From positions 2,359,001 to 2,423,000 of the forward strand of contig NC_011989.1 of the NCBI RefSeq assembly GCF_000016285.1: DNA of 64,000 nucleotides, read 5' to 3'. The notes below the pieces were generated by a model. The model was not told the DNA's origin. It was given only the letters and a program-made list of their open reading frames with translations, and did not search any database. The DNA is from Allorhizobium ampelinum S4 (GTDB lineage Bacteria > Pseudomonadota > Alphaproteobacteria > Rhizobiales > Rhizobiaceae). This document shows, piece by piece, positions 1-64,000 of the stretch; the first letter of the stretch is position 1; each line of letters opens with the position of its first letter. The translations under genes were made by a program, and so were the position numbers.

Positions 1-231
1 GAAGGTCACGGTCTTGGCTTCAACCTGCTTGATGCCGCCGCCCGAACCGATGGACTGGTAATTCAGGCTGATGCCGGTCTTGGCTTTGTAGGCTTCACCC
101 CATTTGGAAAACACAGGGTAGATGAAGCTGGAACCGGCACCGGAAATGTCGGCAGCAAAAGCCGCACCGGTAAAGGCGACCGAAAAGGCGGCAAGCGCCG
201 CACCCGTGGCGATCTTTTTCATGAAAGTCAT
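1..231 (-). CDS. pstS: PstS, phosphate ABC transporter substrate-binding protein (5' part only)
   Basis: The window edge cuts this gene, leaving the first 77 codons. The product is the periplasmic phosphate-binding protein of the high-affinity PstSCAB importer. It begins [10 protein letters not shown], followed by a hydrophobic stretch and a cleavage site near AFAADI, which is a normal Sec signal peptide. The mature start [16 protein letters not shown] and the later [10 protein letters not shown] are typical of PstS phosphate-contacting segments. I chose the ATG at 231 because GGGGA lies about 10 bases upstream; an ATG at 222 (MKKIA) is the alternative. The rest of the pst operon should lie beyond the left edge. 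A Pho-box-like site upstream suggests PhoB control. Confidence 0.9.
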
Positions 232-316
232 CGGAATAATCCCCGTGTTCGTCGAGCAATCTCTCAAAGCCCCAGCGGCTTTTCGAGCGACACTGGCATT
301 GGCCTAAGTCGCTTCC

Positions 317-334
317 ATGAAGCTTTCGTGACAA
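317..334 (-). promoter_or_regulatory. Candidate Pho box upstream of pstS
   Basis: Read on the minus strand the site is TTGTCAC, GAAA, GCTTCAT, which fits the 7-4-7 Pho-box layout (CTGTCAT, 4-base spacer, CTGTCAT) well in the first half and weakly in the second. It lies about 85 bases upstream of the pstS start, a normal place for PhoB activation. No other copy was seen in the window. The call rests on consensus similarity plus context. Confidence 0.5.
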
Positions 335-542
335 AATTCCGGCCAGCGAGTGGCATCACGCGGCTGTGATTTTCAGGCCCATAAGCGTAAAGTTGGCGTG
401 ATTTTCCTTCCATTTGCAATCAGGTTTCCCTTCCCCTCTTTCCGCCTGTTTTTTTCTCAATTCACCGTCCCGCTGCCGGGATTGGAATGAAACAAGAACG
501 TTTTCACTGGCCTTTCGAGGTAGAATCACTACATTGAAGGGC

Positions 543-3083
543 ATGAGCAACGGTTTTGACGATATTCCCTTCTTTGACGAAGAGCCTGCACCCCGGACCT
601 CCGCAAAAGGAGCGAAAGCCACGGATGCGCCTGCGCCCCAACAGGAGAGCAGCCCTGCGGCAAGCACCAAAGCTGGGGGCGGATTGGGCATCGCGGCGCG
701 TGCCATGGCCGCGCGCGACCAGAACCGCAATCCAGATTACCTCGCAGGCCTCAACCCGGAACAGCGTGAAGCAGTCGAAACCCTGGATGGTCCGGTTCTG
801 GTGCTGGCGGGTGCCGGCACCGGTAAGACGCGAGTGTTGACCACCCGTATCGCCCATATTCTGGCCACCGGCCGCGCTTTCCCCAGCCAAATCCTCTCCG
901 TCACCTTCACCAACAAGGCGGCCCGCGAGATGAAAGAGCGCGTCGGCGTTCTGGTTGGCGGTGCAGTCGAAGGCATGCCCTGGCTTGGCACATTCCACTC
1001 CATCGGCGTCAAGCTCTTGCGCCGCCATGCCGAACTGGTCGGCCTGACCTCAGATTTCACTATTCTCGATACCGATGACGTGGTGCGGCTGATCAAGCAG
1101 ATCATCCAGGCCGAAGGGTTGGACGACAAACGCTGGCCCGCCAAGATGTTTGCCGGAATGATCGACGGCTGGAAAAACAAGGGCCTCGACCCCGCGCAGA
1201 TCCCCGAGGGCGACGCCCGTGCCTTTGGCAATGGCAAGGGCCGCGAGCTTTACGCCGCCTACCAGGCTCGGCTGAAAAGCCTGAATGCCTGCGATTTCGG
1301 CGATCTTCTCCTGCACCCGATCCGGATGTTCCGCGCCAATCCGGATGTGCTGAAGGACTATCACCAGCGCTTTCGCTATATTCTGGTGGATGAATATCAG
1401 GACACCAACACGGCGCAATATATGTGGTTGCGGCTGTTGGCGCAGCGGCCAAGCACAAAAACCGCTGACGGCAAGGTCACAAACGGCACAGTGAATATTT
1501 GCTGCGTTGGCGACGACGATCAGTCGATCTATGGCTGGCGTGGGGCCGAAGTGGACAATATCCTGCGCTTCGAGAAGGATTTTCCGGGCGCGAAAGTCAT
1601 CAAACTGGAGCGGAATTACCGCTCGACGGAGCATATTCTTGGCGCTGCCGGTTTTCTGATTGCCCATAACGAGGGTCGTCTGGGTAAGACGCTGTTTACC
1701 GACCGGGTCGATCCGAACGACGAAAAAGTCGTGGTGCATGCCGCCTGGGATTCCGAGGAGGAAGCCCGCGCGGTTGGCGAGGAAATAGAACAGCTGCAAC
1801 GCAACCAGCATAAGCTCAACGACATGGCCATTCTGGTGCGCGCCTCCTTCCAGATGCGCGAGTTTGAAGACCGGTTCGTGACGCTTGGGCTGAACTATCG
1901 GGTTATCGGCGGCCCGCGCTTTTACGAGCGATTGGAAATCCGCGATGCCATGGCCTATTTCCGCATGGTCTGCCAGCCCGCTGACGACCTGGCCTTCGAG
2001 CGGATCGTCAATACGCCAAAGCGCGGTCTGGGCGACACTACGGTGCGCACCCTGCATGACTATGCCCGCAAACGAGATATTCCGATGCTGGCAGCGGCCT
2101 CCGACATCATCGAGACCGATGAGCTGAAGCCGAAGGCGCGCAAGGCGCTGTTTGACGTGGTGACGGATTTCCGCCGCTGGCAGGATCTGCTGGAAAACAC
2201 GCCGCATACCGAGCTTGCCGAACAGATCCTCGACGAGAGCGGCTATACCGCCATGTGGCAAAACGACAAATCGGCGGAAGCACCAGGGCGGCTGGAAAAC
2301 CTGAAGGAACTGATCCGCTCGATGGAAGCCTTCGAGAGCATGCGCAGCTTCATGGAGCATGTCTCGCTGGTGATGGATGCCGAGACCAACGAAAATCTCG
2401 ACGCCGTATCGATCATGACGCTGCATTCCGCCAAGGGGCTGGAATTTGAGACCGTGTTCCTGCCCGGCTGGGAAGAAGGCCTATTTCCGCATCAGCGCGC
2501 ACTGGACGAAGGCGGACGCGCCGCGCTGGAGGAAGAACGGCGGCTGGCCTATGTCGGCCTGACGCGGGCCAAGCGCCGCTGCCACCTGTGGTTCGTTTCC
2601 AACCGGCGCATCCATGGCCTGTGGCAATCAACCATGCCGTCGCGCTTCCTGGATGAACTACCGCCCGCCCATGTGGAAGTGGCCGAAGTGGAAACCAGCT
2701 ACGGCGGCTATGGACGCGGCGGCTACGGCCAGTCCCGCTTCGACAAGCAGGAACCGTTCACCAATTCCTACTCCACCCCCGGCTGGAAGCGCGCCCAGGC
2801 CAACAAAACCGACGCCACCCGCGAAAACTGGGGCAGCCGCTCCGGCCACGCGGTGGAACGCATCGGCTACGGCGAAAGCGGCCCCCGCGGCCAAACCATC
2901 GACGGCCAGTTGGTCGCCAAATCCACCAGCAATGAACCGTCAAAGTTCTCCGTCGGCGACCGGGTTTTTCATATCAAATTCGGCAACGGCAATGTGTCTG
3001 TCGTTGAGGGAAACAAGCTGACGATCGATTTTGATCGGGCGGGGCAAAAGCGGGTGCTGGATGGGTTTGTGGAGCGGGCTTAG
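543..3083 (+). CDS. uvrD: UvrD/PcrA-family ATP-dependent DNA helicase
   Basis: A superfamily 1A 3'-5' helicase of 846 residues that unwinds DNA in nucleotide excision and mismatch repair. Visible motifs are Walker A GAGTGKT at residues 90-96, DEYQD (motif II), DDQSIYGWRGA (motif III), RNYRS (motif IV), and MTLHSAKGLEFETVFLPG with GLTRAKRR near the C-terminus. The last 45 residues (VGDRVFHIKFGNG...) match the Tudor-like C-terminal domain of PcrA/UvrD that contacts RNA polymerase. The first 70 residues are a low-complexity acidic/alanine-rich extension. The frame is open upstream to 414, but the rhizobial-like start MSNGFDD at 543 is preferred, preceded by GAAGG. The gene is divergent from pstS. 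Confidence 0.95.
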   Translation: MSNGFDDIPFFDEEPAPRTSAKGAKATDAPAPQQESSPAASTKAGGGLGIAARAMAARDQNRNPDYLAGLNPEQREAVETLDGPVLVLAGAGTGKTRVLTTRIAHILATGRAFPSQILSVTFTNKAAREMKERVGVLVGGAVEGMPWLGTFHSIGVKLLRRHAELVGLTSDFTILDTDDVVRLIKQIIQAEGLDDKRWPAKMFAGMIDGWKNKGLDPAQIPEGDARAFGNGKGRELYAAYQARLKSLNACDFGDLLLHPIRMFRANPDVLKDYHQRFRYILVDEYQDTNTAQYMWLRLLAQRPSTKTADGKVTNGTVNICCVGDDDQSIYGWRGAEVDNILRFEKDFPGAKVIKLERNYRSTEHILGAAGFLIAHNEGRLGKTLFTDRVDPNDEKVVVHAAWDSEEEARAVGEEIEQLQRNQHKLNDMAILVRASFQMREFEDRFVTLGLNYRVIGGPRFYERLEIRDAMAYFRMVCQPADDLAFERIVNTPKRGLGDTTVRTLHDYARKRDIPMLAAASDIIETDELKPKARKALFDVVTDFRRWQDLLENTPHTELAEQILDESGYTAMWQNDKSAEAPGRLENLKELIRSMEAFESMRSFMEHVSLVMDAETNENLDAVSIMTLHSAKGLEFETVFLPGWEEGLFPHQRALDEGGRAALEEERRLAYVGLTRAKRRCHLWFVSNRRIHGLWQSTMPSRFLDELPPAHVEVAEVETSYGGYGRGGYGQSRFDKQEPFTNSYSTPGWKRAQANKTDATRENWGSRSGHAVERIGYGESGPRGQTIDGQLVAKSTSNEPSKFSVGDRVFHIKFGNGNVSVVEGNKLTIDFDRAGQKRVLDGFVERA

Positions 3084-3148
3084 CTTTGAGGGAAATTTTT
3101 AATGTCTAAACCCTAGATAGAGAAATCAACTTCTCTGGGGTAGTTTAC

Positions 3149-4147
3149 ATGACATCATTTGAGACCTTTGAAGATGCACTTTCCGATGCAAAAGGTCAGA
3201 AAAACCTTTTGGTTGGCAATGGCCTCAGCATCGCGTTTGATGAAAAATTTGGTTATAGTCAATTATTCGATGTAGCAGATTTTATAAATAACAACCCTAA
3301 AGTCGCCTCTATTTTTAACGCTCTTAAAACCAAGGACTTCGAAACAGTTGTCGGAGCTCTCTATAGTGCTAGCGAGATTGCTAGGAATTTCGAAGAACAC
3401 GCTTTTTCAGAAAAAATTATCGACCATATTTCCGTATTAAAGACAGCTCTTATCGAAGCTGTAAGGCACATTCATCCAGGGAGCAGTAACTTGGTAAGTG
3501 CCGACCAAGCGGCCAAACTAAGAAGCTTCATGCAACCTTTCTTGATGGAAAATGGCTGCATATTTTCTCTCAACTACGATGCTTTGATTTATTGGTCTTT
3601 ACTAAAGGACGGAACGCCAAAACTAAATTTTGCAGATGGATTTTCCACGAAAGAAGGGGCAGAACTGAAATTTGCCGGAGATGGATGCCCTAAAGAAATA
3701 AACGTGCTGTTTCCGCATGGAACGTTGTTTATATTCGATAAAAATGGCGATGCATTTAAGCCAAAAGCTAAAGAAAAAACGCTCATTGAAATAATTACCG
3801 AGCATATGGAAAATGGAAATTTTCCACTTTTCGTCAGCGAGGGAAGCTCGGAGCAAAAGTTAATGGCTATAAGAAAGAGTTTCTATTTAAATTACGCATA
3901 TGAAAAAATAGAAAGGCAACAAGACAACTTTTTCACCTTCGGCCACTCACTTGATCTTCAGTCAGACGGACACATTTTCAGAAAAATTGCTGAAAATAAG
4001 AACGTCTCAAACCTTTATGCGTCGTACTACGACAGTAAGGAAGCGCTGTTGGGAAATCTTCATCACCTGCTGGACGCAGCCAAGCGTGATTCGACAAATC
4101 CATTGAATATACATACATTTCCCGCGAAAAGTGTATCCTGTTGGTAG
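3149..4147 (+). CDS. DUF4917 / SIR2-like hypothetical protein
   Basis: A protein of 332 residues resembling the DUF4917 family. Its motif order is that of SIR2-like NAD-binding folds: LLVGNGLS (20-27), the FSLNYD strand-loop (139-144) where sirtuins carry their Asn, FPHG (188-191) with a candidate His, and FGHSLDLQSDGHI (264-276) near the end. No signal peptide or membrane segment is visible. The gene is clearly richer in A+T than uvrD and the downstream genes, with many AAA, TTT and ATA codons, which suggests transfer. The start has GGGG nine bases upstream. A 6-bp hairpin (3119-3136) sits just before that ribosome site. Many stand-alone SIR2-like proteins act in phage defence by NAD depletion. 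That role is inference here, and the family name comes from motif recognition only. Confidence 0.75.
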   Translation: MTSFETFEDALSDAKGQKNLLVGNGLSIAFDEKFGYSQLFDVADFINNNPKVASIFNALKTKDFETVVGALYSASEIARNFEEHAFSEKIIDHISVLKTALIEAVRHIHPGSSNLVSADQAAKLRSFMQPFLMENGCIFSLNYDALIYWSLLKDGTPKLNFADGFSTKEGAELKFAGDGCPKEINVLFPHGTLFIFDKNGDAFKPKAKEKTLIEIITEHMENGNFPLFVSEGSSEQKLMAIRKSFYLNYAYEKIERQQDNFFTFGHSLDLQSDGHIFRKIAENKNVSNLYASYYDSKEALLGNLHHLLDAAKRDSTNPLNIHTFPAKSVSCW

Positions 4148-4266
4148 AGAAGCGAAAGCATAAAGAGGCTAAATCAGGACCTTATGGTACCGTGTCGAAC
4201 CCTGAATCCGCGCGACGCTTTAAACCAAAAACCTTGCATATTGCACCACAAATGGAGATATACTAT

Positions 4267-4286
4267 ATGTAGGCACATCCCTACAT
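4267..4286 (+). promoter_or_regulatory. Inverted repeat, probable operator of the toxin-antitoxin pair
   Basis: ATGTAGG and CCTACAT form a perfect 7-bp inverted repeat around a 6-base spacer. It lies directly upstream of the antitoxin ribosome site, and the TATACT just before it could be a -10 element. Antitoxins of the Phd/YefM class usually repress their own operon by binding such palindromes. The assignment is inferred from position and symmetry. Confidence 0.5.
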
Positions 4287-4296
4287 GGAGCCAATT

Positions 4297-4551
4297 ATGG
4301 GTACATCCAGCCTAACCAGCAGAGAGCTCAATCAAGACGTCAGCCGCGCAAAACGCGCTGCTGAGACGGGGCCTGTTGTCATTACGGATCGTGGCAGACC
4401 ATCGCATGTGCTGATGACCTATGAGGATTTCGAGCGGTTGACCGGCAAGCGTCGTAACCTTGTTGAGGAGCTGTCCATGCCCGGCTTGTCGTCTATCGAT
4501 TTCGATCCGCCGCGCGTCCTGGTTTCGGGCCGTGAGGTCGATTTGTCCTGA
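4297..4551 (+). CDS. Phd/YefM-family antitoxin
   Basis: An antitoxin of 84 residues. The N-terminal half has the Phd/YefM DNA-binding pattern: TSRELNQDVSRAKRAA, then GPVVITDRGRPSHVLMTYEDFERL. The last 30 residues would be the flexible toxin-neutralising tail. I chose the ATG at 4297 rather than the in-frame ATG at 4285. GGAG at 4287-4290 is well spaced for 4297, whereas 4285 has no ribosome site and lies inside the operator palindrome. The stop codon overlaps the toxin start, so the two are translationally coupled. Likely autoregulated through the 4267-4286 repeat. The pairing with a PIN-domain toxin is common in rhizobia. Confidence 0.88.
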   Translation: MGTSSLTSRELNQDVSRAKRAAETGPVVITDRGRPSHVLMTYEDFERLTGKRRNLVEELSMPGLSSIDFDPPRVLVSGREVDLS

Positions 4552-4970
4552 ACTATCTACTGGACACGAATGTCGTCTCGGAACTGCGCAAAGTGGGAGA
4601 TGGCAAGGCAGACCGGAATGTGACGGAATGGATTGGTGCGCAGGATTCTCGCACTCTGTTTATTTCCGCGATCACCATCCTGGAGCTGGAGCGCGGCATA
4701 TTGAGCCTTCAGCGGCGCGATATAGCGCAGGGTTCTCGCCTAAGAGCATGGATGGATGGCCGCGTTCGTCCAGAATTTGCCGAACGAATTCTGGTTATCG
4801 ACGATGCAGTCGCGACGCGCTGCGCCCATCTGCATATCCCGGATCGCCGTAATGAGAGCGATGCACTTATCGCAGCCACTGCCCTGGTGCATGGGCTGGC
4901 AGTTGTGACACGCAATATTCAGGATTTTGAAGGGACCGGCGTCGTGCTGATCAACCCTTGGGCTGCGTGA
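4548..4970 (+). CDS. vapC: VapC-type PIN-domain toxin, probable CTG start
   Basis: A PIN-domain ribonuclease toxin of 140 residues if translation begins at CTG 4548. All four acidic residues of the PIN active site are present: D6 in LLDTNV, E46 in ILELERG, D105 in ESDALIAA and D126 near TRNIQDF. No ATG, GTG or TTG is in frame upstream of D6, because a stop lies at 4533. The first conventional start is GTG 4593, which would remove D6 and the first beta strand. CTG 4548 lies where the usual ATG would be (CTGA overlapping the antitoxin TGA) and has GAGG 10 bases upstream. It therefore looks like an ATG-to-CTG change that keeps reduced, coupled translation. The alternative is a disabled toxin. 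Confidence 0.8.
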   Translation: MNYLLDTNVVSELRKVGDGKADRNVTEWIGAQDSRTLFISAITILELERGILSLQRRDIAQGSRLRAWMDGRVRPEFAERILVIDDAVATRCAHLHIPDRRNESDALIAATALVHGLAVVTRNIQDFEGTGVVLINPWAA

Positions 4971-5001
4971 CGTGAACAGTCATCCTTGATGAGCCTTCAC
5001 A

Positions 5002-5283
5002 TTAACCCAGCGCTTCTTCATTCCGATGCAGCCACATCAGTTCCATTTGCACGGCGTCCTGGAAATTCATGATCTCGCCACGCATCACGTCTTCGGGGCA
5101 GCCGAGGTCGAGGAGTTCGGCGCCGAGCTGGCGGCAGGTGGCGCGCCAGTAGATGGTGGCGTCGTTGCCTTGCAGGCGGTCAAGCGTCACGGCGGCACCG
5201 CGCACCATGTCACGGCGGCTGGCCAGCGGGAAGAAGGCCAGCGTCGAGGCGACGGGCTCAAGCTTGGCGGCAGTGTTGGGCAT
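5002..5283 (-). CDS. DUF6074-like small protein
   Basis: A protein of 93 residues with the pattern of rhizobial DUF6074 proteins: an N-terminal FFPLASRRDMVR segment, IYWRATCRQL in the middle, and a C-terminal helix with FQDAVQMELMWL. Function unknown. No signal peptide or membrane helix is seen. The start at 5283 (MPNTAAKL) is preferred because AAGGA lies 8 bases upstream. The ATG at 5292 would overlap that ribosome site. It lies alone, convergent with the toxin-antitoxin pair. The family assignment is by pattern recognition. Confidence 0.7.
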   Translation of the reverse strand: MPNTAAKLEPVASTLAFFPLASRRDMVRGAAVTLDRLQGNDATIYWRATCRQLGAELLDLGCPEDVMRGEIMNFQDAVQMELMWLHRNEEALG

Positions 5284-5383
5284 ACGAACCATCCTTTATA
5301 CTGATGATTCGTTTTACGGCTTCATGGTTAAGGTTTGGTTGCCGTAGCGGAAGGACATTTGAATCAATTGTTCCAAAAGAAGA

Positions 5384-5409
5384 CCCCTCCCGGTCAAAAC
5401 CGGCAGGGG
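5384..5409 (-). terminator. Terminator-like hairpin
   Basis: Arms of 11 bases with one internal mismatch (CCCCT, then CCGGT, paired with ACCGG, then AGGGG) enclose a CAAA loop. On the minus strand the hairpin is followed by TCTTCTTTT. It may end transcripts reading leftwards from gcd, whose stop codon is about 300 bases away, after the repeat at 5450-5626. Confidence 0.4.
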
Positions 5410-5449
5410 CTGGATGTTTGGAAAGCCGTTTAGGTCAGTGCGTGCCGCC

Positions 5450-5626
5450 CCCTCACCCCGCTTCCGCTCCGCTCAGCGGACTGACCGGGGCAGAGCCACG
5501 GGTCTCTGCCCGTCCTTCGGACCCCCGCTGGGGAGAGGAGGCAACAAGCGTTGCGGCTCCTGCCCTCTTCTCCCCCTTCTTTTTCTGAGGATTGGGGGGA
5601 GAAGGTGCCGGCAGGCGGATGAGGGG
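5450..5626. repeat. Palindromic rhizobial intergenic repeat
   Basis: The roughly 180-nt element is bounded by near-inverted ends (CCCTCACCC at 5450, GGATGAGGGG at 5617). It contains nested hairpins, including GGGCAGAG/CTCTGCCC (5488-5511) and a GGGAGAGGAG arm facing CTCTTCTCCC. The wording 'ccctca...ggtgaggg' around G-rich and C-rich tracts resembles palindromic repeats that I recall as frequent between rhizobial genes. It fills most of the 420-base gap between the DUF6074 gene and gcd. I see no gene in it. Confidence 0.55.
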
Positions 5627-5704
5627 AGCGAAGCCAAACCTGCCACTCAATAAGCCCCCCCTGAACTCCATGTGAGGTCAGGAGATTGTCATGCCTTCCG
5701 TGAT

Positions 5705-8038
5705 TTACGGCAGCGTATAGGCGATCACGTAATCACCCGGCTTGGTGCCAACAGAACCATGACCGCCTGCAACCATCACAACATATTGCTTGCCATTCAG
5801 CTCATAGCTCATCGGCGTCGCCTGGCCGCCAGCCGGAAGCCGGCCTTCCCAGAGAACCTTGCCGGTGGCGAGGTCATAGGCGCGCAGATAATTATCGACG
5901 GCAGCACCGAGGAAAGCGACGCCGCCCTTGGTAATCATCGGCCCGCCGATGCCGGGTACGCCGACCTTGAAGGGCAGCGGCAGCGGTGTCATGTCATGCA
6001 CGGTGCCATTGCGGTGCTGATAGGCGATCTTGCCGGTCTTCAGATCGACAGCGGCAACCGTACCCCATGGCGGTGCCTGGCAGGGAATGCCGATGGGCGA
6101 CAGGAACGGACCCATCTTCACGGCATAGGGTGCGCCATCATTGCGGTTCAGGCCTTGTTCCGAGCCTTTTTCGTCCTGGCCCTTGGCCGGAACCTGATCG
6201 CGCGGCACAAGCTGTGAGGTGAAGGCCAGATAAGTCGGCATGCCGAACATCACCTGTTTTTCCGGATCGACAGCCACCGAACCCCAGTTGAACGTGCCGA
6301 AATTGCCGGGATAGATGATCGAGCCCTGCAACGATGGCGGGGTATATTGGCCCTCATAGCGCAACTGATGGAACTTGATGCGGCAGGCAAGCTGATCAAG
6401 CAGCGTCACGCCCCACATATTGCGCTCTTCCAGCTTCGGTGGGCGGAAGCTTAAGGCCGAAATCGGCTGGGTTGGCGAGGCATGGTCTTCCGGGATGGTG
6501 CCGCCGGGGGCCGGAAGCTCCTTGATCGGAATGATCGGCTGGCCAGTGCGCCGGTCCAGCACATAGACATCGCCCTGCTTGGTGGAGGCAACCAGCGCCG
6601 GAACAGTGGTGCCACCGCTGTTGATATCGAGCAGCACGGGCTGGGCGGGAACATCCATGTCCCAGAGATCGTGATGGACGAATTGCTGCACCCAGCGATC
6701 GGCACCGGTGTTGAGATCGAGCGCCACGACCGAGGAAGAATATTTTTCCACATTGGCGCTGCGGTTCATGCCCAACTGGTCCGGCACCTGATTGCCGAGC
6801 GGGATATAAACGAGGCCCAGCTGTTCATCGACCGAGAATACCGACCAGCTATTCGGCGAATTGGCGGTGTAAGTCTGGCCTTGCGGAAGCGGTTGGGTCT
6901 GACCCGGATTGCCGCTGTCCCAGTTCCACACCAGCGCGCCGGTCTGGACGTCGAAGGCGCGGATCACGCCGGATTGCTCCTTGGTGGAATAATTGTCGTT
7001 GACCGCTCCGCCAATGATGATCTTGCCAGCGGCAATCACCGGCGGCGAGGTCGAGTAATAATAGCCAGCCGGATTGTAGGGCATGCCCTGTTCCAGATGC
7101 AGCACGCCCTTGTCGGCAAAGCTTTCGCAGATCTTGCCATTGGCGGCATCAAGCGCGATCAGCCGCGCATCCGAGGTCGGAAGATAGACGCGGGTGGCGC
7201 AGGACGCACCGGCTGTGGCAGCAGGATCGGCATAATAGGTGACGCCACGGCAGGTCTGGTGCTGGCGATCCGGGTTCAGTCCGACATTGGGATCATATTT
7301 CCATTTCTGCTTGCCGGTCGCCGCATCCACGGCGATGGCCCAATTGTGCGGGGTGCAGAGATAAAGCGTATCGCCCACTTTCAGCGGCGTTACCTGATAG
7401 GTGGTCTCGCCGACATCGCCGGGCTGTTTCACATCGCCGGTCTGGTAGGTCCAGGCCGTCTTCAGCGTCTTGACGTTGTCGGTCGTGATCTGGGTGAGCG
7501 GCGAATAGCGCTGGCCATAAGGCGTGCGGCCATATTGGTGCCATTCGCCATCGGCCATGTCGCCGCCATAGGACGGTGTGGCGCTGGCCACATCCATCGG
7601 CAACGTGCCGGGCTTGTCATAGGGGTCCTGCGTCATCGAATAGCCCGCGACAACAAGCGCGACCAGCACCGGCAGGGCCACTGGCCAGGCGCTGGCGGCA
7701 ATACCGCCTTCGCGGCGATGCAGCGGTCCCAGCCTGCGGCGGATGGCAGGCAGAAGCAGCACAAAGCCAAGCACGATGACCAGCCCGCCGCGCGTACCAA
7801 GCTGCCACCAGTCAAAGCCGACCTCCCAGATCGCCCAGCCCAGGCAGCCGAGAATGAACAGCCCGTAGATCCAAAGCGCCGACGCCTTGCGCATCACCAG
7901 CAGCAGCGCAACGAGGATGAAGGCGATACCGGCGATGAGGTAAAACGGGCTACCGCCGAGCGACAGGAGATAGCCGCCCCCGCCGCCGAGCGCGAGCCCG
8001 ATGACGGCGAAGACGACCGCTGTAACGATGAGGATCAT
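5705..8038 (-). CDS. gcd: Membrane-bound PQQ-dependent glucose dehydrogenase
   Basis: A quinoprotein dehydrogenase of 777 residues from the glucose/quinate/shikimate family. It oxidises sugars such as glucose to gluconate on the periplasmic side and passes electrons to ubiquinone. About five membrane helices fill the first 140 residues. The PQQ beta-propeller follows, with WHQYGRTPYGQRYSPL at its start, CTPHNWAIAVDAATG, FVHHDLWDMDVPAQP (candidate catalytic Asp), and blade-closing motifs such as YDLATGKVLWEGRLP near the end. Length is close to E. coli Gcd (796). The exact substrate cannot be told from quinate dehydrogenase by eye. The start at 8038 (MILIVTAV) has GGA upstream; 8056 is an alternative with no ribosome site. 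PQQ synthesis genes are not in the window. Confidence 0.9.
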   Translation of the reverse strand: MILIVTAVVFAVIGLALGGGGGYLLSLGGSPFYLIAGIAFILVALLLVMRKASALWIYGLFILGCLGWAIWEVGFDWWQLGTRGGLVIVLGFVLLLPAIRRRLGPLHRREGGIAASAWPVALPVLVALVVAGYSMTQDPYDKPGTLPMDVASATPSYGGDMADGEWHQYGRTPYGQRYSPLTQITTDNVKTLKTAWTYQTGDVKQPGDVGETTYQVTPLKVGDTLYLCTPHNWAIAVDAATGKQKWKYDPNVGLNPDRQHQTCRGVTYYADPAATAGASCATRVYLPTSDARLIALDAANGKICESFADKGVLHLEQGMPYNPAGYYYSTSPPVIAAGKIIIGGAVNDNYSTKEQSGVIRAFDVQTGALVWNWDSGNPGQTQPLPQGQTYTANSPNSWSVFSVDEQLGLVYIPLGNQVPDQLGMNRSANVEKYSSSVVALDLNTGADRWVQQFVHHDLWDMDVPAQPVLLDINSGGTTVPALVASTKQGDVYVLDRRTGQPIIPIKELPAPGGTIPEDHASPTQPISALSFRPPKLEERNMWGVTLLDQLACRIKFHQLRYEGQYTPPSLQGSIIYPGNFGTFNWGSVAVDPEKQVMFGMPTYLAFTSQLVPRDQVPAKGQDEKGSEQGLNRNDGAPYAVKMGPFLSPIGIPCQAPPWGTVAAVDLKTGKIAYQHRNGTVHDMTPLPLPFKVGVPGIGGPMITKGGVAFLGAAVDNYLRAYDLATGKVLWEGRLPAGGQATPMSYELNGKQYVVMVAGGHGSVGTKPGDYVIAYTLP

Positions 8039-8240
8039 GGGACAAATCCGATGCATGTTGAAAATAAGCGGGGGTGCGTCAAAAATTTACGCATAGGTGA
8101 ACTGCAAACGCGGGAGCGACCGTTAGGTTCCTACCGATCTTACCGGCAAATCAAATTTTGAGACCAAATACTCTTACCCATACCCTTGCGCGCATCGATC
8201 GGCCTTGCCATGGTCTGGCGCAAAATCAGCAGGAGGGATC

Positions 8241-8867
8241 ATGACCAAGGCGCTGCTTCTCATTGATATCCAGAACGGCTTTTGCCCGGGCGGCAATCTG
8301 CCGGTGGCAGAGGGCGATCAGATCGTTCCCATCGCCAATGCCCTAATGGCCAGCGGGTCCTATGACCTGATCGTCGCCTCGCAGGACTGGCATCCGGCCA
8401 ATCACGGCAGCTTCGCCTCCCAGCATCCCGGCGCCAAGGTTTTCGAACTGGGCGAGCTTTCCGGCAAGCCGCAAATGATGTGGCCGGACCATTGCGTACA
8501 GGGGACAGTGGATGCCGCGTTTCACCCCGGCCTCGACCTCTCCCGGATCGACCATGTGCAGAAAAAGGGACTGAACCCGTTGGTGGACAGCTATTCGGCC
8601 TTCCGCGACAACGATCAAACGGCCCTGACTGGCCTTGGTACCTGGCTGATCGACAAGGGCGTCACCGAACTGGATGTCATGGGCCTTGCCACCGATTACT
8701 GCGTCAAGTTTTCCGTGCTGGATGCGCTGGACATGCTGCCGGGCGTTACCGTGCGCTTGATTGTCGATGGCAGCCGGGGCATTGATCCGCAAACGGTGGA
8801 GGCAGCGATTGCCGACATGCAGGCCCATGGCGCACGGTTGATCACCAGCGCGGATGTCCTCGCCTAA
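8241..8867 (+). CDS. pncA: Nicotinamidase / pyrazinamidase
   Basis: A cytosolic isochorismatase-fold hydrolase of 208 residues that converts nicotinamide to nicotinate for NAD salvage. The catalytic triad is visible: D9 in LIDIQNGF, a Lys in HVQKKG (108/109) and C154 in TDYCVKFS. Metal ligands fit D49 and H51 (QDWHP) and H84 (WPDHC). The ATG at 8241 has a strong AGGAGG site four bases upstream, and a longer frame from 8205 is not needed. It is divergent from gcd and lies 44 bases before panC, so the two may be co-transcribed. Confidence 0.95.
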
Positions 8868-8911
8868 CAAACATCTGCTACTGCAAAAAGAATGGGTTCG
8901 GGAGGGCCGCC

Positions 8912-9781
8912 ATGGAGATTATCAACACGATTGCAGCCCTGCGCCACAGGCTCGATGCCTGCCGCAAGGCTGGAAAATCCATCGGTTTCGTGCCGACCAT
9001 GGGCTATCTGCATAAGGGTCACCTGACGCTGGTCGAACAGGCCAAGGCTGAAAATGCCGTGACCGTTGCGTCGATCTTCGTCAACCCGCTGCAATTCGGC
9101 AAGGGCGAGGATCTGGAGAAATATCCCCGCGATCTTGAGCGCGACAGTGAGATGCTGGAGGCGGCAGGCGTCGATTTTCTGTTCGCGCCTGGCGTGGCGG
9201 ACATGTATCCGCGCCCGATGGAGACAGTCGTTGATCTGCCGGGGTTGGGCGGTGAGCTGGAAGGCAAGGCCCGGCCCGGCCATTTCGCGGGCGTGGCAAC
9301 CGTCGTCACCAAACTGTTCAACATCGTCCAACCGGATGCCGCCTATTTTGGCGAGAAGGATTATCAGCAGGTGGCGATCATCCGCCGCATGGTGGACGAT
9401 CTCGCCATGCCGGTGCGTGTCGTGCCGGTGGCAACCGTGCGAGAGGCCGATGGGCTGGCTTGCTCATCGCGCAATGTCTACCTGACCGAGGAGCAGCGCG
9501 CTGCCGCCACCATCGTGCCGAAGGCGCTAGATGAGGCGGAACGTCTTTATAAAGCCGGTATGCGCGATACGGCGGAGATGGAAGCAGCCCTTGCCGCCTT
9601 CATTGCCCGGGAGCCGCAGGCAAAGCCCGATGTGGTCGCCGTGCGTCACCCCGATACGCTGGCCACTCTGCCCCACCTGGACCAGCCGTTTCTGGTGCTG
9701 CTTTACGTGCAGATCGGCACGACCAAGCTGCTGGATAACCGGGTCATCACCATCAAAAGCAAAAAGGAAGCCGCCGAGTGA
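8912..9781 (+). CDS. panC: Pantothenate synthetase
   Basis: Joins pantoate and beta-alanine with ATP to make pantothenate, the coenzyme A precursor. The 289-residue length is typical. The nucleotide-binding [10 protein letters not shown] motif is at 28-37, with [15 protein letters not shown] and SSRNVYL further on. GGGAGGG precedes the ATG. Its stop overlaps the GTG start of panB (GTGA), so panC and panB form a coupled operon, in reverse order to many bacteria. Confidence 0.96.
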
Positions 9782-10602
9782 GCGCCCCGCCCCGCCAGAA
9801 ACGCCTAACGCCCACCACCATTGCCGCGCTGAAGCATCAGCGCCCCATCGTCTCGCTCACCGCCTATACCACGCCGATGGCGCGGCTGATGGATGCGCAT
9901 TGCGATCTGCTGCTGGTCGGCGACAGCCTTGGCATGGTGCTGTACGGGTTGGACACCACGGTTGGCGTCACCCTGGAGATGATGATTGCCCATGGGCAAG
10001 CCGTGTTACGTGGAGTCAATCGTGCCTGCGTTATCATCGATATGCCGTTCGGTTCCTATCAGGAATCGAGGGAACAGGCCTTCCGCAATGCGGCACGGAT
10101 TATGAAGGAAACCGGCTGCGATGGCATCAAGCTGGAAGGCGGCACGGAAATGGCCGAGACCGTCGCCTTTCTGGTGGAACGCGGCATTCCCGTGCTGGGC
10201 CATGTCGGGCTGATGCCACAGCAGGTCAACACATCAGGCGGCTACCGCTCCAAAGGCCATGATGAAGCGGAAGCCGACAAGATCCGGGCCGACGCCACCG
10301 CCATAGCCAAGGCAGGCGCTTTTGCGCTGGTCATCGAAGGCACCGTGGAGCCTTTGGCGCGGGAGATAACCCAGACCCTTTCTGTCCCCACCATCGGCAT
10401 CGGCGCCTCGCCTGCCTGTGATGGCCAGATCCTGGTCTCGGACGACATGCTGGGCCTGTTCAACGATTTTAAGCCGCGCTTCGTCAAGCATTATGCTGAG
10501 CTGGCCGGAGTCATTTCAAAGGCGGTGGAAGACTATGCGACCGAGGTCAAGGCACGGCAATTTCCCGGGCCGGAGCATACATTCCAGCCGCGTAAATCGT
10601 AA
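9778..10602 (+). CDS. panB: 3-methyl-2-oxobutanoate hydroxymethyltransferase
   Basis: The first committed step of pantothenate synthesis: it transfers a hydroxymethyl group from methylenetetrahydrofolate to ketoisovalerate. It has 274 residues and starts at GTG, overlapping the panC stop by four bases. Family segments seen are [27 protein letters not shown] (Mg-binding Asp), [23 protein letters not shown] and [20 protein letters not shown] strong bidirectional hairpin follows 14 bases after the stop. Confidence 0.96.
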
Positions 10603-10616
10603 CCGCTAAAGAGACG

Positions 10617-10653
10617 GTAGCGCCTCCCGCCTTCATCTGGCGCGAGGCGCTAC
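10617..10653. terminator. Bidirectional terminator between panB and the TSUP gene
   Basis: GTAGCGCCTC and GAGGCGCTAC form a perfect 10-bp stem, extended inward by CGCC/GGCG. It lies between two convergent genes and touches the TSUP stop on the other side. No long T-run follows on either strand, so efficiency is uncertain. Confidence 0.6.
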
Positions 10654-10655
10654 GG

Positions 10656-11390
10656 CTATTTGACGATGACAAGCAGCCCCGCGGCAATCAGCAATGTGCA
10701 AAACGACAGAACCAGAGTGCGTTCATCCACCTTATGGGCCAAATGAACGCCTGCTGGCACGCCTAAAAGCCCGCCGATGGCCAACATGAGGCCGAGGGTC
10801 CAATCGACATGGCCATAATAGCCGTATTGCATCAGGCTGATGCTGCATCCTGGCAGTGCCAGCGCCAGTCCCAAGCCTTGCGCCCGAACCTGGGAATGCC
10901 CGTAGAACATCACCAACAAGGGAACGGCCAGCATGGCGCCTCCGACCCCAAACAAGCCGAGCGATATGCCGCCAATCGCGCCTGGCAAGAAGGCCCATCG
11001 ATAATCAAGGCCATGTGAGACGAATTTTATGTTTCGCGTGATGGCGACAAACGCCGCAAGCAACATCAAAAACACGCCATACCAGAGCTTCAATGTCTCG
11101 CTCGACAGCGATAAGGCCCAGAGAGAGCTGATCGCCGATGTGACGCTGCCACTGGCGGCCAGCACAAGGGCCGTCTTGAGATCGAAGCTGCCCTTGTTGC
11201 GGTATTTCACCAGGGCATAGAGGACATTGGTGACAACCATGACCAAAGCTGTCCCTTGGGCCAGCTTCTGGTCATAGGCAGCAAACAGCACGAGAAGCGG
11301 GATTGCAAATGTCCCGCCTCCTGTTCCCAGGAAGCCTCCCGCCGTCCCGAGCAACGCGCCGAAGGGAACGCCTATAACACTCATCAACAT
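10656..11390 (-). CDS. TSUP-family (TauE/SafE) membrane transporter
   Basis: An inner-membrane protein of 244 residues with about eight hydrophobic helices and the family's repeated glycine-rich pattern (FGALLGTAGGFLGTGGGTFAIPLL in the first half, GLFGVGGAMLAVPLL in the second). TSUP proteins export sulfite, sulfoacetate or related anions; the substrate here is unknown. AGGA lies nine bases before the ATG, next to the nadB stop. The gap to nadB is only 11 bases, so the two are probably one transcript. Confidence 0.88.
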   Translation of the reverse strand: MLMSVIGVPFGALLGTAGGFLGTGGGTFAIPLLVLFAAYDQKLAQGTALVMVVTNVLYALVKYRNKGSFDLKTALVLAASGSVTSAISSLWALSLSSETLKLWYGVFLMLLAAFVAITRNIKFVSHGLDYRWAFLPGAIGGISLGLFGVGGAMLAVPLLVMFYGHSQVRAQGLGLALALPGCSISLMQYGYYGHVDWTLGLMLAIGGLLGVPAGVHLAHKVDERTLVLSFCTLLIAAGLLVIVK

Positions 11391-11401
11391 CGTGTTTAAT
11401 C

Positions 11402-13009
11402 CTATGCCGCGACGCTGGCGTGTTGGTCTGCCAAGCAGAGGACGGTCGGGCCGGACTCCTGACGAGAATTTGGAAAGTCGCTGTTGTAATGACAGCCGCG
11501 ACTTTCAGACCGCGACAAGGCGCTGTCGATGACAATCCGCGCCGTCACCACCATGTTGTGCAAGTCGCTAAGGTCGAAAGAGTGGGGATGCGATGTCAAC
11601 ATCGCCTCGACTTCCGAATGAAGCAGGTCAATCCTTCTGCGGGCCGCATGAAGCGAGTCCTGACTGCGAACGATGCCCACATAATTCCACATCACCGTTC
11701 TGATTTCCTGCTTGATCAGAACCATGGCATCACGCTTCATTCCGTCCGCCGCCATGATATGCGGGTGCTGCTTGGCCGGTGCCAGCGAGACATTCGGCAG
11801 GTCGCTGCCGCTCAAGATATCCAATGACGCGGCCCGTGCCATGACCACACATTCCAGCAGGGAGTTGGATGCCAGCCGGTTGGCGCCATGCAAGCCGGTA
11901 TAGGCCGCCTCACCGAGGCAATATAGGCGATCAACATCGGTTCGTCCGTTTATCTCCGCATAGACACCGCCGCAGGTATAATGCGAAGCGGGCGTCACCG
12001 GGATCGACTCCTTCGTCATGTCGATCCCCCGCTCCAGACATTTCTGGTAGATGTTCGGGAAATGACCCTTGATGAATTCCGCTGGCTTATGGCTGATGTC
12101 GAGATTGACGGATGGAATGCCGTTTTTCTTCATCTCGCTGTAAATGGCTCTGGAGACCACATCTCTCGGCGCAAGCTCTGCACGCTCATCATAATCGGGC
12201 ATGAAGCGGTAGCCATCGGGAAGCGTCAGAATGCCGCCCTCGCCCCGAACGGCCTCCGTGATCAGAAAAGCGTCACCTCCCGGATAGTACATGCAGGTTG
12301 GATGAAACTGCATGAATTCCAGGTTGGCGACACGGCAACCCATTCTCCAGCCCAGAGGAATACCGTCACCGATCGATTGAGCTGGCGATGTCGTATGCGA
12401 GAAAATCGGGCCGACGCCGCCTGTGGCCAAAACCGTGAAACTGGACGCAACGCGGCGCTCGACACCCTTCGGGTCGATCAACACCGCGCCAATGCAGGTG
12501 TTTTTCTCGGCGTCGCCCCGGATGAGATCCGTGACTGCGCAATTCTCAAGCACGGTGATGTTGGGATGAGATAGAAGGTGGGAGGACAGGCTGGTCTGAA
12601 TTCCGCGACCGGTCATGTCATCGACATGCAAAATGCGCCGTTCGCCATGGCCGCCTTCGCGGGTCAGGTGATAGTCGCCATCCTGTTTGGTGAATGGAAC
12701 ACCCTGTTCGATCAGCCACTCGACGGCCTTACGGCCATTCTCAACGATATAGCGCGTATTGTCGATGTCATTCAGATGACATCCGGCAATCAGCGTATCG
12801 CTGACATGCTTGTCATGCGTATCGTCTGCCGCATAGACCGCAGAGATGCCACCCTGGGCATAATTCGATGCGGCAGAGCCGAGATCGGATTTGCAGACGA
12901 TGAGAACCCGCTTCTCCCGCGCCACAGATAATGCCAGCGTCTGCCCCGCCAATCCGGCGCCAATCACCAGGACGTCGTAATAATCCTCAATCCCGTCTGA
13001 AAACATCAT
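11402..13009 (-). CDS. nadB: L-aspartate oxidase
   Basis: A flavoenzyme of 535 residues that oxidises aspartate to iminoaspartate for quinolinate and NAD synthesis. FAD-binding GAGLAGQT is near residue 17, followed by SAASNYAQGGIS, the active-site stretch NLEFMQFHPT, and the C-terminal GLHGANRLASNSLLE that closes the FAD site. SRSESRGCHYNSDFP is typical of NadB rather than succinate dehydrogenase. The ATG at 13009 has GGGAG six bases upstream; the longer frame to 13060 is not favoured. nadA and nadC are not adjacent, which is unusual because rhizobia often carry nadABC together. It pairs instead with a TSUP exporter gene. Confidence 0.93.
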   Translation of the reverse strand: MMFSDGIEDYYDVLVIGAGLAGQTLALSVAREKRVLIVCKSDLGSAASNYAQGGISAVYAADDTHDKHVSDTLIAGCHLNDIDNTRYIVENGRKAVEWLIEQGVPFTKQDGDYHLTREGGHGERRILHVDDMTGRGIQTSLSSHLLSHPNITVLENCAVTDLIRGDAEKNTCIGAVLIDPKGVERRVASSFTVLATGGVGPIFSHTTSPAQSIGDGIPLGWRMGCRVANLEFMQFHPTCMYYPGGDAFLITEAVRGEGGILTLPDGYRFMPDYDERAELAPRDVVSRAIYSEMKKNGIPSVNLDISHKPAEFIKGHFPNIYQKCLERGIDMTKESIPVTPASHYTCGGVYAEINGRTDVDRLYCLGEAAYTGLHGANRLASNSLLECVVMARAASLDILSGSDLPNVSLAPAKQHPHIMAADGMKRDAMVLIKQEIRTVMWNYVGIVRSQDSLHAARRRIDLLHSEVEAMLTSHPHSFDLSDLHNMVVTARIVIDSALSRSESRGCHYNSDFPNSRQESGPTVLCLADQHASVAA

Positions 13010-13226
13010 ATTGCACTCCCCCCGGCAAAAAAGCAGATCAGGCGCTTCGATAATTCCCATGCGCCAAATACTCGCAAAGGTTGCCAGATCAATAGGGTGC
13101 GCTTTAAATTCTAGAAAGCATCAAGTCAACGAAAAATGCCCCTTTTAATTGCATTGTGCCCATTTTTCAATCAAACAAATTTATCAGAAAAAATACGCCC
13201 ACCATGGCGCAAACCTCAAGACGCCC

Positions 13227-13490
13227 TCAAGACGCCACCGTCCGCTCCAATTGATAGATCCCGTCATTGAAGCGATCGATCTGCTCGGCCAGCAGGGTCT
13301 GGGCGTCGGCAAGGCCTCTGTTGTAGAAATGCACACCGACCGTTCCGGCCAGAAAATCGATGAGGCTTTCGATCTCGAACCGTCCAAGCTCGACCTCATG
13401 TTCACTCGCCAAGTGTTTTTGCAGCCGTGAAACCAGCAGAGCCAGTTCGTCTTTTGAAAAATCCGCTTTCACATCATCGGGCTTCGGCAT
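13227..13490 (-). CDS. DUF2164 family protein
   Basis: A protein of 87 residues, function unknown. It shows the DUF2164 pattern: an N-terminal helix FSKDELALLVSRLQKHL, then VELGRFEIESLIDFLAGTVGVHFYNRGLADAQTLL. Small, soluble and probably cytosolic. GGAA lies about nine bases upstream of the ATG. It stands alone between nadB and azlC. Confidence 0.85.
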   Translation of the reverse strand: MPKPDDVKADFSKDELALLVSRLQKHLASEHEVELGRFEIESLIDFLAGTVGVHFYNRGLADAQTLLAEQIDRFNDGIYQLERTVAS

Positions 13491-13696
13491 TCACAACGTT
13501 CCTTTTCGACAAGAATGGTCAGCTGGAATAGGGCATGACAACGAGCACGCATCAATGGAAATCAACGCAGGATCACTCCTATTGATTTGCTCGTTTCGCA
13601 ATGATGTTCTAATCCACCCCTCATTCTTGGGAGGGAAAAGAAGATCCCGCCTGAAAACAGCCCACCCCAAGACATATGCCCATTTAGAGAATTTCC

Positions 13697-13782
13697 GCGT
13701 TTCATAGAAACGCATAAATACTCTAACTGTTTGTTTCAACACATTTCCGGACGCAAAACCGCACCGCACTTTTGCTGGAAAT
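13697..13782. repeat. Palindromic intergenic repeat upstream of azlC
   Basis: Two palindromes lie in the 308-base gap before azlC. The first is GCGTTTC-ATA-GAAACGC (13697-13713). The second is a two-part hairpin with ATTTCC/GGAAAT outside and GCAAAA/TTTTGC inside (13743-13782). The inner arms match those of the RIME1-like element at 22784, and I recall similar sequence as common between rhizobial genes. The rest of the gap holds nothing I recognise. The repeat ends 16 bases before azlC, so it lies in that gene's leader. Confidence 0.5.
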
Positions 13783-13798
13783 GCTCTAGGAAAAGACG

Positions 13799-14509
13799 AT
13801 GTCAGACTTTACCGATGGTGCGCGCCAAAGCGCTCCCATCACTCTTTCCACATTGCCCTTCGCCGCCTTGTTTGGTGCAGTCGCTGCCGCCCATGGCCAA
13901 TCGGTGGCTGAGGCGACGCTGATGAGTGCGACGGTTTTTGCAGGCGCCAGTCAATTGGTCGGCATCGATCTGTTCGGCAATAACGTTCCGGCCTGGCTAA
14001 TCGTGCTCTCGGTGTTTGCCGTCAATTTCCGCCATATCCTCTATTCGGCGGCCATTGGCCCTTATTTCCAACGGCTGAGCGGACTGCAGAAGGCCGTCGC
14101 CTTCTTCTTCATGACCGATCCGCAATTTGCCGAAACCGTCAAACATGCCGAAGGTGGCAAGTCCGTTTCCTTCGGCTGGTATATGGGCTTTGCGCTGGCC
14201 ATCTATGTTCCCTGGGTCGGATTTTCGGCGATTGGCGCAGTGTTCAGCAGCCTGATCGGTGATCCAAAAGCGGTTGGCCTCGACGTACTGCTGCCCGTCT
14301 ATTTCATGGGCAGCGTGCTTGGCTTTCGCAAGCGCCCGAACTTCCTGATCGTGGTTGCCGTCAGCGCCGTGGCCGCAGTGTTCGCCATGCATGCCGTCGG
14401 TTCGCCCTGGCATGTCAGCCTTGGCGCACTGGCCGGCATTGTCACCGCAGCCTTGCTGCCGCCGAAGCCGCAGGCGGCCTTTGAGGATCGGCCGGAGGCG
14501 ACGCAATGA
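13799..14509 (+). CDS. azlC: AzlC, branched-chain amino acid exporter large subunit
   Basis: A membrane protein of 236 residues with about six helices and the AzlC landmarks: LPFAALFGAVAA, SATVFAGASQLVGIDLFG, VFAVNFRHILYSAAIGPYF and FFMTDPQFAETV. It works with AzlD to export branched-chain amino acids or analogues (BrnFE/AzlCD type). AGGA lies seven bases upstream of the ATG. Its stop overlaps the azlD start (ATGA). Confidence 0.9.
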   Translation: MSDFTDGARQSAPITLSTLPFAALFGAVAAAHGQSVAEATLMSATVFAGASQLVGIDLFGNNVPAWLIVLSVFAVNFRHILYSAAIGPYFQRLSGLQKAVAFFFMTDPQFAETVKHAEGGKSVSFGWYMGFALAIYVPWVGFSAIGAVFSSLIGDPKAVGLDVLLPVYFMGSVLGFRKRPNFLIVVAVSAVAAVFAMHAVGSPWHVSLGALAGIVTAALLPPKPQAAFEDRPEATQ

Positions 14510-14814
14510 CGGATCTCGACCCCTCTATGGTGGCGATCATTCTGGCTGCCGCCCTTGCCACTTACCTTACCCGCGCTGGCGGCTATCTGGTGATCAGCCG
14601 TTTCAAGACTTTGCCACCTAGGGTCGATGCGGCGTTGAACGCCGTTCCTGCCGCCGTGCTGACCACGCTGGTCGCCCCGGCCTTTTACGCCGGTGGGATG
14701 GAGGTGAAATTCGCCATGCTGCTTGGTCTCGTCGTGGGCCTGCGCTTTTCGCTGATCCCCATGCTGCTCACCGGTTGGGGTGCCGCCGTGCTGATCCGCC
14801 AGTTCATGGCCTGA
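14506..14814 (+). CDS. azlD: AzlD, branched-chain amino acid exporter small subunit
   Basis: A membrane protein of 102 residues with four helices. ALATYLTRAGGYLV and PAAVLTTLVAPAFYAGG fit the AzlD family. It is translationally coupled to azlC by a four-base overlap and needed as its partner. A terminator-like hairpin follows. Confidence 0.88.
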   Translation: MTDLDPSMVAIILAAALATYLTRAGGYLVISRFKTLPPRVDAALNAVPAAVLTTLVAPAFYAGGMEVKFAMLLGLVVGLRFSLIPMLLTGWGAAVLIRQFMA

Positions 14815-14843
14815 TCCCTATCCGCTTCACAACCCGGCCATCA

Positions 14844-14878
14844 CCTCACCAAAGCCACTGAAACTGGGGTGAGGCTTG
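14844..14878 (+). terminator. Terminator-like hairpin after azlCD
   Basis: CCTCACC (14844-14850) pairs with GGTGAGG (14868-14874) and is followed by CTTGTTTT. It is about 30 bases after the azlD stop. The stem is short and the loop long, so this is only a fair candidate. Confidence 0.45.
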
Positions 14879-15047
14879 TTTTACAGTTCGTATCTCTTAT
14901 TCAGCTATATTTAATATAAATAACCTATGGTAGAACCCTGTCGTCGCAACCGTTTGCCTTGCCGATTCGTCTCGTAACCACGTGAGGGCAATCTGATTGA
15001 TGGCGTCATGCGGCAAAAAGGCGGAATGCATTGAGAGGGGTTTTAAA

Positions 15048-15248
15048 ATGGGTCATCAACGTCATCGACTGGAACTGATTGCCGGCGGCAAGGAACCGGC
15101 AGCGAACGCCCATTCCATCCATCAAATTGCCGAGGACCTGCAAAAGCTGATCAAGGCGTCAGACGCCGCCCGCTGCGAGATGTTGAGCTATCTGTTGGAA
15201 GTGGCACTGGATGAGGCCATCCGCGAAAGCGAAGAAAGAGGGCGCTAA
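15048..15248 (+). CDS. Small conserved-looking hypothetical protein
   Basis: An acidic/basic mixed helical protein of 66 residues, function unknown. The C-terminal two thirds (HSIHQIAEDLQKLIKASDA... EVALDEAIRESEERGR) looks like two amphipathic helices. I chose ATG 15048 because AGAGGGG sits seven bases upstream; the longer frame from 14997 has no such site. A very AT-rich promoter-like stretch with a palindrome (14906-14918) lies upstream, and a strong terminator follows the stop. That suggests a single-gene transcript. Confidence 0.7.
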   Translation: MGHQRHRLELIAGGKEPAANAHSIHQIAEDLQKLIKASDAARCEMLSYLLEVALDEAIRESEERGR

Positions 15249-15294
15249 TCACCCTTCTTCCACCTATATCGTTTTTCAAAACGAACATGCCCAA

Positions 15295-15325
15295 AGCGAA
15301 GATGCCTCTGCATCCTCGCTTTTTT
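15295..15325 (+). terminator. Rho-independent terminator
   Basis: AGCGA-A-GATGC pairs with GCATC-C-TCGCT around a CTCT loop and is followed by six T. It lies 47 bases after the small gene at 15048-15248. Confidence 0.8.
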
Positions 15326-15383
15326 ACATACAGAGCCGTGCGCCATATATGGCGCATAAAAGTTCGCTGTCGCTCTTTATATT

Positions 15384-15435
15384 TGCTGCATAATTTTCTC
15401 TTTAAACCGATCTCGGTTTAAAGAATTATGCAGCA
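15384..15435 (-). repeat. Large two-part hairpin across the pepP stop codon
   Basis: Outer arms TGCTGCATAATT and AATTATGCAGCA (12 bp, perfect) and inner arms TTTAAACCGA and TCGGTTTAAA (10 bp, perfect) form a nearly continuous stem with a small loop. The pepP stop codon (15426-15428) lies inside the outer arm. No T-run follows on the minus strand. It could be a 3'-end stabiliser or a dispersed palindrome. Confidence 0.6.
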
Positions 15436-17273
15436 GCGGACCGCGCCAGTGGCTCGGTTGCCCGGATCAGCCAGCTTCGGGCATCGTCACCCTCCACCAG
15501 CGGCAAAAGCTGCTCTCGTGTGCGGGCGTGGTAATCGTCCAGCCAGCGCAGCTCCTCACGTGTCAGCATGTCCTCAACGATCAGGTAGCGGTCGATGGGC
15601 GCGAAGGTCAGCGTCTCGAAACTCATCATATCAAGGTCGCCGCCGTTCACCGGCTCCAGATCGCGCACATAGATCAGGTTTTCGATCCGGATGCCAAAAT
15701 GACCGGGCCGGTAGTAACCAGGCTCATTGGAGAGAATCATGCCTGGCAGCAATTCCTGGGTGGAAAGCCGGGAAATCCGCTGCGGTCCCTCATGCACGGA
15801 CAGAAACGAGCCGACACCGTGGCCGGTGCCATGGGCGAAATCCGCCCCGGCCTTCCACAGGTTGATGCGTGCCAGCGGATCGAGATCGCAGCCGCGCGTG
15901 CCCTTGGGAAAACGCGCCGTGCTGATGGCGATCATGCCCTTCAACACCAGCGTGAAGAACCGTTTCTGATCGTCCGGCACCGCGCCGACCGCAAGCGTGC
16001 GGGTTATATCCGTGGTGCCGTTGACATATTGCGCGCCTGAATCGACCAGGAACATTTCGCCTGCCCGGATCGGCCGGTCGCTTTCCGTCGTTACGCGGTA
16101 ATGCATGATCGCGGCATGTTCGCCTGCCCCGGCAATCGTATCGAAGGACACATCCTTCAGCGGGTTCTGCATCCGCTCGCCCACTTTGGCCCGGATGGTT
16201 TCCAACGCCCGCGTCGCACTGATTTCCGTCGCGCTGCCCGCCGGTTGCCGGTCGAGCCAGCTGAGGAATTCGACCACGGCCACGCCGTCCTGTACATGGG
16301 CGACAGCCGAGCCATTCAGCTCAACCAGGTTTTTCACCGCCCGGCCAAGCTTGGCCGGATCGGCACCATCCACAACCTTGCCACCCCGGCTCGCCACCAG
16401 ACGCGCCAGTGCAGCGGGCGAGAGATCAGGGTCCATGAGAATACGGGCGCCGGTCTGGGCCAGCATTGCCAATTGCGACACGAAATTCTGCGGATCAAGC
16501 CGGGTGGCAAGACCATCGAGATAGGTCTCGACCTCAAGGTTCGTCTTGCGCCGGTCCAGAAACAGTTCGGCCTTGCCATCGGCATGAATGATCGCCCGCG
16601 ACAGCGGATGCGGCGTGTGAGGTACATCCTGGCCACGAATATTAAAGATCCAGGCCACCGACGATGGATCGGTGATCACCACCGCCGCTACGTCTTTTGC
16701 TGCGAGGCCATCGGCGATTTTGGCAATCTTCTCACCTGCCTCGACCCCGGCGGCCGAGATCGGCTGGATAGATACTGCGCCCAACGGCTCGGCAGGACGG
16801 TCGGTCCAGACAGCATCGAGCGGATTTTCATCGACCAGCACAATCGTGCCGCCGATCTCGTTCAGCGCCTTCTCCAGCCGCGACACCTGCGCCACCGTAT
16901 GCATCCATGGATCGATGCCCAAACGGAAGCTCTTCGGTGCATGTGCCGGGATCCACTTGGCTGGAGGCTCATCGATCAGGTCGCCCGGCGTAAACACGTC
17001 GAGATCCACCTGCTGGCGCACTTGCGTGACATAGCGGCCATCGACAAAGACCACGGCCTGGCTCTGCGTTACCAGAACTTCGCCCGCCGAGCCGGTAAAG
17101 CCGGTCAGCCAGGACAGGCGTTCGGCTGAGGCTGGAACATATTCGCCCTGATATTCATCGGCCCGCGGGATCAGAAAACCATCGATACCCAGCCCCGAAA
17201 ACCGGTCACGCAGCGCCGCGACACGGTCGCGACCGAATTGAGGAGTGGAGGTAACGTCAAAACTTTGGAACAT
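15426..17273 (-). CDS. pepP: Aminopeptidase P family protein (M24B, Xaa-Pro aminopeptidase)
   Basis: A metallopeptidase of 615 residues, the long three-domain form, which removes an N-terminal residue preceding proline. Two creatinase-like N-terminal domains (RADEYQGEYVPASAERLSWL near the start) precede the pita-bread catalytic domain. Metal ligands fit DSGAQYVNGTTDITRT, HGTGHGVG, HEGPQ and NEPGYYRPGHFGIRIENL. Cytosolic; no signal peptide. An incomplete ribosome site (AGG) lies before the ATG. The last residues RSAAA are encoded inside the hairpin at 15384-15435. Confidence 0.93.
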   Translation of the reverse strand: MFQSFDVTSTPQFGRDRVAALRDRFSGLGIDGFLIPRADEYQGEYVPASAERLSWLTGFTGSAGEVLVTQSQAVVFVDGRYVTQVRQQVDLDVFTPGDLIDEPPAKWIPAHAPKSFRLGIDPWMHTVAQVSRLEKALNEIGGTIVLVDENPLDAVWTDRPAEPLGAVSIQPISAAGVEAGEKIAKIADGLAAKDVAAVVITDPSSVAWIFNIRGQDVPHTPHPLSRAIIHADGKAELFLDRRKTNLEVETYLDGLATRLDPQNFVSQLAMLAQTGARILMDPDLSPAALARLVASRGGKVVDGADPAKLGRAVKNLVELNGSAVAHVQDGVAVVEFLSWLDRQPAGSATEISATRALETIRAKVGERMQNPLKDVSFDTIAGAGEHAAIMHYRVTTESDRPIRAGEMFLVDSGAQYVNGTTDITRTLAVGAVPDDQKRFFTLVLKGMIAISTARFPKGTRGCDLDPLARINLWKAGADFAHGTGHGVGSFLSVHEGPQRISRLSTQELLPGMILSNEPGYYRPGHFGIRIENLIYVRDLEPVNGGDLDMMSFETLTFAPIDRYLIVEDMLTREELRWLDDYHARTREQLLPLVEGDDARSWLIRATEPLARSAAA

Positions 17274-17543
17274 GAGACCTGTCCTACACTGTCAAAAACT
17301 GCTGCCAACCTATAACAGCGGCGCCGAAATGACACCCTTTCCATCACCTTTGCCCCGCTTTTCGCGCTATCAAGCCTGCCCGGGGCAGATTGTGACGGTT
17401 TTTTGACCAGAAAGAGTCTGACAGCATCATAATCGATGCGCTGAGCGCATGGCTCCCATGCCAGCAAAACGCTGTCGCAAATCAGCTAAACCGATTAGAA
17501 GCACCGCAACGCAACATGCTAAACAAAACCGAAGAGACCTCCG

Positions 17544-17708
17544 ATGACCAGCCCGATCCGCACCTCTGCTCCGACCCGCGCCATGCCGCTCGGCCGTCAG
17601 ATTGGCCGCAACGGTCTGACCGGCGCTTCTTCCCTGTCGCGTGACATTCTGGCTGGCGAAACCCGCACTGGCACCGTCCGCAACGGCTCGGTTCGCGCTG
17701 CAATCTAA
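17544..17708 (+). CDS. 54-residue basic small protein, unknown
   Basis: A short frame starting MTSPIRTSAPTRAMPLGR and ending RTGTVRNGSVRAAI. It is rich in Arg, Thr and Gly and has no signal or membrane segment. Its codons look like those of surrounding genes (ACC, ATC, CGC, GGC favoured), and AAGAG lies about eight bases upstream, so it is probably a real gene. A possible promoter with TTGACC at about 17403 lies upstream. The transcript would run into the structured region ending at the terminator at 17854-17884. Function not recognised. Confidence 0.6.
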   Translation: MTSPIRTSAPTRAMPLGRQIGRNGLTGASSLSRDILAGETRTGTVRNGSVRAAI

Positions 17709-17744
17709 TACCATCCTGAAATGGCCTATGCGACGCTACCGCTG

Positions 17745-17884
17745 TGGAGGCGGGTCGAGCGGCCATTTACCTGTCGAAGACAGTCCCGGCTACGGGACCC
17801 GCTTGAGCCTCTCCTCCCAGGGTTCGCGGGTTGATCAGGGAAACCTGATCGAGAAAAAGGCGGCATGGCGGTGCCGCCTTTTTT
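17745..17884 (+). ncRNA. Candidate structured small RNA with an anti-Shine-Dalgarno-like motif
   Basis: Downstream of the 54-aa gene several hairpins follow in order. CTGTC-GAA-GACAG (17771-17783) can be enclosed by GCGGGTC/GACCCGC, with GTCCCG-GCTA-CGGGAC as a competing fold. GATCAGG-GAAA-CCTGATC is at 17833-17850, and then the terminator. Between them lies CCTCTCCTCCC, which is complementary to ribosome binding sites, as in several rhizobial trans-acting sRNAs. The 5' end is a guess, because no clear promoter is seen. It may be a 3'-UTR-derived RNA. It fills most of the 318-base gap to prmA. Confidence 0.4.
17854..17884. terminator. Rho-independent terminator, bidirectional
   Basis: AAAAAGGCGGCA pairs with TGCCGCCTTTTTT around a short loop, with a T-run on both strands. 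It can end rightward transcripts from 17544 and leftward transcripts from prmA. Confidence 0.85.
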
Positions 17885-18026
17885 GTTTTTTGTGAAAAGC
17901 GACATTTCTGAAAACGCCAGTCTGATGGCACAAGTCTGCCGGGAGTTAGCCCGCACAAGCCATGCGCGTTATTCACTGCTGCACCGCACACAATCATCGC
18001 AGGCCGAAAACCACTTAAAGGTCGGA

Positions 18027-18899
18027 CTATTGCAGGTGAATAGTGACCCAGCCATTGCGCCAGATGGTGCGCACATGCTTCACCCCCGCGCCATTATAGG
18101 CGGCGATCACTTTCCAGCGCTGCGATGCCAGAATGCCGGAGAGGATGACGGAACCGCCCGGAGCCAGATGAGTGACGAGCTGCGGCGCCATCTTCATCAG
18201 TGGGCGAGCAAGAATATTGGCGATGATCAGGTCGAAAGGCCCGAATTCACCAAAAGCCGTTGAATGGAAGCCCGGAGCGGTGCGCCACTCGATACCGTTG
18301 GGGACGCCGTTGCGCGTGCCGTTTTCCTTGGCCACCCGCACCGCGATCGGATCGATATCAGTGGCCAGTACCGGCACGTTGACCAGCTTGCGCACAGCGA
18401 TGGCCAGAACACCGCTGCCGGTGCCCAGATCCAGCGCGTTGCGGGGCCTGCGGGCACGCACCACGCTATCGATCATTTCCAGGCAGCCAGCCGTCGTGCC
18501 ATGGTGGCCGGTGCCGAAAGCCTGACCGGCATCAATCTCGATGGCCAGATCATGGGGACGGACCTTATCGCGGTCATGGGACCCATGTACCAAGAATCGC
18601 CCGGCCCTGACAGGCGTCAGGCCTTCCAGCGATTTGGCGATCCAGTCGATATCGGGGATCACTTCACGCTCGACCGGCAGGTCCGGAAATTCCGTGACCA
18701 GCGCCGCATTCACCCGCGCCAGTATATCGTCTTCCTCATCGAACATGAGGTAGATCGATGTTTCCCAGATATCGCGTTTTTCATCGACTTCCGTGGTGGC
18801 AATTGCGTAATCTTCTTCACCGAACTCCAGGCTCAGGAGGTCGAGAATGTGATTGGCCTGCACTTCGGTGGTGCTGGTGAAAAAACGAAGTTCGCTCAC
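18027..18899 (-). CDS. prmA: Ribosomal protein L11 methyltransferase
   Basis: Trimethylates ribosomal protein L11 using S-adenosylmethionine. It has 290 residues. The N-terminal substrate domain is followed by the methyltransferase fold: FGTGHHGTTAGCL, ALDLGTGSGVLAIAVRK (SAM motif I), ATDIDPIAVRVAKENG, and DLIIANILARPL, which is the NxxxxPL-like motif of PrmA. Translation starts at GTG with AGGGA upstream; no ATG is near. It lies downstream of the SCO-family gene with a 119-base gap. Confidence 0.94.
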   Translation of the reverse strand: MSELRFFTSTTEVQANHILDLLSLEFGEEDYAIATTEVDEKRDIWETSIYLMFDEEDDILARVNAALVTEFPDLPVEREVIPDIDWIAKSLEGLTPVRAGRFLVHGSHDRDKVRPHDLAIEIDAGQAFGTGHHGTTAGCLEMIDSVVRARRPRNALDLGTGSGVLAIAVRKLVNVPVLATDIDPIAVRVAKENGTRNGVPNGIEWRTAPGFHSTAFGEFGPFDLIIANILARPLMKMAPQLVTHLAPGGSVILSGILASQRWKVIAAYNGAGVKHVRTIWRNGWVTIHLQ

Positions 18900-19018
18900 G
18901 GTCGATATTCCCTATGGGGCGGGCTGATTGAACGCCCACGTTCCTGCCGCTTCCGGTACAATGCCTGACGCGCCGTTGCAACATCCAAAGCGGGATAGGC
19001 ATGGCCCCCGCGCCCCGC

Positions 19019-19618
19019 TCAGCCCTTCATCAGCTTTTGCAGCTTCTGGACGGCGGTTTCCGGGTTTTCGCCATAGGCAATCGTGCCTTTGAACCGGCCC
19101 TGCGCATCCAGCAGAAACACCGAGGCTGTATGGTCCATGGTGTAATCGCCGTTTGGATTGGCCTCGTCGACCGGCACTTTCTTGGCATAGACACGGAAGC
19201 CCTTGACCATCTCCATGACCTTGTCGGGCGCGCCGGTAATGCCGGTGATCCGGTCGGAAACATTCGAAACATAGGTATTCAGGATCTCGGTCGTATCGCG
19301 TTCAGGATCGACGGAAACGAAATAGGCATTCAGATGGCCGCCCTGCGGATCGACCTGTTTCAGCCAGCCATCCAGCTCGAACAGGGTGGTCGGGCAGACT
19401 TCGGGGCAATGGGTGAAGCCGAAGAACACCGCGCTCGGCTTGCCGCGCAGCACCTGCTCGCTGACAGCCTGTCCCCGCTGGTCGACCAGTTGAAAGGGCA
19501 CACCATAGGCCGCCTCGCCCACCGTGCGGCTCGATTGGCCGATTTCAAGCGTCAGATACCCAAGCAAAGCTGCCGAGGCCGCCACCAATATCCAAAGCCC
19601 GATCCGCAGTCTCTTCAT
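19019..19618 (-). CDS. SCO1/SenC family copper chaperone-like protein
   Basis: A protein of 199 residues, membrane-anchored by one N-terminal helix (GLWILVAASAALLGYL), with a periplasmic thioredoxin-like domain. The copper site CPEVCPTT (CxxxC) and a distal His in DYTMDHTASVFLLD are present. SCO proteins deliver copper to cytochrome c oxidase or act as thiol reductants. No oxidase genes are adjacent. The ATG at 19618 is used; a TTG at 19630 would add four residues. Confidence 0.92.
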   Translation of the reverse strand: MKRLRIGLWILVAASAALLGYLTLEIGQSSRTVGEAAYGVPFQLVDQRGQAVSEQVLRGKPSAVFFGFTHCPEVCPTTLFELDGWLKQVDPQGGHLNAYFVSVDPERDTTEILNTYVSNVSDRITGITGAPDKVMEMVKGFRVYAKKVPVDEANPNGDYTMDHTASVFLLDAQGRFKGTIAYGENPETAVQKLQKLMKG

Positions 19619-20121
19619 CGCTTCACTCAATGTTTATTTCCAAAGACCAGCATTTCCAAAGCCCTGCTGCATGATTGAACGCGCCCGGTCCACGCTCTTC
19701 CATACAAGCCGAGGGATAGGCAAGGCAAATCAAACAAACCGCAAAGCTGGAAAATCCAATGCCATACCCCCGAGACATATCGTCGCCTGCAACCGTGCTG
19801 CGGGCTTATGCATATGACCAAACCACAGGGGTTGCGTGGTGCTGGATAGAATTAAATCATCAATCGGGAATAGTATTAGTACAAGCTTAATAGTCTTGAG
19901 AGACAGTCAACCTGCATGTCGGCCTTACGCCGTCAGGACATGATGTCCTTGGAGGATTGCTGCAAAGATCGCTGACCGGCAAAAGGCTGGACGTGAAAGA
20001 TGCGGCGGTTTCAGCAATGACAGCAGCCCTTCCTTGGGGAGAGCGCAGTCCTTCTAAACTCCGCACAGCATGTTCCATAGGACCGACCCGGTCACGTCAA
20101 CTGAGCCATGCGGGGATATTC
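19619..20121. other. Intergenic region with a short palindrome
   Basis: No gene is convincing in these 503 bases. The mcp frame is open back to 19957, but that part lacks a plausible start. AGGACAT-G-ATGTCCT (19935-19949) is a perfect 7-1-7 palindrome about 170 bases before the mcp start and could be an operator. Nothing else was recognised. Confidence 0.4.
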
Positions 20122-22128
20122 ATGAGCAACGCAATTTCCGGCCGAGGCCTTTCCGTCGGCCAGCGTCTGATGACCTTGGGCGGCGCTGCCATCTGCGCCA
20201 TCGCGGCCATGCTGGCCGTCGGCTATTACAAGAGCAGCCAACTGGATCACTCGTTGAACCGGGCGATAGAACTCAAGAACAAGCTCGAGATCGTCAACGA
20301 ATTGCGGCTTGCCAATGGTGAGATCACCCTTGCCGCAATGGATACGATCATTGACCGCGAGGAAGGCAAAGTCCAGCCGGACCGCCAGAGCATTTTCGAC
20401 AAGGCTGGCGTGGCGCTTGCCAATGGGTCTGCCACCGTCAAGCAGGTCGCCGCAGATGTCGGACAGTCCGCAAATATAGCAAGCTATGACAGCGATGTGC
20501 AGAAGCTCCGCCAGGAAGTCACGGTAGAATTGAAGAAACTGGTGGAAACCCAGGCTCCGGAAGAGGATTATGCCCGGATTGACGATGTCATCGATGGCGC
20601 CGGCGGCAAGCTGAGCGACACGCTGGCCAATCTTTCCTCCGCCGCAGGCAAACTGGTGGAAAGCCGCGTGGCTGCCGCGACTGAGGCGTCCAGAAGCGCC
20701 ATCACCATGCAGATCACCATCGGTTTGATTGCATTTTTCCTGGTTCTCGGATTGCAGATCATCCATGCCCGTTCGGTCGTCAACGGCATCCGCAATGTCC
20801 GCACCAGCCTCAAGAATATTATCGACGGCAATTACGACAGCGAGATCCTCGGTCTGGCGCGCGGCGATGAAATCGGTGACATTGCCCGATCAGCTGATAT
20901 TTTCCGTCAAGCCGTCATCGACAAACGCACGCTGGAAGCCGAGGCTGAAGACAGCCGAAAGAGCCGCGAAACCGAGATGCGCGAGAGCGAGGCCGCAGCG
21001 GCTGCCGAGCGCGACCGGATGAAAGCCGCCGTCGATGCCTTGGGCAAGGGCCTGAACCGACTGGCCGAGGGCGATTTGCAGGCAGTGGTCGATGAAGCTT
21101 TCCCGCAGGAAGTCGAACGCCTGCGCACGGATTTCAACCTTGTCACCACCCATCTGCGCAATGTCATGGGCGAGATCTCCATCAATTCCAGTTCCATCCA
21201 GGCCAATGCCAATCAGATGCGCTCCGCCGCCGACGATCTGGCGCGCCGCACCGAACAGCAGGCCGCATCGCTGGAAGAAACATCGGCGGCACTGGCTGAG
21301 ATTACCGAAACGGTCCGCACCAGCACGCAGCGCGCCGAAGATGCCAGCCACATGGTCGATAATGCCAAGACCTATGCCGAACAGTCCGGTGCCGTCGTCT
21401 CCGATGCCATGGCGGCCATGGAGCGGATTGAAAGCGCCACCGGCGAAATCGGCAAGATCATCAACGTCGTTGACGAGATCGCCTTCCAGACCAATCTTCT
21501 GGCGTTGAATGCCGGCGTCGAAGCCGCCCGCGCCGGGGATGCCGGCAAAGGCTTTGCCGTGGTTGCCCAGGAAGTGCGCGCCTTGGCCGGACGCGCTGCG
21601 GAAGCCGCCCGCACCATCAAGGATCTGGTCACCAAATCAAGCGACGAAGTGCGCACCGGGGTCGAGCTTGTGACCGCCACCGGCGAGGCTTTGCATAAAA
21701 TAGGCGAAGATGTGCTCCGAATTAACGATCACGTTAAGTCGATTGTAACCTCGGCGCGCGAACAATCAGTTGGCCTGAGTGAAATCAATTCCGCCGTCGG
21801 ACAGATGGACCAGGTCACGCAGCAAAATGCCGCCATGGTCGAAGAAACCAATGCGGCAAGTCATACGCTTGCCAGCGATGCAGACAATCTTGGACAGCTC
21901 GTTGGGCAATTCAAGATCGGCGGCGCGGGCGAGACGCGGCCAGGATCACACCAGGCGCGACCGACATCAAGCAGACCTGAGCCGGCAAGACCGACCTCAG
22001 CACCGACGCAGTCTCCCGCAAAGCAGCTCATGAGCAAGGTTGCGGGGGCTTTCACCAAAGGCAGCGGCTCCACGCCAGCCCGTGCAACGGCAGCCGCCCC
22101 ATCAACCGACCACTGGGAAGAGTTCTAA
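20122..22128 (+). CDS. Methyl-accepting chemotaxis protein with C-terminal CheR-type pentapeptide
   Basis: A transmembrane chemoreceptor of 668 residues. The first membrane helix (about 18-38) and the second (ITIGLIAFFLVLGLQII, about 200-218) flank a mostly helical periplasmic sensor of about 160 residues. HAMP and a long coiled-coil cytoplasmic domain follow, with the tip [21 protein letters not shown] conserved. A flexible Pro/Ser/Thr-rich tail ends in HWEEF, the kind of pentapeptide that docks the CheR methyltransferase. The ATG at 20122 has GGGGA five bases upstream. cheW follows after three bases, so receptor and adaptor are made together. The ligand is unknown. Confidence 0.93.
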   Translation: MSNAISGRGLSVGQRLMTLGGAAICAIAAMLAVGYYKSSQLDHSLNRAIELKNKLEIVNELRLANGEITLAAMDTIIDREEGKVQPDRQSIFDKAGVALANGSATVKQVAADVGQSANIASYDSDVQKLRQEVTVELKKLVETQAPEEDYARIDDVIDGAGGKLSDTLANLSSAAGKLVESRVAAATEASRSAITMQITIGLIAFFLVLGLQIIHARSVVNGIRNVRTSLKNIIDGNYDSEILGLARGDEIGDIARSADIFRQAVIDKRTLEAEAEDSRKSRETEMRESEAAAAAERDRMKAAVDALGKGLNRLAEGDLQAVVDEAFPQEVERLRTDFNLVTTHLRNVMGEISINSSSIQANANQMRSAADDLARRTEQQAASLEETSAALAEITETVRTSTQRAEDASHMVDNAKTYAEQSGAVVSDAMAAMERIESATGEIGKIINVVDEIAFQTNLLALNAGVEAARAGDAGKGFAVVAQEVRALAGRAAEAARTIKDLVTKSSDEVRTGVELVTATGEALHKIGEDVLRINDHVKSIVTSAREQSVGLSEINSAVGQMDQVTQQNAAMVEETNAASHTLASDADNLGQLVGQFKIGGAGETRPGSHQARPTSSRPEPARPTSAPTQSPAKQLMSKVAGAFTKGSGSTPARATAAAPSTDHWEEF

Positions 22129-22131
22129 ACC

Positions 22132-22596
22132 ATGTCCAATGCCATCAAGCAGTCCGGCGCCTATCTTGAAATCGTTTCCTTCCATCTTGGCGATCAGGAA
22201 TTCTGTATCGACATCATGGCGATCCGTGAAATTCGCGGTTGGGCACCGGTCACCCCGATGCCGCATACCCCCCCATACGTACTGGGCCTTATCAACCTGC
22301 GCGGCGCCGTCATCCCGGTCATCGACATGGCCTGCCGGCTGGGCATGAGCATGACCGAACCGTCCGAGCGCTCGGCCATCATCGTCACCGACATCGCCGG
22401 CAAGCTGGTTGGCCTGTTGGTCGAACAGGTCTCCGACATGATGACCATTCGCGGTGAAGACTTGCAGCCCGCTCCGGAAATCATCCCGGAAATGCAGCGT
22501 GCCTTCTGCCGCGGCATCGTGGCGCTGGAAAAATCCATGGTCTGCTTCCTCAACCTCGACACGGTTATCGCCGACGAGTTGGCCAACGCCGCCTGA
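22132..22596 (+). CDS. cheW: Chemotaxis adaptor protein CheW
   Basis: A soluble adaptor of 154 residues that links receptors to the CheA kinase. The CheW fold is clear: YLEIVSFHLGDQEFCIDIMAIREI, YVLGLINLRGAVIPVIDM with the conserved NLRG loop, and LVGLLVEQVSDMM. It lies three bases after the mcp stop with GGAAGAG upstream. No cheA, cheB, cheR or cheY is nearby, so it serves a chemotaxis system encoded elsewhere. Confidence 0.95.
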   Translation: MSNAIKQSGAYLEIVSFHLGDQEFCIDIMAIREIRGWAPVTPMPHTPPYVLGLINLRGAVIPVIDMACRLGMSMTEPSERSAIIVTDIAGKLVGLLVEQVSDMMTIRGEDLQPAPEIIPEMQRAFCRGIVALEKSMVCFLNLDTVIADELANAA

Positions 22597-22652
22597 TCGG
22601 CAAGGTGTCTGGTCGGTCGAGCGTAAGCTCGGTTGAAAAGTCGAAAAAACAA

Positions 22653-22695
22653 GAAACCGCCGGTTCGGACGTGATGGCACCGAACCGGTGGTTTC
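22653..22695 (+). terminator. Terminator-like hairpin after mcp-cheW
   Basis: Arms GAAACCGCCGGTTCGG and CCGAACCGGTGGTTTC pair over 16 positions with one G-T wobble, about 57 bases after cheW. A-rich sequence precedes it and a weak TTTAAAATT follows. Confidence 0.6.
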
Positions 22696-22783
22696 GTGCG
22701 TTTAAAATTATGATGGTGACAGGGCTGAAATTGCCGCTATCGGCTCTCTATATGTCTTAAGAGATCTGCACACTGGTCGCAGT

Positions 22784-22890
22784 CATGAAACGCGGGGTTC
22801 CGCCGCAAAACGGCCTTGGAGTTTTGCGCGACATGGGTTGTTTGGGCATGCCGTTGCCGCAAAACCGCTGCACACTTTTGCGCGACATGC
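22784..22890. repeat. RIME1-like rhizobial intergenic mosaic element
   Basis: Two palindromes lie in tandem over 107 bases. The first is CATG...GCAAAA...TTTTGC...CATG (22784-22835). The second is GCATG...GCAAAA...TTTTGC...CATGC (22846-22890). RIME1 was described in rhizobia as an element of about 108 bp with two large palindromes, which fits. It ends just before the ribosome site of the next gene and takes up much of the 311-base gap after cheW. Confidence 0.65.
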
Positions 22891-22907
22891 CTGTAAGGAG
22901 AATAATG

Positions 22908-23252
22908 ATGAAGAAAAAACAGATTTCGGCACTTCTAATCGCAGCAAGCCTGGCGATAGGCTTTACAGTGCCGGCAATGGCGGGAGAGCTTACCCTCCCC
23001 GATATCCTGTTCGGCAAGCGCTATAATGACGGCGTGTCGGTGGAGCGTATCTATCAGCATCCGCCCGGCCACGGCAATGACCTGCCGCTTCTTGTCCGTT
23101 ATCCCTCACGCCAAATGATCGAGACATCACAGGCCGAAGTCAATGGCAGCCCCGTGTTGCGCGAGGCCATGAAGGTTCGGGGCATTTTGGTGAAAAACGT
23201 CATTTGGGTGCAAACCGCCGCCAATGGCGGCAAGATCGTTTACGTCAAGTAG
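22908..23252 (+). CDS. Small secreted hypothetical protein
   Basis: A protein of 114 residues. The N-terminus KKKQISALLIAASLAIGF with a cleavage site near AMAGEL is a Sec signal peptide, leaving about 90 periplasmic residues. The mature part (ILFGKRYNDGVSVERIY, LPLLVRYPSRQMIE, VLREAMKVRGI) matches no family I can name. AAGGAG lies seven bases before ATG 22908 and four before ATG 22905. The open frame reaches back to 22785 through the RIME1-like element, and that part should not be counted. Confidence 0.75.
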   Translation: MKKKQISALLIAASLAIGFTVPAMAGELTLPDILFGKRYNDGVSVERIYQHPPGHGNDLPLLVRYPSRQMIETSQAEVNGSPVLREAMKVRGILVKNVIWVQTAANGGKIVYVK

Positions 23253-23336
23253 GTCAAACAAGGTTGTCACTTCACGAGATGCCGCACCGACTGGCAAACC
23301 TGTCTGCGCAGATGGAACAGACAACTCGGAGCTCAA

Positions 23337-23429
23337 CTTAAGAAAAGCGGGCTTGATTTTCGAGAGAGAGAACCGAGAACAAAACAATCGAGAGTGTGTC
23401 CGGTTCAATCTGAACTGGACACACTCTCG
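23337..23429 (+). repeat. Two-hairpin repeat, copy A
   Basis: First hairpin GAAAA/TTTTC (23342-23361), then an A-rich linker, then a 19-bp hairpin with arms at 23389-23407 and 23411-23429 around ATC. One pair is G-T, which holds as G-U only in plus-strand RNA. It aligns with copies B (34060) and C (43797). It begins about 85 bases after the stop of the 22908 gene. Confidence 0.65.
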
Positions 23430-23786
23430 AATATAGAAGTCCACCCCGGTGGCATGGAGGCGACTTTCAACATCCCCAGACTGGTAATCCCAGGAGAAGG
23501 ATCAACGGCCTTGGCAGACAAGCGGTAGATCACGAGCTTCGTAACAACCGTCACGTTATCGGAAACGCTCTCAAGCCGGTAACGGCTTAAGGAACAGACG
23601 ATCCGCAGACAAAAGCGTTACAACAAACCCATGACGCTGCAACTCCCCAGCGCCCCGCTGGGGATTAATCTGCACCATAAGGGCGCACCAATAAAGCCGC
23701 GACACGCCCGAATTCGCGGCTCATCCGCTACGAATCCTGACCTTTTTTGGTATTTGCTTTGGCGTTCATCAAAGCAAGCCCTACAA
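23430..23786. other. Intergenic region, possible gene remnant
   Basis: No confident gene. A minus-strand reading frame of about 65 codons (roughly 23610 down to 23404) is open, runs into copy A, and uses protein-like codons (e.g. TKLVIYRLSAKAVDPSPGIT). It has no clear start or ribosome site and I do not recognise it. A plus-strand CCCCAGCG/CGCTGGGG hairpin lies at about 23646-23664. Confidence 0.3.
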
Positions 23787-24275
23787 TCAGGGCTTGCCAT
23801 TCTTCCAAGTTACGCTCTGATTGAACAGCGGCACGGTCGAAATCGCCATTTTTGCGGACCCGTCCACCACCTGCCGGGAGTGGACGAGATAGACCAGCGT
23901 GTCATTGTCCTTGTCATAGATCCGGTTGACGACCAGCGTCTTCCAGATCAGCGACCGGCCCTGGCGAAACACTTCCTCGCCGCCTTTCGACAGATTGATA
24001 TCGCCGATCTCGATCGGCCCGGTCTGGCGGCAGGCGATGGAATTGTTGGATGGGTCCTCGAACCAATTGCCCTTATGCAGCCGATCGATCAGTGAACGGT
24101 CGAAATAGGTGACATGGCAGGTGATGCCTTTCACCTGCGGATCTGCCACCGCCTCAACCACGATATCGTTGCCCACCCAGTCGACACCGACCTTGCCGAC
24201 CACATCAGCCATGGCAGGCGTACCAAAAAGTCCGGCAAAAGCGGCAGCCAGCAGCAGCTTAGGTGATTTGAACAT
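23787..24275 (-). CDS. creA: CreA family periplasmic protein
   Basis: A protein of 162 residues, function unknown. The signal peptide (LLLAAAFAGLFGTPAMA) is followed by the CreA pattern: VVGKVGVDWVGNDIVVEA, GITCHVTYFDRSLI, SIACRQTGPI and VYLVHSRQVVDGSAKMAIST. Two Cys in the mature part may form a disulfide. GGAGG lies six bases upstream of the ATG. It lies downstream of the exonuclease gene on the same strand. Confidence 0.9.
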   Translation of the reverse strand: MFKSPKLLLAAAFAGLFGTPAMADVVGKVGVDWVGNDIVVEAVADPQVKGITCHVTYFDRSLIDRLHKGNWFEDPSNNSIACRQTGPIEIGDINLSKGGEEVFRQGRSLIWKTLVVNRIYDKDNDTLVYLVHSRQVVDGSAKMAISTVPLFNQSVTWKNGKP

Positions 24276-24358
24276 AACAGCCTCCGAGAAATACTCAGGC
24301 AGAGATATGCTTTCGCCATCACGTTACAAGATGCGCCGCCACCCCATGCCAAAAACCG

Positions 24359-24982
24359 TCAAGCCGAAACCCGCGCTGGCTTGCGCACCGAGCAGGATTG
24401 ATACCCACCCGGAAACAGCCGTCCGATGGAAATCCCCATCATGCCAGCAAGCTCGCCCAGGTCCTGCGCGCCCCGGCGCTCCATCATCGCGATCACCGCT
24501 TGCGCGCAAACCGACGCATCTTCGGCTGCATTGTGATGCCGGAAGGACAATTGCAGATGTGCCGCCAGCACATTCAGCCGATGGGAGGGCAATTGCGGCC
24601 AGACCTTCTGCGCCAGCTTGACACTGCACACGTAAGACAGGCTTGGATAGGGCTGGCGATAGAGATCGCAACTCGCCCGCCACACCGACAGATCGAAGGC
24701 GGCATTATGCGCCACCACCATCGCGCCCGAGAAATCATCGGCGAATTCGTCCATCACCTCGGGAAACTCGCCCGCATCCTCGACATGATCAGGCCGAATC
24801 CCGTGAATGGCGATGTTGAAGGATGAAAACCGCATGGTTTTTGGCCGGATCAACCGCTCCTCCACCCGCACCACCTGCCCGTTCTCGACAAAGGCCAGCC
24901 CGACCGAACAGGCGCTGCCTCGCTCTTCATTGGCGGTCTCGAAATCGATTGCGATGATTTTGGGCTGCAATGGCGTTGACAT
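24359..24982 (-). CDS. DnaQ-like 3'-5' exonuclease (DEDDh)
   Basis: An exonuclease-fold protein of 207 residues. The DEDDh residues fit: D and E in IAIDFETAN, D in VVAHNAAFDLSVW, and H with D in HHNAAEDASVCAQAV. It is a stand-alone exonuclease domain of the DNA polymerase III epsilon class, not the long DnaQ replicative subunit. Its substrate is unknown. It is divergent from the esterase gene with a 52-base shared promoter region. Confidence 0.88.
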   Translation of the reverse strand: MSTPLQPKIIAIDFETANEERGSACSVGLAFVENGQVVRVEERLIRPKTMRFSSFNIAIHGIRPDHVEDAGEFPEVMDEFADDFSGAMVVAHNAAFDLSVWRASCDLYRQPYPSLSYVCSVKLAQKVWPQLPSHRLNVLAAHLQLSFRHHNAAEDASVCAQAVIAMMERRGAQDLGELAGMMGISIGRLFPGGYQSCSVRKPARVSA

Positions 24983-25034
24983 CGATCCCCTTTATGGTGC
25001 GGGAGCGATTCGAGCAATGTGAGGAGGGACGGGC

Positions 25035-25676
25035 ATGTCGAAAATCTCCGGATTCCACTGCGAAATAGCCCAACCGGATGAAACCGGCAGCCCAATCGTC
25101 ATGCTGCATGGCAGCGGCCAAGATGAAACATGCTGGGGAGACATTCCGGCACGCATCGGCCCCGGCTCGCCCATCATCTGTGTGCGCGGCAATATCATCT
25201 GGGAAGGCAAATACGCATTTTTCCGGCGCAATCCGGACAGGACGCTGGATCTGGCCGACCTGGCGCGCTCGGCCAGCGAAATCAGCTTGCTGCTCGAAAG
25301 CCTGACGCAACGATTCGCCGAGCGAAAGCCGATCCTGATCGGATATTCAAACGGTGCAATTCTCTCCGCAGCCGTTCTTCGCGATTTTCCGGATTTGATC
25401 GAGGGCGCCATCCTGCTGCGGGGCTTATCACCGGCTCCGGCTTTCCCCTTTCCTCGGTCCGTGACCTGTCCGGTGCTGGTCATATCAGGCGAAACCGACA
25501 GCCGTCGCACCCCTCAGGACGGCGCGGTCCTCGCGTCGCAACTCGTGGCAGCCGGGGCGCCGACCTCCTATCATCTTTTGCCCTGCGGCCATGGCTGGGA
25601 CCCGCAGGAACGGGATCTGGCCTTGATTCAGGACTGGCTGCGACATGTGACAAGACGCGCCGTGCCCGGCTCCTGA
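25035..25676 (+). CDS. Alpha/beta hydrolase (carboxylesterase/phospholipase type)
   Basis: A soluble serine hydrolase of 213 residues. IVMLHGSGQDETCW gives the oxyanion region, GYSNG the nucleophile elbow (GxSxG), GETDSRRTPQDG the acid and LLPCGHGWD the His. Its size and layout resemble small carboxylesterases of the phospholipase/carboxylesterase family. The substrate cannot be inferred. GGAGGG precedes the ATG. Confidence 0.85.
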   Translation: MSKISGFHCEIAQPDETGSPIVMLHGSGQDETCWGDIPARIGPGSPIICVRGNIIWEGKYAFFRRNPDRTLDLADLARSASEISLLLESLTQRFAERKPILIGYSNGAILSAAVLRDFPDLIEGAILLRGLSPAPAFPFPRSVTCPVLVISGETDSRRTPQDGAVLASQLVAAGAPTSYHLLPCGHGWDPQERDLALIQDWLRHVTRRAVPGS

Positions 25677-25731
25677 TCCGGGCTGACACGCAAGAGACAA
25701 GGACAGGACAACCGAGCGAGCTGAGCGCCCA

Positions 25732-27561
25732 TCAAGCCGCCCGATCACGCCGCCCCGTCGTGACCCCGCCTTGCCTGTCAGCCAGAAGAAAGCGGTCGAC
25801 GAGCTTTTTCAACCCTTCGGCACTGTCGCTCATCGTGTGAGCTGTGCCGCTACAGGCATTGGCCAGATCTGCATTTTCATGGGTCATCTGGTCCATTTGC
25901 CGGACCATGTCGGTCATGTCCTTGAGGCTGGCGGATTGTGATGCGGAGCTGTCGGCTATCGCCTCAATGCCGACGGCGATCCCCGTGATCCGGTTCTGGA
26001 TTTCGCTTAAGGATTGCCCGGTTCGCCGGACCAGTTCGACACCCTGCGTAACCTCCGCGCTGGAAGTCGATATCAAGGCGTCAATTTCCTTGGCGGCATT
26101 GGCAGAGCGCTGCGCCAGATCGCGGACCTCTTGCGCCACGACGGCAAAGCCCTTGCCCGCTTCTCCGGCCCGGGCTGCCTCCACGCCGGCATTCAAGGCC
26201 AGCAAATTGGTCTGGAAGGCAATTTCATCGATAACGCCGGTGATTGAGGCAATCTTGCCTGAGGCATCCTCGATTCGAGACATAGCCGCCACCGCCTGCT
26301 GCACCACGGTGGCCGAACGCTCCACGGCACCACGCACCTCAATCGTCTGGCCCTTCGTTTCGGCACTCCGCGACGAATTGACATCAACATTGCCGCTGAT
26401 CTGGCTGATCGCCGAAGCGGCTTGCTTCAGGGCCACAGACTGGCTTTCCGTTCTCTCGGCAATCGAGGTCACCTGGTTGTAGAGATCAGCGGAGTTGGCT
26501 TTTACATGTTCCACCTTGCCCAGGATATCCGCAACGGTCGACTGGAACAGTCCGAGAGACTTGTTGAGATTGACCCGGAGCGGTTCGAAATCATCGGCAA
26601 AAGGATGATCGAGCGTCATACGCAAATCGAATTGCGCCAGCCGCTCCAACGCCGCGCCGAGATCGTCAACGACGTGCTTGAGCGCCTTAGCCTGCACAGC
26701 CTGCTCTGCCAATCGCTCCGTCCCTTGCTGCAAGTCGGCTTCGGCGCGCATACGTTCGGCTTCGCGCATCCGCCGCCGCTCGATGGCGGCTTCGCGCAGC
26801 ACGGCACCGGCTCTCGCCATTTTTCCGACTTCGTCATGCCGGTTCAGGAACGGCACGGTCAGATCGAAATTCCCCTCCGCAAGCACTGTCATGAACCGCT
26901 GGAAGTCCTGCATCGGCCCGATGGCGGAGCGGCGGAAAGCATAGAGGCCGACGCAGAGAACGAGGATGGAAACCGCCGTCGCCGTGCCGGCAAGCACCTG
27001 CCAGGTCATGGATTTCGACGCTGCATCGTGTTCCACGGTCTGCAAATCTTCATTGGAGGCCTGCACCAGCTTTTCTACCGCGGCCTTTTGCGCCAGAAAC
27101 AGCGTACGCAGCTTCACCAGACTTTGCCCGGCATCGGCAGCGCGATCCGCTTTCAAGGCCGGAAGCAGAACTGTTTCCACTTCCCGCCAAAAGATGGCGC
27201 TTGCGGGTTCCACCTCATTGCGCAGCAGAGTGTCCAGTGCCTTCGGCAGCGTCACGCCGTGCCAGAACGCAATACGCGTGTCAAAGCTTACCCGCAGCCG
27301 CGCCAGCTCCTCGGCATTGGCCTGAAGCCTTTGCGGCGCGGCGCCTGCATCCACTGCCGCCACATAGGCCTCGATGACGAAAAGCGGCGGCGGCAGGATA
27401 TCGGCGATCATGTCCTTGGCATACACAATCCGCTCATAGACCGGCCCATTCACCTTCAGTGTCACCAAGGCATAAAACATAATGCCACTGGACAGTAAAA
27501 GCCCGAGAAATAGGCTGGCTCCGAAAAGCGCAAGGCTGCGGGAAAGGCTCAATCGTGCCAT
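25732..27561 (-). CDS. Methyl-accepting chemotaxis protein
   Basis: A chemoreceptor of 609 residues. N-terminal helix [23 protein letters not shown], a periplasmic domain of about 150 residues, a second helix [25 protein letters not shown], and the signalling domain with [34 protein letters not shown]. It ends [15 protein letters not shown] without the WEEF-type pentapeptide of the other receptor. GGAG lies nine bases upstream. It stands alone, without che genes. Confidence 0.93.
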
Positions 27562-27751
27562 GCTGTCTTACTCCATCAATAGCCAAGCGAGGACATTTGC
27601 CGTCTGTGCAATCGAGATGATTGAGCGAATACGAACGCTAATATACCCGTTAGTTTTCGAGGATAGTTGTTTAAATATTGCTAATAAATGTGCAGTTTAA
27701 ATTGTAGATCGAAGAGAAAAACGCCTTTTCGTATCGATACCTCCGGATGTC

Positions 27752-27780
27752 TTGACATGCGTCATGTCGTGCGGGACAAT
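27752..27780 (+). promoter_or_regulatory. Strong sigma-70-like promoter with embedded palindrome
   Basis: TTGACA and GACAAT are separated by 17 bases. The spacer overlaps a perfect palindrome, GACATG-CGT-CATGTC (27754-27768), a plausible repressor site. Transcription would start near 27787, about 170 bases upstream of the GNAT gene. The 398-base gap from the second mcp start also holds the structured leader at 27787-27919. Confidence 0.5.
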
Positions 27781-27786
27781 TCATCA

Positions 27787-27919
27787 CATGATCGCAAATC
27801 GCTCGACCCATCTGATGACCGTCCTCACCACCGTTCCGCAGGGAACGTGGGGCCGTCGTCACATCGTCATGATGTAAAAGCGATCATCCCACAAACCCTG
27901 CCGAGTAGAGCAGGGTTTT
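27787..27919 (+). ncRNA. Candidate structured leader or small RNA upstream of the GNAT gene
   Basis: TGATCGC (27789-27795) pairs with GCGATCA (27880-27886) to close a domain that contains the hairpin CGTTCC-GCAG-GGAACG (27832-27847). A terminator-like stem follows, AAACCCTGC with GCAGGGTTT and four T (27893-27919). With the promoter at 27752 this makes an RNA of about 130 nt that stops, or can be read through, 40 bases before the GNAT start. It matches no riboswitch class I know. Confidence 0.4.
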
Positions 27920-27959
27920 GAAAGCACCGCTGCTCCCTCGCATCACTTGGAGACCAGCC

Positions 27960-28565
27960 GTGCCGGACAATTCCTCTCTCGCACCACCCGCCTCGCCCGT
28001 TGCAGCAAACGCCCCTCTTACTGCAAATGCCCCTCTGGCCACACACGTCCCTGTGGCAGCAAACGCAAGATGGCCGGATGGGCTGCTTATTCGCGCTCAA
28101 TCCCCTGATGATGCCGCCGACATTGCCGCCCTGCAAAGCCTGCCTGGCGTCCGCGCCGGTACGCTGCGCCTGCCCTATCCGGCGGAACAGGATGTCCGCA
28201 AATATATCGAAAACCGCCAGGCGAACGGTGTATCGCTGGTCGCCGTGATGGATGATATCGTGGTTGGCAATGCCGGTTTCATGCAGGGCATCGGTCGCCG
28301 CAGCCACACGGCCAGTCTCGGCATCGGCGTTCACGATGCCTATCAGGGGCGCGGCATTGGCCGGGCGCTGGTGAGCGAGCTGGTGGCGATTGCCGAGGAC
28401 TGGCTTAACATTCGTCGCCTAGAGCTGACGGTCTTTACCGACAATGCCGCCGCCATTGCCCTTTACGAACGCCTCGGCTTCATCCGTGAAGGCACGCACC
28501 GCGCCTTTGCCTTCCGGGCTGGCGCCTTTGTCGATGCCTATGCCATGGCGCGAGTGCGGGTTTAA
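27960..28565 (+). CDS. GNAT family N-acetyltransferase with N-terminal six-residue repeats
   Basis: An acetyl-CoA-dependent acetyltransferase of 201 residues. Start at GTG 27960, which has GGAG seven bases upstream; no ATG is near. Residues about 13-36 are four six-residue units (AANAPL, TANAPL, ATHVPV, AANARW), then the GNAT domain: LLIRAQSPDDAADIAAL, DDIVVGNAGFMQG, LGIGVHDAYQGRGIGRALV (CoA loop) and NAAAIALYERLGFIREG. The layout resembles RimJ/RimL or PhnO-like small-molecule or protein acetyltransferases; the substrate is unknown. Possibly controlled by the leader upstream. Confidence 0.87.
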   Translation: MPDNSSLAPPASPVAANAPLTANAPLATHVPVAANARWPDGLLIRAQSPDDAADIAALQSLPGVRAGTLRLPYPAEQDVRKYIENRQANGVSLVAVMDDIVVGNAGFMQGIGRRSHTASLGIGVHDAYQGRGIGRALVSELVAIAEDWLNIRRLELTVFTDNAAAIALYERLGFIREGTHRAFAFRAGAFVDAYAMARVRV

Positions 28566-28741
28566 ACGAGCAGGTGACGGGGGGCCGCGCCCACCCCTCT
28601 TCACCATTTCACCCCTTTTTCCACCGTCCCCCTGTACTTTCCGTGGTTTGGAGGGTAGGAACAGCCCAAACATGCCCGCAATCGGCGGGCGTCGTGCTTT
28701 TTGGCGCGACCTGAAGACAGACATTTCGAGAGATGACCCCC

Positions 28742-30763
28742 ATGACCGATTATGACGGCATCGTCCCGGCGATTGCCGAGGCCTTGCGCAAACGTGGCTA
28801 CGCCACCCTCACCCCCGTTCAGCAAGCGATGATCGATACCGATCTCGAAGGTAGGGATGCGCTGGTTTCGGCCCAGACAGGCTCCGGCAAGACAGTGGCT
28901 TTCGGCCTGGCGCTGGCTCCGACCCTGCTGGGTAGCGAAAACCGTTTCGGTCGGGCCGTCAAGCCTTTGGCGCTGTGCATTGCGCCAACCCGCGAGCTGG
29001 CCTTGCAGGTGCAGCGCGAGCTGGAATGGCTCTATGAAAACACTGGAGCGATTTTTGCCACCTGCGTCGGCGGCATGGACATCCGCAACGAGCGTCGGGC
29101 GCTGGAGCGGGGCGCCCATATCATCGTCGGCACACCTGGTCGTTTGCGCGACCACATTACCCGCCGGGCGCTCGACCTCTCCGGCCTGCGCGCCGTGGTG
29201 ATGGACGAGGCTGACGAAATGCTGGATCTCGGCTTCCGCGAGGATCTGGAATTCATCCTGAAAGAATCGCCGGACGAGCGCCGCACCCTGATGTTCTCGG
29301 CCACCGTGCCGCGCTCCATCGCCGATCTGGCCCGCAGCTATCAGCGCGATGCTAAGCGGATCGAGACGGTTTCCGAACAGAAGCAGCATATCGATATCGA
29401 ATATCGCGCCATGCTGACCGTGCCTGCCGACAAGGAAAACGCGATCATCAACGCGCTGCGCTTTTATGAAGCCCGCAACGCCATCGTGTTCTGTTCCACC
29501 CGCGCCAATGTCAACCATCTGACCGCCCGCCTGCACAATCGCGGCTTTTCCGTCGTGGCCCTGTCAGGCGAACTTTCGCAGAGCGAGCGCACCCATGCGC
29601 TGCAAGCCATGCGCGATGGCCGCGCCCGTGTATGCGTCGCGACAGACGTTGCAGCCCGCGGCATTGATCTCCCCGGCCTGGAACTGGTTATCCATGCCGA
29701 CCTGCCGACCAATTCCGAAACCCTGTTGCACCGCTCTGGCCGCACAGGCCGCGCCGGCAACAAGGGCGTTTCGGCACTGATTGTACCGATGAGTCAGCGC
29801 CGCAAGGCCGAACGTATTCTGGGCGGTGCCAATGTCCAGGCCGCCTGGGTCAAGCCGCCTTCCGCCGATGAAGTGATTGCCCGCGACGATGAGCGCCTGC
29901 TGGCCGATCCGGTGTTCAGCGAGGCCATCAGCGAGGAAGAAGCCGCCACCATCGCCCGGTTGCTCGAGGCGCATGGCGCAGACAAGATCACGGCTGCCTA
30001 TCTGCGCGCCTATCGCAGCACCCGGTCTGCCCCGGAAGACCTGATGGAGGTCAAGATCCAGGCGGAACGTCCCCGCCGCGAGAATGACACCTATGAGCCC
30101 AACACCCCGTCGCGTCCGCGCAGCGAGTTTGGCCCCAGCGTCTGGTTCTCGCTGTCCGTTGGCCGCCGCCAGAGCGCGGAGCCGCGTTGGCTGATTCCGA
30201 TGCTGTGCCGCAACGGCAATATCACCAAGAACGAAATCGGCGCGATCAAGATGCAGCCGGAAGAGACCTTCGTGGAGATCGCCCAGGCCAATCTCGAGCA
30301 GTTCCTGACGGCTCTTGGCCCCAACAAGACGCTGGAACGCGGCATTATCGTCAAGCAATTGCCTGGCATGCCCGACTTCAACGCGCCGCCAAAGGAGCGC
30401 GCAGCCCGTCCGCCACGCGACGATAGCGACTTTGCCGAACGCAAGCCCCGCGCTGCCCAAGGCGACAAGAAGCCCTATGCCGCCAAGGCCGAAGCCACCG
30501 AGCGCCGCCCCTACAAGGACGACCTGGCCAAGGCCGATGACGATGTTTGGGGCAATCCGAAGCCTGCGTCTTCCTTCAAGAAAAAATCCAATGCCGCTGG
30601 CGACAGCCGCAGCTGGGACAAGCCCAAGGCCGATTGGGCGGGCAAGAGCGATAAGCCCGCTTATGCAGGCAAGGGCGAGAAGCCCGCTTATGCAGGAAAG
30701 CCAAAGGGCAAGTTCGAAGGCCCGGCTGGCGGTGCCAAGAAAAGCTTCAAGCCGAAAGGCTGA
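28742..30763 (+). CDS. DEAD-box ATP-dependent RNA helicase
   Basis: An RNA helicase of 673 residues. The Q motif region (GYATLTPVQQAMI) is followed by AQTGSGKT (motif I), PTRELA, GTPGR, DEAD, SAT, RGIDLPG and HRSGRTGRAG. After the two helicase domains, PRWLIPMLCRNGNITKNEIG and ETFVEIAQANLEQF match the DbpA-type RNA-binding domain. A basic, repetitive tail follows (for example two KPAYAGKGE/KPAYAGKPK units). It probably acts in ribosome assembly or RNA turnover, like CsdA/DeaD and DbpA. Start 28742 gives MTDYDG; 28733 is possible. A strong terminator follows. Confidence 0.92.
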   Translation: MTDYDGIVPAIAEALRKRGYATLTPVQQAMIDTDLEGRDALVSAQTGSGKTVAFGLALAPTLLGSENRFGRAVKPLALCIAPTRELALQVQRELEWLYENTGAIFATCVGGMDIRNERRALERGAHIIVGTPGRLRDHITRRALDLSGLRAVVMDEADEMLDLGFREDLEFILKESPDERRTLMFSATVPRSIADLARSYQRDAKRIETVSEQKQHIDIEYRAMLTVPADKENAIINALRFYEARNAIVFCSTRANVNHLTARLHNRGFSVVALSGELSQSERTHALQAMRDGRARVCVATDVAARGIDLPGLELVIHADLPTNSETLLHRSGRTGRAGNKGVSALIVPMSQRRKAERILGGANVQAAWVKPPSADEVIARDDERLLADPVFSEAISEEEAATIARLLEAHGADKITAAYLRAYRSTRSAPEDLMEVKIQAERPRRENDTYEPNTPSRPRSEFGPSVWFSLSVGRRQSAEPRWLIPMLCRNGNITKNEIGAIKMQPEETFVEIAQANLEQFLTALGPNKTLERGIIVKQLPGMPDFNAPPKERAARPPRDDSDFAERKPRAAQGDKKPYAAKAEATERRPYKDDLAKADDDVWGNPKPASSFKKKSNAAGDSRSWDKPKADWAGKSDKPAYAGKGEKPAYAGKPKGKFEGPAGGAKKSFKPKG

Positions 30764-30787
30764 TTATTACCCGCCATTTTGATAGAT

Positions 30788-30844
30788 CAGCAGCCCGGAA
30801 ATCACACCTGATTTCCGGGCTGCTGCGTTGAAGGCTTTTTTTTT
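30788..30844 (+). terminator. Rho-independent terminator of the DEAD-box gene
   Basis: A perfect 17-bp stem (CAGCAGCCCGGAAATCA with its complement) around CACC, then a nine-T run a few bases later. It lies about 25 bases after the helicase stop. Confidence 0.85.
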
Positions 30845-30915
30845 CGAGAACCGCACCCAAGTGCGAGATCAGATATTACAACCAAAAATAGTTTATCCTT
30901 TGCGTCCATCAAGAG

Positions 30916-30944
30916 TTGACGGGGAATTTTAGAAACTTCATGAT
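30916..30944 (+). promoter_or_regulatory. Candidate promoter of the amine oxidase gene
   Basis: TTGACG and CATGAT lie 17 bases apart, about 180 bases before the start at 31126. The -10 match is weak. Nothing else was recognised in the 281 bases between the terminator and the gene. Confidence 0.3.
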
Positions 30945-31125
30945 TGCGCCCGAAGGTTGCAAATTTGTGCTGCCTGCTTGACGCAGAGCGCAGGAGAACC
31001 CTCGAAATTTCACAGAAAATCTCATTCTCCTTTCTATGAAGGAAGGGGCTCTTTTTCCGATCGAGCCGACCTTGATCATGACGTTCCCGGCCGCTCGCCA
31101 CCCTCTCTTCAATGACAGGATTGCG

Positions 31126-32976
31126 ATGTCTTACTCGATTTCCCGCCGCACGCTGCTGCGCGGCATGACAGCCCTGGCCGGTTCTTTTGCGGCTCCGTCT
31201 CTCGTCACCGGATTTGGCAGCGCCCAGGCGGCCTACCGAACCAGCAAACCCAACCTGCCAACAGGGTTTGGCAAAGGCAAAAGCGTGGCCATCCTGGGCG
31301 CGGGTGTTGCCGGGCTGACAGCCGCCCTGACGCTGGCACGCAGCGGCTTTTCCGTTCAGATCTTTGAGGCCGACAACCGCTATGGCGGTCGCAGCCTCAC
31401 GGTGCGCCCGACAAACGAGCACTACAAGAGCTGGTGGTTCAAGAATTATCCTGGCACGCAGGAATTTTCCGAGATGTATGTGGACCGCTATCAGGAGACA
31501 GCGGACAGCCCGGCACCTGACCTGCAAATTTGCCAGTTCATGGACGACGCCTGGGCCGCGAAGAAATATGCTGGCAAGCCAGTCGAGCTTTACCTGAATG
31601 CCGGGCCGGGCCGCATTCCTTCAAACCATGTCAATCTCATCGCCCTTTGCCAGGAAATCGGCGTGTCGCTGGAGCCTTACTTCTTCCAGTCGATGTCCAA
31701 CCTGATGCAGAGCAAAGAGTTCAACAACGGCGCGCCGGTATCCTTCGCCCAGGCCACATTCAGCCTCTATAGTGAAATGGCGGCGATGATGTACAAGGTG
31801 ACGAAAGAAGGCGTGCTTTTGCAGGGCGATACCAATGCCGTGACCCGCGAGAAGCTCAAGGATCTCTACCGTGTTTTCGGGGACCTGACAGGCACCGGCG
31901 AGATCCAGACAACGACCCGGCTCGGCTTCAGCCATCTGCCCGGCGGCTGGCGCGATGCGCCAAAGACGCGGGATGCCATCGGGCTCGAAAAGATCCTCGA
32001 TTCGGGCTTCGTTGGCGATCCCACGGCCAATCCGGAATTGACGCCCGGCTCCTTCCTGTTCAACAGTTTCAACACGGATTGGCAGCCAACCTTGATGCAG
32101 CCGGTTGGCGGCATGGACCGGATCTGGCAACAATTGCTGCTTCAGGATGTTCCGACCACGGCCCTATGGAAAAAGGGCAGCAAACCTCGGCACCCCAAAC
32201 TCGGCCATCTGGTGCAGCTCAAGACCAAAGCGTCGAAGATCGCCTCCGCTGGGGAAAAAGTGGTCGTGACCTATGAAACGGCTGGCCGGAAAGCCGAACA
32301 GGCCCAGTTCGATTTTTGCATTTCCACCATGGCGCCTTCCCTGCTCAACACCATCATTGGCGATTACCCGGTCCCGCCCGACTTCCGCAAGGGCCTCGAA
32401 GCCTTTTCCAAGACCGGAAACTGGAATGATAAGACCCCCAATCTCTGGACGCCCGCCATCAAGGTTGGTTGGCAGGGCAAGGATCGTTTCTGGGAAACGG
32501 ACAGTGAAATCTATGGCGGTATTTCCTGGACAACGGATATTATCGGCCAGATCTGGTACCCTTCCGAGGATTTCACCGCCCATACCGGCGTGCTGACCGG
32601 TGCCTATAACCGTGGACCGCTGGCGGTAGACTACGCAAAGCTGAACAATACCCAGCGCGTCGAAACCGCCCGCCAGGGGCTTGGCCTGCTGCATCCGGGA
32701 AAGACCGACCAAGTCTATCGCGGCGTCTCCATTGCCTGGCAATATATGCCACACCAGGTCGGCGGCTGGGCTTCTGATACGGCGACGACAGACGAAAAAG
32801 CCTATCAGCAGATCACCACCTTCGAGAAGAACGGCCGCTTCTTCTGCGCGGGCGATACCTGGAGCTACCTGCCCGGCTGGCAGGAAGGCTCCGTCACGTC
32901 AGCCTATTGCGCGGTCAACGCCATCGCCCGGACCATGGACCCGGCCAAATACAGCGACTGCGCCTGCTTCCAATGA
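31126..32976 (+). CDS. Tat-exported flavin amine oxidase family protein
   Basis: An FAD enzyme of 616 residues. The N-terminus SRRTLLRGMTALAGSFAAPS is a twin-arginine signal ending near AQA. The dinucleotide-binding VAILGAGVAGLTAALTLARSG follows, then IFEADNRYGGRS, which is the amine-oxidase GGR motif. The C-terminal FFCAGDTWSYLPGWQEGSVTSA closes the FAD site. It would act in the periplasm on an amine or amino acid. Substrate unknown, and monoamine, L-amino-acid and tryptophan-type oxidases are all possible. The ATG at 31126 has AGGA five bases upstream; the open frame back to 31036 is ignored. Confidence 0.87.
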   Translation: MSYSISRRTLLRGMTALAGSFAAPSLVTGFGSAQAAYRTSKPNLPTGFGKGKSVAILGAGVAGLTAALTLARSGFSVQIFEADNRYGGRSLTVRPTNEHYKSWWFKNYPGTQEFSEMYVDRYQETADSPAPDLQICQFMDDAWAAKKYAGKPVELYLNAGPGRIPSNHVNLIALCQEIGVSLEPYFFQSMSNLMQSKEFNNGAPVSFAQATFSLYSEMAAMMYKVTKEGVLLQGDTNAVTREKLKDLYRVFGDLTGTGEIQTTTRLGFSHLPGGWRDAPKTRDAIGLEKILDSGFVGDPTANPELTPGSFLFNSFNTDWQPTLMQPVGGMDRIWQQLLLQDVPTTALWKKGSKPRHPKLGHLVQLKTKASKIASAGEKVVVTYETAGRKAEQAQFDFCISTMAPSLLNTIIGDYPVPPDFRKGLEAFSKTGNWNDKTPNLWTPAIKVGWQGKDRFWETDSEIYGGISWTTDIIGQIWYPSEDFTAHTGVLTGAYNRGPLAVDYAKLNNTQRVETARQGLGLLHPGKTDQVYRGVSIAWQYMPHQVGGWASDTATTDEKAYQQITTFEKNGRFFCAGDTWSYLPGWQEGSVTSAYCAVNAIARTMDPAKYSDCACFQ

Positions 32977-32983
32977 ACCGATC

Positions 32984-33015
32984 GCCGCCGGGACCTGTGT
33001 TCCCGGCGGCCTTTC
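32984..33015 (+). terminator. Terminator-like hairpin after the amine oxidase gene
   Basis: GCCGCCGGGA and TCCCGGCGGC form a perfect 10-bp stem with a seven-base loop, then CTTTC. It starts eight bases after the stop. Confidence 0.6.
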
Positions 33016-33090
33016 AAACAACGGTTCCTTGTTCCGGCAACCTTGCCTCCAAAACAAAAACGCTTGCGGCAAATAGCACATGCCAATAAA

Positions 33091-33105
33091 GTTGCATCAT
33101 GCAAC
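33091..33105. promoter_or_regulatory. Palindromic operator, probable MarR site
   Basis: GTTGCAT-C-ATGCAAC is a perfect 7-1-7 palindrome centred 23 bases before the MarR-GNAT start. MarR-family dimers bind palindromes of this size and often repress their own gene. The assignment is by position and symmetry. Confidence 0.55.
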
Positions 33106-33120
33106 CAATATGGAACTGGT

Positions 33121-34062
33121 ATGATGCAAGACCATTCACAAGTCGAAGCTATTCGCGCCTCATCACGCCAGCTGGTTCGTGAACTCGGCTTTATGGGAGG
33201 AGATTTTGCTGGAACGGATCTTCCGCCCTCGGCGGTGCATGCCTTGATAGAGATTGATGCGTGTCCTGATATCACCGCCCGCGACCTCGGCCATCGTCTT
33301 CGCCTTGAGAAGTCAAGCGTCAGCCGGATGCTCCGCAGGCTTATTTCATCGGGCGATCTGTTGGAAGAGGTGGATAAGGACGATTCCCGGATCAAGCGGT
33401 TGCGCTTGAGCGAGAATGGGCAGAAGCGAACCGAAACCATTCATGCGTTTGCGCGCCATCAGGTTTCAAATGCATTGAACCGATTGAGACCCCACGAAAA
33501 TCTCATGGTTCTTGATGGGCTTCGCCTGTATGTTCAGGCTCTTGCCAATCGGGGCGACGCGACCGCACCCGAAATTGAAATTGCCCAAGGCTACAGACCG
33601 GGTCTCATTGCCCGCATCACGCAGATGCATGCGCTCTACTATGCACGATTGGCAGGCTTCGGACTCCATTTCGAATGCGTTGTCGCAACTGGCCTCGCCG
33701 ACTTTTGCACTCGTCTGGGAAACTCGAAAAATTCCATCTGGCTTGCCATGCGAGCGGGTGAAATCGTCGGCTCCATCGCAATCGATGGCGAGGACCTGGG
33801 AGCCAAGACAGCCCATCTGCGATGGTTCATCATCGATGACGGCATGCGCGGTGGAGGCGTCGGGCGTCAATTGCTCTCCGCCGCCCTCGCCTTTGCGGAT
33901 GAGAAAGGCTTTGAAGAAACGCATCTTTGGACGTTCAGCGGCCTGACGGCGGCGCGACATCTTTACGAAAGCCACGGTTTTGCTTGCGTCGAGGAACGCA
34001 CTGGCAATCAGTGGGGAAGCGAAGTGCTGGAACAGAGATTTGTCAGGCCCCGGCCTTCCTAG
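33121..34062 (+). CDS. MarR-family regulator fused to a GNAT acetyltransferase
   Basis: A protein of 313 residues. About 1-145 is a MarR winged helix: ITARDLGHRLRLEKSSVSRMLRRLISSGDLLEEVDKDDSRIKRLRLSENGQ. About 165-313 is a GNAT domain with LRWFIIDDGMRGGGVGRQLLSAALAFA (CoA loop) and ARHLYESHGFACVEE. Such MarR-GNAT fusions are known in rhizobia; their effectors are mostly unknown. The ATG at 33121 is followed by another at 33124, and the ribosome site is weak. The palindrome at 33091 suggests autoregulation. The stop codon is the first part of repeat copy B. Confidence 0.88.
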   Translation: MMQDHSQVEAIRASSRQLVRELGFMGGDFAGTDLPPSAVHALIEIDACPDITARDLGHRLRLEKSSVSRMLRRLISSGDLLEEVDKDDSRIKRLRLSENGQKRTETIHAFARHQVSNALNRLRPHENLMVLDGLRLYVQALANRGDATAPEIEIAQGYRPGLIARITQMHALYYARLAGFGLHFECVVATGLADFCTRLGNSKNSIWLAMRAGEIVGSIAIDGEDLGAKTAHLRWFIIDDGMRGGGVGRQLLSAALAFADEKGFEETHLWTFSGLTAARHLYESHGFACVEERTGNQWGSEVLEQRFVRPRPS

Positions 34063-34160
34063 AGTTTGCCTTAGGAAAAGTGGAACCCGGTTTTCCCGAA
34101 AAGACAAACGAAAACAAAAAACGAGAGTCTGTCAGGTTTCATTTGAACCTGACAGACTTT
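34060..34160 (+). repeat. Two-hairpin repeat, copy B
   Basis: Begins at the TAG stop of the MarR-GNAT gene. First hairpin GGAAAA/TTTTCC (34074-34096), A-rich linker, then a perfect 13-bp hairpin (arms 34126-34138 and 34146-34158) followed by TTTG. About 80% or more identical to copy C over roughly 100 bases by eye alignment. Confidence 0.75.
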
Positions 34161-34234
34161 GTATACTGGCAGAGCAGGAATCGGCTTTGCATCCAGATCT
34201 GGATACCATCAGGGATGATAGACTTCCTTTCAGC

Positions 34235-34573
34235 TTACTTGGCTCCGAAAACAAACTTACCAAGTCTGCAAAGATCGGCCTTGGTCATCAAGTCATAATA
34301 GCCAGAATCCTGCTCCATCTCGCCCAGCACACCATATTTGCAGGTGCCATCGTTAGGGACAGAGACAACCCGGCTCTGGCCCTTGCCAAGGCTGTGGCCG
34401 TTCAAGACCTCCACCTTACCGCCCTTGCCGTCCAGAGAACGGAAGGTCAATCGGACAATCGCCGACTGGGTTTTGTTGACGAACAGAAAACGATGGCTGC
34501 CGGAAGCAGCAGAAACCGTCGAGGCCATAGCCATAGCAGCCACGCCAAACACCAAACCTGTCAATAAACGCAT
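34235..34573 (-). CDS. Small secreted hypothetical protein
   Basis: A protein of 112 residues with a signal peptide (LLTGLVFGVAAMAMASTVSAAS). The mature domain, about 90 residues, has HRFLFVNKTQSAIVRLTFRSLD, a two-Cys pattern (TCKYGVLGEME ... ADLCRLGKF) and may form a small beta-sandwich with a disulfide. No family recognised. GGGGA lies upstream of the ATG. It is convergent with the MarR-GNAT gene. Confidence 0.75.
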   Translation of the reverse strand: MRLLTGLVFGVAAMAMASTVSAASGSHRFLFVNKTQSAIVRLTFRSLDGKGGKVEVLNGHSLGKGQSRVVSVPNDGTCKYGVLGEMEQDSGYYDLMTKADLCRLGKFVFGAK

Positions 34574-34739
34574 AATGTCCCCACAATAAACATGCCTTCG
34601 TAAAACCGTCGGGCGGCGTTACAAGCCGGCATGATAAGATCAAAACCTCAAGACGCCCCGTCCCGATACCCCTCGGCGGAAGCAACCCTGGCACAGATTT
34701 TCTGTGTGCATTGAGAGACATGCACCCGGACAAAGGACA

Positions 34740-34780
34740 TTGCAACAGGCCCGGTGGAGCAATTTTGGGGCCTGTTGCAA
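34740..34780 (-). terminator. Strong hairpin after ligA
   Basis: TTGCAACAGGCCC and GGGCCTGTTGCAA form a perfect 13-bp stem with a 15-base loop, about 40 bases after the ligA stop. The right arm also lies in a perfect CCTGTTGCAACAGG palindrome. The minus strand after it is ATGTCCTTTG, so the T-run is poor. Confidence 0.5.
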
Positions 34781-34821
34781 CAGGGTAAATACCCTATCCC
34801 AGCAAGCCGGGAGGGTCAGCG

Positions 34822-37032
<2,211 letters not shown>

Positions 37033-37042
37033 TTAAAAACTC

Positions 37043-37870
37043 TCATCCGACAGCTTCTACCGTCTTGTCCAGATCGATCCACGCTTTCAGCGGCAGATGG
37101 TCGGAGGCAAGCCGCGCCAGCGGACTGTCATGCACCTGCATGTCAGCAATCAGGCCGGGGCGGTTGGTCATAATCCGGTCCAGTGCGAGAACCGGCAGCC
37201 GGGCCGGAAAGCTGGGAACAGGCGGTGGCAGCGGGCCGAACAGCGGCTCAAAACGGGTGAGCGCCGAGCCCGGCCCGACACGCCACTCGTTGAAATCCCC
37301 CATCAGCACGGTCGGGCAATCGGCCCGCTCGCGCATCAGCTTCAGGATGAAATCCGCCTGCTGACGCCGCGCCCAGCGCAACAGGCCGAGATGGGCAGCA
37401 ATGATCCTGAGTTCACGCCCGCCATCGAGATCGATTTCCGCCACCACCGCGCCGCGTGGCTCCAGCCCCGGCAACACGAAAGGATGGACATTGCGCACCA
37501 CGCCTTCGCGAAACAGCAGCACATTGCCACGCCAGCCATGGCTTTTCGGCAGGCCCGCCACTGGCACACGGGTCAGGCCAGCCTCGCCCTGCAAGCGGGC
37601 GAGATCAAGCAGCCCGGTGCGGTCGCCGAACCGCTGATCGGCTTCCTGAAGGGCGATCACATCAGGGCCAATCTCGCGGATCACATGCAGCACCCGTTCC
37701 GGATCGAACCGGCCATCGACGCCCACACATTTATGGACATTATAGGAGGCGACCAGAAGCCCAGGCGAGCCGGCTGGTCGCTCCCCGTTGATGGGCGAGG
37801 CAGGACGGCTGCGGCGATTGCGCAGCGAGGTCAGCATTTGCGCGCGCAGAGTATGGGTTTGCTTTTTCAT
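37043..37870 (-). CDS. Endonuclease/exonuclease/phosphatase (EEP) family protein
   Basis: A protein of 275 residues of the DNase I-like fold. Active-site segments: LLVASYNVHKCVG (Asn), VIALQEAD (Glu), IAAHLGLL (His), VLMGDFNEW (Asp/Asn) and LASDHLPL (Asp-His). It has a basic 30-residue N-terminus and no clear signal. The substrate may be DNA, a phosphate ester or a lipid. It lies 44 bases after cls on the same strand, so a phospholipid or cell-envelope role is a guess. ATG 37870 is used; GTG 37876 adds two residues. Confidence 0.87.
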   Translation of the reverse strand: MKKQTHTLRAQMLTSLRNRRSRPASPINGERPAGSPGLLVASYNVHKCVGVDGRFDPERVLHVIREIGPDVIALQEADQRFGDRTGLLDLARLQGEAGLTRVPVAGLPKSHGWRGNVLLFREGVVRNVHPFVLPGLEPRGAVVAEIDLDGGRELRIIAAHLGLLRWARRQQADFILKLMRERADCPTVLMGDFNEWRVGPGSALTRFEPLFGPLPPPVPSFPARLPVLALDRIMTNRPGLIADMQVHDSPLARLASDHLPLKAWIDLDKTVEAVG

Positions 37871-37914
37871 GCTCACTCAAAAAATAGGAGGCAGAACGCC
37901 AATGTCCACCCGCA

Positions 37915-39363
37915 TTACAAAGCCAGAGAGCCCAGCCAAAGCACTCTTTGCATCAGTTTCAACAGGAACGGGCGGGCATGCAAGCTTTCCAGCGTCACTT
38001 CCTCGGCCCCTTCCCGGCTTTCATCCATGCGTCGCGCCACGAAGGCGGCGAAATCATCATCATAGACTTCCAGGTCGATTTCGAAATTCAGCCTGAGCGA
38101 CCGGGCGTCGAGATTGGATGAACCGACAAAGGCCCATTTATCATCGATGACCAGCAGTTTCGAATGATCGAACGGCCCGGTTGAGCGAAAGATCCGGCCG
38201 CCATCCCGAATGATCTGCTCGAATTGCGCGGTCATCGCATGGCTGACGACAGCCAGATTGTTTTTCGAGGGTACAATGATTTCCACCGCCACCCCGCGCC
38301 GGGCCGCCGTCGCCAGCGCCGACAGGAAAATATTGTCCGGCAAAAAATAAGGCGACAGGATACGGATGGAGCGCTCGGCGACGGAAAACGCCCCTGTGAG
38401 CACCCGGTGATTGCTTTCAAGATGCGCATCCGGCCCGGACACCACGGCACGGGCGTAAGGCGTCTCGCCGGCCTCACCGGCAGCAAGATGCAATTGCCAG
38501 GCTTCGCCGTTCAGGGCCTCGTCGGTCTCGAAATGCCAGTCGTCGGCAGCCACCGAAAACAGTTCGGCCACCACAGGCCCGGTCACGTGAAAATGTGTGT
38601 CGCGGGCCGCATTCGGACCCACAAAGGCCTCGCGGATATTCATGCCGCCGAAAAAGCCGACCGCGCCATCCACCACCAGAATCTTGCGATGGGTGCGCAG
38701 ATTGGCATAGGGCAGCCTCAAGCCGACAATGACCTTGCCATTGAAGGACGCGACCGTGATGCCGCCATCGGCGAGATAGCCGACAATGCTCGGCACGCTG
38801 TAGCGCGCGCCCACCGCATCGATCAGCACCCGCACCTCGACGCCCCGCTTGCGCGCCGCAATCAGGCAATCGGCAATGCGCAGGCCCACGCTGTCCCTGT
38901 CGAAAATATAGGTTTCCAGCAGGATGCTATGCTGCGCCGCATCGATCGCCACGCACATCGCATCATAGGCCTCATCGCCGCTGGCAAGCGGTGTCAGGCG
39001 ATTGCCGGATGTCAGCGGATGGCGGGTGACACGCTCCCCCAGATGCCGCAGCGCCTCCAGGCGCCCGCCGAATTTTGCCTTCACCTCGCCTTCCGGCACG
39101 GCATAATGGGCGAGAATGCCGTCCATCTGGCTACGGCGCAATGCCCGGCGCGCCATATAGGAGGCGCGGCGCACACGATTGATCCCCGCCAGCGCATAGA
39201 TCAGCGTACCGATAATCGGCGACAGGATGATAACCCCGACCCAGGACAGTGCCGAACGTACATCACGCTTGGTCATCGCCGCATGCACGGCAGCCACCGT
39301 ACCCATCACAGTGGAAATCGCGGCAAGAAGATGCGGCCAATAATGGGAAATAAGGTCGAGCAT
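37915..39363 (-). CDS. cls: Cardiolipin synthase-like phospholipase D
   Basis: A membrane enzyme of 482 residues that makes cardiolipin from phosphatidylglycerol. Two N-terminal helices (within the first 65 residues) are followed by two PLD motifs: LRTHRKILVVDGAVGFFGGMN and FDHSKLLVIDDKWAFVGSSNLD (HxKxxxxD in each). Length and order are typical of Cls. ATG 39363 follows GTG 39366. It probably forms a unit with the EEP gene behind it. Confidence 0.91.
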   Translation of the reverse strand: MLDLISHYWPHLLAAISTVMGTVAAVHAAMTKRDVRSALSWVGVIILSPIIGTLIYALAGINRVRRASYMARRALRRSQMDGILAHYAVPEGEVKAKFGGRLEALRHLGERVTRHPLTSGNRLTPLASGDEAYDAMCVAIDAAQHSILLETYIFDRDSVGLRIADCLIAARKRGVEVRVLIDAVGARYSVPSIVGYLADGGITVASFNGKVIVGLRLPYANLRTHRKILVVDGAVGFFGGMNIREAFVGPNAARDTHFHVTGPVVAELFSVAADDWHFETDEALNGEAWQLHLAAGEAGETPYARAVVSGPDAHLESNHRVLTGAFSVAERSIRILSPYFLPDNIFLSALATAARRGVAVEIIVPSKNNLAVVSHAMTAQFEQIIRDGGRIFRSTGPFDHSKLLVIDDKWAFVGSSNLDARSLRLNFEIDLEVYDDDFAAFVARRMDESREGAEEVTLESLHARPFLLKLMQRVLWLGSLAL

Positions 39364-39513
39364 CACTTACCAGTATGAAGAGAATAAAGCCGCGCGGACG
39401 CGCAGCATGCGGCAAAACGAAGATTGGCGCAAACGTCTGACGTGAGGATTTGTTCCTCCCCTACACCTCGGCCTAACGACAGGATCACAAGATCCATCGG
39501 TCATCCGGCCGCG

Positions 39514-41187
39514 TCAATGGTCCCCGGCCAGAAGCTTGGCCGCCGCCGCTCTTGCCTCATCCGTCACCGAAGCGCCTGCCAGCATCCGGGCGATTTCCTC
39601 GCGGCGGTGGTCGGGGCCGATCATCGCCACTTGGGTGGCGATCTTTTCTGCGTTGCCGCTGGCCGGTCCCTTGGAGATCAGCAGATGCGTGGCGGCGCGG
39701 GCGGCCACCTGTGGGGCATGGGTCACCGACAGGACCTGGACACGCTCCGACAGCCGTTTCAGCCGCTGGCCAATGGCATCGGCGACAGCGCCGCCGACAC
39801 CGGTGTCGATTTCGTCGAACACAAGGGTTGGGGCGGAGCCGCGATCGGCCAGCGCCACTTTCAACGCCAGCAAAAACCGCGATAGCTCGCCACCTGAGGC
39901 GACTTTCATGATCGGGCCGGGCCGTGTGCCTGGATTGGTCTGCACGTGGAATTCGACCAGATCGATGCCGTCGGCGGTGGCATTATCAGCATCCGCCGTC
40001 ACCTCGACCATAAAACGGGCGCGCTCCAGTTTCAGGGCCGGTAATTCTTCCATCACTGCGTCGGCCAGCGAAGAGGCTGCGTTCTGGCGCTTCTGCGACA
40101 GGGATTGCGCACTGGCGAAATAGACAGCCTTGGTCTCGGCCACAGCCTTTTCCAACGCGCCGAGCTTTTCCTCACCGGCATCGAGATCGGCCAGATCGGT
40201 GATCATCTTTTCGGCAAGGGCCGGAAGATCGGCAACAGCCACGGAATATTTACGGCCTGCTGCGCGCAGCGCAAACAGCCGTTCCTCAACCCGCTCCAGC
40301 TCGCGTGGATCAAACTCCGTGCGACGCAGCGCCGATTCGACCTCCATCTGGGCGCTCGATAATGTGTCCAGTGCCGTTCCCAGCAGGCTGACCGTGTCCT
40401 CCAGCAGGCCCGGGGCTTCGCCGCTCTTGCGCTCCAGGCGGCGCATCAGCGAGGCGATCATTGGCACGGGCGAAGCATTTCCATTCAGGAATTCACTGGC
40501 CTCGGCGATATCGCCCGCGATTCGCTCGGATTTCTGCATCCGGGAGCGGCGCTCGGCCAGATCCTCTTCCTCGCCATCCTGGGGGCTGAGGCCTTCCAAC
40601 TCCTCGACCGAGGCACGCAGATAGTCGGCCTCACGGGCCGCAGCCTCAACCTTGGCCTTGTGGATCTTGAAGGCCCGCTCGGCCTCACGCCAGCGGCGAT
40701 AGCTGTCGCCCAGCGCCTGCGCTTCTTCGGTCAGCCCCGCAAAGGCGTCCAGCAGCAGGCGGTGGGCAGCGGTATCCACCAGCGCCCGGTCATCATGCTG
40801 TCCATGGATTTCGACCAGATATTGCCCGGCCTGGCGCATCAGCTGCACACTGATCGGCTGGTCGTTGACATAGGCACGGGTGCGGCCATCGGCGGATTGC
40901 ACCCGACGGAAAATCAGGTCGCCATCGTCATCGATGCCGTTTTCGCGCAGCATGATTCGGGCCGGATGGCTGATGGCGACATCGAACACCGCCGTCACCT
41001 GGCCCTTGTCTTCACCATGACGCACAAGCGAGCCATCGCCGCGCCCGCCAAGGGCGAGCGACAGACTGTCGAGCAAAATGGATTTCCCCGCCCCCGTTTC
41101 GCCGGTCAGCACAGACAGACCGGCCGAAAAGTCAAGGTCGAGCCGCTCGATCAAGACGATGTCGCGGATCGAAAGCTGGACGAGCAT
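39514..41187 (-). CDS. recN: DNA repair protein RecN
   Basis: An SMC-like ATPase of 557 residues for double-strand break repair. Walker A GETGAGKSILLDSL is near the N-terminus, two coiled-coil arms meet in the middle, and the signature and Walker B are at the end (VASGGELSRFLLALKV, LVFDEIDTGVGGAVADAIG, VLSVTHAPQVAA). It lies 46 bases after bamD, and the same order is common in rhizobia. Confidence 0.96.
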   Translation of the reverse strand: MLVQLSIRDIVLIERLDLDFSAGLSVLTGETGAGKSILLDSLSLALGGRGDGSLVRHGEDKGQVTAVFDVAISHPARIMLRENGIDDDGDLIFRRVQSADGRTRAYVNDQPISVQLMRQAGQYLVEIHGQHDDRALVDTAAHRLLLDAFAGLTEEAQALGDSYRRWREAERAFKIHKAKVEAAAREADYLRASVEELEGLSPQDGEEEDLAERRSRMQKSERIAGDIAEASEFLNGNASPVPMIASLMRRLERKSGEAPGLLEDTVSLLGTALDTLSSAQMEVESALRRTEFDPRELERVEERLFALRAAGRKYSVAVADLPALAEKMITDLADLDAGEEKLGALEKAVAETKAVYFASAQSLSQKRQNAASSLADAVMEELPALKLERARFMVEVTADADNATADGIDLVEFHVQTNPGTRPGPIMKVASGGELSRFLLALKVALADRGSAPTLVFDEIDTGVGGAVADAIGQRLKRLSERVQVLSVTHAPQVAARAATHLLISKGPASGNAEKIATQVAMIGPDHRREEIARMLAGASVTDEARAAAAKLLAGDH

Positions 41188-41233
41188 GAGTGTTCACATC
41201 TCTCCGAAGGCGACGGCTAAACCGTCTGGAAAA

Positions 41234-42103
41234 TCAGGATGAGCCCAGAATCTTTTTGCCGGCTCTGGAAATCCAGCTCTCCTGGGCTTCCCGCGGCTCA
41301 AGACCACCGGTTTTCAACAGTTCGAAACTATCCTTGTACCATTTGCTGTCAGGATAGTTGTGACCGAGCACGGCAGCGGCCGTCTGCGCTTCCTGCACCA
41401 CGCCCATGGCATAATAGGCTTCCACGAGACGCGCCAGCGCTTCCTCGATCTGGTTGGTGGTCGGATATTGCTCAACCACATTGCGGAACCGCTGGATCGA
41501 GGCCAGGTATTCCTTGCGCTCCAGATAATAGCGGCCGATCTGCATTTCCTTACCGGCCAGCTGGTCGCGGGCAAAGCGCATCTTTTCCTGAGCGTCGGAC
41601 ACATATTCAGACGTAGGATAGTTCTTGACCACCTTGTCCATCGCCTCAAGCGTTCTGGACGAGAATTTCTGGTCCTGGGTGACGTTGGGGATCTGGCGCC
41701 AGTTGGACAGGCCGATCAGATATTGCACATAGGCCGAATCCTTGGTCGACGGATACAGCGTCATGTAGCGCGTGCCGGTCGAGATGGCCTCGGTATATTT
41801 GCCCTGGCGGTATTTGACGAAGGTGCTCATGACAAGCGCCTTCTGCGACCAGTCTGAGAACGGGTTCTGCTTGTCGACGGCGTCGAACTTACGCGACGCT
41901 TCAGCAAGATTGCCCGCCTTGATATTGGCCAGACCCTGATTATAGAGCGTCTCCGGCGGATCGGTCTCAGCGCCGAGCTTGGTAATGTCGATATCCTTGT
42001 CGGTATTGCAGGCGCTGAGCAGCGGCGCAACGCCGGCGATAGACAGGCAAACGGCAAGCATCCGCGCTGATTTGTTGATCATGGAAGACTTCACTTCACT
42101 CAT
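41234..42103 (-). CDS. bamD: Outer membrane assembly lipoprotein BamD
   Basis: A subunit of the BAM complex that inserts beta-barrel proteins into the outer membrane. It has 289 residues. A lipoprotein signal with lipobox LLSACN precedes several TPR repeats ([64 protein letters not shown]). The ATG at 42103 has GGGA eight bases upstream; 42082 is an alternative. Same strand as lpxC, but separated by a terminator and 378 bases. Confidence 0.94.
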
Positions 42104-42390
42104 ACGACAGATCCCGATTGCAGCGGTGCTTCTAGAAAGCCATCGCTTCCGCTAGGCGTTTTAGCCATAAAGATAACGATAGGGCAACGCAATGGTGATG
42201 TTTTAACGCATTTTTATGGCGTAACGCCACAATCTGCTGTTTTATTTTGGACAATAAGCATCGAGCAGAAACCCGGAATCAGCACGATGCGTAAGCTTTT
42301 TGCTTTCGTATCGGATTTATCCGAAAACCGGTTCTTAACTTTCGCTCCGATGCTGTAGCATCAGGTGAAATGCCCGAAACCGAACGCACG
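42104..42390. other. Intergenic region before bamD
   Basis: No gene seen. It holds a small CGGAT/ATCCG hairpin followed by AAAACCGG (about 42311-42331), wording common in rhizobial intergenic repeats. A perfect GATGCT-GT-AGCATC hairpin is at 42349-42362. The bamD promoter should be here but was not identified. Confidence 0.35.
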
Positions 42391-42412
42391 AAAACGGCGC
42401 CTACCGGCGCCG
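42391..42412 (-). terminator. Terminator of lpxC
   Basis: CGGCGCC and GGCGCCG pair around a four-base loop, and on the minus strand TTTT follows. It lies about 70 bases after the lpxC stop. Confidence 0.65.
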
Positions 42413-42481
42413 CTTTAATTCAACTGATTCTATGGACCACTTCGCCAAGCGCAAATCCGAGCGACATGATGCAGCGAATCG

Positions 42482-43438
42482 TCAAGCCGTCCAGGGCGCG
42501 AAACCCGGTGCATTGACTGCCACGAATTCCCGGACCCTTGCCTTGCCGCTGCGTGCGCCGGGCGCTTCCACCACTTCATAGGCCGAAGCATCCGACAGCA
42601 GCGCTTTCAACGCCAGCGAATTCATCTTGTGACCGCCGCGATAGGAGCGGTAGCAGCCGATGAACTGCGCACCGGCCAGAGCCAGATCGCCAACGGCATC
42701 CAGCGTCTTGTGACGGGCGAATTCGTCGGGATAGCGAAGACCTTCGATATTGACGACCTTGTCGTCATCGGAAATCACCACGGAATTTTCAAGCGAAGAC
42801 CCAAGCGCCAGGCCAGCGGCCCACAGGCGCTCGACATCGCGCATGAAACCGAAGGTACGGGCGCGCGACAATTCCTGCTTGAAGCTCTGCGGTGTCAGGT
42901 CGCCCTGCCAGGACTGGCGGCCAATCAGCGGGCAATCGAAATCGATTTCCACTTCAAAGCGCGTCCCTTCATAGGGGCGAAACTCAGCCCAGGACGCGCC
43001 ATTGTCGACCCGAACAGGCTTCATCACTCTGATATAGCGGCGCTTGACACCGAGGCTGACAATGCCAGCCTGCTCAATGGCATCGATATAGACGGCGGAA
43101 CTACCGTCCATGACGGGGGTTTCCGGTCCATCGACCTCAACCACCAGATTGTCGAGGCCCAGCGAATAAATGGCCGCCATCACATGCTCGACGGTGGCGA
43201 CCCAATGGGTTGGCGAAGAGCCCAGAACGGTGCTGAGATCGGTATTACCGACCTGCGAGGCGACAGCCTTCAGCTCGGTAACGGAACCATTGGCATGCTG
43301 GCGGTGGAACACGATGCCAGTTCCGGCTTCGGCAGGCAGAAAGCTCATGGTAACAGGCTGACCGGAATGCACGCCGATCCCCTTCAGGGTGACCGGTTGA
43401 GCGATAGTCGTCTGGAAGCTCAACAAACCGATTGCCAT
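42482..43438 (-). CDS. lpxC: UDP-3-O-acyl-N-acetylglucosamine deacetylase
   Basis: The committed step of lipid A synthesis, a zinc amidase of 318 residues. Zinc ligands fit the His in ATVEHVMAAIY and the His and Asp in RHKTLDAVGDLALAG. GIGVHSGQPVTM is the usual start of the fold. AGGTGA lies six bases before the ATG. It lies 458 bases after ftsZ, the usual end of the dcw cluster, with its own promoter presumably in that gap. Confidence 0.96.
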   Translation of the reverse strand: MAIGLLSFQTTIAQPVTLKGIGVHSGQPVTMSFLPAEAGTGIVFHRQHANGSVTELKAVASQVGNTDLSTVLGSSPTHWVATVEHVMAAIYSLGLDNLVVEVDGPETPVMDGSSAVYIDAIEQAGIVSLGVKRRYIRVMKPVRVDNGASWAEFRPYEGTRFEVEIDFDCPLIGRQSWQGDLTPQSFKQELSRARTFGFMRDVERLWAAGLALGSSLENSVVISDDDKVVNIEGLRYPDEFARHKTLDAVGDLALAGAQFIGCYRSYRGGHKMNSLALKALLSDASAYEVVEAPGARSGKARVREFVAVNAPGFAPWTA

Positions 43439-43745
43439 TCACATTCACCTTTCAAGTCTTCAAATCCGATCCGAGGCCGTGAAGGCTGGACTGGCTAGTC
43501 ATTTGCCCGTCCATGCCCTTGCGTAACCGCCGGGCCTCGTCGCTTCTGAAGCGCCACCCAACCACTCATCGGTCTGCCTGGCACTCTTCGTTATCAGGGA
43601 TATACGTTTGGAAACGCAACAATCCAAATCAATGTTTCTTTCCGATTGTTACGAAACCGAATCCTTGAAAAAACCTTGGAAAACTGTGGATTAACAGCAC
43701 TGTCTCAACAAGAAATCAGCATCTGAAACAGCCATTATAAAAACA
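43439..43745. other. Intergenic region before lpxC
   Basis: No gene seen. This part lies between the ftsZ terminator and lpxC and should hold the lpxC promoter. The stretch 43600-43700 is AT-rich (GGAAACGCAACAATCC, TTTCTTTCCGATTGTTACG). No clear -35/-10 pair or operator was found. Confidence 0.35.
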
Positions 43746-43773
43746 GAAACCCGGATCGTTCGATCCGGGTTTC
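43746..43773 (-). terminator. Rho-independent terminator of ftsZ
   Basis: GAAACCCGGATCG and CGATCCGGGTTTC pair perfectly around TT. On the minus strand TGTTTTTATAA follows. It lies about 125 bases after the ftsZ stop, beyond repeat copy C. Confidence 0.8.
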
Positions 43774-43796
43774 CAAAACGCATCTCTGGCGAGAGA

Positions 43797-43899
43797 CTCA
43801 GGGGCTGGCAGGTTCAAATTGAACCCGCCAGACACTGGATTTTTGTATCGTTTGTCTTTTCGGGAAAACCGGGCTCCACTTTCCCTAAGGCAAAATTTA
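43797..43899 (-). repeat. Two-hairpin repeat, copy C, at the ftsZ stop codon
   Basis: Begins at the TAA stop of ftsZ and reads leftwards. First hairpin GGGAAA/TTTCCC (43862-43885), A-rich linker, then a 12-bp hairpin (arms 43805-43816 and 43820-43831). One position is G-U in minus-strand RNA but A-C in plus-strand RNA, so the fold fits the ftsZ transcript. Confidence 0.75.
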
Positions 43900-45711
43900 G
43901 TTCGACTGGCGGCGCAAGAAGGCCGGAATTTCCAGCTGGTCGTCATCATGGGCCGCACGCTGCTGCGGCACCTGACGGCCCTGATCGTCCAGATTGCCAC
44001 GACGCGGTGCATAAAGGCTGGCTTCCGGCGACAGCGGGCGACGCTGCTGGGAGGCGGCGGCTGGCGCTGCTGCGGTCATATCGGAGGCAACATTGTCTTC
44101 CTGACGGCCGAGCGAGTTGGTGATGCGGCGCAGCAGCCCCATCGGTCCACGATCCTCGGACGCCTGCTGAGCGGCAGGCTGATTGCGGTGATCAAGCTCG
44201 GCCTGCACGACCGGTGAGAAATCCTCGACCTTCGGCATGCGGGACTGTTCTGGCTGGCGCATGACCGGCGCGGCAGGTTCCTGGCGCATGACAGGAGCAA
44301 CCGGCTCCTGGCGGAAGGTTGGCTGTGGCGCAGCAGCAGGCTGCATGGCAGGCGCTGGTTGCGGTGCACGGGCAACCGGCTGTTCCGGAGCGGCAAACGA
44401 GGAAAATAGCTTGCTCTGCGGACGGAAATCGTCAGCAGGCTGGGCGGCAGCAGGCTGCTGCACCTCAGGCTGGGCATGCATGGCGGCCTGACGGGCGACA
44501 GCGATTTCCAGTTCGCGTTCCATTTCAGCTTCAGCATTGCGGATCTGCTCGGCGACCGGATCAAGTGGGCGCGTTGCAAAGATCGACGGAGCTGCGGCAA
44601 CCGGAGCTGGTGCCGGAGCAGCTGCAACAGGTGCTGGCTGAGGCGCAGGAGCGGCAGGAGCAGGCGTAAAGGCAGCGGAAGGACGAATCGCTGGCTTGGC
44701 AGAGATCGTGCGCATTTCAGCACCGCGTGCTTCCAGCGCATTGGCGGCGCGGTCGATGCCGGTGGCAACGACCGACACGCGGATCAGGCCTTCCAGCGCT
44801 TCATCGAAGGTGGCGCCGAGGATGATGTTGGCGTCGGCATCGACTTCTTCGCGGATACGGGTTGCGGCTTCGTCGACTTCGAACAGCGTCAGGTCGCGAC
44901 CACCAGTGATAGAGATCAGCAGGCCCTGCGCGCCCTTCATCGAGGTTTCGTCGAGCAGCGGGTTAGCAATGGCGGCTTCGGCAGCCTGAAGCGCACGACC
45001 TGGGCCGGAAGCCTCGCCGGTACCCATCATGGCGCGGCCCATCTCACGCATCACCGAGCGAACGTCGGCGAAGTCGAGATTGATCAGGCCTTCCTTGACC
45101 ATCAGGTCGGTGATGCAGGCAACACCGGAATAGAGAACCTGGTCGGCCATCGCGAAAGCGTCAGCAAAGGTCGTCCGATCGTTGGCAATGCGGAACAGGT
45201 TCTGGTTCGGGATAACGATCAGCGTATCAACCGACTTCTGCAGCGCATCGATACCGGCTTCAGCCAGACGCATGCGGCGCGCGCCTTCGAAATGGAAGGG
45301 CTTGGTGACGACGCCGACCGTCAGGATGCCTTTATTGCGGGCAGCCTGGGCAACGACGGGAGCCGCACCGGTACCGGTGCCGCCGCCCATGCCAGCGGTG
45401 ACAAAGCACATATGGGTGCCGTTCAGGTGATCGATGATCTCATCAATGCATTCTTCGGCAGCAGCGCGGCCGACTTCCGGCTGCGAACCGGCGCCGAGAC
45501 CCTCGGTGACATTGGCGCCGAGCTGGATGATCCGCTCTGCCTTGGTCATGGTCAGGGCCTGGGCATCGGTGTTGGCAACAACGAAATCCACCCCCTGAAG
45601 ACCAGCGGTGATCATGTTATTGACGGCATTGCCGCCGCCGCCGCCGACGCCGAACACGGTGATGCGCGGCTTGAGTTCGGTAATATCCGGCTTGTTCAGA
45701 TTGATGGTCAT
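43897..45711 (-). CDS. ftsZ: Cell division protein FtsZ
   Basis: A tubulin-like GTPase of 604 residues that forms the Z-ring at midcell. N-terminal [14 protein letters not shown] and the GTP signature GGGTGTG (109-115) are followed by the T7-loop region [13 protein letters not shown]. The globular part ends near residue 325. A Pro/Ala/Gln-rich linker of about 250 residues follows, with near-repeats such as RQEPVAPVM and RQEPAAPVM. The end [12 protein letters not shown] is the conserved peptide that binds FtsA. The linker is far longer than in E. coli but normal for rhizobial FtsZ1. [10 protein letters not shown] at 45711 is preferred (AGGA upstream) over the frame open to 45756. It lies 102 bases after ftsA. 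Confidence 0.97.
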
Positions 45712-45813
45712 GTTACCCGTTCCTTCTTTCCCTGGCCGCATCGCCACGCTAGCCATGTCTTGTCTCTTGATCGCGCGCCCCGAATCGATTTTTCACCCGC
45801 AAGGCGCAGGTCC

Positions 45814-47139
45814 TCAAAAACTCTCTTTCAACCATTGTCCCACGCGCATCATGCGGCTGTTGCCGGAGCCAGAGGAGAACAAGCCTCCCTGCCCCACGGC
45901 GATCTCCTGATCGGCCACCTGCGGATAGATCATCAGACCTACCGCAGTGGAGAAAGCCGGTCCCTTGGCCGCCACAGGCAGGCCAGAGACCCCCATCGGG
46001 CGGCCAATCCGGACATTGCGGGCGAGCATCCGCCGCGCAACTTCCGGAAGACCGGTCAACTGGCTTGCGCCACCGGTCAGAACCAAACGCTTGCCGACCA
46101 CGGGGCTAAAGCCCGATGCGTGGATTCGGTCGCGAATCATCTCCAGAGTCTCTTCAATACGCGCTTGAATGATTCGCGTCAGCAAAGAACGTGGAACCTG
46201 GATCGGTAAATCGCGATCATCTTCGCCGATTGGCGGAATTGCAACAACATCGCGCTCTTCCGAGCCATTGGCAAAGGCCGAACCATGCACGACCTTCAAC
46301 CGCTCGGCATCTTCGATGCGGGTCGAAAGACCACGCGCCAGATCCGTGGTGACATGATGGCCGCCAATGGCGATGGCATCCGTATGGATCAGCTTACCCT
46401 CGGCAAACACCGAGATCGTCGTGGTGCCGCCGCCCATGTCGATGGCAGCACAGCCCAGCTCGACTTCGTCGTCCACCAGAGCGGCAAGACCGCTGGCGTA
46501 AGGTGTCGCCACCAGGCCCTCGACCGTCAGATGGGCGCGATTGATGCAAAGCTCGAGATTTTTCAGCGCCGGACGTTCTGCCGTCACCACATGCATGTCG
46601 ACACCCAGCGTATCACCAAACATGCCGAGTGGATCGCGAATACCGCGCTCGCCATCCAGCGAAAAGCCGGTCGCCAGTGAATGCAGCAGCACCCGGTCAC
46701 GGCGTTGCGACTGGTGGCTGGCAGCAGACAGGACGCGCTTCAAATCGGCGCTTTCGACTTCCTGGCCACCGAGATCGATGGTGGCGGTATAGACGTCCGA
46801 ACCGATCCGGCCAGCCGAGACATTGACGATCAGGCTGTCGACGGTCAGGCCCGCCATGCGTTCAGCGGCATCGACTGCCAGCCGCACGACGCTTTCCACC
46901 GATTCGATATCGGAGATCACGCCGGATTTCATGCCACGCGAACGCTGATGGCCGATGCCGATCACTTCAACATGATGGGTCCGGCCCGGCAGGACATCGC
47001 TTTCCTTGCGCGGCGTCAGCCGGCCGATCATGCAGACCACTTTGGTAGAGCCGATATCGAGAACCGAAACGACATGGCTGCGCTTATGCGAGAGAGGTTT
47101 CATACGGGGCAATCCGAAAGAGGAACCGAAGACGCTCAT
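45814..47139 (-). CDS. ftsA: Cell division protein FtsA
   Basis: An actin-like ATPase of 441 residues that tethers FtsZ to the membrane. Seen are SVLDIGSTKVVCMIG (phosphate 1), the 1C subdomain, AAIDMGGGTTTISVF (phosphate 2), LVLTGGASQL (adenosine motif) and the C-terminal amphipathic peptide NSRMMRVGQWLKESF. The start overlaps the ftsQ stop (ATGA), with GGAG eight bases upstream. ddl, ftsQ and ftsA form a tightly coupled set. Confidence 0.96.
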   Translation of the reverse strand: MSVFGSSFGLPRMKPLSHKRSHVVSVLDIGSTKVVCMIGRLTPRKESDVLPGRTHHVEVIGIGHQRSRGMKSGVISDIESVESVVRLAVDAAERMAGLTVDSLIVNVSAGRIGSDVYTATIDLGGQEVESADLKRVLSAASHQSQRRDRVLLHSLATGFSLDGERGIRDPLGMFGDTLGVDMHVVTAERPALKNLELCINRAHLTVEGLVATPYASGLAALVDDEVELGCAAIDMGGGTTTISVFAEGKLIHTDAIAIGGHHVTTDLARGLSTRIEDAERLKVVHGSAFANGSEERDVVAIPPIGEDDRDLPIQVPRSLLTRIIQARIEETLEMIRDRIHASGFSPVVGKRLVLTGGASQLTGLPEVARRMLARNVRIGRPMGVSGLPVAAKGPAFSTAVGLMIYPQVADQEIAVGQGGLFSSGSGNSRMMRVGQWLKESF

Positions 47140-48074
47140 GTCTCTTTCTCCGCCTTGGCGAGGGCCTTGGCGCGAGCCGTCACCGCAGCTTGACGGCGCA
47201 CCAGCGCCTCAGGCGTCAATTGGACGGTCATGCGGTCTGAAAGGCGCAGGTCGACAGCAGCGATGTCGCGGTCCAGCAATTGGTGATCCGCTTCCATCTT
47301 CGCCAGACGCGCCATGGCGCCATCGACATCGTCTTCAGGCAACTTCACCACGACGCCATTGTCGAGATAGAGATCCCAGCGACGGCTGGCGACGCGAACA
47401 TAAGCTTTGACGCGACCGGTAATCTGAGGCCAGGTCGAAAACTCTCCGGCGATATCCTGGGCTGCCACTTCGGCATCACGGCCAACGAACAGCGGCAGGG
47501 TGGCAAATTTATTGTCACGCAGCGGCGCGATGATGCTGCCGCTCTTTTCGATCAGCGACAGGTCGGTGCCATGCTGCCAGATACCATAGGCCTCGCGCTC
47601 CTTGATATTCACCTCGATGGTGCGCGGATAGATCTTGCGAACCTCGACTTGCTCTACCCAGGGGAGATCGGCCACCTTGCGGCGCGCGTCATCGGCGTCG
47701 ATAGCCACCAGGGAGGTAGCACCATCCAGACCCAGCGATTGCAGCACATCGATTTCGGATGTGTGAACATTGCCCGACAGCTTGACGTCTTCAACCGCAA
47801 AACCTGCCGTCGAGGTCATCGCCTCGGCAAAGTCCGGCCAGTGGCCACCCTTGACGATGCCGTAACCACCGACAGCAACAATATAGGCCGCGAAGGAAAC
47901 CTTCCCGAGATGTTCCGGCACAGCCACCCTGCCCGAGCAGAGGGCGACGACGAACCGCATCAGCCGGCGAACCGGGCGCGGCAATGCCATCAAGCCATCA
48001 TCCGCCAGGCTGGGCGCGCGATAAGGTGCAGCCTTGCTGCCCTTTGCAGATTTTTTGCCGCTCACCGTGAACAC
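47136..48074 (-). CDS. ftsQ: Cell division protein FtsQ
   Basis: A bitopic membrane protein of 312 residues in the divisome FtsQLB subcomplex. A basic cytosolic N-terminus, one helix ([14 protein letters not shown]) and the POTRA domain ([21 protein letters not shown] ... [30 protein letters not shown]) are clear. It starts at GTG 48074 with GGAGG seven bases upstream; this lies inside the ddl 3' end, a 13-base overlap. Confidence 0.94.
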
Positions 48075-48988
48075 GACGCATCCTCCACCATCCAGCTGAC
48101 GAATTCACCAAAGGAAATGCCCGCATGCGCAGCCATTTCAGGCACAAGCGAGGTTGGCGTCATGCCCGGCTGGGTATTCACTTCCAGCCAGATCAAGTCG
48201 CCATCTTCAGAAAAACGGTCGTCGTAACGGAAGTCGGACCGACTGACGCCACGGCACCCGATCGCGTTATGGGCCCTGACAGACAAGTCTTGTATTTTTT
48301 GGTAAATTTTCGGTGAAAGTTGCGCCGGAATGACGTGAGTCGACCCCCCTGCTGCGTATTTGGAGTCGTAATCGTAGAATGTATTGGCCTTGGCGATCAC
48401 CTCGGTCACAGCCAGCGCCTTGCCATCCATGACACCGCATGTCAGTTCGCGGCCAGCCACATAGGATTCGACCATGACGGTATCGCCATAGCGCCACTCC
48501 GACGAGCCAAGGATCTGCGGCGGATGCGACTGATCTTCCTTGACGATCACCACGCCGAAACTGGAACCTTCCCGAACCGGCTTGACGACGTAAGGCGGCT
48601 CGATCGGATGAACATTGCCGATCTCAAAGCGCGACATTTGCCGGGCGAAAGCCACGGGAATGCCCGCCGCCGCCGCCACGATCTTTGCCTGCGTCTTGTC
48701 CATGGCAAGCGCCGAGGCCAGCACACCGGAATGCGTATAGGGAATGGAGAGGTATTCAAGGATACCCTGAATGGTGCCGTCTTCGCCGAAAGGACCATGC
48801 AAAGCATTGAAGACCACATCAGGCTTCAAGTCATGAAGCACGCTGGCGATATCGCGGGTGACATCGACCCGTGTCACGCGGTAGCCGTGCTCCTCAAGCG
48901 CCGATGCGCAAGGGGCGCCAGAGGCGAGGCTGACAGGCCGCTCCGACGAAAATCCTCCCAGCAATACGGCAACATGCTTCTTAGCCAT
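48062..48988 (-). CDS. ddl: D-alanine--D-alanine ligase
   Basis: An ATP-grasp ligase of 308 residues, of the DdlB class, that makes the D-Ala-D-Ala dipeptide for UDP-MurNAc-pentapeptide. Motifs include [49 protein letters not shown] and [20 protein letters not shown]. The ribosome site is weak. First gene of the ddl-ftsQ-ftsA-ftsZ group, downstream of a CtrA-like box. Confidence 0.96.
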
Positions 48989-49096
48989 TCACGCACCCAA
49001 ACAAAACAATCGCGGTTTTCCGCCTTACCTTTGCGCCCGACTTGCGGCGCGAATCGCGCCGGTTCATGCACCTGACATGATAAAACGCCATTAAGG

Positions 49097-49111
49097 TTAA
49101 CGAACCGTTTA
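49097..49111 (-). promoter_or_regulatory. Candidate CtrA box upstream of ddl-ftsQAZ
   Basis: Minus-strand TAAA-N7-TTAAC is one base from the CtrA consensus TTAA-N7-TTAA. TTAACCTTAA follows directly and another GTTAAC lies nearby. It lies about 110 bases before ddl. CtrA controls ftsQAZ in other alphaproteobacteria. By consensus only. Confidence 0.35.
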
Positions 49112-49224
49112 CAGGTGTTAACGAGCAAAAATTACTTTTGTTTTTCTGGGAGTTATCGAAGGGCGCCCGAGGGGTTCGGCCCCAAGATGCAAGGCGCAGG
49201 GCTGTATTGAAGGAGGTCGTTCCG

Positions 49225-49299
49225 ATGGGTGAAAAAAGAAGACAGCCTACCGGCTACCGTCAGCGACATGAGGGCCGGAACAACAAAAAGCCGTGCTGA
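49225..49299 (+). CDS. Possible 24-residue basic peptide
   Basis: A short frame starting MGEKRRQPTGYRQRHEG and ending NKKPC. Nine of 24 residues are Lys or Arg. The case for it is a very good ribosome site (AGGAGG, eight bases before ATG). Its last codons overlap the hairpin at 49288-49331. No homologue is known to me and a chance frame is possible. Confidence 0.35.
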   Translation: MGEKRRQPTGYRQRHEGRNNKKPC

Positions 49300-49331
49300 G
49301 GGACAGACGAGATCCCTGTGCAGCACGGCTT
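49285..49331 (-). terminator. Terminator-like hairpin
   Basis: AAGCCGTGCTG and CAGCACGGCTT form a perfect 11-bp stem with an inner GGGA/TCCC. The minus strand continues TTTTTGTTG, so it suits leftward transcripts from the proline-rich gene at 49453-49713. Confidence 0.6.
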
Positions 49332-49452
49332 CGAATTCATCGATCACGTCAACCCGAACAGGTTCAAAGCGTAATCACGGCTTGGAAACATGCGAGCAGC
49401 CCAATACCGAAACGCAACTTAATACGTTTCGATCCGAGGCAGGACATCCGTA

Positions 49453-49713
49453 TCAGGGCTCCACAACGCCTGGAACGCGCCGTCCATCGGGAAGCCGGCA
49501 GCTGCATGGCGCGCCGGGTGGCAACGGCCTGCGAACCGGGCACACCAGCGGAGGCATGCCACGCCGTGGCGGCGGTGCGACACAGGATGGCGGTGGTGGC
49601 ATTGCGCCCGGACCCGGTGGCACAGGACCTGGGCCTGGTGGCGGCGGCGGCATTTGCGCAATGGCTTGTCCCGCCATCAGCACCATAGAACAGACAAACA
49701 GAAAACGTCTCAT
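49453..49713 (-). CDS. Proline-rich secreted small protein
   Basis: A protein of 86 residues. The signal peptide MRRFLFVCSMVLMAGQAIAQ is followed by MPPPPPGPGPVPPGPGAMPP, then a Cys-containing part (SCVAPPP, LVCPVRRPLPPGAPCSCRLPDG). Function unknown; perhaps cell-wall or envelope associated. GGAGAGG lies just before ATG 49713; the frame is open to 49752. It lies between murB and ddl. Confidence 0.65.
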   Translation of the reverse strand: MRRFLFVCSMVLMAGQAIAQMPPPPPGPGPVPPGPGAMPPPPSCVAPPPRRGMPPLVCPVRRPLPPGAPCSCRLPDGRRVPGVVEP

Positions 49714-50141
49714 AAAGCCTCTCCGGAAGCCGCACCGAATAAATCCTGTCATTAATGACTAAATCCTATCATTGATGACGGGAAAATATCGGAGCGATTA
49801 AGTCAATAAATCCCACAGGTTGCACTTGTCGACATCGCAATTATATAAATATTTTATAAACAACAACAATGATAAAAGTCAATCTAAACTTCGTTCGTCT
49901 AAAGGCACACATAGGTGAGCCGATCGGTCATCCTGATGGTTTTCGATGATTTTCAAGCGGTGTTCCTCGCATGAGGATTGACAAGGAAAACACCGCTTAT
50001 AGCGCCGAAATAAGCAGAACCAGTTGAAATTGCCCATGCAAATGCGTAAAGCCAACCGCTAACGACAAGTGCCGCATACTCTTTGAACGTACGGCACGAT
50101 TGCGAAAAACCACCATTGAACTCAAATTGGACCCCATCATC
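49714..50141. other. AT-rich intergenic region with a leader hairpin
   Basis: No gene seen in 428 bases. The stretch 49790-49900 is very AT-rich (ATTATATAAATATTTTATAA). At 49955-49998 AAGCGGTGTT pairs with AACACCGCTT (10 bp), enclosing a CCTC-GCAT-GAGG hairpin. A TTGACA lies within that loop. The two divergent genes must both be driven from here. Confidence 0.45.
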
Positions 50142-51446
50142 ATGACTGATGCGATACGCACCGTATCGCCGTCCGCCGAGCCGCTGGCACCTGTTGCATT
50201 GAATTCCCCTGCACGAGTCCTGACGGCAAGCCTGGTCGGCACCACAATCGAATTCTTTGATTTCTACGTCTATGCAACGGCGGCCGTACTGGTTTTCCCG
50301 GCGCTGTTCTTCCCCAACAGCGATCCGATGACGGCTCTCCTGGCCTCGTTTGCAACCTTCTCCATCGCGTTTTTCGCCCGTCCGCTGGGCGCTGTGGTGT
50401 TCGGCCATTTCGGTGACCGTATCGGCCGCAAGACGACGCTGGTGGCGGCTCTGCTGACAATGGGCATTTCCACCGTGGTGATCGGACTCCTGCCGACCTA
50501 TGCGCAGATCGGCGTGTTTGCGCCGTTGCTGCTGGCGCTGTGCCGGTTCGGCCAGGGCTTTGGCCTTGGTGGCGAATGGGGTGGAGCCGTATTGCTGGCA
50601 ACCGAAAACGCCCCGGAAGGCAAGCGCAACTGGTATGCGATGTTCCCGCAGCTCGGCGCACCGGTTGGCTTATTCCTGTCCTCCGGCATTTTCTGGCTGC
50701 TGCTGCATGTGATTTCCAAGGACGACCTCATGGCCTGGGGCTGGCGTGTTCCGTTCCTGGCCTCCACCCTGCTGATCGTCATCGGTCTCTGGGTGCGTTT
50801 TTCGATTTCAGAAACACCAGCCTTTCAGAAAGCCATGGACGCCCATGAGCGGGTGGCCGTGCCCGTCGCCGAGATCTTTGGGAAGTACAAGCGCAGCCTG
50901 TTCCTTGGCACTTTCGTGGCGCTGGTGACGTTCGTGCTGTTCTACATCGGTACGGCCTGGCTGCTGTCCTACAATATCAAGGTCTTGCAGATCCCCTTCC
51001 TCGACGCTCTGGAAATCCAGATCATGAGTTCGGTGGTGTTCGGCATCTTCATTCCGCTGACAGCCAAGGTCGGCGACAAGATCGGTCGTCGCAAGGCGCT
51101 GATCGGCATTACCGTGATGATTGCCGGTTTCTCCTTCCTGCTGCCGGTTCTGCTGACCGCAGGTGAGACAGGCGTGGCGATCTTCGCCGCAGGCTCCATG
51201 GCCTTGATGGGCATGACCTACGCGCTGATCGGGGCTGCCCTGTCGGCCCCCTTCCCGACCAATGTTCGCTATACCGGCGCTTCGCTGACCTTCAACTTCG
51301 CAGGCATTGTCGGCGCGTCGCTGGCGCCCTATGCAGCCACCTGGCTCCAGGCCAATTACGGCATGGCCTATGTCGGCTACTATCTCGGCCTTGCCGCCGC
51401 GATCACGCTGGTCTGCATTCTCGCATCGCGTAAAGGTGAAGTTTAA
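50142..51446 (+). CDS. MFS transporter, metabolite:H+ symporter (MHS) family
   Basis: An inner-membrane symporter of 434 residues with about 12 helices. GTTIEFFDFYVYATAAVLVFP and the loop FGHFGDRIGRKTTL are hallmarks of the MHS group (ProP, ShiA, KgtP). VGDKIGRRKALIG is the repeat-2 counterpart. It may import an organic acid, betaine or shikimate-like compound; the substrate is unknown. The first ATG in frame is 50142 with only a weak GGACC upstream; the frame is open to a TTG at 50100. It lies against the strand of the dcw cluster and splits murB from ddl. Confidence 0.9.
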   Translation: MTDAIRTVSPSAEPLAPVALNSPARVLTASLVGTTIEFFDFYVYATAAVLVFPALFFPNSDPMTALLASFATFSIAFFARPLGAVVFGHFGDRIGRKTTLVAALLTMGISTVVIGLLPTYAQIGVFAPLLLALCRFGQGFGLGGEWGGAVLLATENAPEGKRNWYAMFPQLGAPVGLFLSSGIFWLLLHVISKDDLMAWGWRVPFLASTLLIVIGLWVRFSISETPAFQKAMDAHERVAVPVAEIFGKYKRSLFLGTFVALVTFVLFYIGTAWLLSYNIKVLQIPFLDALEIQIMSSVVFGIFIPLTAKVGDKIGRRKALIGITVMIAGFSFLLPVLLTAGETGVAIFAAGSMALMGMTYALIGAALSAPFPTNVRYTGASLTFNFAGIVGASLAPYAATWLQANYGMAYVGYYLGLAAAITLVCILASRKGEV

Positions 51447-51451
51447 CGTGT

Positions 51452-51475
51452 CGATGCCCGGCTTGCCGGGCATCG
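51452..51475 (+). terminator. Short hairpin after the MFS gene
   Basis: CGATGCCCGGC and GCCGGGCATCG pair perfectly around TT, five bases after the stop, without a T-run. It may protect the mRNA end or pause polymerase before the terminator at 51506. Confidence 0.4.
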
Positions 51476-51505
51476 AATGCAAAGTTGAATCAGATTCTGA
51501 ACAAT

Positions 51506-51546
51506 AAAAAACGCCGCCAAGTGATTCACTTGGCGGCGTTTTTTAT
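51506..51546. terminator. Bidirectional Rho-independent terminator
   Basis: AAAAAACGCCGCCAAGTGA faces its complement ending in a T-run, so both strands have U-tails. It separates convergent MFS and murB transcripts. Confidence 0.88.
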
Positions 51547-51562
51547 TAATTAGCCGTTTCGT

Positions 51563-52537
51563 TTATTCGCTTGTCACGCCCATGAACGGCTTCACTTCGC
51601 TGCCAGGCATGAACAGGCCGAGACGCTTGATTTCCCATTGCAGCTTGATGCCGGACTGTTCGAATACCTGACCACGGATTGTCTCGCCCAGATATTCAAG
51701 ATCATAGGCCGTGGCATGGCCGACATTGATCATGAAATTGCAATGCAGCGACGACATTTGTGCGCCGCCTATCATCAGACCGCGTCCACCAACTTCGTCG
51801 ATCAATTCCCAGGCGGAATGGCCTTCCGGGTTTTTGAAGGTCGAGCCACCAGTCTTTTCCTTCACAGGCTGCACGGTTTCGCGGTGCTGGCGCACGGCGT
51901 CCATTTCAGCCCGGATCGCCGATTTCTCCTGGGAGAAACCTTCAAACAATCCGCTAATGAAGATCAAACCTTCCGGCGCTGAGGAGTGACGGTAGCCATA
52001 GCCCATATCAGCCTTGGACAGCACATGCAGATTGCCCTGGCGATCCACGGCCTCGACCTCGATGACCCGCTCTGCCGTCTCGCCACCATTGGCACCGGCA
52101 TTCATCCTGAGTGCGCCGCCAATCGAGCCGGGAATGCCGTAGTAGAACGCGAACCCGCCGATATTATTGTCCATCGCCATGGCGGCGATATGCTTGTCCG
52201 GGCAGATGGCACCAGCGCGGATGCGATTTTCGCCTTCCAGCTCAAGGCCGCCAAACCCCTTAGCCGACAGGCGGATCACCACGCCGGGAATGCCGCCATC
52301 TCGCACCAGCAGGTTGGAGCCGACGCCGACCACGGTGAGCGGCACATCATCGGGTAGCAGTTTCAGGAAGGTGACCAGATCGTCCCTGTCATGCGGCTGA
52401 AACATCAGTTCCGCCAAACCGCCCGCCTGGAACCACGTCACGCGGTCCATCGGCGCGTCCGGCGTCAACCGTCCCCGCAGCGCATCCACACCCGGCCCCA
52501 AGCGGGCCAGCAGCTTTTCCCCATCCACCTGTTTCAT
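51563..52537 (-). CDS. murB: UDP-N-acetylenolpyruvoylglucosamine reductase
   Basis: An FAD enzyme of 324 residues that reduces enolpyruvyl-UDP-GlcNAc to UDP-MurNAc. [20 protein letters not shown] and [16 protein letters not shown] bind FAD, and the catalytic Ser is in [10 protein letters not shown]. The start [10 protein letters not shown] at 52537 overlaps the murC stop (ATGA); the longer frame is within murC. Last gene of the first dcw block. Confidence 0.96.
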
Positions 52538-53949
52538 TCCGATTTTCCCGAAAGCGCTTGCAATTCTGAAGGCAGCGCCGCTGCCCATTGTGTAATATTT
52601 CCAGCCCCCAACAGGACCACAAAATCACCCGGCTGTGCAATGGTCGAAATAATTCCGGCCAGCTGATCCGGCGAGGCCAGATAGCGCACATCCCGATGAC
52701 CGCCCGACCGGATGCGCGACACCAGCGCCTCAGAATCGATGCCCTCGATGGGATCTTCTCCCGCAGCATAAACTGGCGACAACAGAATACTATCGGCATC
52801 GTTGAAGCAATTGGCGAAATCCTCGAATAGACTCGACAAACGCGAGAAGCGATGCGGCTGATGCACGGCGATGATCCGCCCCTTGCAGCTCTCCCGCGCC
52901 GCCTTAAGCACCGCCTTGATTTCCACCGGATGGTGGCCGTAATCGTCAAACACCTGCACGCCATTCCAGGTGCCGGTCAGGGTGAAGCGCCGCTTGACGC
53001 CACCGAAGGTGGACAGACCCTTGCGGATTGCTTCCTCGGAAATATCCAGCCGGTTGGCCACCGCAATCGCCGCGCAGGCATTGGAAATATTGTGGCGGCC
53101 CGGCATCGGCAGAGTCAGGTCTTTGAAGCTAAAGACACGGCCCGTGCGGCGACGGCGGATTTCCACATCGAAAATCGACTTGGTGCCTTCGTTGCGCACA
53201 TTGAAAAAACGCACATCGGCCTGCGGATTTTCGCCATAGGTGACAACCTTGCGGTCTTCGATCCGGCCAACCAGCGCCTGCACTTCAGGGTGATCGAGGC
53301 ACATGACCCCAAAACCGTAGAAAGGCACATTCTCGACGAACTGGCGAAACGCGGCCCGCACGGCGTCAAAATTGCCGTAATGGTCCAGATGCTCAGGGTC
53401 GATATTGGTGACGACAGCCACATCGGCGGGCAGCTTCAGGAAGGTGCCGTCCGATTCGTCGGCCTCGACCACCATCCACTCACCCTCGCCCATGCGGGCA
53501 TTGGTGCCATAGGCATTGATGATACCGCCATTGATCACAGTCGGGTCGAGCTGGCCTGCCTCAAGCAGCGCCGCCACCATTGAGGTGGTCGTCGTCTTGC
53601 CATGCGTGCCGCCGATGGCGATGGCATTGCGGAACCGCATCAACTCGGCCAGCATTTCGGCCCGGCGAACCACCGGCAGCAGCTTTTCACGCGCAGCCAC
53701 CAGCTCGGGATTGCTTTTCTTGATGGCGGTGGAAACGACAACAACCTCGGCATCGCCCAGGTTCTCCGGCTTGTGGCCGACAAACACCTCAATGCCCTTG
53801 GCGCGCAAGCGCTGCACATTGGCGCTTTCAGCCTGGTCCGATCCCTGTACCCGATGGCCGAGATTGTGCAGCACTTCGGCAATGCCGCTCATACCGATCC
53901 CGCCGATCCCGATGAAATGCACCAGACCGATGCTCTTCGGCATTTTCAT
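52534..53949 (-). CDS. murC: UDP-N-acetylmuramate--L-alanine ligase
   Basis: An ATP-dependent ligase of 471 residues that adds L-Ala to UDP-MurNAc. [21 protein letters not shown] starts the UDP-binding domain; [13 protein letters not shown] is the ATP P-loop; [17 protein letters not shown] and [12 protein letters not shown] are family segments. It overlaps murG upstream and murB downstream by four bases each. Confidence 0.97.
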
Positions 53950-55067
53950 GCTTTCACGTCCTTTAAAGTCTTTAGGTTCTTACCTTCGGCAATAGTCTGA
54001 ACCAGATCAGCAAGCAAGCCTGCTGCTTCCGGTTGTCCCGCACTTCGCGCCGAGGCAGCCATTTGGGCCAGCTTGGCCGGGCTGGTCATCCAGTCCTTCA
54101 ACAGTGCCGACAGTTTTTCCGGCGTCAAATCCGATTGTGGCACGACAACCGCCCCGCCCTGACCGGAAATCGCCGCCGCATTGGCGGCCTGATCGTGATC
54201 CAGCGCATAGGGATAGGGCACCAGCACCGCAGGGCGGCCAATGACGCCAAGCTCCGACACGGTCGATGCGCCGGAGCGGGAAATAACCATTTGCGATGTG
54301 GCGATCCGCTCGGCCATATCGCCAAAGAACGGCGAAACCGACGCGGGAACCTTGAGCTTCTCATAGAGCGCTTTCACCCGGTCGGCATCTTCAGGCCGCG
54401 CCTGCTGGGTGATGCGCAGGCGCGCGCGCAACACGTCGTCCAGAATGCAGATGGCGCTTGGCACAGCATTGGAAAAATGCTGGGCGCCCTGGCTGCCGCC
54501 AAACACCACAAGCTCAAATGGATCGCCATCGCCGGACGGCTGATAATCCGTCTCGGAGGCCGCCAATACCGCAGGCCGCACCGGATTACCTGTCACCACA
54601 GTTTTGTCGGCATAGGCACCGCCCGCTGGCAAGAAGCCACCGGCAATGGCCTTGACCCTTGGGGCCAGAAACCGGTTGGCCCGGCCCATGACGGCATTCT
54701 GCTCATGGATAACGGTTGCAACACCAAGCGCGCGCGCCGCCAACAACGGCGGAATGGTCGGATAGCCACCAAAGCCGATGACCACAAGTGGTTTTAAGCC
54801 AGCAATTAACGAGCGGGCGGCACGGTAGCCGCGCCACAGTGTCAGCAGCGCTTTCGCGATGGCAACAGGATTTTTCGAGCCTATGGTAGCAGAAGGTACG
54901 ACATGGATGGCGTCGGCTGGAAACTTGCCCGCATAGCGTTCGGCGCGGCTATCCGTCACCAGATGCACGCTATAGCCCCTGGCTCTCAGTTCATGAGCCA
55001 GCGCTTCAGCCGGAAACAAATGGCCGCCGGTTCCCCCGGCGGCAAGAAGAATGAGACCCTTGGTCAT
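53946..55067 (-). CDS. murG: Lipid II synthase MurG (GlcNAc transferase)
   Basis: A peripheral membrane glycosyltransferase of 373 residues that turns lipid I into lipid II. Seen are [69 protein letters not shown] and [31 protein letters not shown]. It lies 18 bases after ftsW. Confidence 0.97.
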
Positions 55068-55085
55068 GATTTACTCCGCTGGCCC

Positions 55086-56240
55086 CTATTCTGCTGGAAC
55101 ACCCTGGACCGACCTGAACAAGCGTCGCTCCTGTGAGCGCTTTTCAGGCCGGTGGCGGGTCAGCGCCAGAATGAAGCCCGCTGTGACCCCAATCGCCACC
55201 ATGGAAGACCCACCATAGGAGATCAAGGGCAGCGTCATGCCCTTGGCCGGCAGAAGTTCCAGGTTGACGCCGATATTGATCATCGACTGCACGCCGATTT
55301 GCAGGATCAACCCGGCCACCGCAAAACGGTTGAAGTCGTTGCGCTCGCGAAAGGCATGGCCAAGGCCGCGAATAACCAGAAAGGCGAAGATCGACACCAG
55401 CAGCAGGCAGAAAATAATGCCGAACTCCTCGGCGGCGACCGAAAAGATAAAGTCGGTATGGGCATCGGGAATGATCCGCTTGACAATGCCTTCACCCGGC
55501 CCGACGCCGAACCAATTGCCTCGAATGATCGCCTCACGCGCCGTATCCACCTGGAACGTATCGCCCTCGCCGGTCAGGAAGCGGTCGATACGGCCAGCCA
55601 CGTGCGGCATAGTATAATAGGCAATTGTCGAACCGGCGCCGCCGACCAGGGCCAGCACGATGATGAAGATCCACGGCACGCCCGCCATGAAGAACATGCC
55701 GCTCCACACGACAGAGGTCAGGATGGTCTGGCCGAAATCCGGCTGAACCATCAACAGCGCCACGACGACCATGAACAGCAGGATGGCAAAGAAATTGCCG
55801 GGAATATCAGGCTGGCGGGCATGTTCGGCAAACAGCCAGGCACAAACCACCACGAAGGCGGGCTTCATGAATTCTGAAGGCTGGATCGACAGGCTGCCGA
55901 AATTGATCCAGCGATGCGCACCCTTGACCTCCGGTCCGAAGAACAGCGCCAGGATCATCAGGGCAATCGAGGCAAGCAGGATGAGGACGGCGGCGCGGCG
56001 CACCTGCCGGGGCGACAGGAAGGACAGGCCGACCATGGTCGCAAGGCAGGGAATGGTAAAGGCCGCCTGACGGCGCACGAAGTGGAAGCTGTCCAGCCCG
56101 ATGCGCTCGGCCACCGCTGGCGACGCGGCAAAGGACAGCATGAAGCCGATGCCCAGAAGCACGATGAATGTTACCAGAAAGAGCCGGTCGATGGTCCAGA
56201 ACCAATCCGCCAAAGCTCCACGTTCTGCACGGCTTACCAT
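55086..56240 (-). CDS. ftsW: Peptidoglycan polymerase FtsW
   Basis: A SEDS-family glycosyltransferase of 384 residues with about ten helices, which polymerises lipid II at the septum with FtsI. Landmarks are GAHRWINFGSLSIQPSEFMKPAF, QPDFGQTILTSVVWSGMFF and LPLISYGGSSMVA. It begins one base after the murD stop. Confidence 0.96.
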   Translation of the reverse strand: MVSRAERGALADWFWTIDRLFLVTFIVLLGIGFMLSFAASPAVAERIGLDSFHFVRRQAAFTIPCLATMVGLSFLSPRQVRRAAVLILLASIALMILALFFGPEVKGAHRWINFGSLSIQPSEFMKPAFVVVCAWLFAEHARQPDIPGNFFAILLFMVVVALLMVQPDFGQTILTSVVWSGMFFMAGVPWIFIIVLALVGGAGSTIAYYTMPHVAGRIDRFLTGEGDTFQVDTAREAIIRGNWFGVGPGEGIVKRIIPDAHTDFIFSVAAEEFGIIFCLLLVSIFAFLVIRGLGHAFRERNDFNRFAVAGLILQIGVQSMINIGVNLELLPAKGMTLPLISYGGSSMVAIGVTAGFILALTRHRPEKRSQERRLFRSVQGVPAE

Positions 56241-56241
56241 G

Positions 56242-57657
56242 TCATGTCTCTCCTGAAGCCTGTTGGATCAGCATCGTCACATCGTCAAGCCCGGCTACCA
56301 GCGAAACGAAGGCTTCGCCCCTGACTTCAAAATTCTTGTACTGGTCGAAGCTTGCGCAAGCCGGGGAAAGCATCACGGCAACCTCGCCGCCATTCCCATC
56401 GTCTTGCGCATCGGCGCTGGCATGGGCAAGCGCCCGGTCCAGCGTACCGGAAATCTCGTAAGCAACGGCATTGCCAAGCGTAGCCGCAAAGCCGGACGCT
56501 GCCTCGCCGATCAGATAGGCCTTGGCAATGCGCGGAAACAGCGGCGAAAGGCTGGCAATGCCACCCTGCTTGGGCAGGCCGCCAGCAATCCAGTAGATCC
56601 GCTCATAACTGGACAAGGCCGGTGCAGACGCCTCGGCATTGGTCGCCTTGCTGTCATTGACAAAGACCACATGTCCCCGCCGCCCAACCGGCTGCATCCG
56701 GTGCTTCAACCCTGCAAAGGAGGACAATCCGGCCTGAATCTGGTCTTTGGACAATCCCACCGCCATACAAGCGGCAATGGCCGCTGCCGCGTTCTGAGCA
56801 TTGTGGCTGCCACGCAGCGTGGCGATCCCGTTCAGGTCGGCAATCACCTCGGCGGCTCCACCAGAGCCACGCACAATCCGCTGGCCGTCATTGTAAAGAC
56901 CGTCGGTCAAAGGCTGGCCCTTGGAAATCCGCACGACCTCTTTGCCCGCCTCTTCCAAACGCTTGGCGATCTCAAGGCAATAGTCGTCATCGACGCCGAT
57001 GATCGCCACATCACTGCCTGAGACCAACCGCTCCTTCACAGCCGCATAATTTTCCATGCTGCCATGGCGGTCGAGATGGTCGGGGGTGAGGTTCAGGAGA
57101 ATGCCTGCCGTTGGATCAATGCCGGGGGCAAGATCAATCTGGTAGGATGAGCATTCCACTACATAATAACGATCAGGCGCGGGCGGCTCCAGGGTCAGCA
57201 CCGCCGTGCCGATATTGCCGCCGATCTGCACATCATAACCGTTGTGGCGCAGAATATGGCCAATCAGCGCCGTGGTGGTCGATTTGCCATTGGTGCCGGT
57301 AATGGCGATGAACGGGCAATCCGGGGCTTTCGCCTGCCGCTCGCGCACGAAAAGCTCGATATCGCCGATGATCTCGACGCCTGCTGCCCTTGCCAGATCC
57401 ACCGTCCAATGCGGCTTGGGATGGGTCAGCGGCACGCCCGGCGACAAAACAAAGGCGGAAAGCCCGCTCCAGTCGATCTGGCGTAGATCCCGTGCCTCCA
57501 GCCCTTCTGCCCGCGCTTTCTCAACGCTGTCAGGATTGTCATCCCAGACCGTCACCGCCGCACCCCCGGCCACCAGGGCGCGCGCCGTGGCAAGGCCGGA
57601 GCCGCCAAGCCCGAACAGGGCGACGCTGCGATCGGAAAAGCTTGAAACCGGGATCAT
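56242..57657 (-). CDS. murD: UDP-N-acetylmuramoylalanine--D-glutamate ligase
   Basis: A ligase of 471 residues that adds D-Glu. [18 protein letters not shown] is the UDP-binding start; [18 protein letters not shown] is the P-loop; [21 protein letters not shown] is the Mur signature; [22 protein letters not shown] is near the C-terminal domain. It lies seven bases after mraY. Confidence 0.97.
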
Positions 57658-57664
57658 CGCGCCC

Positions 57665-58765
57665 TCACCGCAGCTTCAGTGTGGCAAGGCCGAGCATGGC
57701 GAGACCGACAGCAATGATCCAGAACCGGATGACGACCTGGCTTTCCGTCCAACCCTTCTTTTCGAAATGGTGATGGATCGGTGCCATCAGGAACACCCGC
57801 TTTTTGGTGCGCTTGTACCAAAACACCTGGATGATGACAGACAGGGTTTCCATGACGAACAACCCGCCGATGATCACCATGACGATCTCGTGCTTGGTGG
57901 CCACCGCTACCGTGCCGATCAACCCACCCAAAGCCAGCGAACCGGTATCGCCCATGAAAATTGCCGCGGGCGGCGCATTGAACCATAGGAAACCAAGCCC
58001 AGCCCCGATGACCGAGCCGAGGATGACGGCAAGTTCGCCGGTGCCCGGCACGAAATTGATCTGCAAATATCCTGAGAACACCGCATTACCGGCGAGATAA
58101 GCAATCAACCCAAAAGCAGCCGAAGCGATCATCACAGGCACGATGGCTAGCCCGTCCAGCCCGTCTGTCAGGTTGACGGCGTTACCAGCGGAAACGATAA
58201 CGAAGCCGCCAAAGACGATGAAGAAATAGCCGACATTGAGCAGCGCATCCTTGAAGAACGGAAAGGCGATGGAGGTCGCCAGATGCGGGCCTTGCGGCGC
58301 GGAAATCTTTGCCGCTTCCATCATGAAGAACACCGCGATCCCGGCAATCAGAAACTCGATGGCCAGCCGCGCCTTGCCGGAGAAGCCCTTGTCAGATTGT
58401 TTGGTAACCTTCAGGTAGTCGTCGTAAAAGCCGATGGCACCAAAACCCAGCGTCACCAGCAGCGTTGCCACCACATAAACATTGGAGAGATCAGCCCAGA
58501 GCAGTGAGGAGCCGACAATACCGGCCAGAATCATCAGCCCGCCCATGGTTGGCGTACCGGACTTCTTGAAATGGGTCTGCGGCCCATCGGCACGGATCGG
58601 CTGGCCCTTGCCCTGGCGCACTTTGAGAGAGGCGATGATTTTCGGCCCGAACAGGAAGACGATCAAGGCTGCCGTGAACATCGCCGCCCCGGTCCGGAAG
58701 GTGATGTACCGGAACAGGTTGAAAAATTGTACGTGGTTTGCGAGTTCGACAAGCCAAATCAGCAT
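57665..58765 (-). CDS. mraY: Phospho-N-acetylmuramoyl-pentapeptide transferase
   Basis: A membrane enzyme of 366 residues with ten helices that moves the muropeptide to undecaprenyl phosphate, making lipid [21 protein letters not shown] (Asp pair), [26 protein letters not shown] and MAPIHHHFE (His loop) are all present. ATG 58765 gives the usual length; GTG 58774 is an alternative. Confidence 0.97.
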
Positions 58766-58817
58766 CAAAGGCACTTTCTAACATCTATCCAGCCCGCGAC
58801 GCGGGTCCGGCATTAGC

Positions 58818-60251
58818 CTATTCTGGGCGGCGGGTGTCGTCCAATGGGGGATAGTTGTCAAGCAGAGCCGCGACGATCTTGCCAAAACCGATGCCCAGTG
58901 ACGACTTGACCATCACCACATCACCACCGTGAACCGAGGCGACAGCAAAAGCGGCCAGATCTTCAGCGGTATTGAAAGACGCAACCGAAACGGTCTCCGG
59001 CAATTGCGCCCGCAGTGCTGCCATGGCGGGTCCGGCCAGCCAGACATGCTCGATCCCGGCGGCCAGCAACGGCCCTGCCAGATCGGCGTGCAACTCCTCG
59101 GAAAACTCGCCCATTTCCAGCATATCGCCAAGCACGGCGATGCGATGGCCCTCGCCGCGCGGCTGGGCTGCGGCCAGGACAGCAATGGCGGCGCGCATGG
59201 AAGCCGGATTGGCGTTATAGCTTTCATCAATCAGGGTGAAGAGACCAGAGGCGCAGCGCAGCCGATGGCGCTCACCCCGGCCCTTGACCGGTGACAGTCT
59301 GCTCAATGCATCGACCGCACCATCCAGATCGGCACCCAGAAGACGGGCAGCGCCCAGCGCCGCCATGGCGTTTTCTGCGATATGGCGGCCCGGCGCGGCA
59401 ATCACCACTTCACGGGTCTCACCGTCGATGATCGCCCAGGCGGTCGAGCTTTCGGCAGCGCCATCAAATTCCGCCAGCCGGAATTCCGCCTTGGCATGCT
59501 GGCCAAAGGAATGGATATGGGTGATGCCCGCTTCCTGCGCCTTGTGTTCCAGATATTCGAAATAGGGATTGTCGTGGTTCAAAAGCACGCCGCCATTGGC
59601 CGCGACACCGGAAAAGATTTCCGCCTTGGCATCGGCGATCTCATCGACACTGGTGAAATTGCCGAGATGGGCAGGCGCAATGGTGGTGATAACAGCTAGA
59701 TGCGGGCGGACCATCTGCACCAGCGGAGTGATTTCGCCGGAATGATTCATGCCGATCTCAAACACGCCGTATTGTGCAGTGGCGGGCATCCGCGCCAGCG
59801 TCAGCGGCACACCCCAGTGATTGTTGAAGGAGGCAACAGCCGCATGCACTTCGCCTGACGGTGCCAGCACCTGGCGCAGCATTTCCTTGGTCGTCGTCTT
59901 ACCGACCGAACCGGTCACAGCAACAATCTTGGCGCGCGATCGGGCACGGGCGGCAATCGCCAGCCTTCCCAACGCCTGCAACACATCGTCAACAACGATC
60001 ATCGGCACGGTCAACCGGCCAAGCGCGGGCAGTTTGGCCTCATTGACCACCATCAGCGCCGCGCCATTCGCCACAGCAATGCTGGCATAATCATGCCCGT
60101 CTACCCGGTCGCCCTTGATAGCGAAGAAGGCTTCTCCGGGCTGGATGCTGCGGCTATCGATGGAAATGCCGGTAATGCCCGGCGGCATGGTGCCGACCGG
60201 GCGTCCGGTCATGGCCGCAACCAGATCTTCAATGGTCCAGAGCAAGGTCAA
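58818..60251 (-). CDS. murF: UDP-MurNAc-tripeptide--D-Ala-D-Ala ligase
   Basis: A ligase of 477 residues that adds the Ddl product. [20 protein letters not shown] begins the UDP domain; [14 protein letters not shown] is the P-loop; [22 protein letters not shown] and [10 protein letters not shown] are MurF landmarks. It starts at TTG, overlapping the murE stop (TTGA), with GAGGAG about ten bases upstream, so translation depends on coupling. Confidence 0.96.
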
Positions 60252-61708
60252 GGGTGAAACTCCTCCATGGCTTTGCGGATTTCGGCGTGATCGGAAAACG
60301 GCAGCGTCTGCGCGCCGACAATCTGGCCCTCTTCATGGCCTTTGCCTGCAACAATCAGCGTATCGCCAGTCGCCAGCATTGCCACAGCGGCGCGAATTGC
60401 CTGGGCGCGGTCCCCGATCTCAATGCCTTTCGGTGTCGCTGCCATCACCTCACTGCGAATGGTGGCGGCCACTTCCGAGCGTGGATTGTCATCGGTGACG
60501 ATGACAATATCGGCCAGCCGGTCGGCGATCTCGCCCATGATCGGCCGTTTGCCCTTGTCGCGGTCGCCACCGCAGCCAAACACCACGATAATTCTGCCGC
60601 TGGTAAAAGGCCTGACCGCCGTCAGCACCTTTTCCAAAGCATCCGGCTTGTGAGCATAATCGACATAGGCGAGCGCGCCGCTGTTCGCCTGCCCCACCAG
60701 CTCCAACCGGCCCGAAGCACCTTGCAGCTTTTCCAGTGCTTTCAGGGCAAGCGAAGCCTCGACGCCGGTCGAAATGGCAAGACCGGCGGACACCAGCGCA
60801 TTGGCAATCTGGAAATCCCCTGCCAGCGGCAGATCAACCTCAAAGATCGCCCCCTGATGATGAATTTCAGCAATCTGCTTGTGGCGGAAATGCTCGACCC
60901 GCTTCAGGCTGAGGAAATCCCCGGCCCGGCCAACGGTGCGCACATCATGACCCGCCTGCCTTGCCACCCGGATTGCTTCCGCCGACCATTCGTCATCGGC
61001 AAAGATCACCGCTGGAGACCCTTTGGGCAGCAGGGTGTCGAACAGGCGCATCTTGGCGGCCATGTAATCGGCAACGGTCGGGTGATAATCCATGTGGTCG
61101 CGGCCAAGATTGGTAAAGGCGGCAGCGGCAAGACGCACGCCGTCCAACCGGCTCTGGTCGAGACCATGGCTGGAGGCTTCCATGGCGGCGTGGGTCACGC
61201 CCTCTTGCGCAAGATCTGCCAGCAATTGGTGCAGGGCGACCGGATCAGGCGTGGTCAGTGAACCGTAATCGCTGCGGGTTGGGGAAATCACCCCGGTCGT
61301 GCCAATCTGCGCACTGGCAAGCCCGGCATAAGCCCAGATCTGACGGGTGAAGGAGGCAACCGATGTTTTCCCAGCCGTGCCGGTCACCGCCACCATGGTT
61401 TCCGGCTGGCCGGAATAGACGCGGGCAGCAAGAAGCGCTAACGCATGACGCGGCTGGTCGGTGACCAGAGCCGGAACGGCAATATCCAGATGAGAACCGG
61501 AGAGCACGGCAGCAGCGCCCCGCGCTACGGCATCGGCAACGAAACCCGCACCATCAGCCTTAACGCCCTGCAAAGCCACGAACAGCATGCCGGGTTCAAC
61601 CTTGCGGCTGTCGGCGGTTATTCCGGTGATCTCCACGTCGCCGACCGGCCCATCCAGTGGTCCGGTCAGATCCCCAAAATCGCCGCTGGCGAGATCTCGC
61701 AATTTCAT
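60248..61708 (-). CDS. murE: UDP-MurNAc-dipeptide--meso-diaminopimelate ligase
   Basis: A ligase of 486 residues that adds the third residue. The DNPR motif ([11 protein letters not shown]) marks meso-DAP, not Lys, as substrate. [19 protein letters not shown] begins the UDP domain. The P-loop is GTAGKTS, with Ala where GTNGKT/S is usual. AGG lies six bases before the ATG. It is 64 bases after ftsI. Confidence 0.97.
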
Positions 61709-61772
61709 CGTCTACCTGTCCCCTGCCGCGCAGCAGGAGCAGAGCCCTGCGGCAACGGCGAATCAATCGTCC

Positions 61773-63521
61773 TCAATATGAGACGAGCATATCATTGCCC
61801 ACCTGTCCGTAATTGGGTTCTACACCGAGAATTGGGGCAGTTCTGCGAATAACGTCGCGCACGATCGGCAAAGCGGTAAAGGCCGAAATCGTACCACCGC
61901 CCTCGCCGCTCAAGGGTTCGTCGATAAAGCTCAGAACTACATAGCGTGGCTTGCTCATCGGGAATGCACCCAGAAAGGCGTTGAAATTCAGCTTGCTGTC
62001 ATAACGGCCATTGACGACCTTATCGGCTGTCCCTGTCTTGCCGCCGACATCGAGACCTGGGACACGCGCGCCACGGCCGGAGCCGTTAATGCCATTATAT
62101 TCAAAGAGATAACGCATATCGGCGCTGGTGGATGGCTTAAGCACCGCCTCGGCCACTTCATTGGCCTCATCCACAGTGCGCGGCAGGAATGTCGGCTGGA
62201 TCAACTTGCCGCCATTGATGAGCGCCGCACCGGCGACCGCTGTCTGCAGCGGCGTCGTCGCGACACCGTGGCCGAAGGAAATCGTGACCGAGCTGATCTT
62301 CTTCCACTCACCCCGTGGCTGAGATGGCATTTTCACTTCCGGCAATTCCGTCTTCATCTTGGTCAGAAGACCCAGGCGGTTCAAATATTCCTTCTGTTCG
62401 GGAATGCCGACCACGTCGATGATCTTTGCCGTACCGATATTGGAGGAATATTTGAAGATATCGGGAACGCTCAGGAATTTGCTCTGGCCGTGAAAATCGT
62501 GGATGGTAAATCCACCGATCTTCAGCGGATAGCGTGCATCGAACACGTCGCTCAGTTTTACCCGACCGGTATCCAGACCCATCGCCATCGTGAAGGATTT
62601 AAAGGTCGAGCCCATTTCGAACGTGCCGTTCGACATCCGGTTCAACCAGCCTTCCTTGGCACCTTCCTCCGGCTTGTTGGGATCGAAATCGGGATAAGAC
62701 GCCATGCCCAGCACTTCGCCGGTCTCAACGTCCAGCACCACGGCACCCGCCGACTTGGCCTTGAAATTCACCTGGGCAGCGGCCACCACATCATGAACGA
62801 TATTCTGGACGCGCAGGTCGATGGAGAGCTTGACCGGCTCCAGCGGCGCATTGCTGGTCATGCCGAGATCGGCCAGATCCGCCAGGCCCTGGTTGTCGAT
62901 ATATTTTTCCATCCCGGCCATGCCGCGATTGTCGATATTGACGAAGCCAACAATATGGGCCGCTGTAGAACCGCCGGGATAGAAACGGCGAATTTCCGGC
63001 CGGAAACCAATGCCGGGAATGCCCAGCGCCAGGATCTGGCTCTGTTGCTTGGGCGTCAACTGACGGCGAAGCCACTGGAAATGCGATTTCGACGAGAGTT
63101 TCTTGTAGGTGTCGCGGCTGTCTAGGTCGGCCAGCACCGTTTGCAGCTTTTCAACGGCTTCATCGACATCGACAATCTTGTGCGGTTCTGCAAACAGCGA
63201 CACCGTCCTGATATCGGTGGCCAGAACCTGGCCATTGCGATCGAGAATATCGGGACGCGCCGCCATCAACCGATCCGGTGGCATGATGCTGGAGGTGCTT
63301 TCCGGATGGGCATAGCCGTATTGCACCAGCCGACCGCCGATTACGCCATAGACCAGCGTAAAACCGAGGATCAGCAGGCCGACGCGACGCTTGGCCATAT
63401 CGGCCTTGCGCTTGCCAGCGCCTTCGAACGCGCGGCCCTTGCCGCGCACAGCGCCACGGCGCACATCGGTGGAGAAATGGGCCCGGCTTTTCAGGAGCAT
63501 CATACGGGAAAGAAAAGTCAT
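61773..63521 (-). CDS. ftsI: FtsI / penicillin-binding protein 3
   Basis: The septal transpeptidase (class B PBP), 582 residues. A basic 45-residue cytosolic tail is followed by the helix GLLILGFTLVYGVIGG (49-64), the pedestal domain, and the transpeptidase with S305TFK, SSN (359-361) and GGKTGTADK near 487. The target of beta-lactams such as aztreonam in this family. The start shares one base with the ftsL stop. Confidence 0.96.
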   Translation of the reverse strand: MTFLSRMMLLKSRAHFSTDVRRGAVRGKGRAFEGAGKRKADMAKRRVGLLILGFTLVYGVIGGRLVQYGYAHPESTSSIMPPDRLMAARPDILDRNGQVLATDIRTVSLFAEPHKIVDVDEAVEKLQTVLADLDSRDTYKKLSSKSHFQWLRRQLTPKQQSQILALGIPGIGFRPEIRRFYPGGSTAAHIVGFVNIDNRGMAGMEKYIDNQGLADLADLGMTSNAPLEPVKLSIDLRVQNIVHDVVAAAQVNFKAKSAGAVVLDVETGEVLGMASYPDFDPNKPEEGAKEGWLNRMSNGTFEMGSTFKSFTMAMGLDTGRVKLSDVFDARYPLKIGGFTIHDFHGQSKFLSVPDIFKYSSNIGTAKIIDVVGIPEQKEYLNRLGLLTKMKTELPEVKMPSQPRGEWKKISSVTISFGHGVATTPLQTAVAGAALINGGKLIQPTFLPRTVDEANEVAEAVLKPSTSADMRYLFEYNGINGSGRGARVPGLDVGGKTGTADKVVNGRYDSKLNFNAFLGAFPMSKPRYVVLSFIDEPLSGEGGGTISAFTALPIVRDVIRRTAPILGVEPNYGQVGNDMLVSY

Positions 63522-63940
63522 CAGCGTTTCACCGATCCGGTTATGACCTTATCCATCGGCACTGGGACCGGCTTACCATTCACAATCTTAATACCATCGG
63601 CGATCTTGGGACCGCCTGTCTTTGCCGCCGGGGCCTGTACCACAGGCACCTGGGATTTCAACATCGGCAATTCATTGGCCCGCGCCAACTGGTTGGGATC
63701 GGTTTGCTGGAGCTTCAGCTCCTGACCGAAAGTATTGGCCAGTTTTTCGAGGCGGTTCGGCTGGGTCAACAAGGCCCAGTCGGCCTGGAGAAGCTCGATC
63801 GTATCCTTCTCCAGCTTGATCTCGGCTTCGATGCGCTTCAGATCCTGCACTTTCTCATCGGTATTGTGCTTGATCTGGTAAGTCACGGCTGCCGCTGCCG
63901 CCATGGCGCCGATCATCACGATGTCAAAGGTTCGCAGCAT
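63521..63940 (-). CDS. ftsL: Cell division protein FtsL
   Basis: A bitopic protein of 139 residues in the FtsQLB complex that activates FtsWI. The helix IVMIGAMAAAAAVTYQI is followed by a coiled coil (DEKVQDLKRIEAEIKLEKDT...) and LLTQPNRLEKLANTFG, a typical FtsL end. A Pro/Lys tail of about 50 residues follows. It begins three bases after the upstream stop. Confidence 0.92.
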   Translation of the reverse strand: MLRTFDIVMIGAMAAAAAVTYQIKHNTDEKVQDLKRIEAEIKLEKDTIELLQADWALLTQPNRLEKLANTFGQELKLQQTDPNQLARANELPMLKSQVPVVQAPAAKTGGPKIADGIKIVNGKPVPVPMDKVITGSVKR

Positions 63941-63943
63941 GGC

Positions 63944-64000
63944 TCAGGCCCCCAATCGCTCGATTTCCGCGAGATCCGGCAAATCGAAAATGGAAAAATC
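63944..64000 (-). CDS. rsmH: RsmH (MraW) 16S rRNA methyltransferase, C-terminal 18 codons
   Basis: Only the end is in the window: DFSIFDLPDLAEIERLGA then stop. The position directly before ftsL and the LPDLAEIERLG ending fit rsmH, which methylates C1402 of 16S rRNA and precedes ftsL in nearly all dcw clusters. The catalytic domain lies beyond the right edge, so identity rests on context. Confidence 0.75.
   Translation of the reverse strand, partial: DFSIFDLPDLAEIERLGA

What the first reader, a model, noticed from the sequence alone, without database searches (positions are those of the whole stretch)
34060..34160. Two-hairpin RNA repeat attached to stop codons of unrelated genes
Copy B starts at the MarR-GNAT stop (TAGAGTTTGCCTTAGG) and copy C at the ftsZ stop (TAAATTTTGCCTTAGG), both in sense orientation. 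Within the second hairpin one pair is U-A in A and B but G-C in C, and another is A-U in B, C-G in A and G-U in C. The wobbles in A and C would be mismatches in antisense RNA. Position, strand and compensatory change together point to a dispersed 3'-UTR RNA element acting in the transcript. I cannot tell whether it has been described.
Basis: seen in the sequence. Interest (0 to 1): 0.7.

Follow-up and report, generated by a model that had tools for sequence, protein, structure and literature searches.

The report
Hairpin-pair mobile repeat on stop codons

Summary
Copies B (34058-34162 +) and C (43901-43798 -) begin at the MarR-GNAT and ftsZ stop codons; copy A is 23325-23429 (+). A covariance model finds 112 matches (100 non-overlapping) in the window plus 80 further stretches of the same genome. 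Pairing covaries strongly, but one-sided changes do not favour G-U over A-C (66 v 58).

Best reading: a non-autonomous mobile repeat, about 99 bp between TA dinucleotides, of the Rhizobiales two-palindrome kind (RIME, Bru-RS). Evidence: sharp YTA...TAR ends; uneven copy number among congeners; strains lacking single copies, one showing a native TAA stop where our genome reads TAG plus element. A sister repeat, of RIME1 type, sits in the element's own border with an exact TA duplication. YTAR is 6.6 times denser between predicted genes than in them.

Unexplained: stop codons are hit three times more often than YTAR supply predicts, nearly always with the element in sense (15 v 3 of 80). By sequence it is not RIME1. 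No transposase was found.

The parts
34060..34162 (+). copy B of the repeat, from the TA at the MarR-GNAT stop (TAG 34060-34062) to its 3' end
   Evidence: R1 match 34058-34162, 95.3 bits; sequence
34064..34109 (+). copy B hairpin 1 (GTTTGCC...GACAAAC; GAAAA on the 3' side)
   Evidence: fold
34124..34160 (+). copy B hairpin 2 (16 pairs); read on the - strand it is followed by CTCGTTTTTT and scans as terminator-like
   Evidence: fold; scan, (1 site found, 0.5 expected in shuffles)
33121..34062 (+). MarR-GNAT gene whose stop codon is the first three bases of copy B
   Evidence: gene prediction; Pfam
43798..43901 (-). copy C of the repeat, directly at the ftsZ stop TAA (43899-43897)
   Evidence: R1 match 84.4 bits; sequence
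43851..43894 (-). copy C hairpin 1
   Evidence: fold
43800..43837 (-). copy C hairpin 2
   Evidence: fold
43897..45711 (-). ftsZ
   Evidence: gene prediction; Pfam
43744..43775 (-). terminator-like hairpin (14 pairs, then TTTTT) after copy C; similar CCCGGG-type hairpins follow ftsZ in printed relatives without the element
   Evidence: scan (1 site found, 0.7 expected in shuffles); relatives' 3' ends read by eye
23325..23429 (+). copy A: hairpin 1 decayed, hairpin 2 (23389-23429) intact
   Evidence: R1 match 55.5 bits; fold
13684..13790 (-). weak match; same design with other arms (TAGAGCATTTCC)
   Evidence: 36.6 bits; sequence
42255..42359 (-). weak match; same design with other arms (TACAGCATCGGA)
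   Evidence: 35.6 bits; sequence

Best explanation
The repeat is a two-hairpin DNA element of about 99 bp lying between TA dinucleotides, present in dozens of near-identical to decayed copies in this genome, and is likely a non-autonomous mobile element that would insert at YTAR sites with duplication of the TA, so that it could enter TAA or TAG stop codons and hand the gene a new TAG. Shown: its ends, its copy number, the absence of individual copies from the same site in close relatives, one case where a relative's TAA stop stands exactly where our genome has TAG plus the element, and, for a sister repeat of RIME1 type, an insertion at a YTAR site with an exact TA duplication. Inferred: a transposase acting in trans on the imperfect terminal repeats (GAGTTTGTCAGG / GAGTCTGTCAGG), perhaps of the IS427 type, which uses the same YTAR rule; the TA duplication for this family; and that copies between a stop codon and a terminator (as at ftsZ) are transcribed as 3'-UTR passengers. 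Selection against insertion in coding sequence and promoters would then leave the copies at gene ends. Covariation inside hairpin 2 would reflect upkeep of a DNA palindrome needed for movement, or repair of imperfect palindromes, as readily as RNA selection.
For: Sharp ends: of the 45 best copies Y precedes the 5' TA position in 40 and R follows the 3' TA position in 44, with flanks near random beyond. Copies absent from a relative at 4 of 9 loci looked at: L108 absent from G340 (97% identical flank) and G012, with lengths that fit one 2-bp site; L085 absent from strain VAR03-1, whose gene ends CCTTAA where ours reads CCTTAG+element; L128 absent from VAT03-9 and L129 from T60/94. Next to L129 a RIME1-type repeat of our genome is absent from VAT03-9 (99% identical): CTC-TA-AGC there, CTC-TA-[repeat]-TA-AGC here, so an exact TA duplication at the CTAA formed by our element's own border. 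An IS427-type insertion sequence also sits exactly at the border TA of a partial copy in L310, and IS427-type copies lie between YTA and TAR. Copy numbers in the genus: 93, 86, 62, 61, 58 matches in five genomes, 0-4 in the other ten (at most 150 candidates scored per genome, one of the five 66% complete, G007 only weak matches). YTAR is 1.0 per kb in predicted genes and 6.9 per kb between them. Divergent gaps are depleted, 6 of 99 gaps with a copy v 68 of 367 without; convergent gaps enriched, 29 of 99 v 43 of 367. MarR-GNAT relatives L350, L351, L352 (61-64% identical) have no element and end in TAG. No strand preference in one-sided pair changes. Same design as RIME1 and Rfam BASRCI27.
Against: No transposase with matching ends: neither the IS630-type (7 of 14 PF13358 loci checked) nor the IS427-type elements (15 of 15 PF13340 loci) share them. 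For this family the TA duplication is inferred: at L108 the relatives read CA or CC for TA, at L129 the lengths differ by one base, at L128 the copy's ends have decayed, at L085 the 3' half is lost; only 25 of 58 copies keep TA at both ends. At 5 of 9 loci no clean empty site was seen. Stop codons are hit more often (18 of 80, expected 5.7) than YTAR supply predicts and nearly always in one orientation (15 v 3), which insertion chemistry alone does not explain.
Confidence: 0.78

Rival explanations
1. A dispersed 3'-UTR RNA element: the sense two-hairpin RNA right after the stop codon protects mRNA or tunes translation termination, and copies are kept for that.
For: Excess of copies with the stop codon at the 5' edge in sense (15 v 3 of 80; expected 2.9 each); decayed copies that keep mainly hairpin 1 at a stop, e.g. 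L085, L089 and ftsZ of G012; strong covariation; hairpin-2 one-sided changes lean to G-U (28 v 14, p=0.044 in the best 43; 39 v 23, p=0.056 in 58; 67 v 51, p=0.17 in 100); the sense strand folds 2.6 kcal/mol more stably on average over 58 copies.
Against: 62 of 80 copies are not at stop codons, and tandem orientation is even there (22 v 19); hairpin-1 changes lean the other way (13 v 25, 27 v 35, 52 v 69); ftsZ carries the element in 4 of 30 genomes of the genus, own included; the copies share one ancestor, so the fold difference is a property of the consensus; searches resting on hairpin 1 inflate the 5'-edge count among decayed copies.
Confidence: 0.11
2. A transcription terminator or attenuator that spread as a useful gene end: in antisense, hairpin 2 is followed by a T-rich stretch (ATTCTCTTGTTTTCGTTTGTCTTTT).
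For: The scan calls the antisense hairpin 2 of copy B terminator-like (0.5 sites expected in shuffles); convergent gaps enriched.
Against: Only one orientation has the T-rich stretch, yet orientation is balanced away from stops; copy C sits between ftsZ and a separate terminator-like hairpin, and printed relatives without the element keep such a hairpin (by eye).
Confidence: 0.07
3. A chromosomal DNA-binding or methylation repeat like the Caulobacter CIR (GANTC) elements.
For: Two arms and a linker with TA at the ends, as described for CIR (PMC2229807 passages); GANTC occurs in the hairpin-2 half of 41 of 58 copies.
Against: No GANTC in the loop in any of the 36 copies (of 58) whose hairpin-2 loop the pattern recognised; 17 of 58 lack GANTC in the hairpin-2 half altogether.
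Confidence: 0.04

Closest known systems
RIME1 (Rhizobium-specific intergenic mosaic element; Osteras, Stanley and Finan 1995; paper not held, content recalled)
   Same: About 105-115 nt, two palindromes joined by a linker, TA at both ends, intergenic, Rhizobiaceae; a copy of our family even sits in the chvI-chvG gap (L066:3001-3098), the place where I recall RIME1 was defined (genes named from sequence and the neighbouring pckA).
   Different: No sequence match (longest shared word with the RIME1-type copies 7 bases); arms CTGCAT/ATGCAG and ACAGCG/CGCTGT instead of GTTTGTC/GACAAAC and GAGTCTGTC/GACAGACTC. RIME1-type copies exist beside it in the same genome.
Bru-RS1/Bru-RS2 of Brucella (103 and 106 bp) and Rfam RF02600 BASRCI27
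   Same: Size and palindromic repeat nature of Bru-RS (passages of PMC10800456 and PMC2267715); a YTAR-using IS (IS711) prefers Bru-RS (PMC2266754 passages), as an IS427-type element sits on our repeat's border; the BASRCI27 model aligns end to end over both hairpins (22.1 bits, E 0.012).
   Different: Below the Rfam gathering score (59.8); arms differ (GCATGTC). Bru-RS sequences themselves were not compared; that BASRCI27 is a Bru-RS copy is my inference.
Mosaic element in Aureimonas altamirensis (L201, chvI-chvG gap)
   Same: Hairpin 1 of our design (GGAAAGTGGGATCCGGTTTTC)
   Different: Hairpin 2 is of the RIME1 type (CGACCTTTGTGCG...CGCACGG), so halves appear exchangeable.
CIR elements; Correia, RUP and ERIC repeats (MITE-like)
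   Same: TA at the ends; for Correia, ERIC and RUP a target duplication (table in PMC2229807)
   Different: CIR is described with GANTC at a loop; the others as folding end to end rather than as two arms.

Membership tests
RIME1 | about 108 bp with two large palindromes (recalled) | tested here: met
   99 bp between TA ends, two hairpins
RIME1 | RIME1 sequence, taken from chvI-chvG gaps of the Sinorhizobium genus | tested here: not met
   RIME1-type sequence read in such gaps, two copies in L268; no match of our element beyond 7 bases. The label rests on the recalled abstract
RIME1 | intergenic, Rhizobiaceae, multicopy | tested here: met
Bru-RS / RF02600 | score above the Rfam gathering threshold of RF02600 | tested here: not met
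   22.1 v 59.8 bits
Bru-RS / RF02600 | Bru-RS sequence | not tested
   no Bru-RS reference sequence was fetched
CIR | GANTC in the loop of one arm | tested here: not met
   0 of 36 recognised hairpin-2 loops; hairpin-1 loop not counted
MITE-like non-autonomous element | terminal inverted repeats | tested here: met
   GAGTTTGTCAGG v GAGTCTGTCAGG, 11 of 12 (sequence)
MITE-like non-autonomous element | target-site duplication | tested here: inconclusive
   TA fits at L108 by length, not clean at three other loci; exact only for the sister RIME1-type repeat
MITE-like non-autonomous element | empty sites in relatives | tested here: met
   4 of 9 loci
MITE-like non-autonomous element | autonomous partner with the same ends | tested here: inconclusive
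   none among 7 of 14 IS630-type and 15 of 15 IS427-type loci of this genome; other IS families not tested
3'-UTR RNA element | strand-specific pairing (G-U over A-C) | tested here: not met
   66 v 58 in 58 copies, 119 v 120 in 100

The most novel reading that the evidence does not exclude
A mobile repeat that has been turned into a gene-end module: it enters TAA/TAG stop codons, replaces the stop codon with its own TAG, and is kept there preferentially in the orientation that places hairpin 1 just behind the terminating ribosome, so that unrelated genes such as ftsZ acquire the same 3'-UTR structure, with interchangeable halves drawn from a Rhizobiales-wide set of two-hairpin elements.
Probability: 0.2. 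Interest if true: 0.65.

Novelty: new variant of a known kind. Interest (0 to 1): 0.45.

Why it matters
Rhizobial palindromic repeats were described in 2008 as intergenic sequences of unknown function (PMC2573895 passage). Empty sites, the YTAR end rule, an exact TA duplication for a RIME1-type copy and the stop-codon swap make their movement testable, tie RIME1 and a Brucella 'sRNA' family to one design, and warn that strong covariation next to a stop codon can be the mark of a mobile palindrome rather than of an RNA regulator.

Tried and rejected
RIME1 itself was my first guess and failed on sequence: plasmid records gave 28 hits to our element, 12 of them A. vitis and none S. meliloti, although S. 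meliloti plasmids are rich in another such repeat (28 places on pSymB), and Sinorhizobium chvI-chvG gaps hold a different sequence. Rfam at gathering score: nothing in the whole window. IS630- and IS427-type partners: no shared ends. R1 over 80 named chvI loci gave 18 weak matches, best 44.5 bits. G011/G012 contexts gave 10 at the 5' edge v 3 at the 3' edge among 42 matches, but G012 copies are partly the same insertions as ours and were not pooled. Of the nine loci compared with relatives, L120 and L095 were filled in the full-length records listed (9 and 5), L127 filled in VAT03-9 and VAR03-1, L131 filled in three records with hairpin-1 remnants in the two others aligned, L070 has lost hairpin 1 in VAR03-1; not every record was opened. 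Gene positions come from my own codon model, not from annotation, and the sampled DNA was chosen around copies. L354 and L355 (MarR-GNAT) could not be read reliably; nor could the ftsZ end of L346, and L331 is cut short. No paper on this family showed up; most subscription papers are not held. Papers: passages only of PMC2573895, PMC2245857, PMC2873474, PMC2780559, PMC2267715, PMC10800456, PMC2266754, PMC9751625, PMC2229807; of PMC1273637 a reference line; PMC10969869 held none of the terms; Osteras 1995 is recalled (not held).

Full report
What is there. Copy B starts with the TAG stop of the MarR-GNAT gene and runs 34060-34162 (+); copy C starts at the TAA of ftsZ and runs 43899-43798 (-); copy A is 23325-23429 (+) with hairpin 1 decayed. 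Two weak matches in the window (13684-13790 -, 42255-42359 -) have the same design with other arms. The window is 2359001-2423000 of the 3.73-Mb contig of a 6.32-Mb genome. From the contig sizes I recall this as the grapevine strain Agrobacterium (Allorhizobium) vitis S4; no call names it, but the closest plasmid records are A. vitis. 'S4' below rests on that recall.

Copies. A first search scored 40 of 135 candidates and listed 61 matches, 40 of them in the main orientation over most or half of the query. A covariance model from 29 of them gave 127 matches at E<=0.01 in the genome, 150 of 2485 candidates scored. Over the window and 80 stretches (698 kb) it gave 112 matches at E<=1e-4, 100 after removing overlaps, and 62 at E<=1e-9 in 56 of those sources. 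The element reads YTA-GAGTTTGTCAGGGAAAAGTGG...CCGGTTTTCCC-GAAAA-GACAAAC-GAAAACAAGAGAA-C(T/G)AGAGTCTGTCTGGTTCA...TGAACCTGACAGACTC-TAR: hairpin 1 with a 3' bulge, an A-rich linker, and hairpin 2.

Covariation and strand. On 62 aligned copies 91.4% of cells pair, 27 of 32 pairs show two-sided changes in 93 cells, and none of 500 shuffles reaches these values (the alignment was fitted to the structure, which leans towards it, and related copies can beat the shuffles without structure). All 18 pairs of hairpin 2 vary on both sides. One-sided transitions, G-U v A-C: hairpin 1 13 v 25, 27 v 35, 52 v 69; hairpin 2 28 v 14, 39 v 23, 67 v 51, for the best 43, the best 58 and all 100 copies. Summed for 58 copies that is 66 v 58 (p=0.53). 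A sense-strand RNA constraint should favour G-U in both hairpins; only hairpin 2 leans so.

Placement. Of 100 copies 37 lie in tandem gaps in sense, 27 in tandem gaps in antisense, 30 between converging and 6 between diverging genes. Gaps with a copy are less often divergent (6 of 99 v 68 of 367) and more often convergent (29 of 99 v 43 of 367) than gaps without. Of the 80 best, 15 have a stop codon at the 5' edge (within -4 to +3 bases; L131 has one at both edges), 3 at the 3' edge only and 62 at neither. From the supply of YTAR sites (66 at stops, 854 in gaps) 5.7 stop hits would be expected, 2.9 per orientation. The 3' count fits chance; the 5' count does not. With L131 counted on both sides it is 12 v 3 among the 60 best (p=0.035), 8 v 3 among the 40 best (p=0.23) and 22 v 4 among all 100. 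In G011 it is 5 v 2 of 20. Because the search leans on hairpin 1, remnants with hairpin 1 are over-represented, so the bias among decayed copies is less certain.

Mobility. Nine loci were compared with relatives. At L108 the chromosome of G340 reads CGGCGGCCCAGGCCACC where S4 has CGGCGGCC-TA-[element]-TA-AGCCACC; lengths fit one 2-bp site. At L085 strain VAR03-1 reads AACACGCCTTAACCTCTGACGC where S4 reads AACACGCCTTAG followed by hairpin 1: the gene's TAA stands as TAG, as if the element had entered the TTAA (loss in VAR03-1 is not excluded). L128 is empty in VAT03-9 and L129 in T60/94. L070 has lost hairpin 1 in VAR03-1. The other four loci showed no clean empty site. Beside L129 lies a sharper case for the kind as a whole: VAT03-9 (99.0% identical, 105 bp shorter) reads ...AAACTC-TA-AGCGCCG, S4 reads ...AAACTC-TA-[CAGCGCCG...TTATGCAG]-TA-AGCGCCG, a RIME1-type repeat inserted in the CTAA at the border of our element with an exact TA duplication. 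In L310 an IS427-type IS sits at the border TA of a partial copy, as IS711, reported to use YTAR, prefers Bru-RS (PMC2266754 passages).

Relatives at the two window genes. At ftsZ 4 of 30 genomes of the genus, own included, carry the element: at the TAA in own, G012 (hairpin 1 only) and G354, about 15 nt behind it in G340; G011, 96% identical in FtsZ, ends in TGA without it. At MarR-GNAT, 9 of 30 genomes have the gene; own and G340 carry hairpin 1, G012 keeps only hairpin 2 after TAG (by eye), L350-L352 end in TAG and L353 in TAA without the element. Matches per genome in the genus were 93, 86, 62, 61, 58 in five and 0-4 in ten; in ten genomes of other families 0-3, except G016 with 64 weak ones (best E 4e-10).

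Kind. RIME1-type sequence stands in several chvI-chvG gaps of the Sinorhizobium genus, twice in L268, as I recall being reported for strain NGR234. It does not match our element, although our own genome has a copy of our element in that gap and RIME1-type copies elsewhere, one in the window (15328-15436 -). Aureimonas L201 joins a hairpin 1 of our design to a hairpin 2 of RIME1 type. Rfam's BASRCI27 aligns over both hairpins below threshold. So the family is a new sequence variant of the two-palindrome repeats, which papers list as repeats.

Mechanism. Shown: ends, empty sites, the stop difference at one locus, YTAR-rich gaps, an exact TA duplication for the RIME1-type sister. Inferred: transposase in trans, TA duplication for this family, transcription of gene-end copies. 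At ftsZ a terminator-like hairpin lies beyond the element and printed relatives without the element keep such a hairpin, which fits a passenger in the 3' UTR. Why stop-codon copies are nearly all in sense is open: in antisense the stop codon would lie inside the foot of hairpin 2, which may be selected against (inference).

Noticed in passing
L129:4100-4206, against L396 (strain VAT03-9): A RIME1-type repeat inserted at the CTAA formed by the border of an element copy, with exact TA duplication; absent from the 99%-identical strain VAT03-9.
   Followed up: partly
window 15328-15436 (-): A RIME1-type copy (85% to the one at L108:3271-3386, 75% to a Sinorhizobium chvI-chvG copy); 11-12 such places in the 698 kb held.
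   Followed up: partly
L310 (IS427-type transposase, PF13340): An IS whose end GGATGTGTGGAC starts right after the border TA of a partial element copy, recalling IS711 in Bru-RS.
   Followed up: partly
L201:10736-10842: Aureimonas altamirensis chvI-chvG gap holds a mosaic element: hairpin 1 of the window's design plus a RIME1-type hairpin 2.
   Followed up: partly
Rfam RF02600 (BASRCI27), via window 34052-34208: A Brucella sRNA family that may be one copy of a two-palindrome repeat rather than a single-locus sRNA; L181 (Brucella tritici) carries a GCATGTC-armed hairpin 1.
   Followed up: partly
L236:30043-30160 (S. meliloti pSymB): Another two-palindrome repeat sharing 9-base words with ours, 28 places on pSymB; possibly RIME2.
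   Followed up: partly
L348 (G012 MarR-GNAT) and L070 v VAR03-1: Loss of hairpin 1 leaving hairpin 2, apparently between the direct repeats TAGAGTTTG and TAGAGTCTG.
   Followed up: no
plasmid records NZ_CP084753.1 and NZ_CP084754.1: Records labelled Roseateles sp. XES5 carry 19 and 17 places matching this Rhizobiaceae element, so the label or the sample may be wrong.
   Followed up: no
L320, L321: ftsZ of G354 (87% identical FtsZ) has the element at the same TAA although the nearer G011 lacks it: old copy lost, or the same site hit twice.
   Followed up: no
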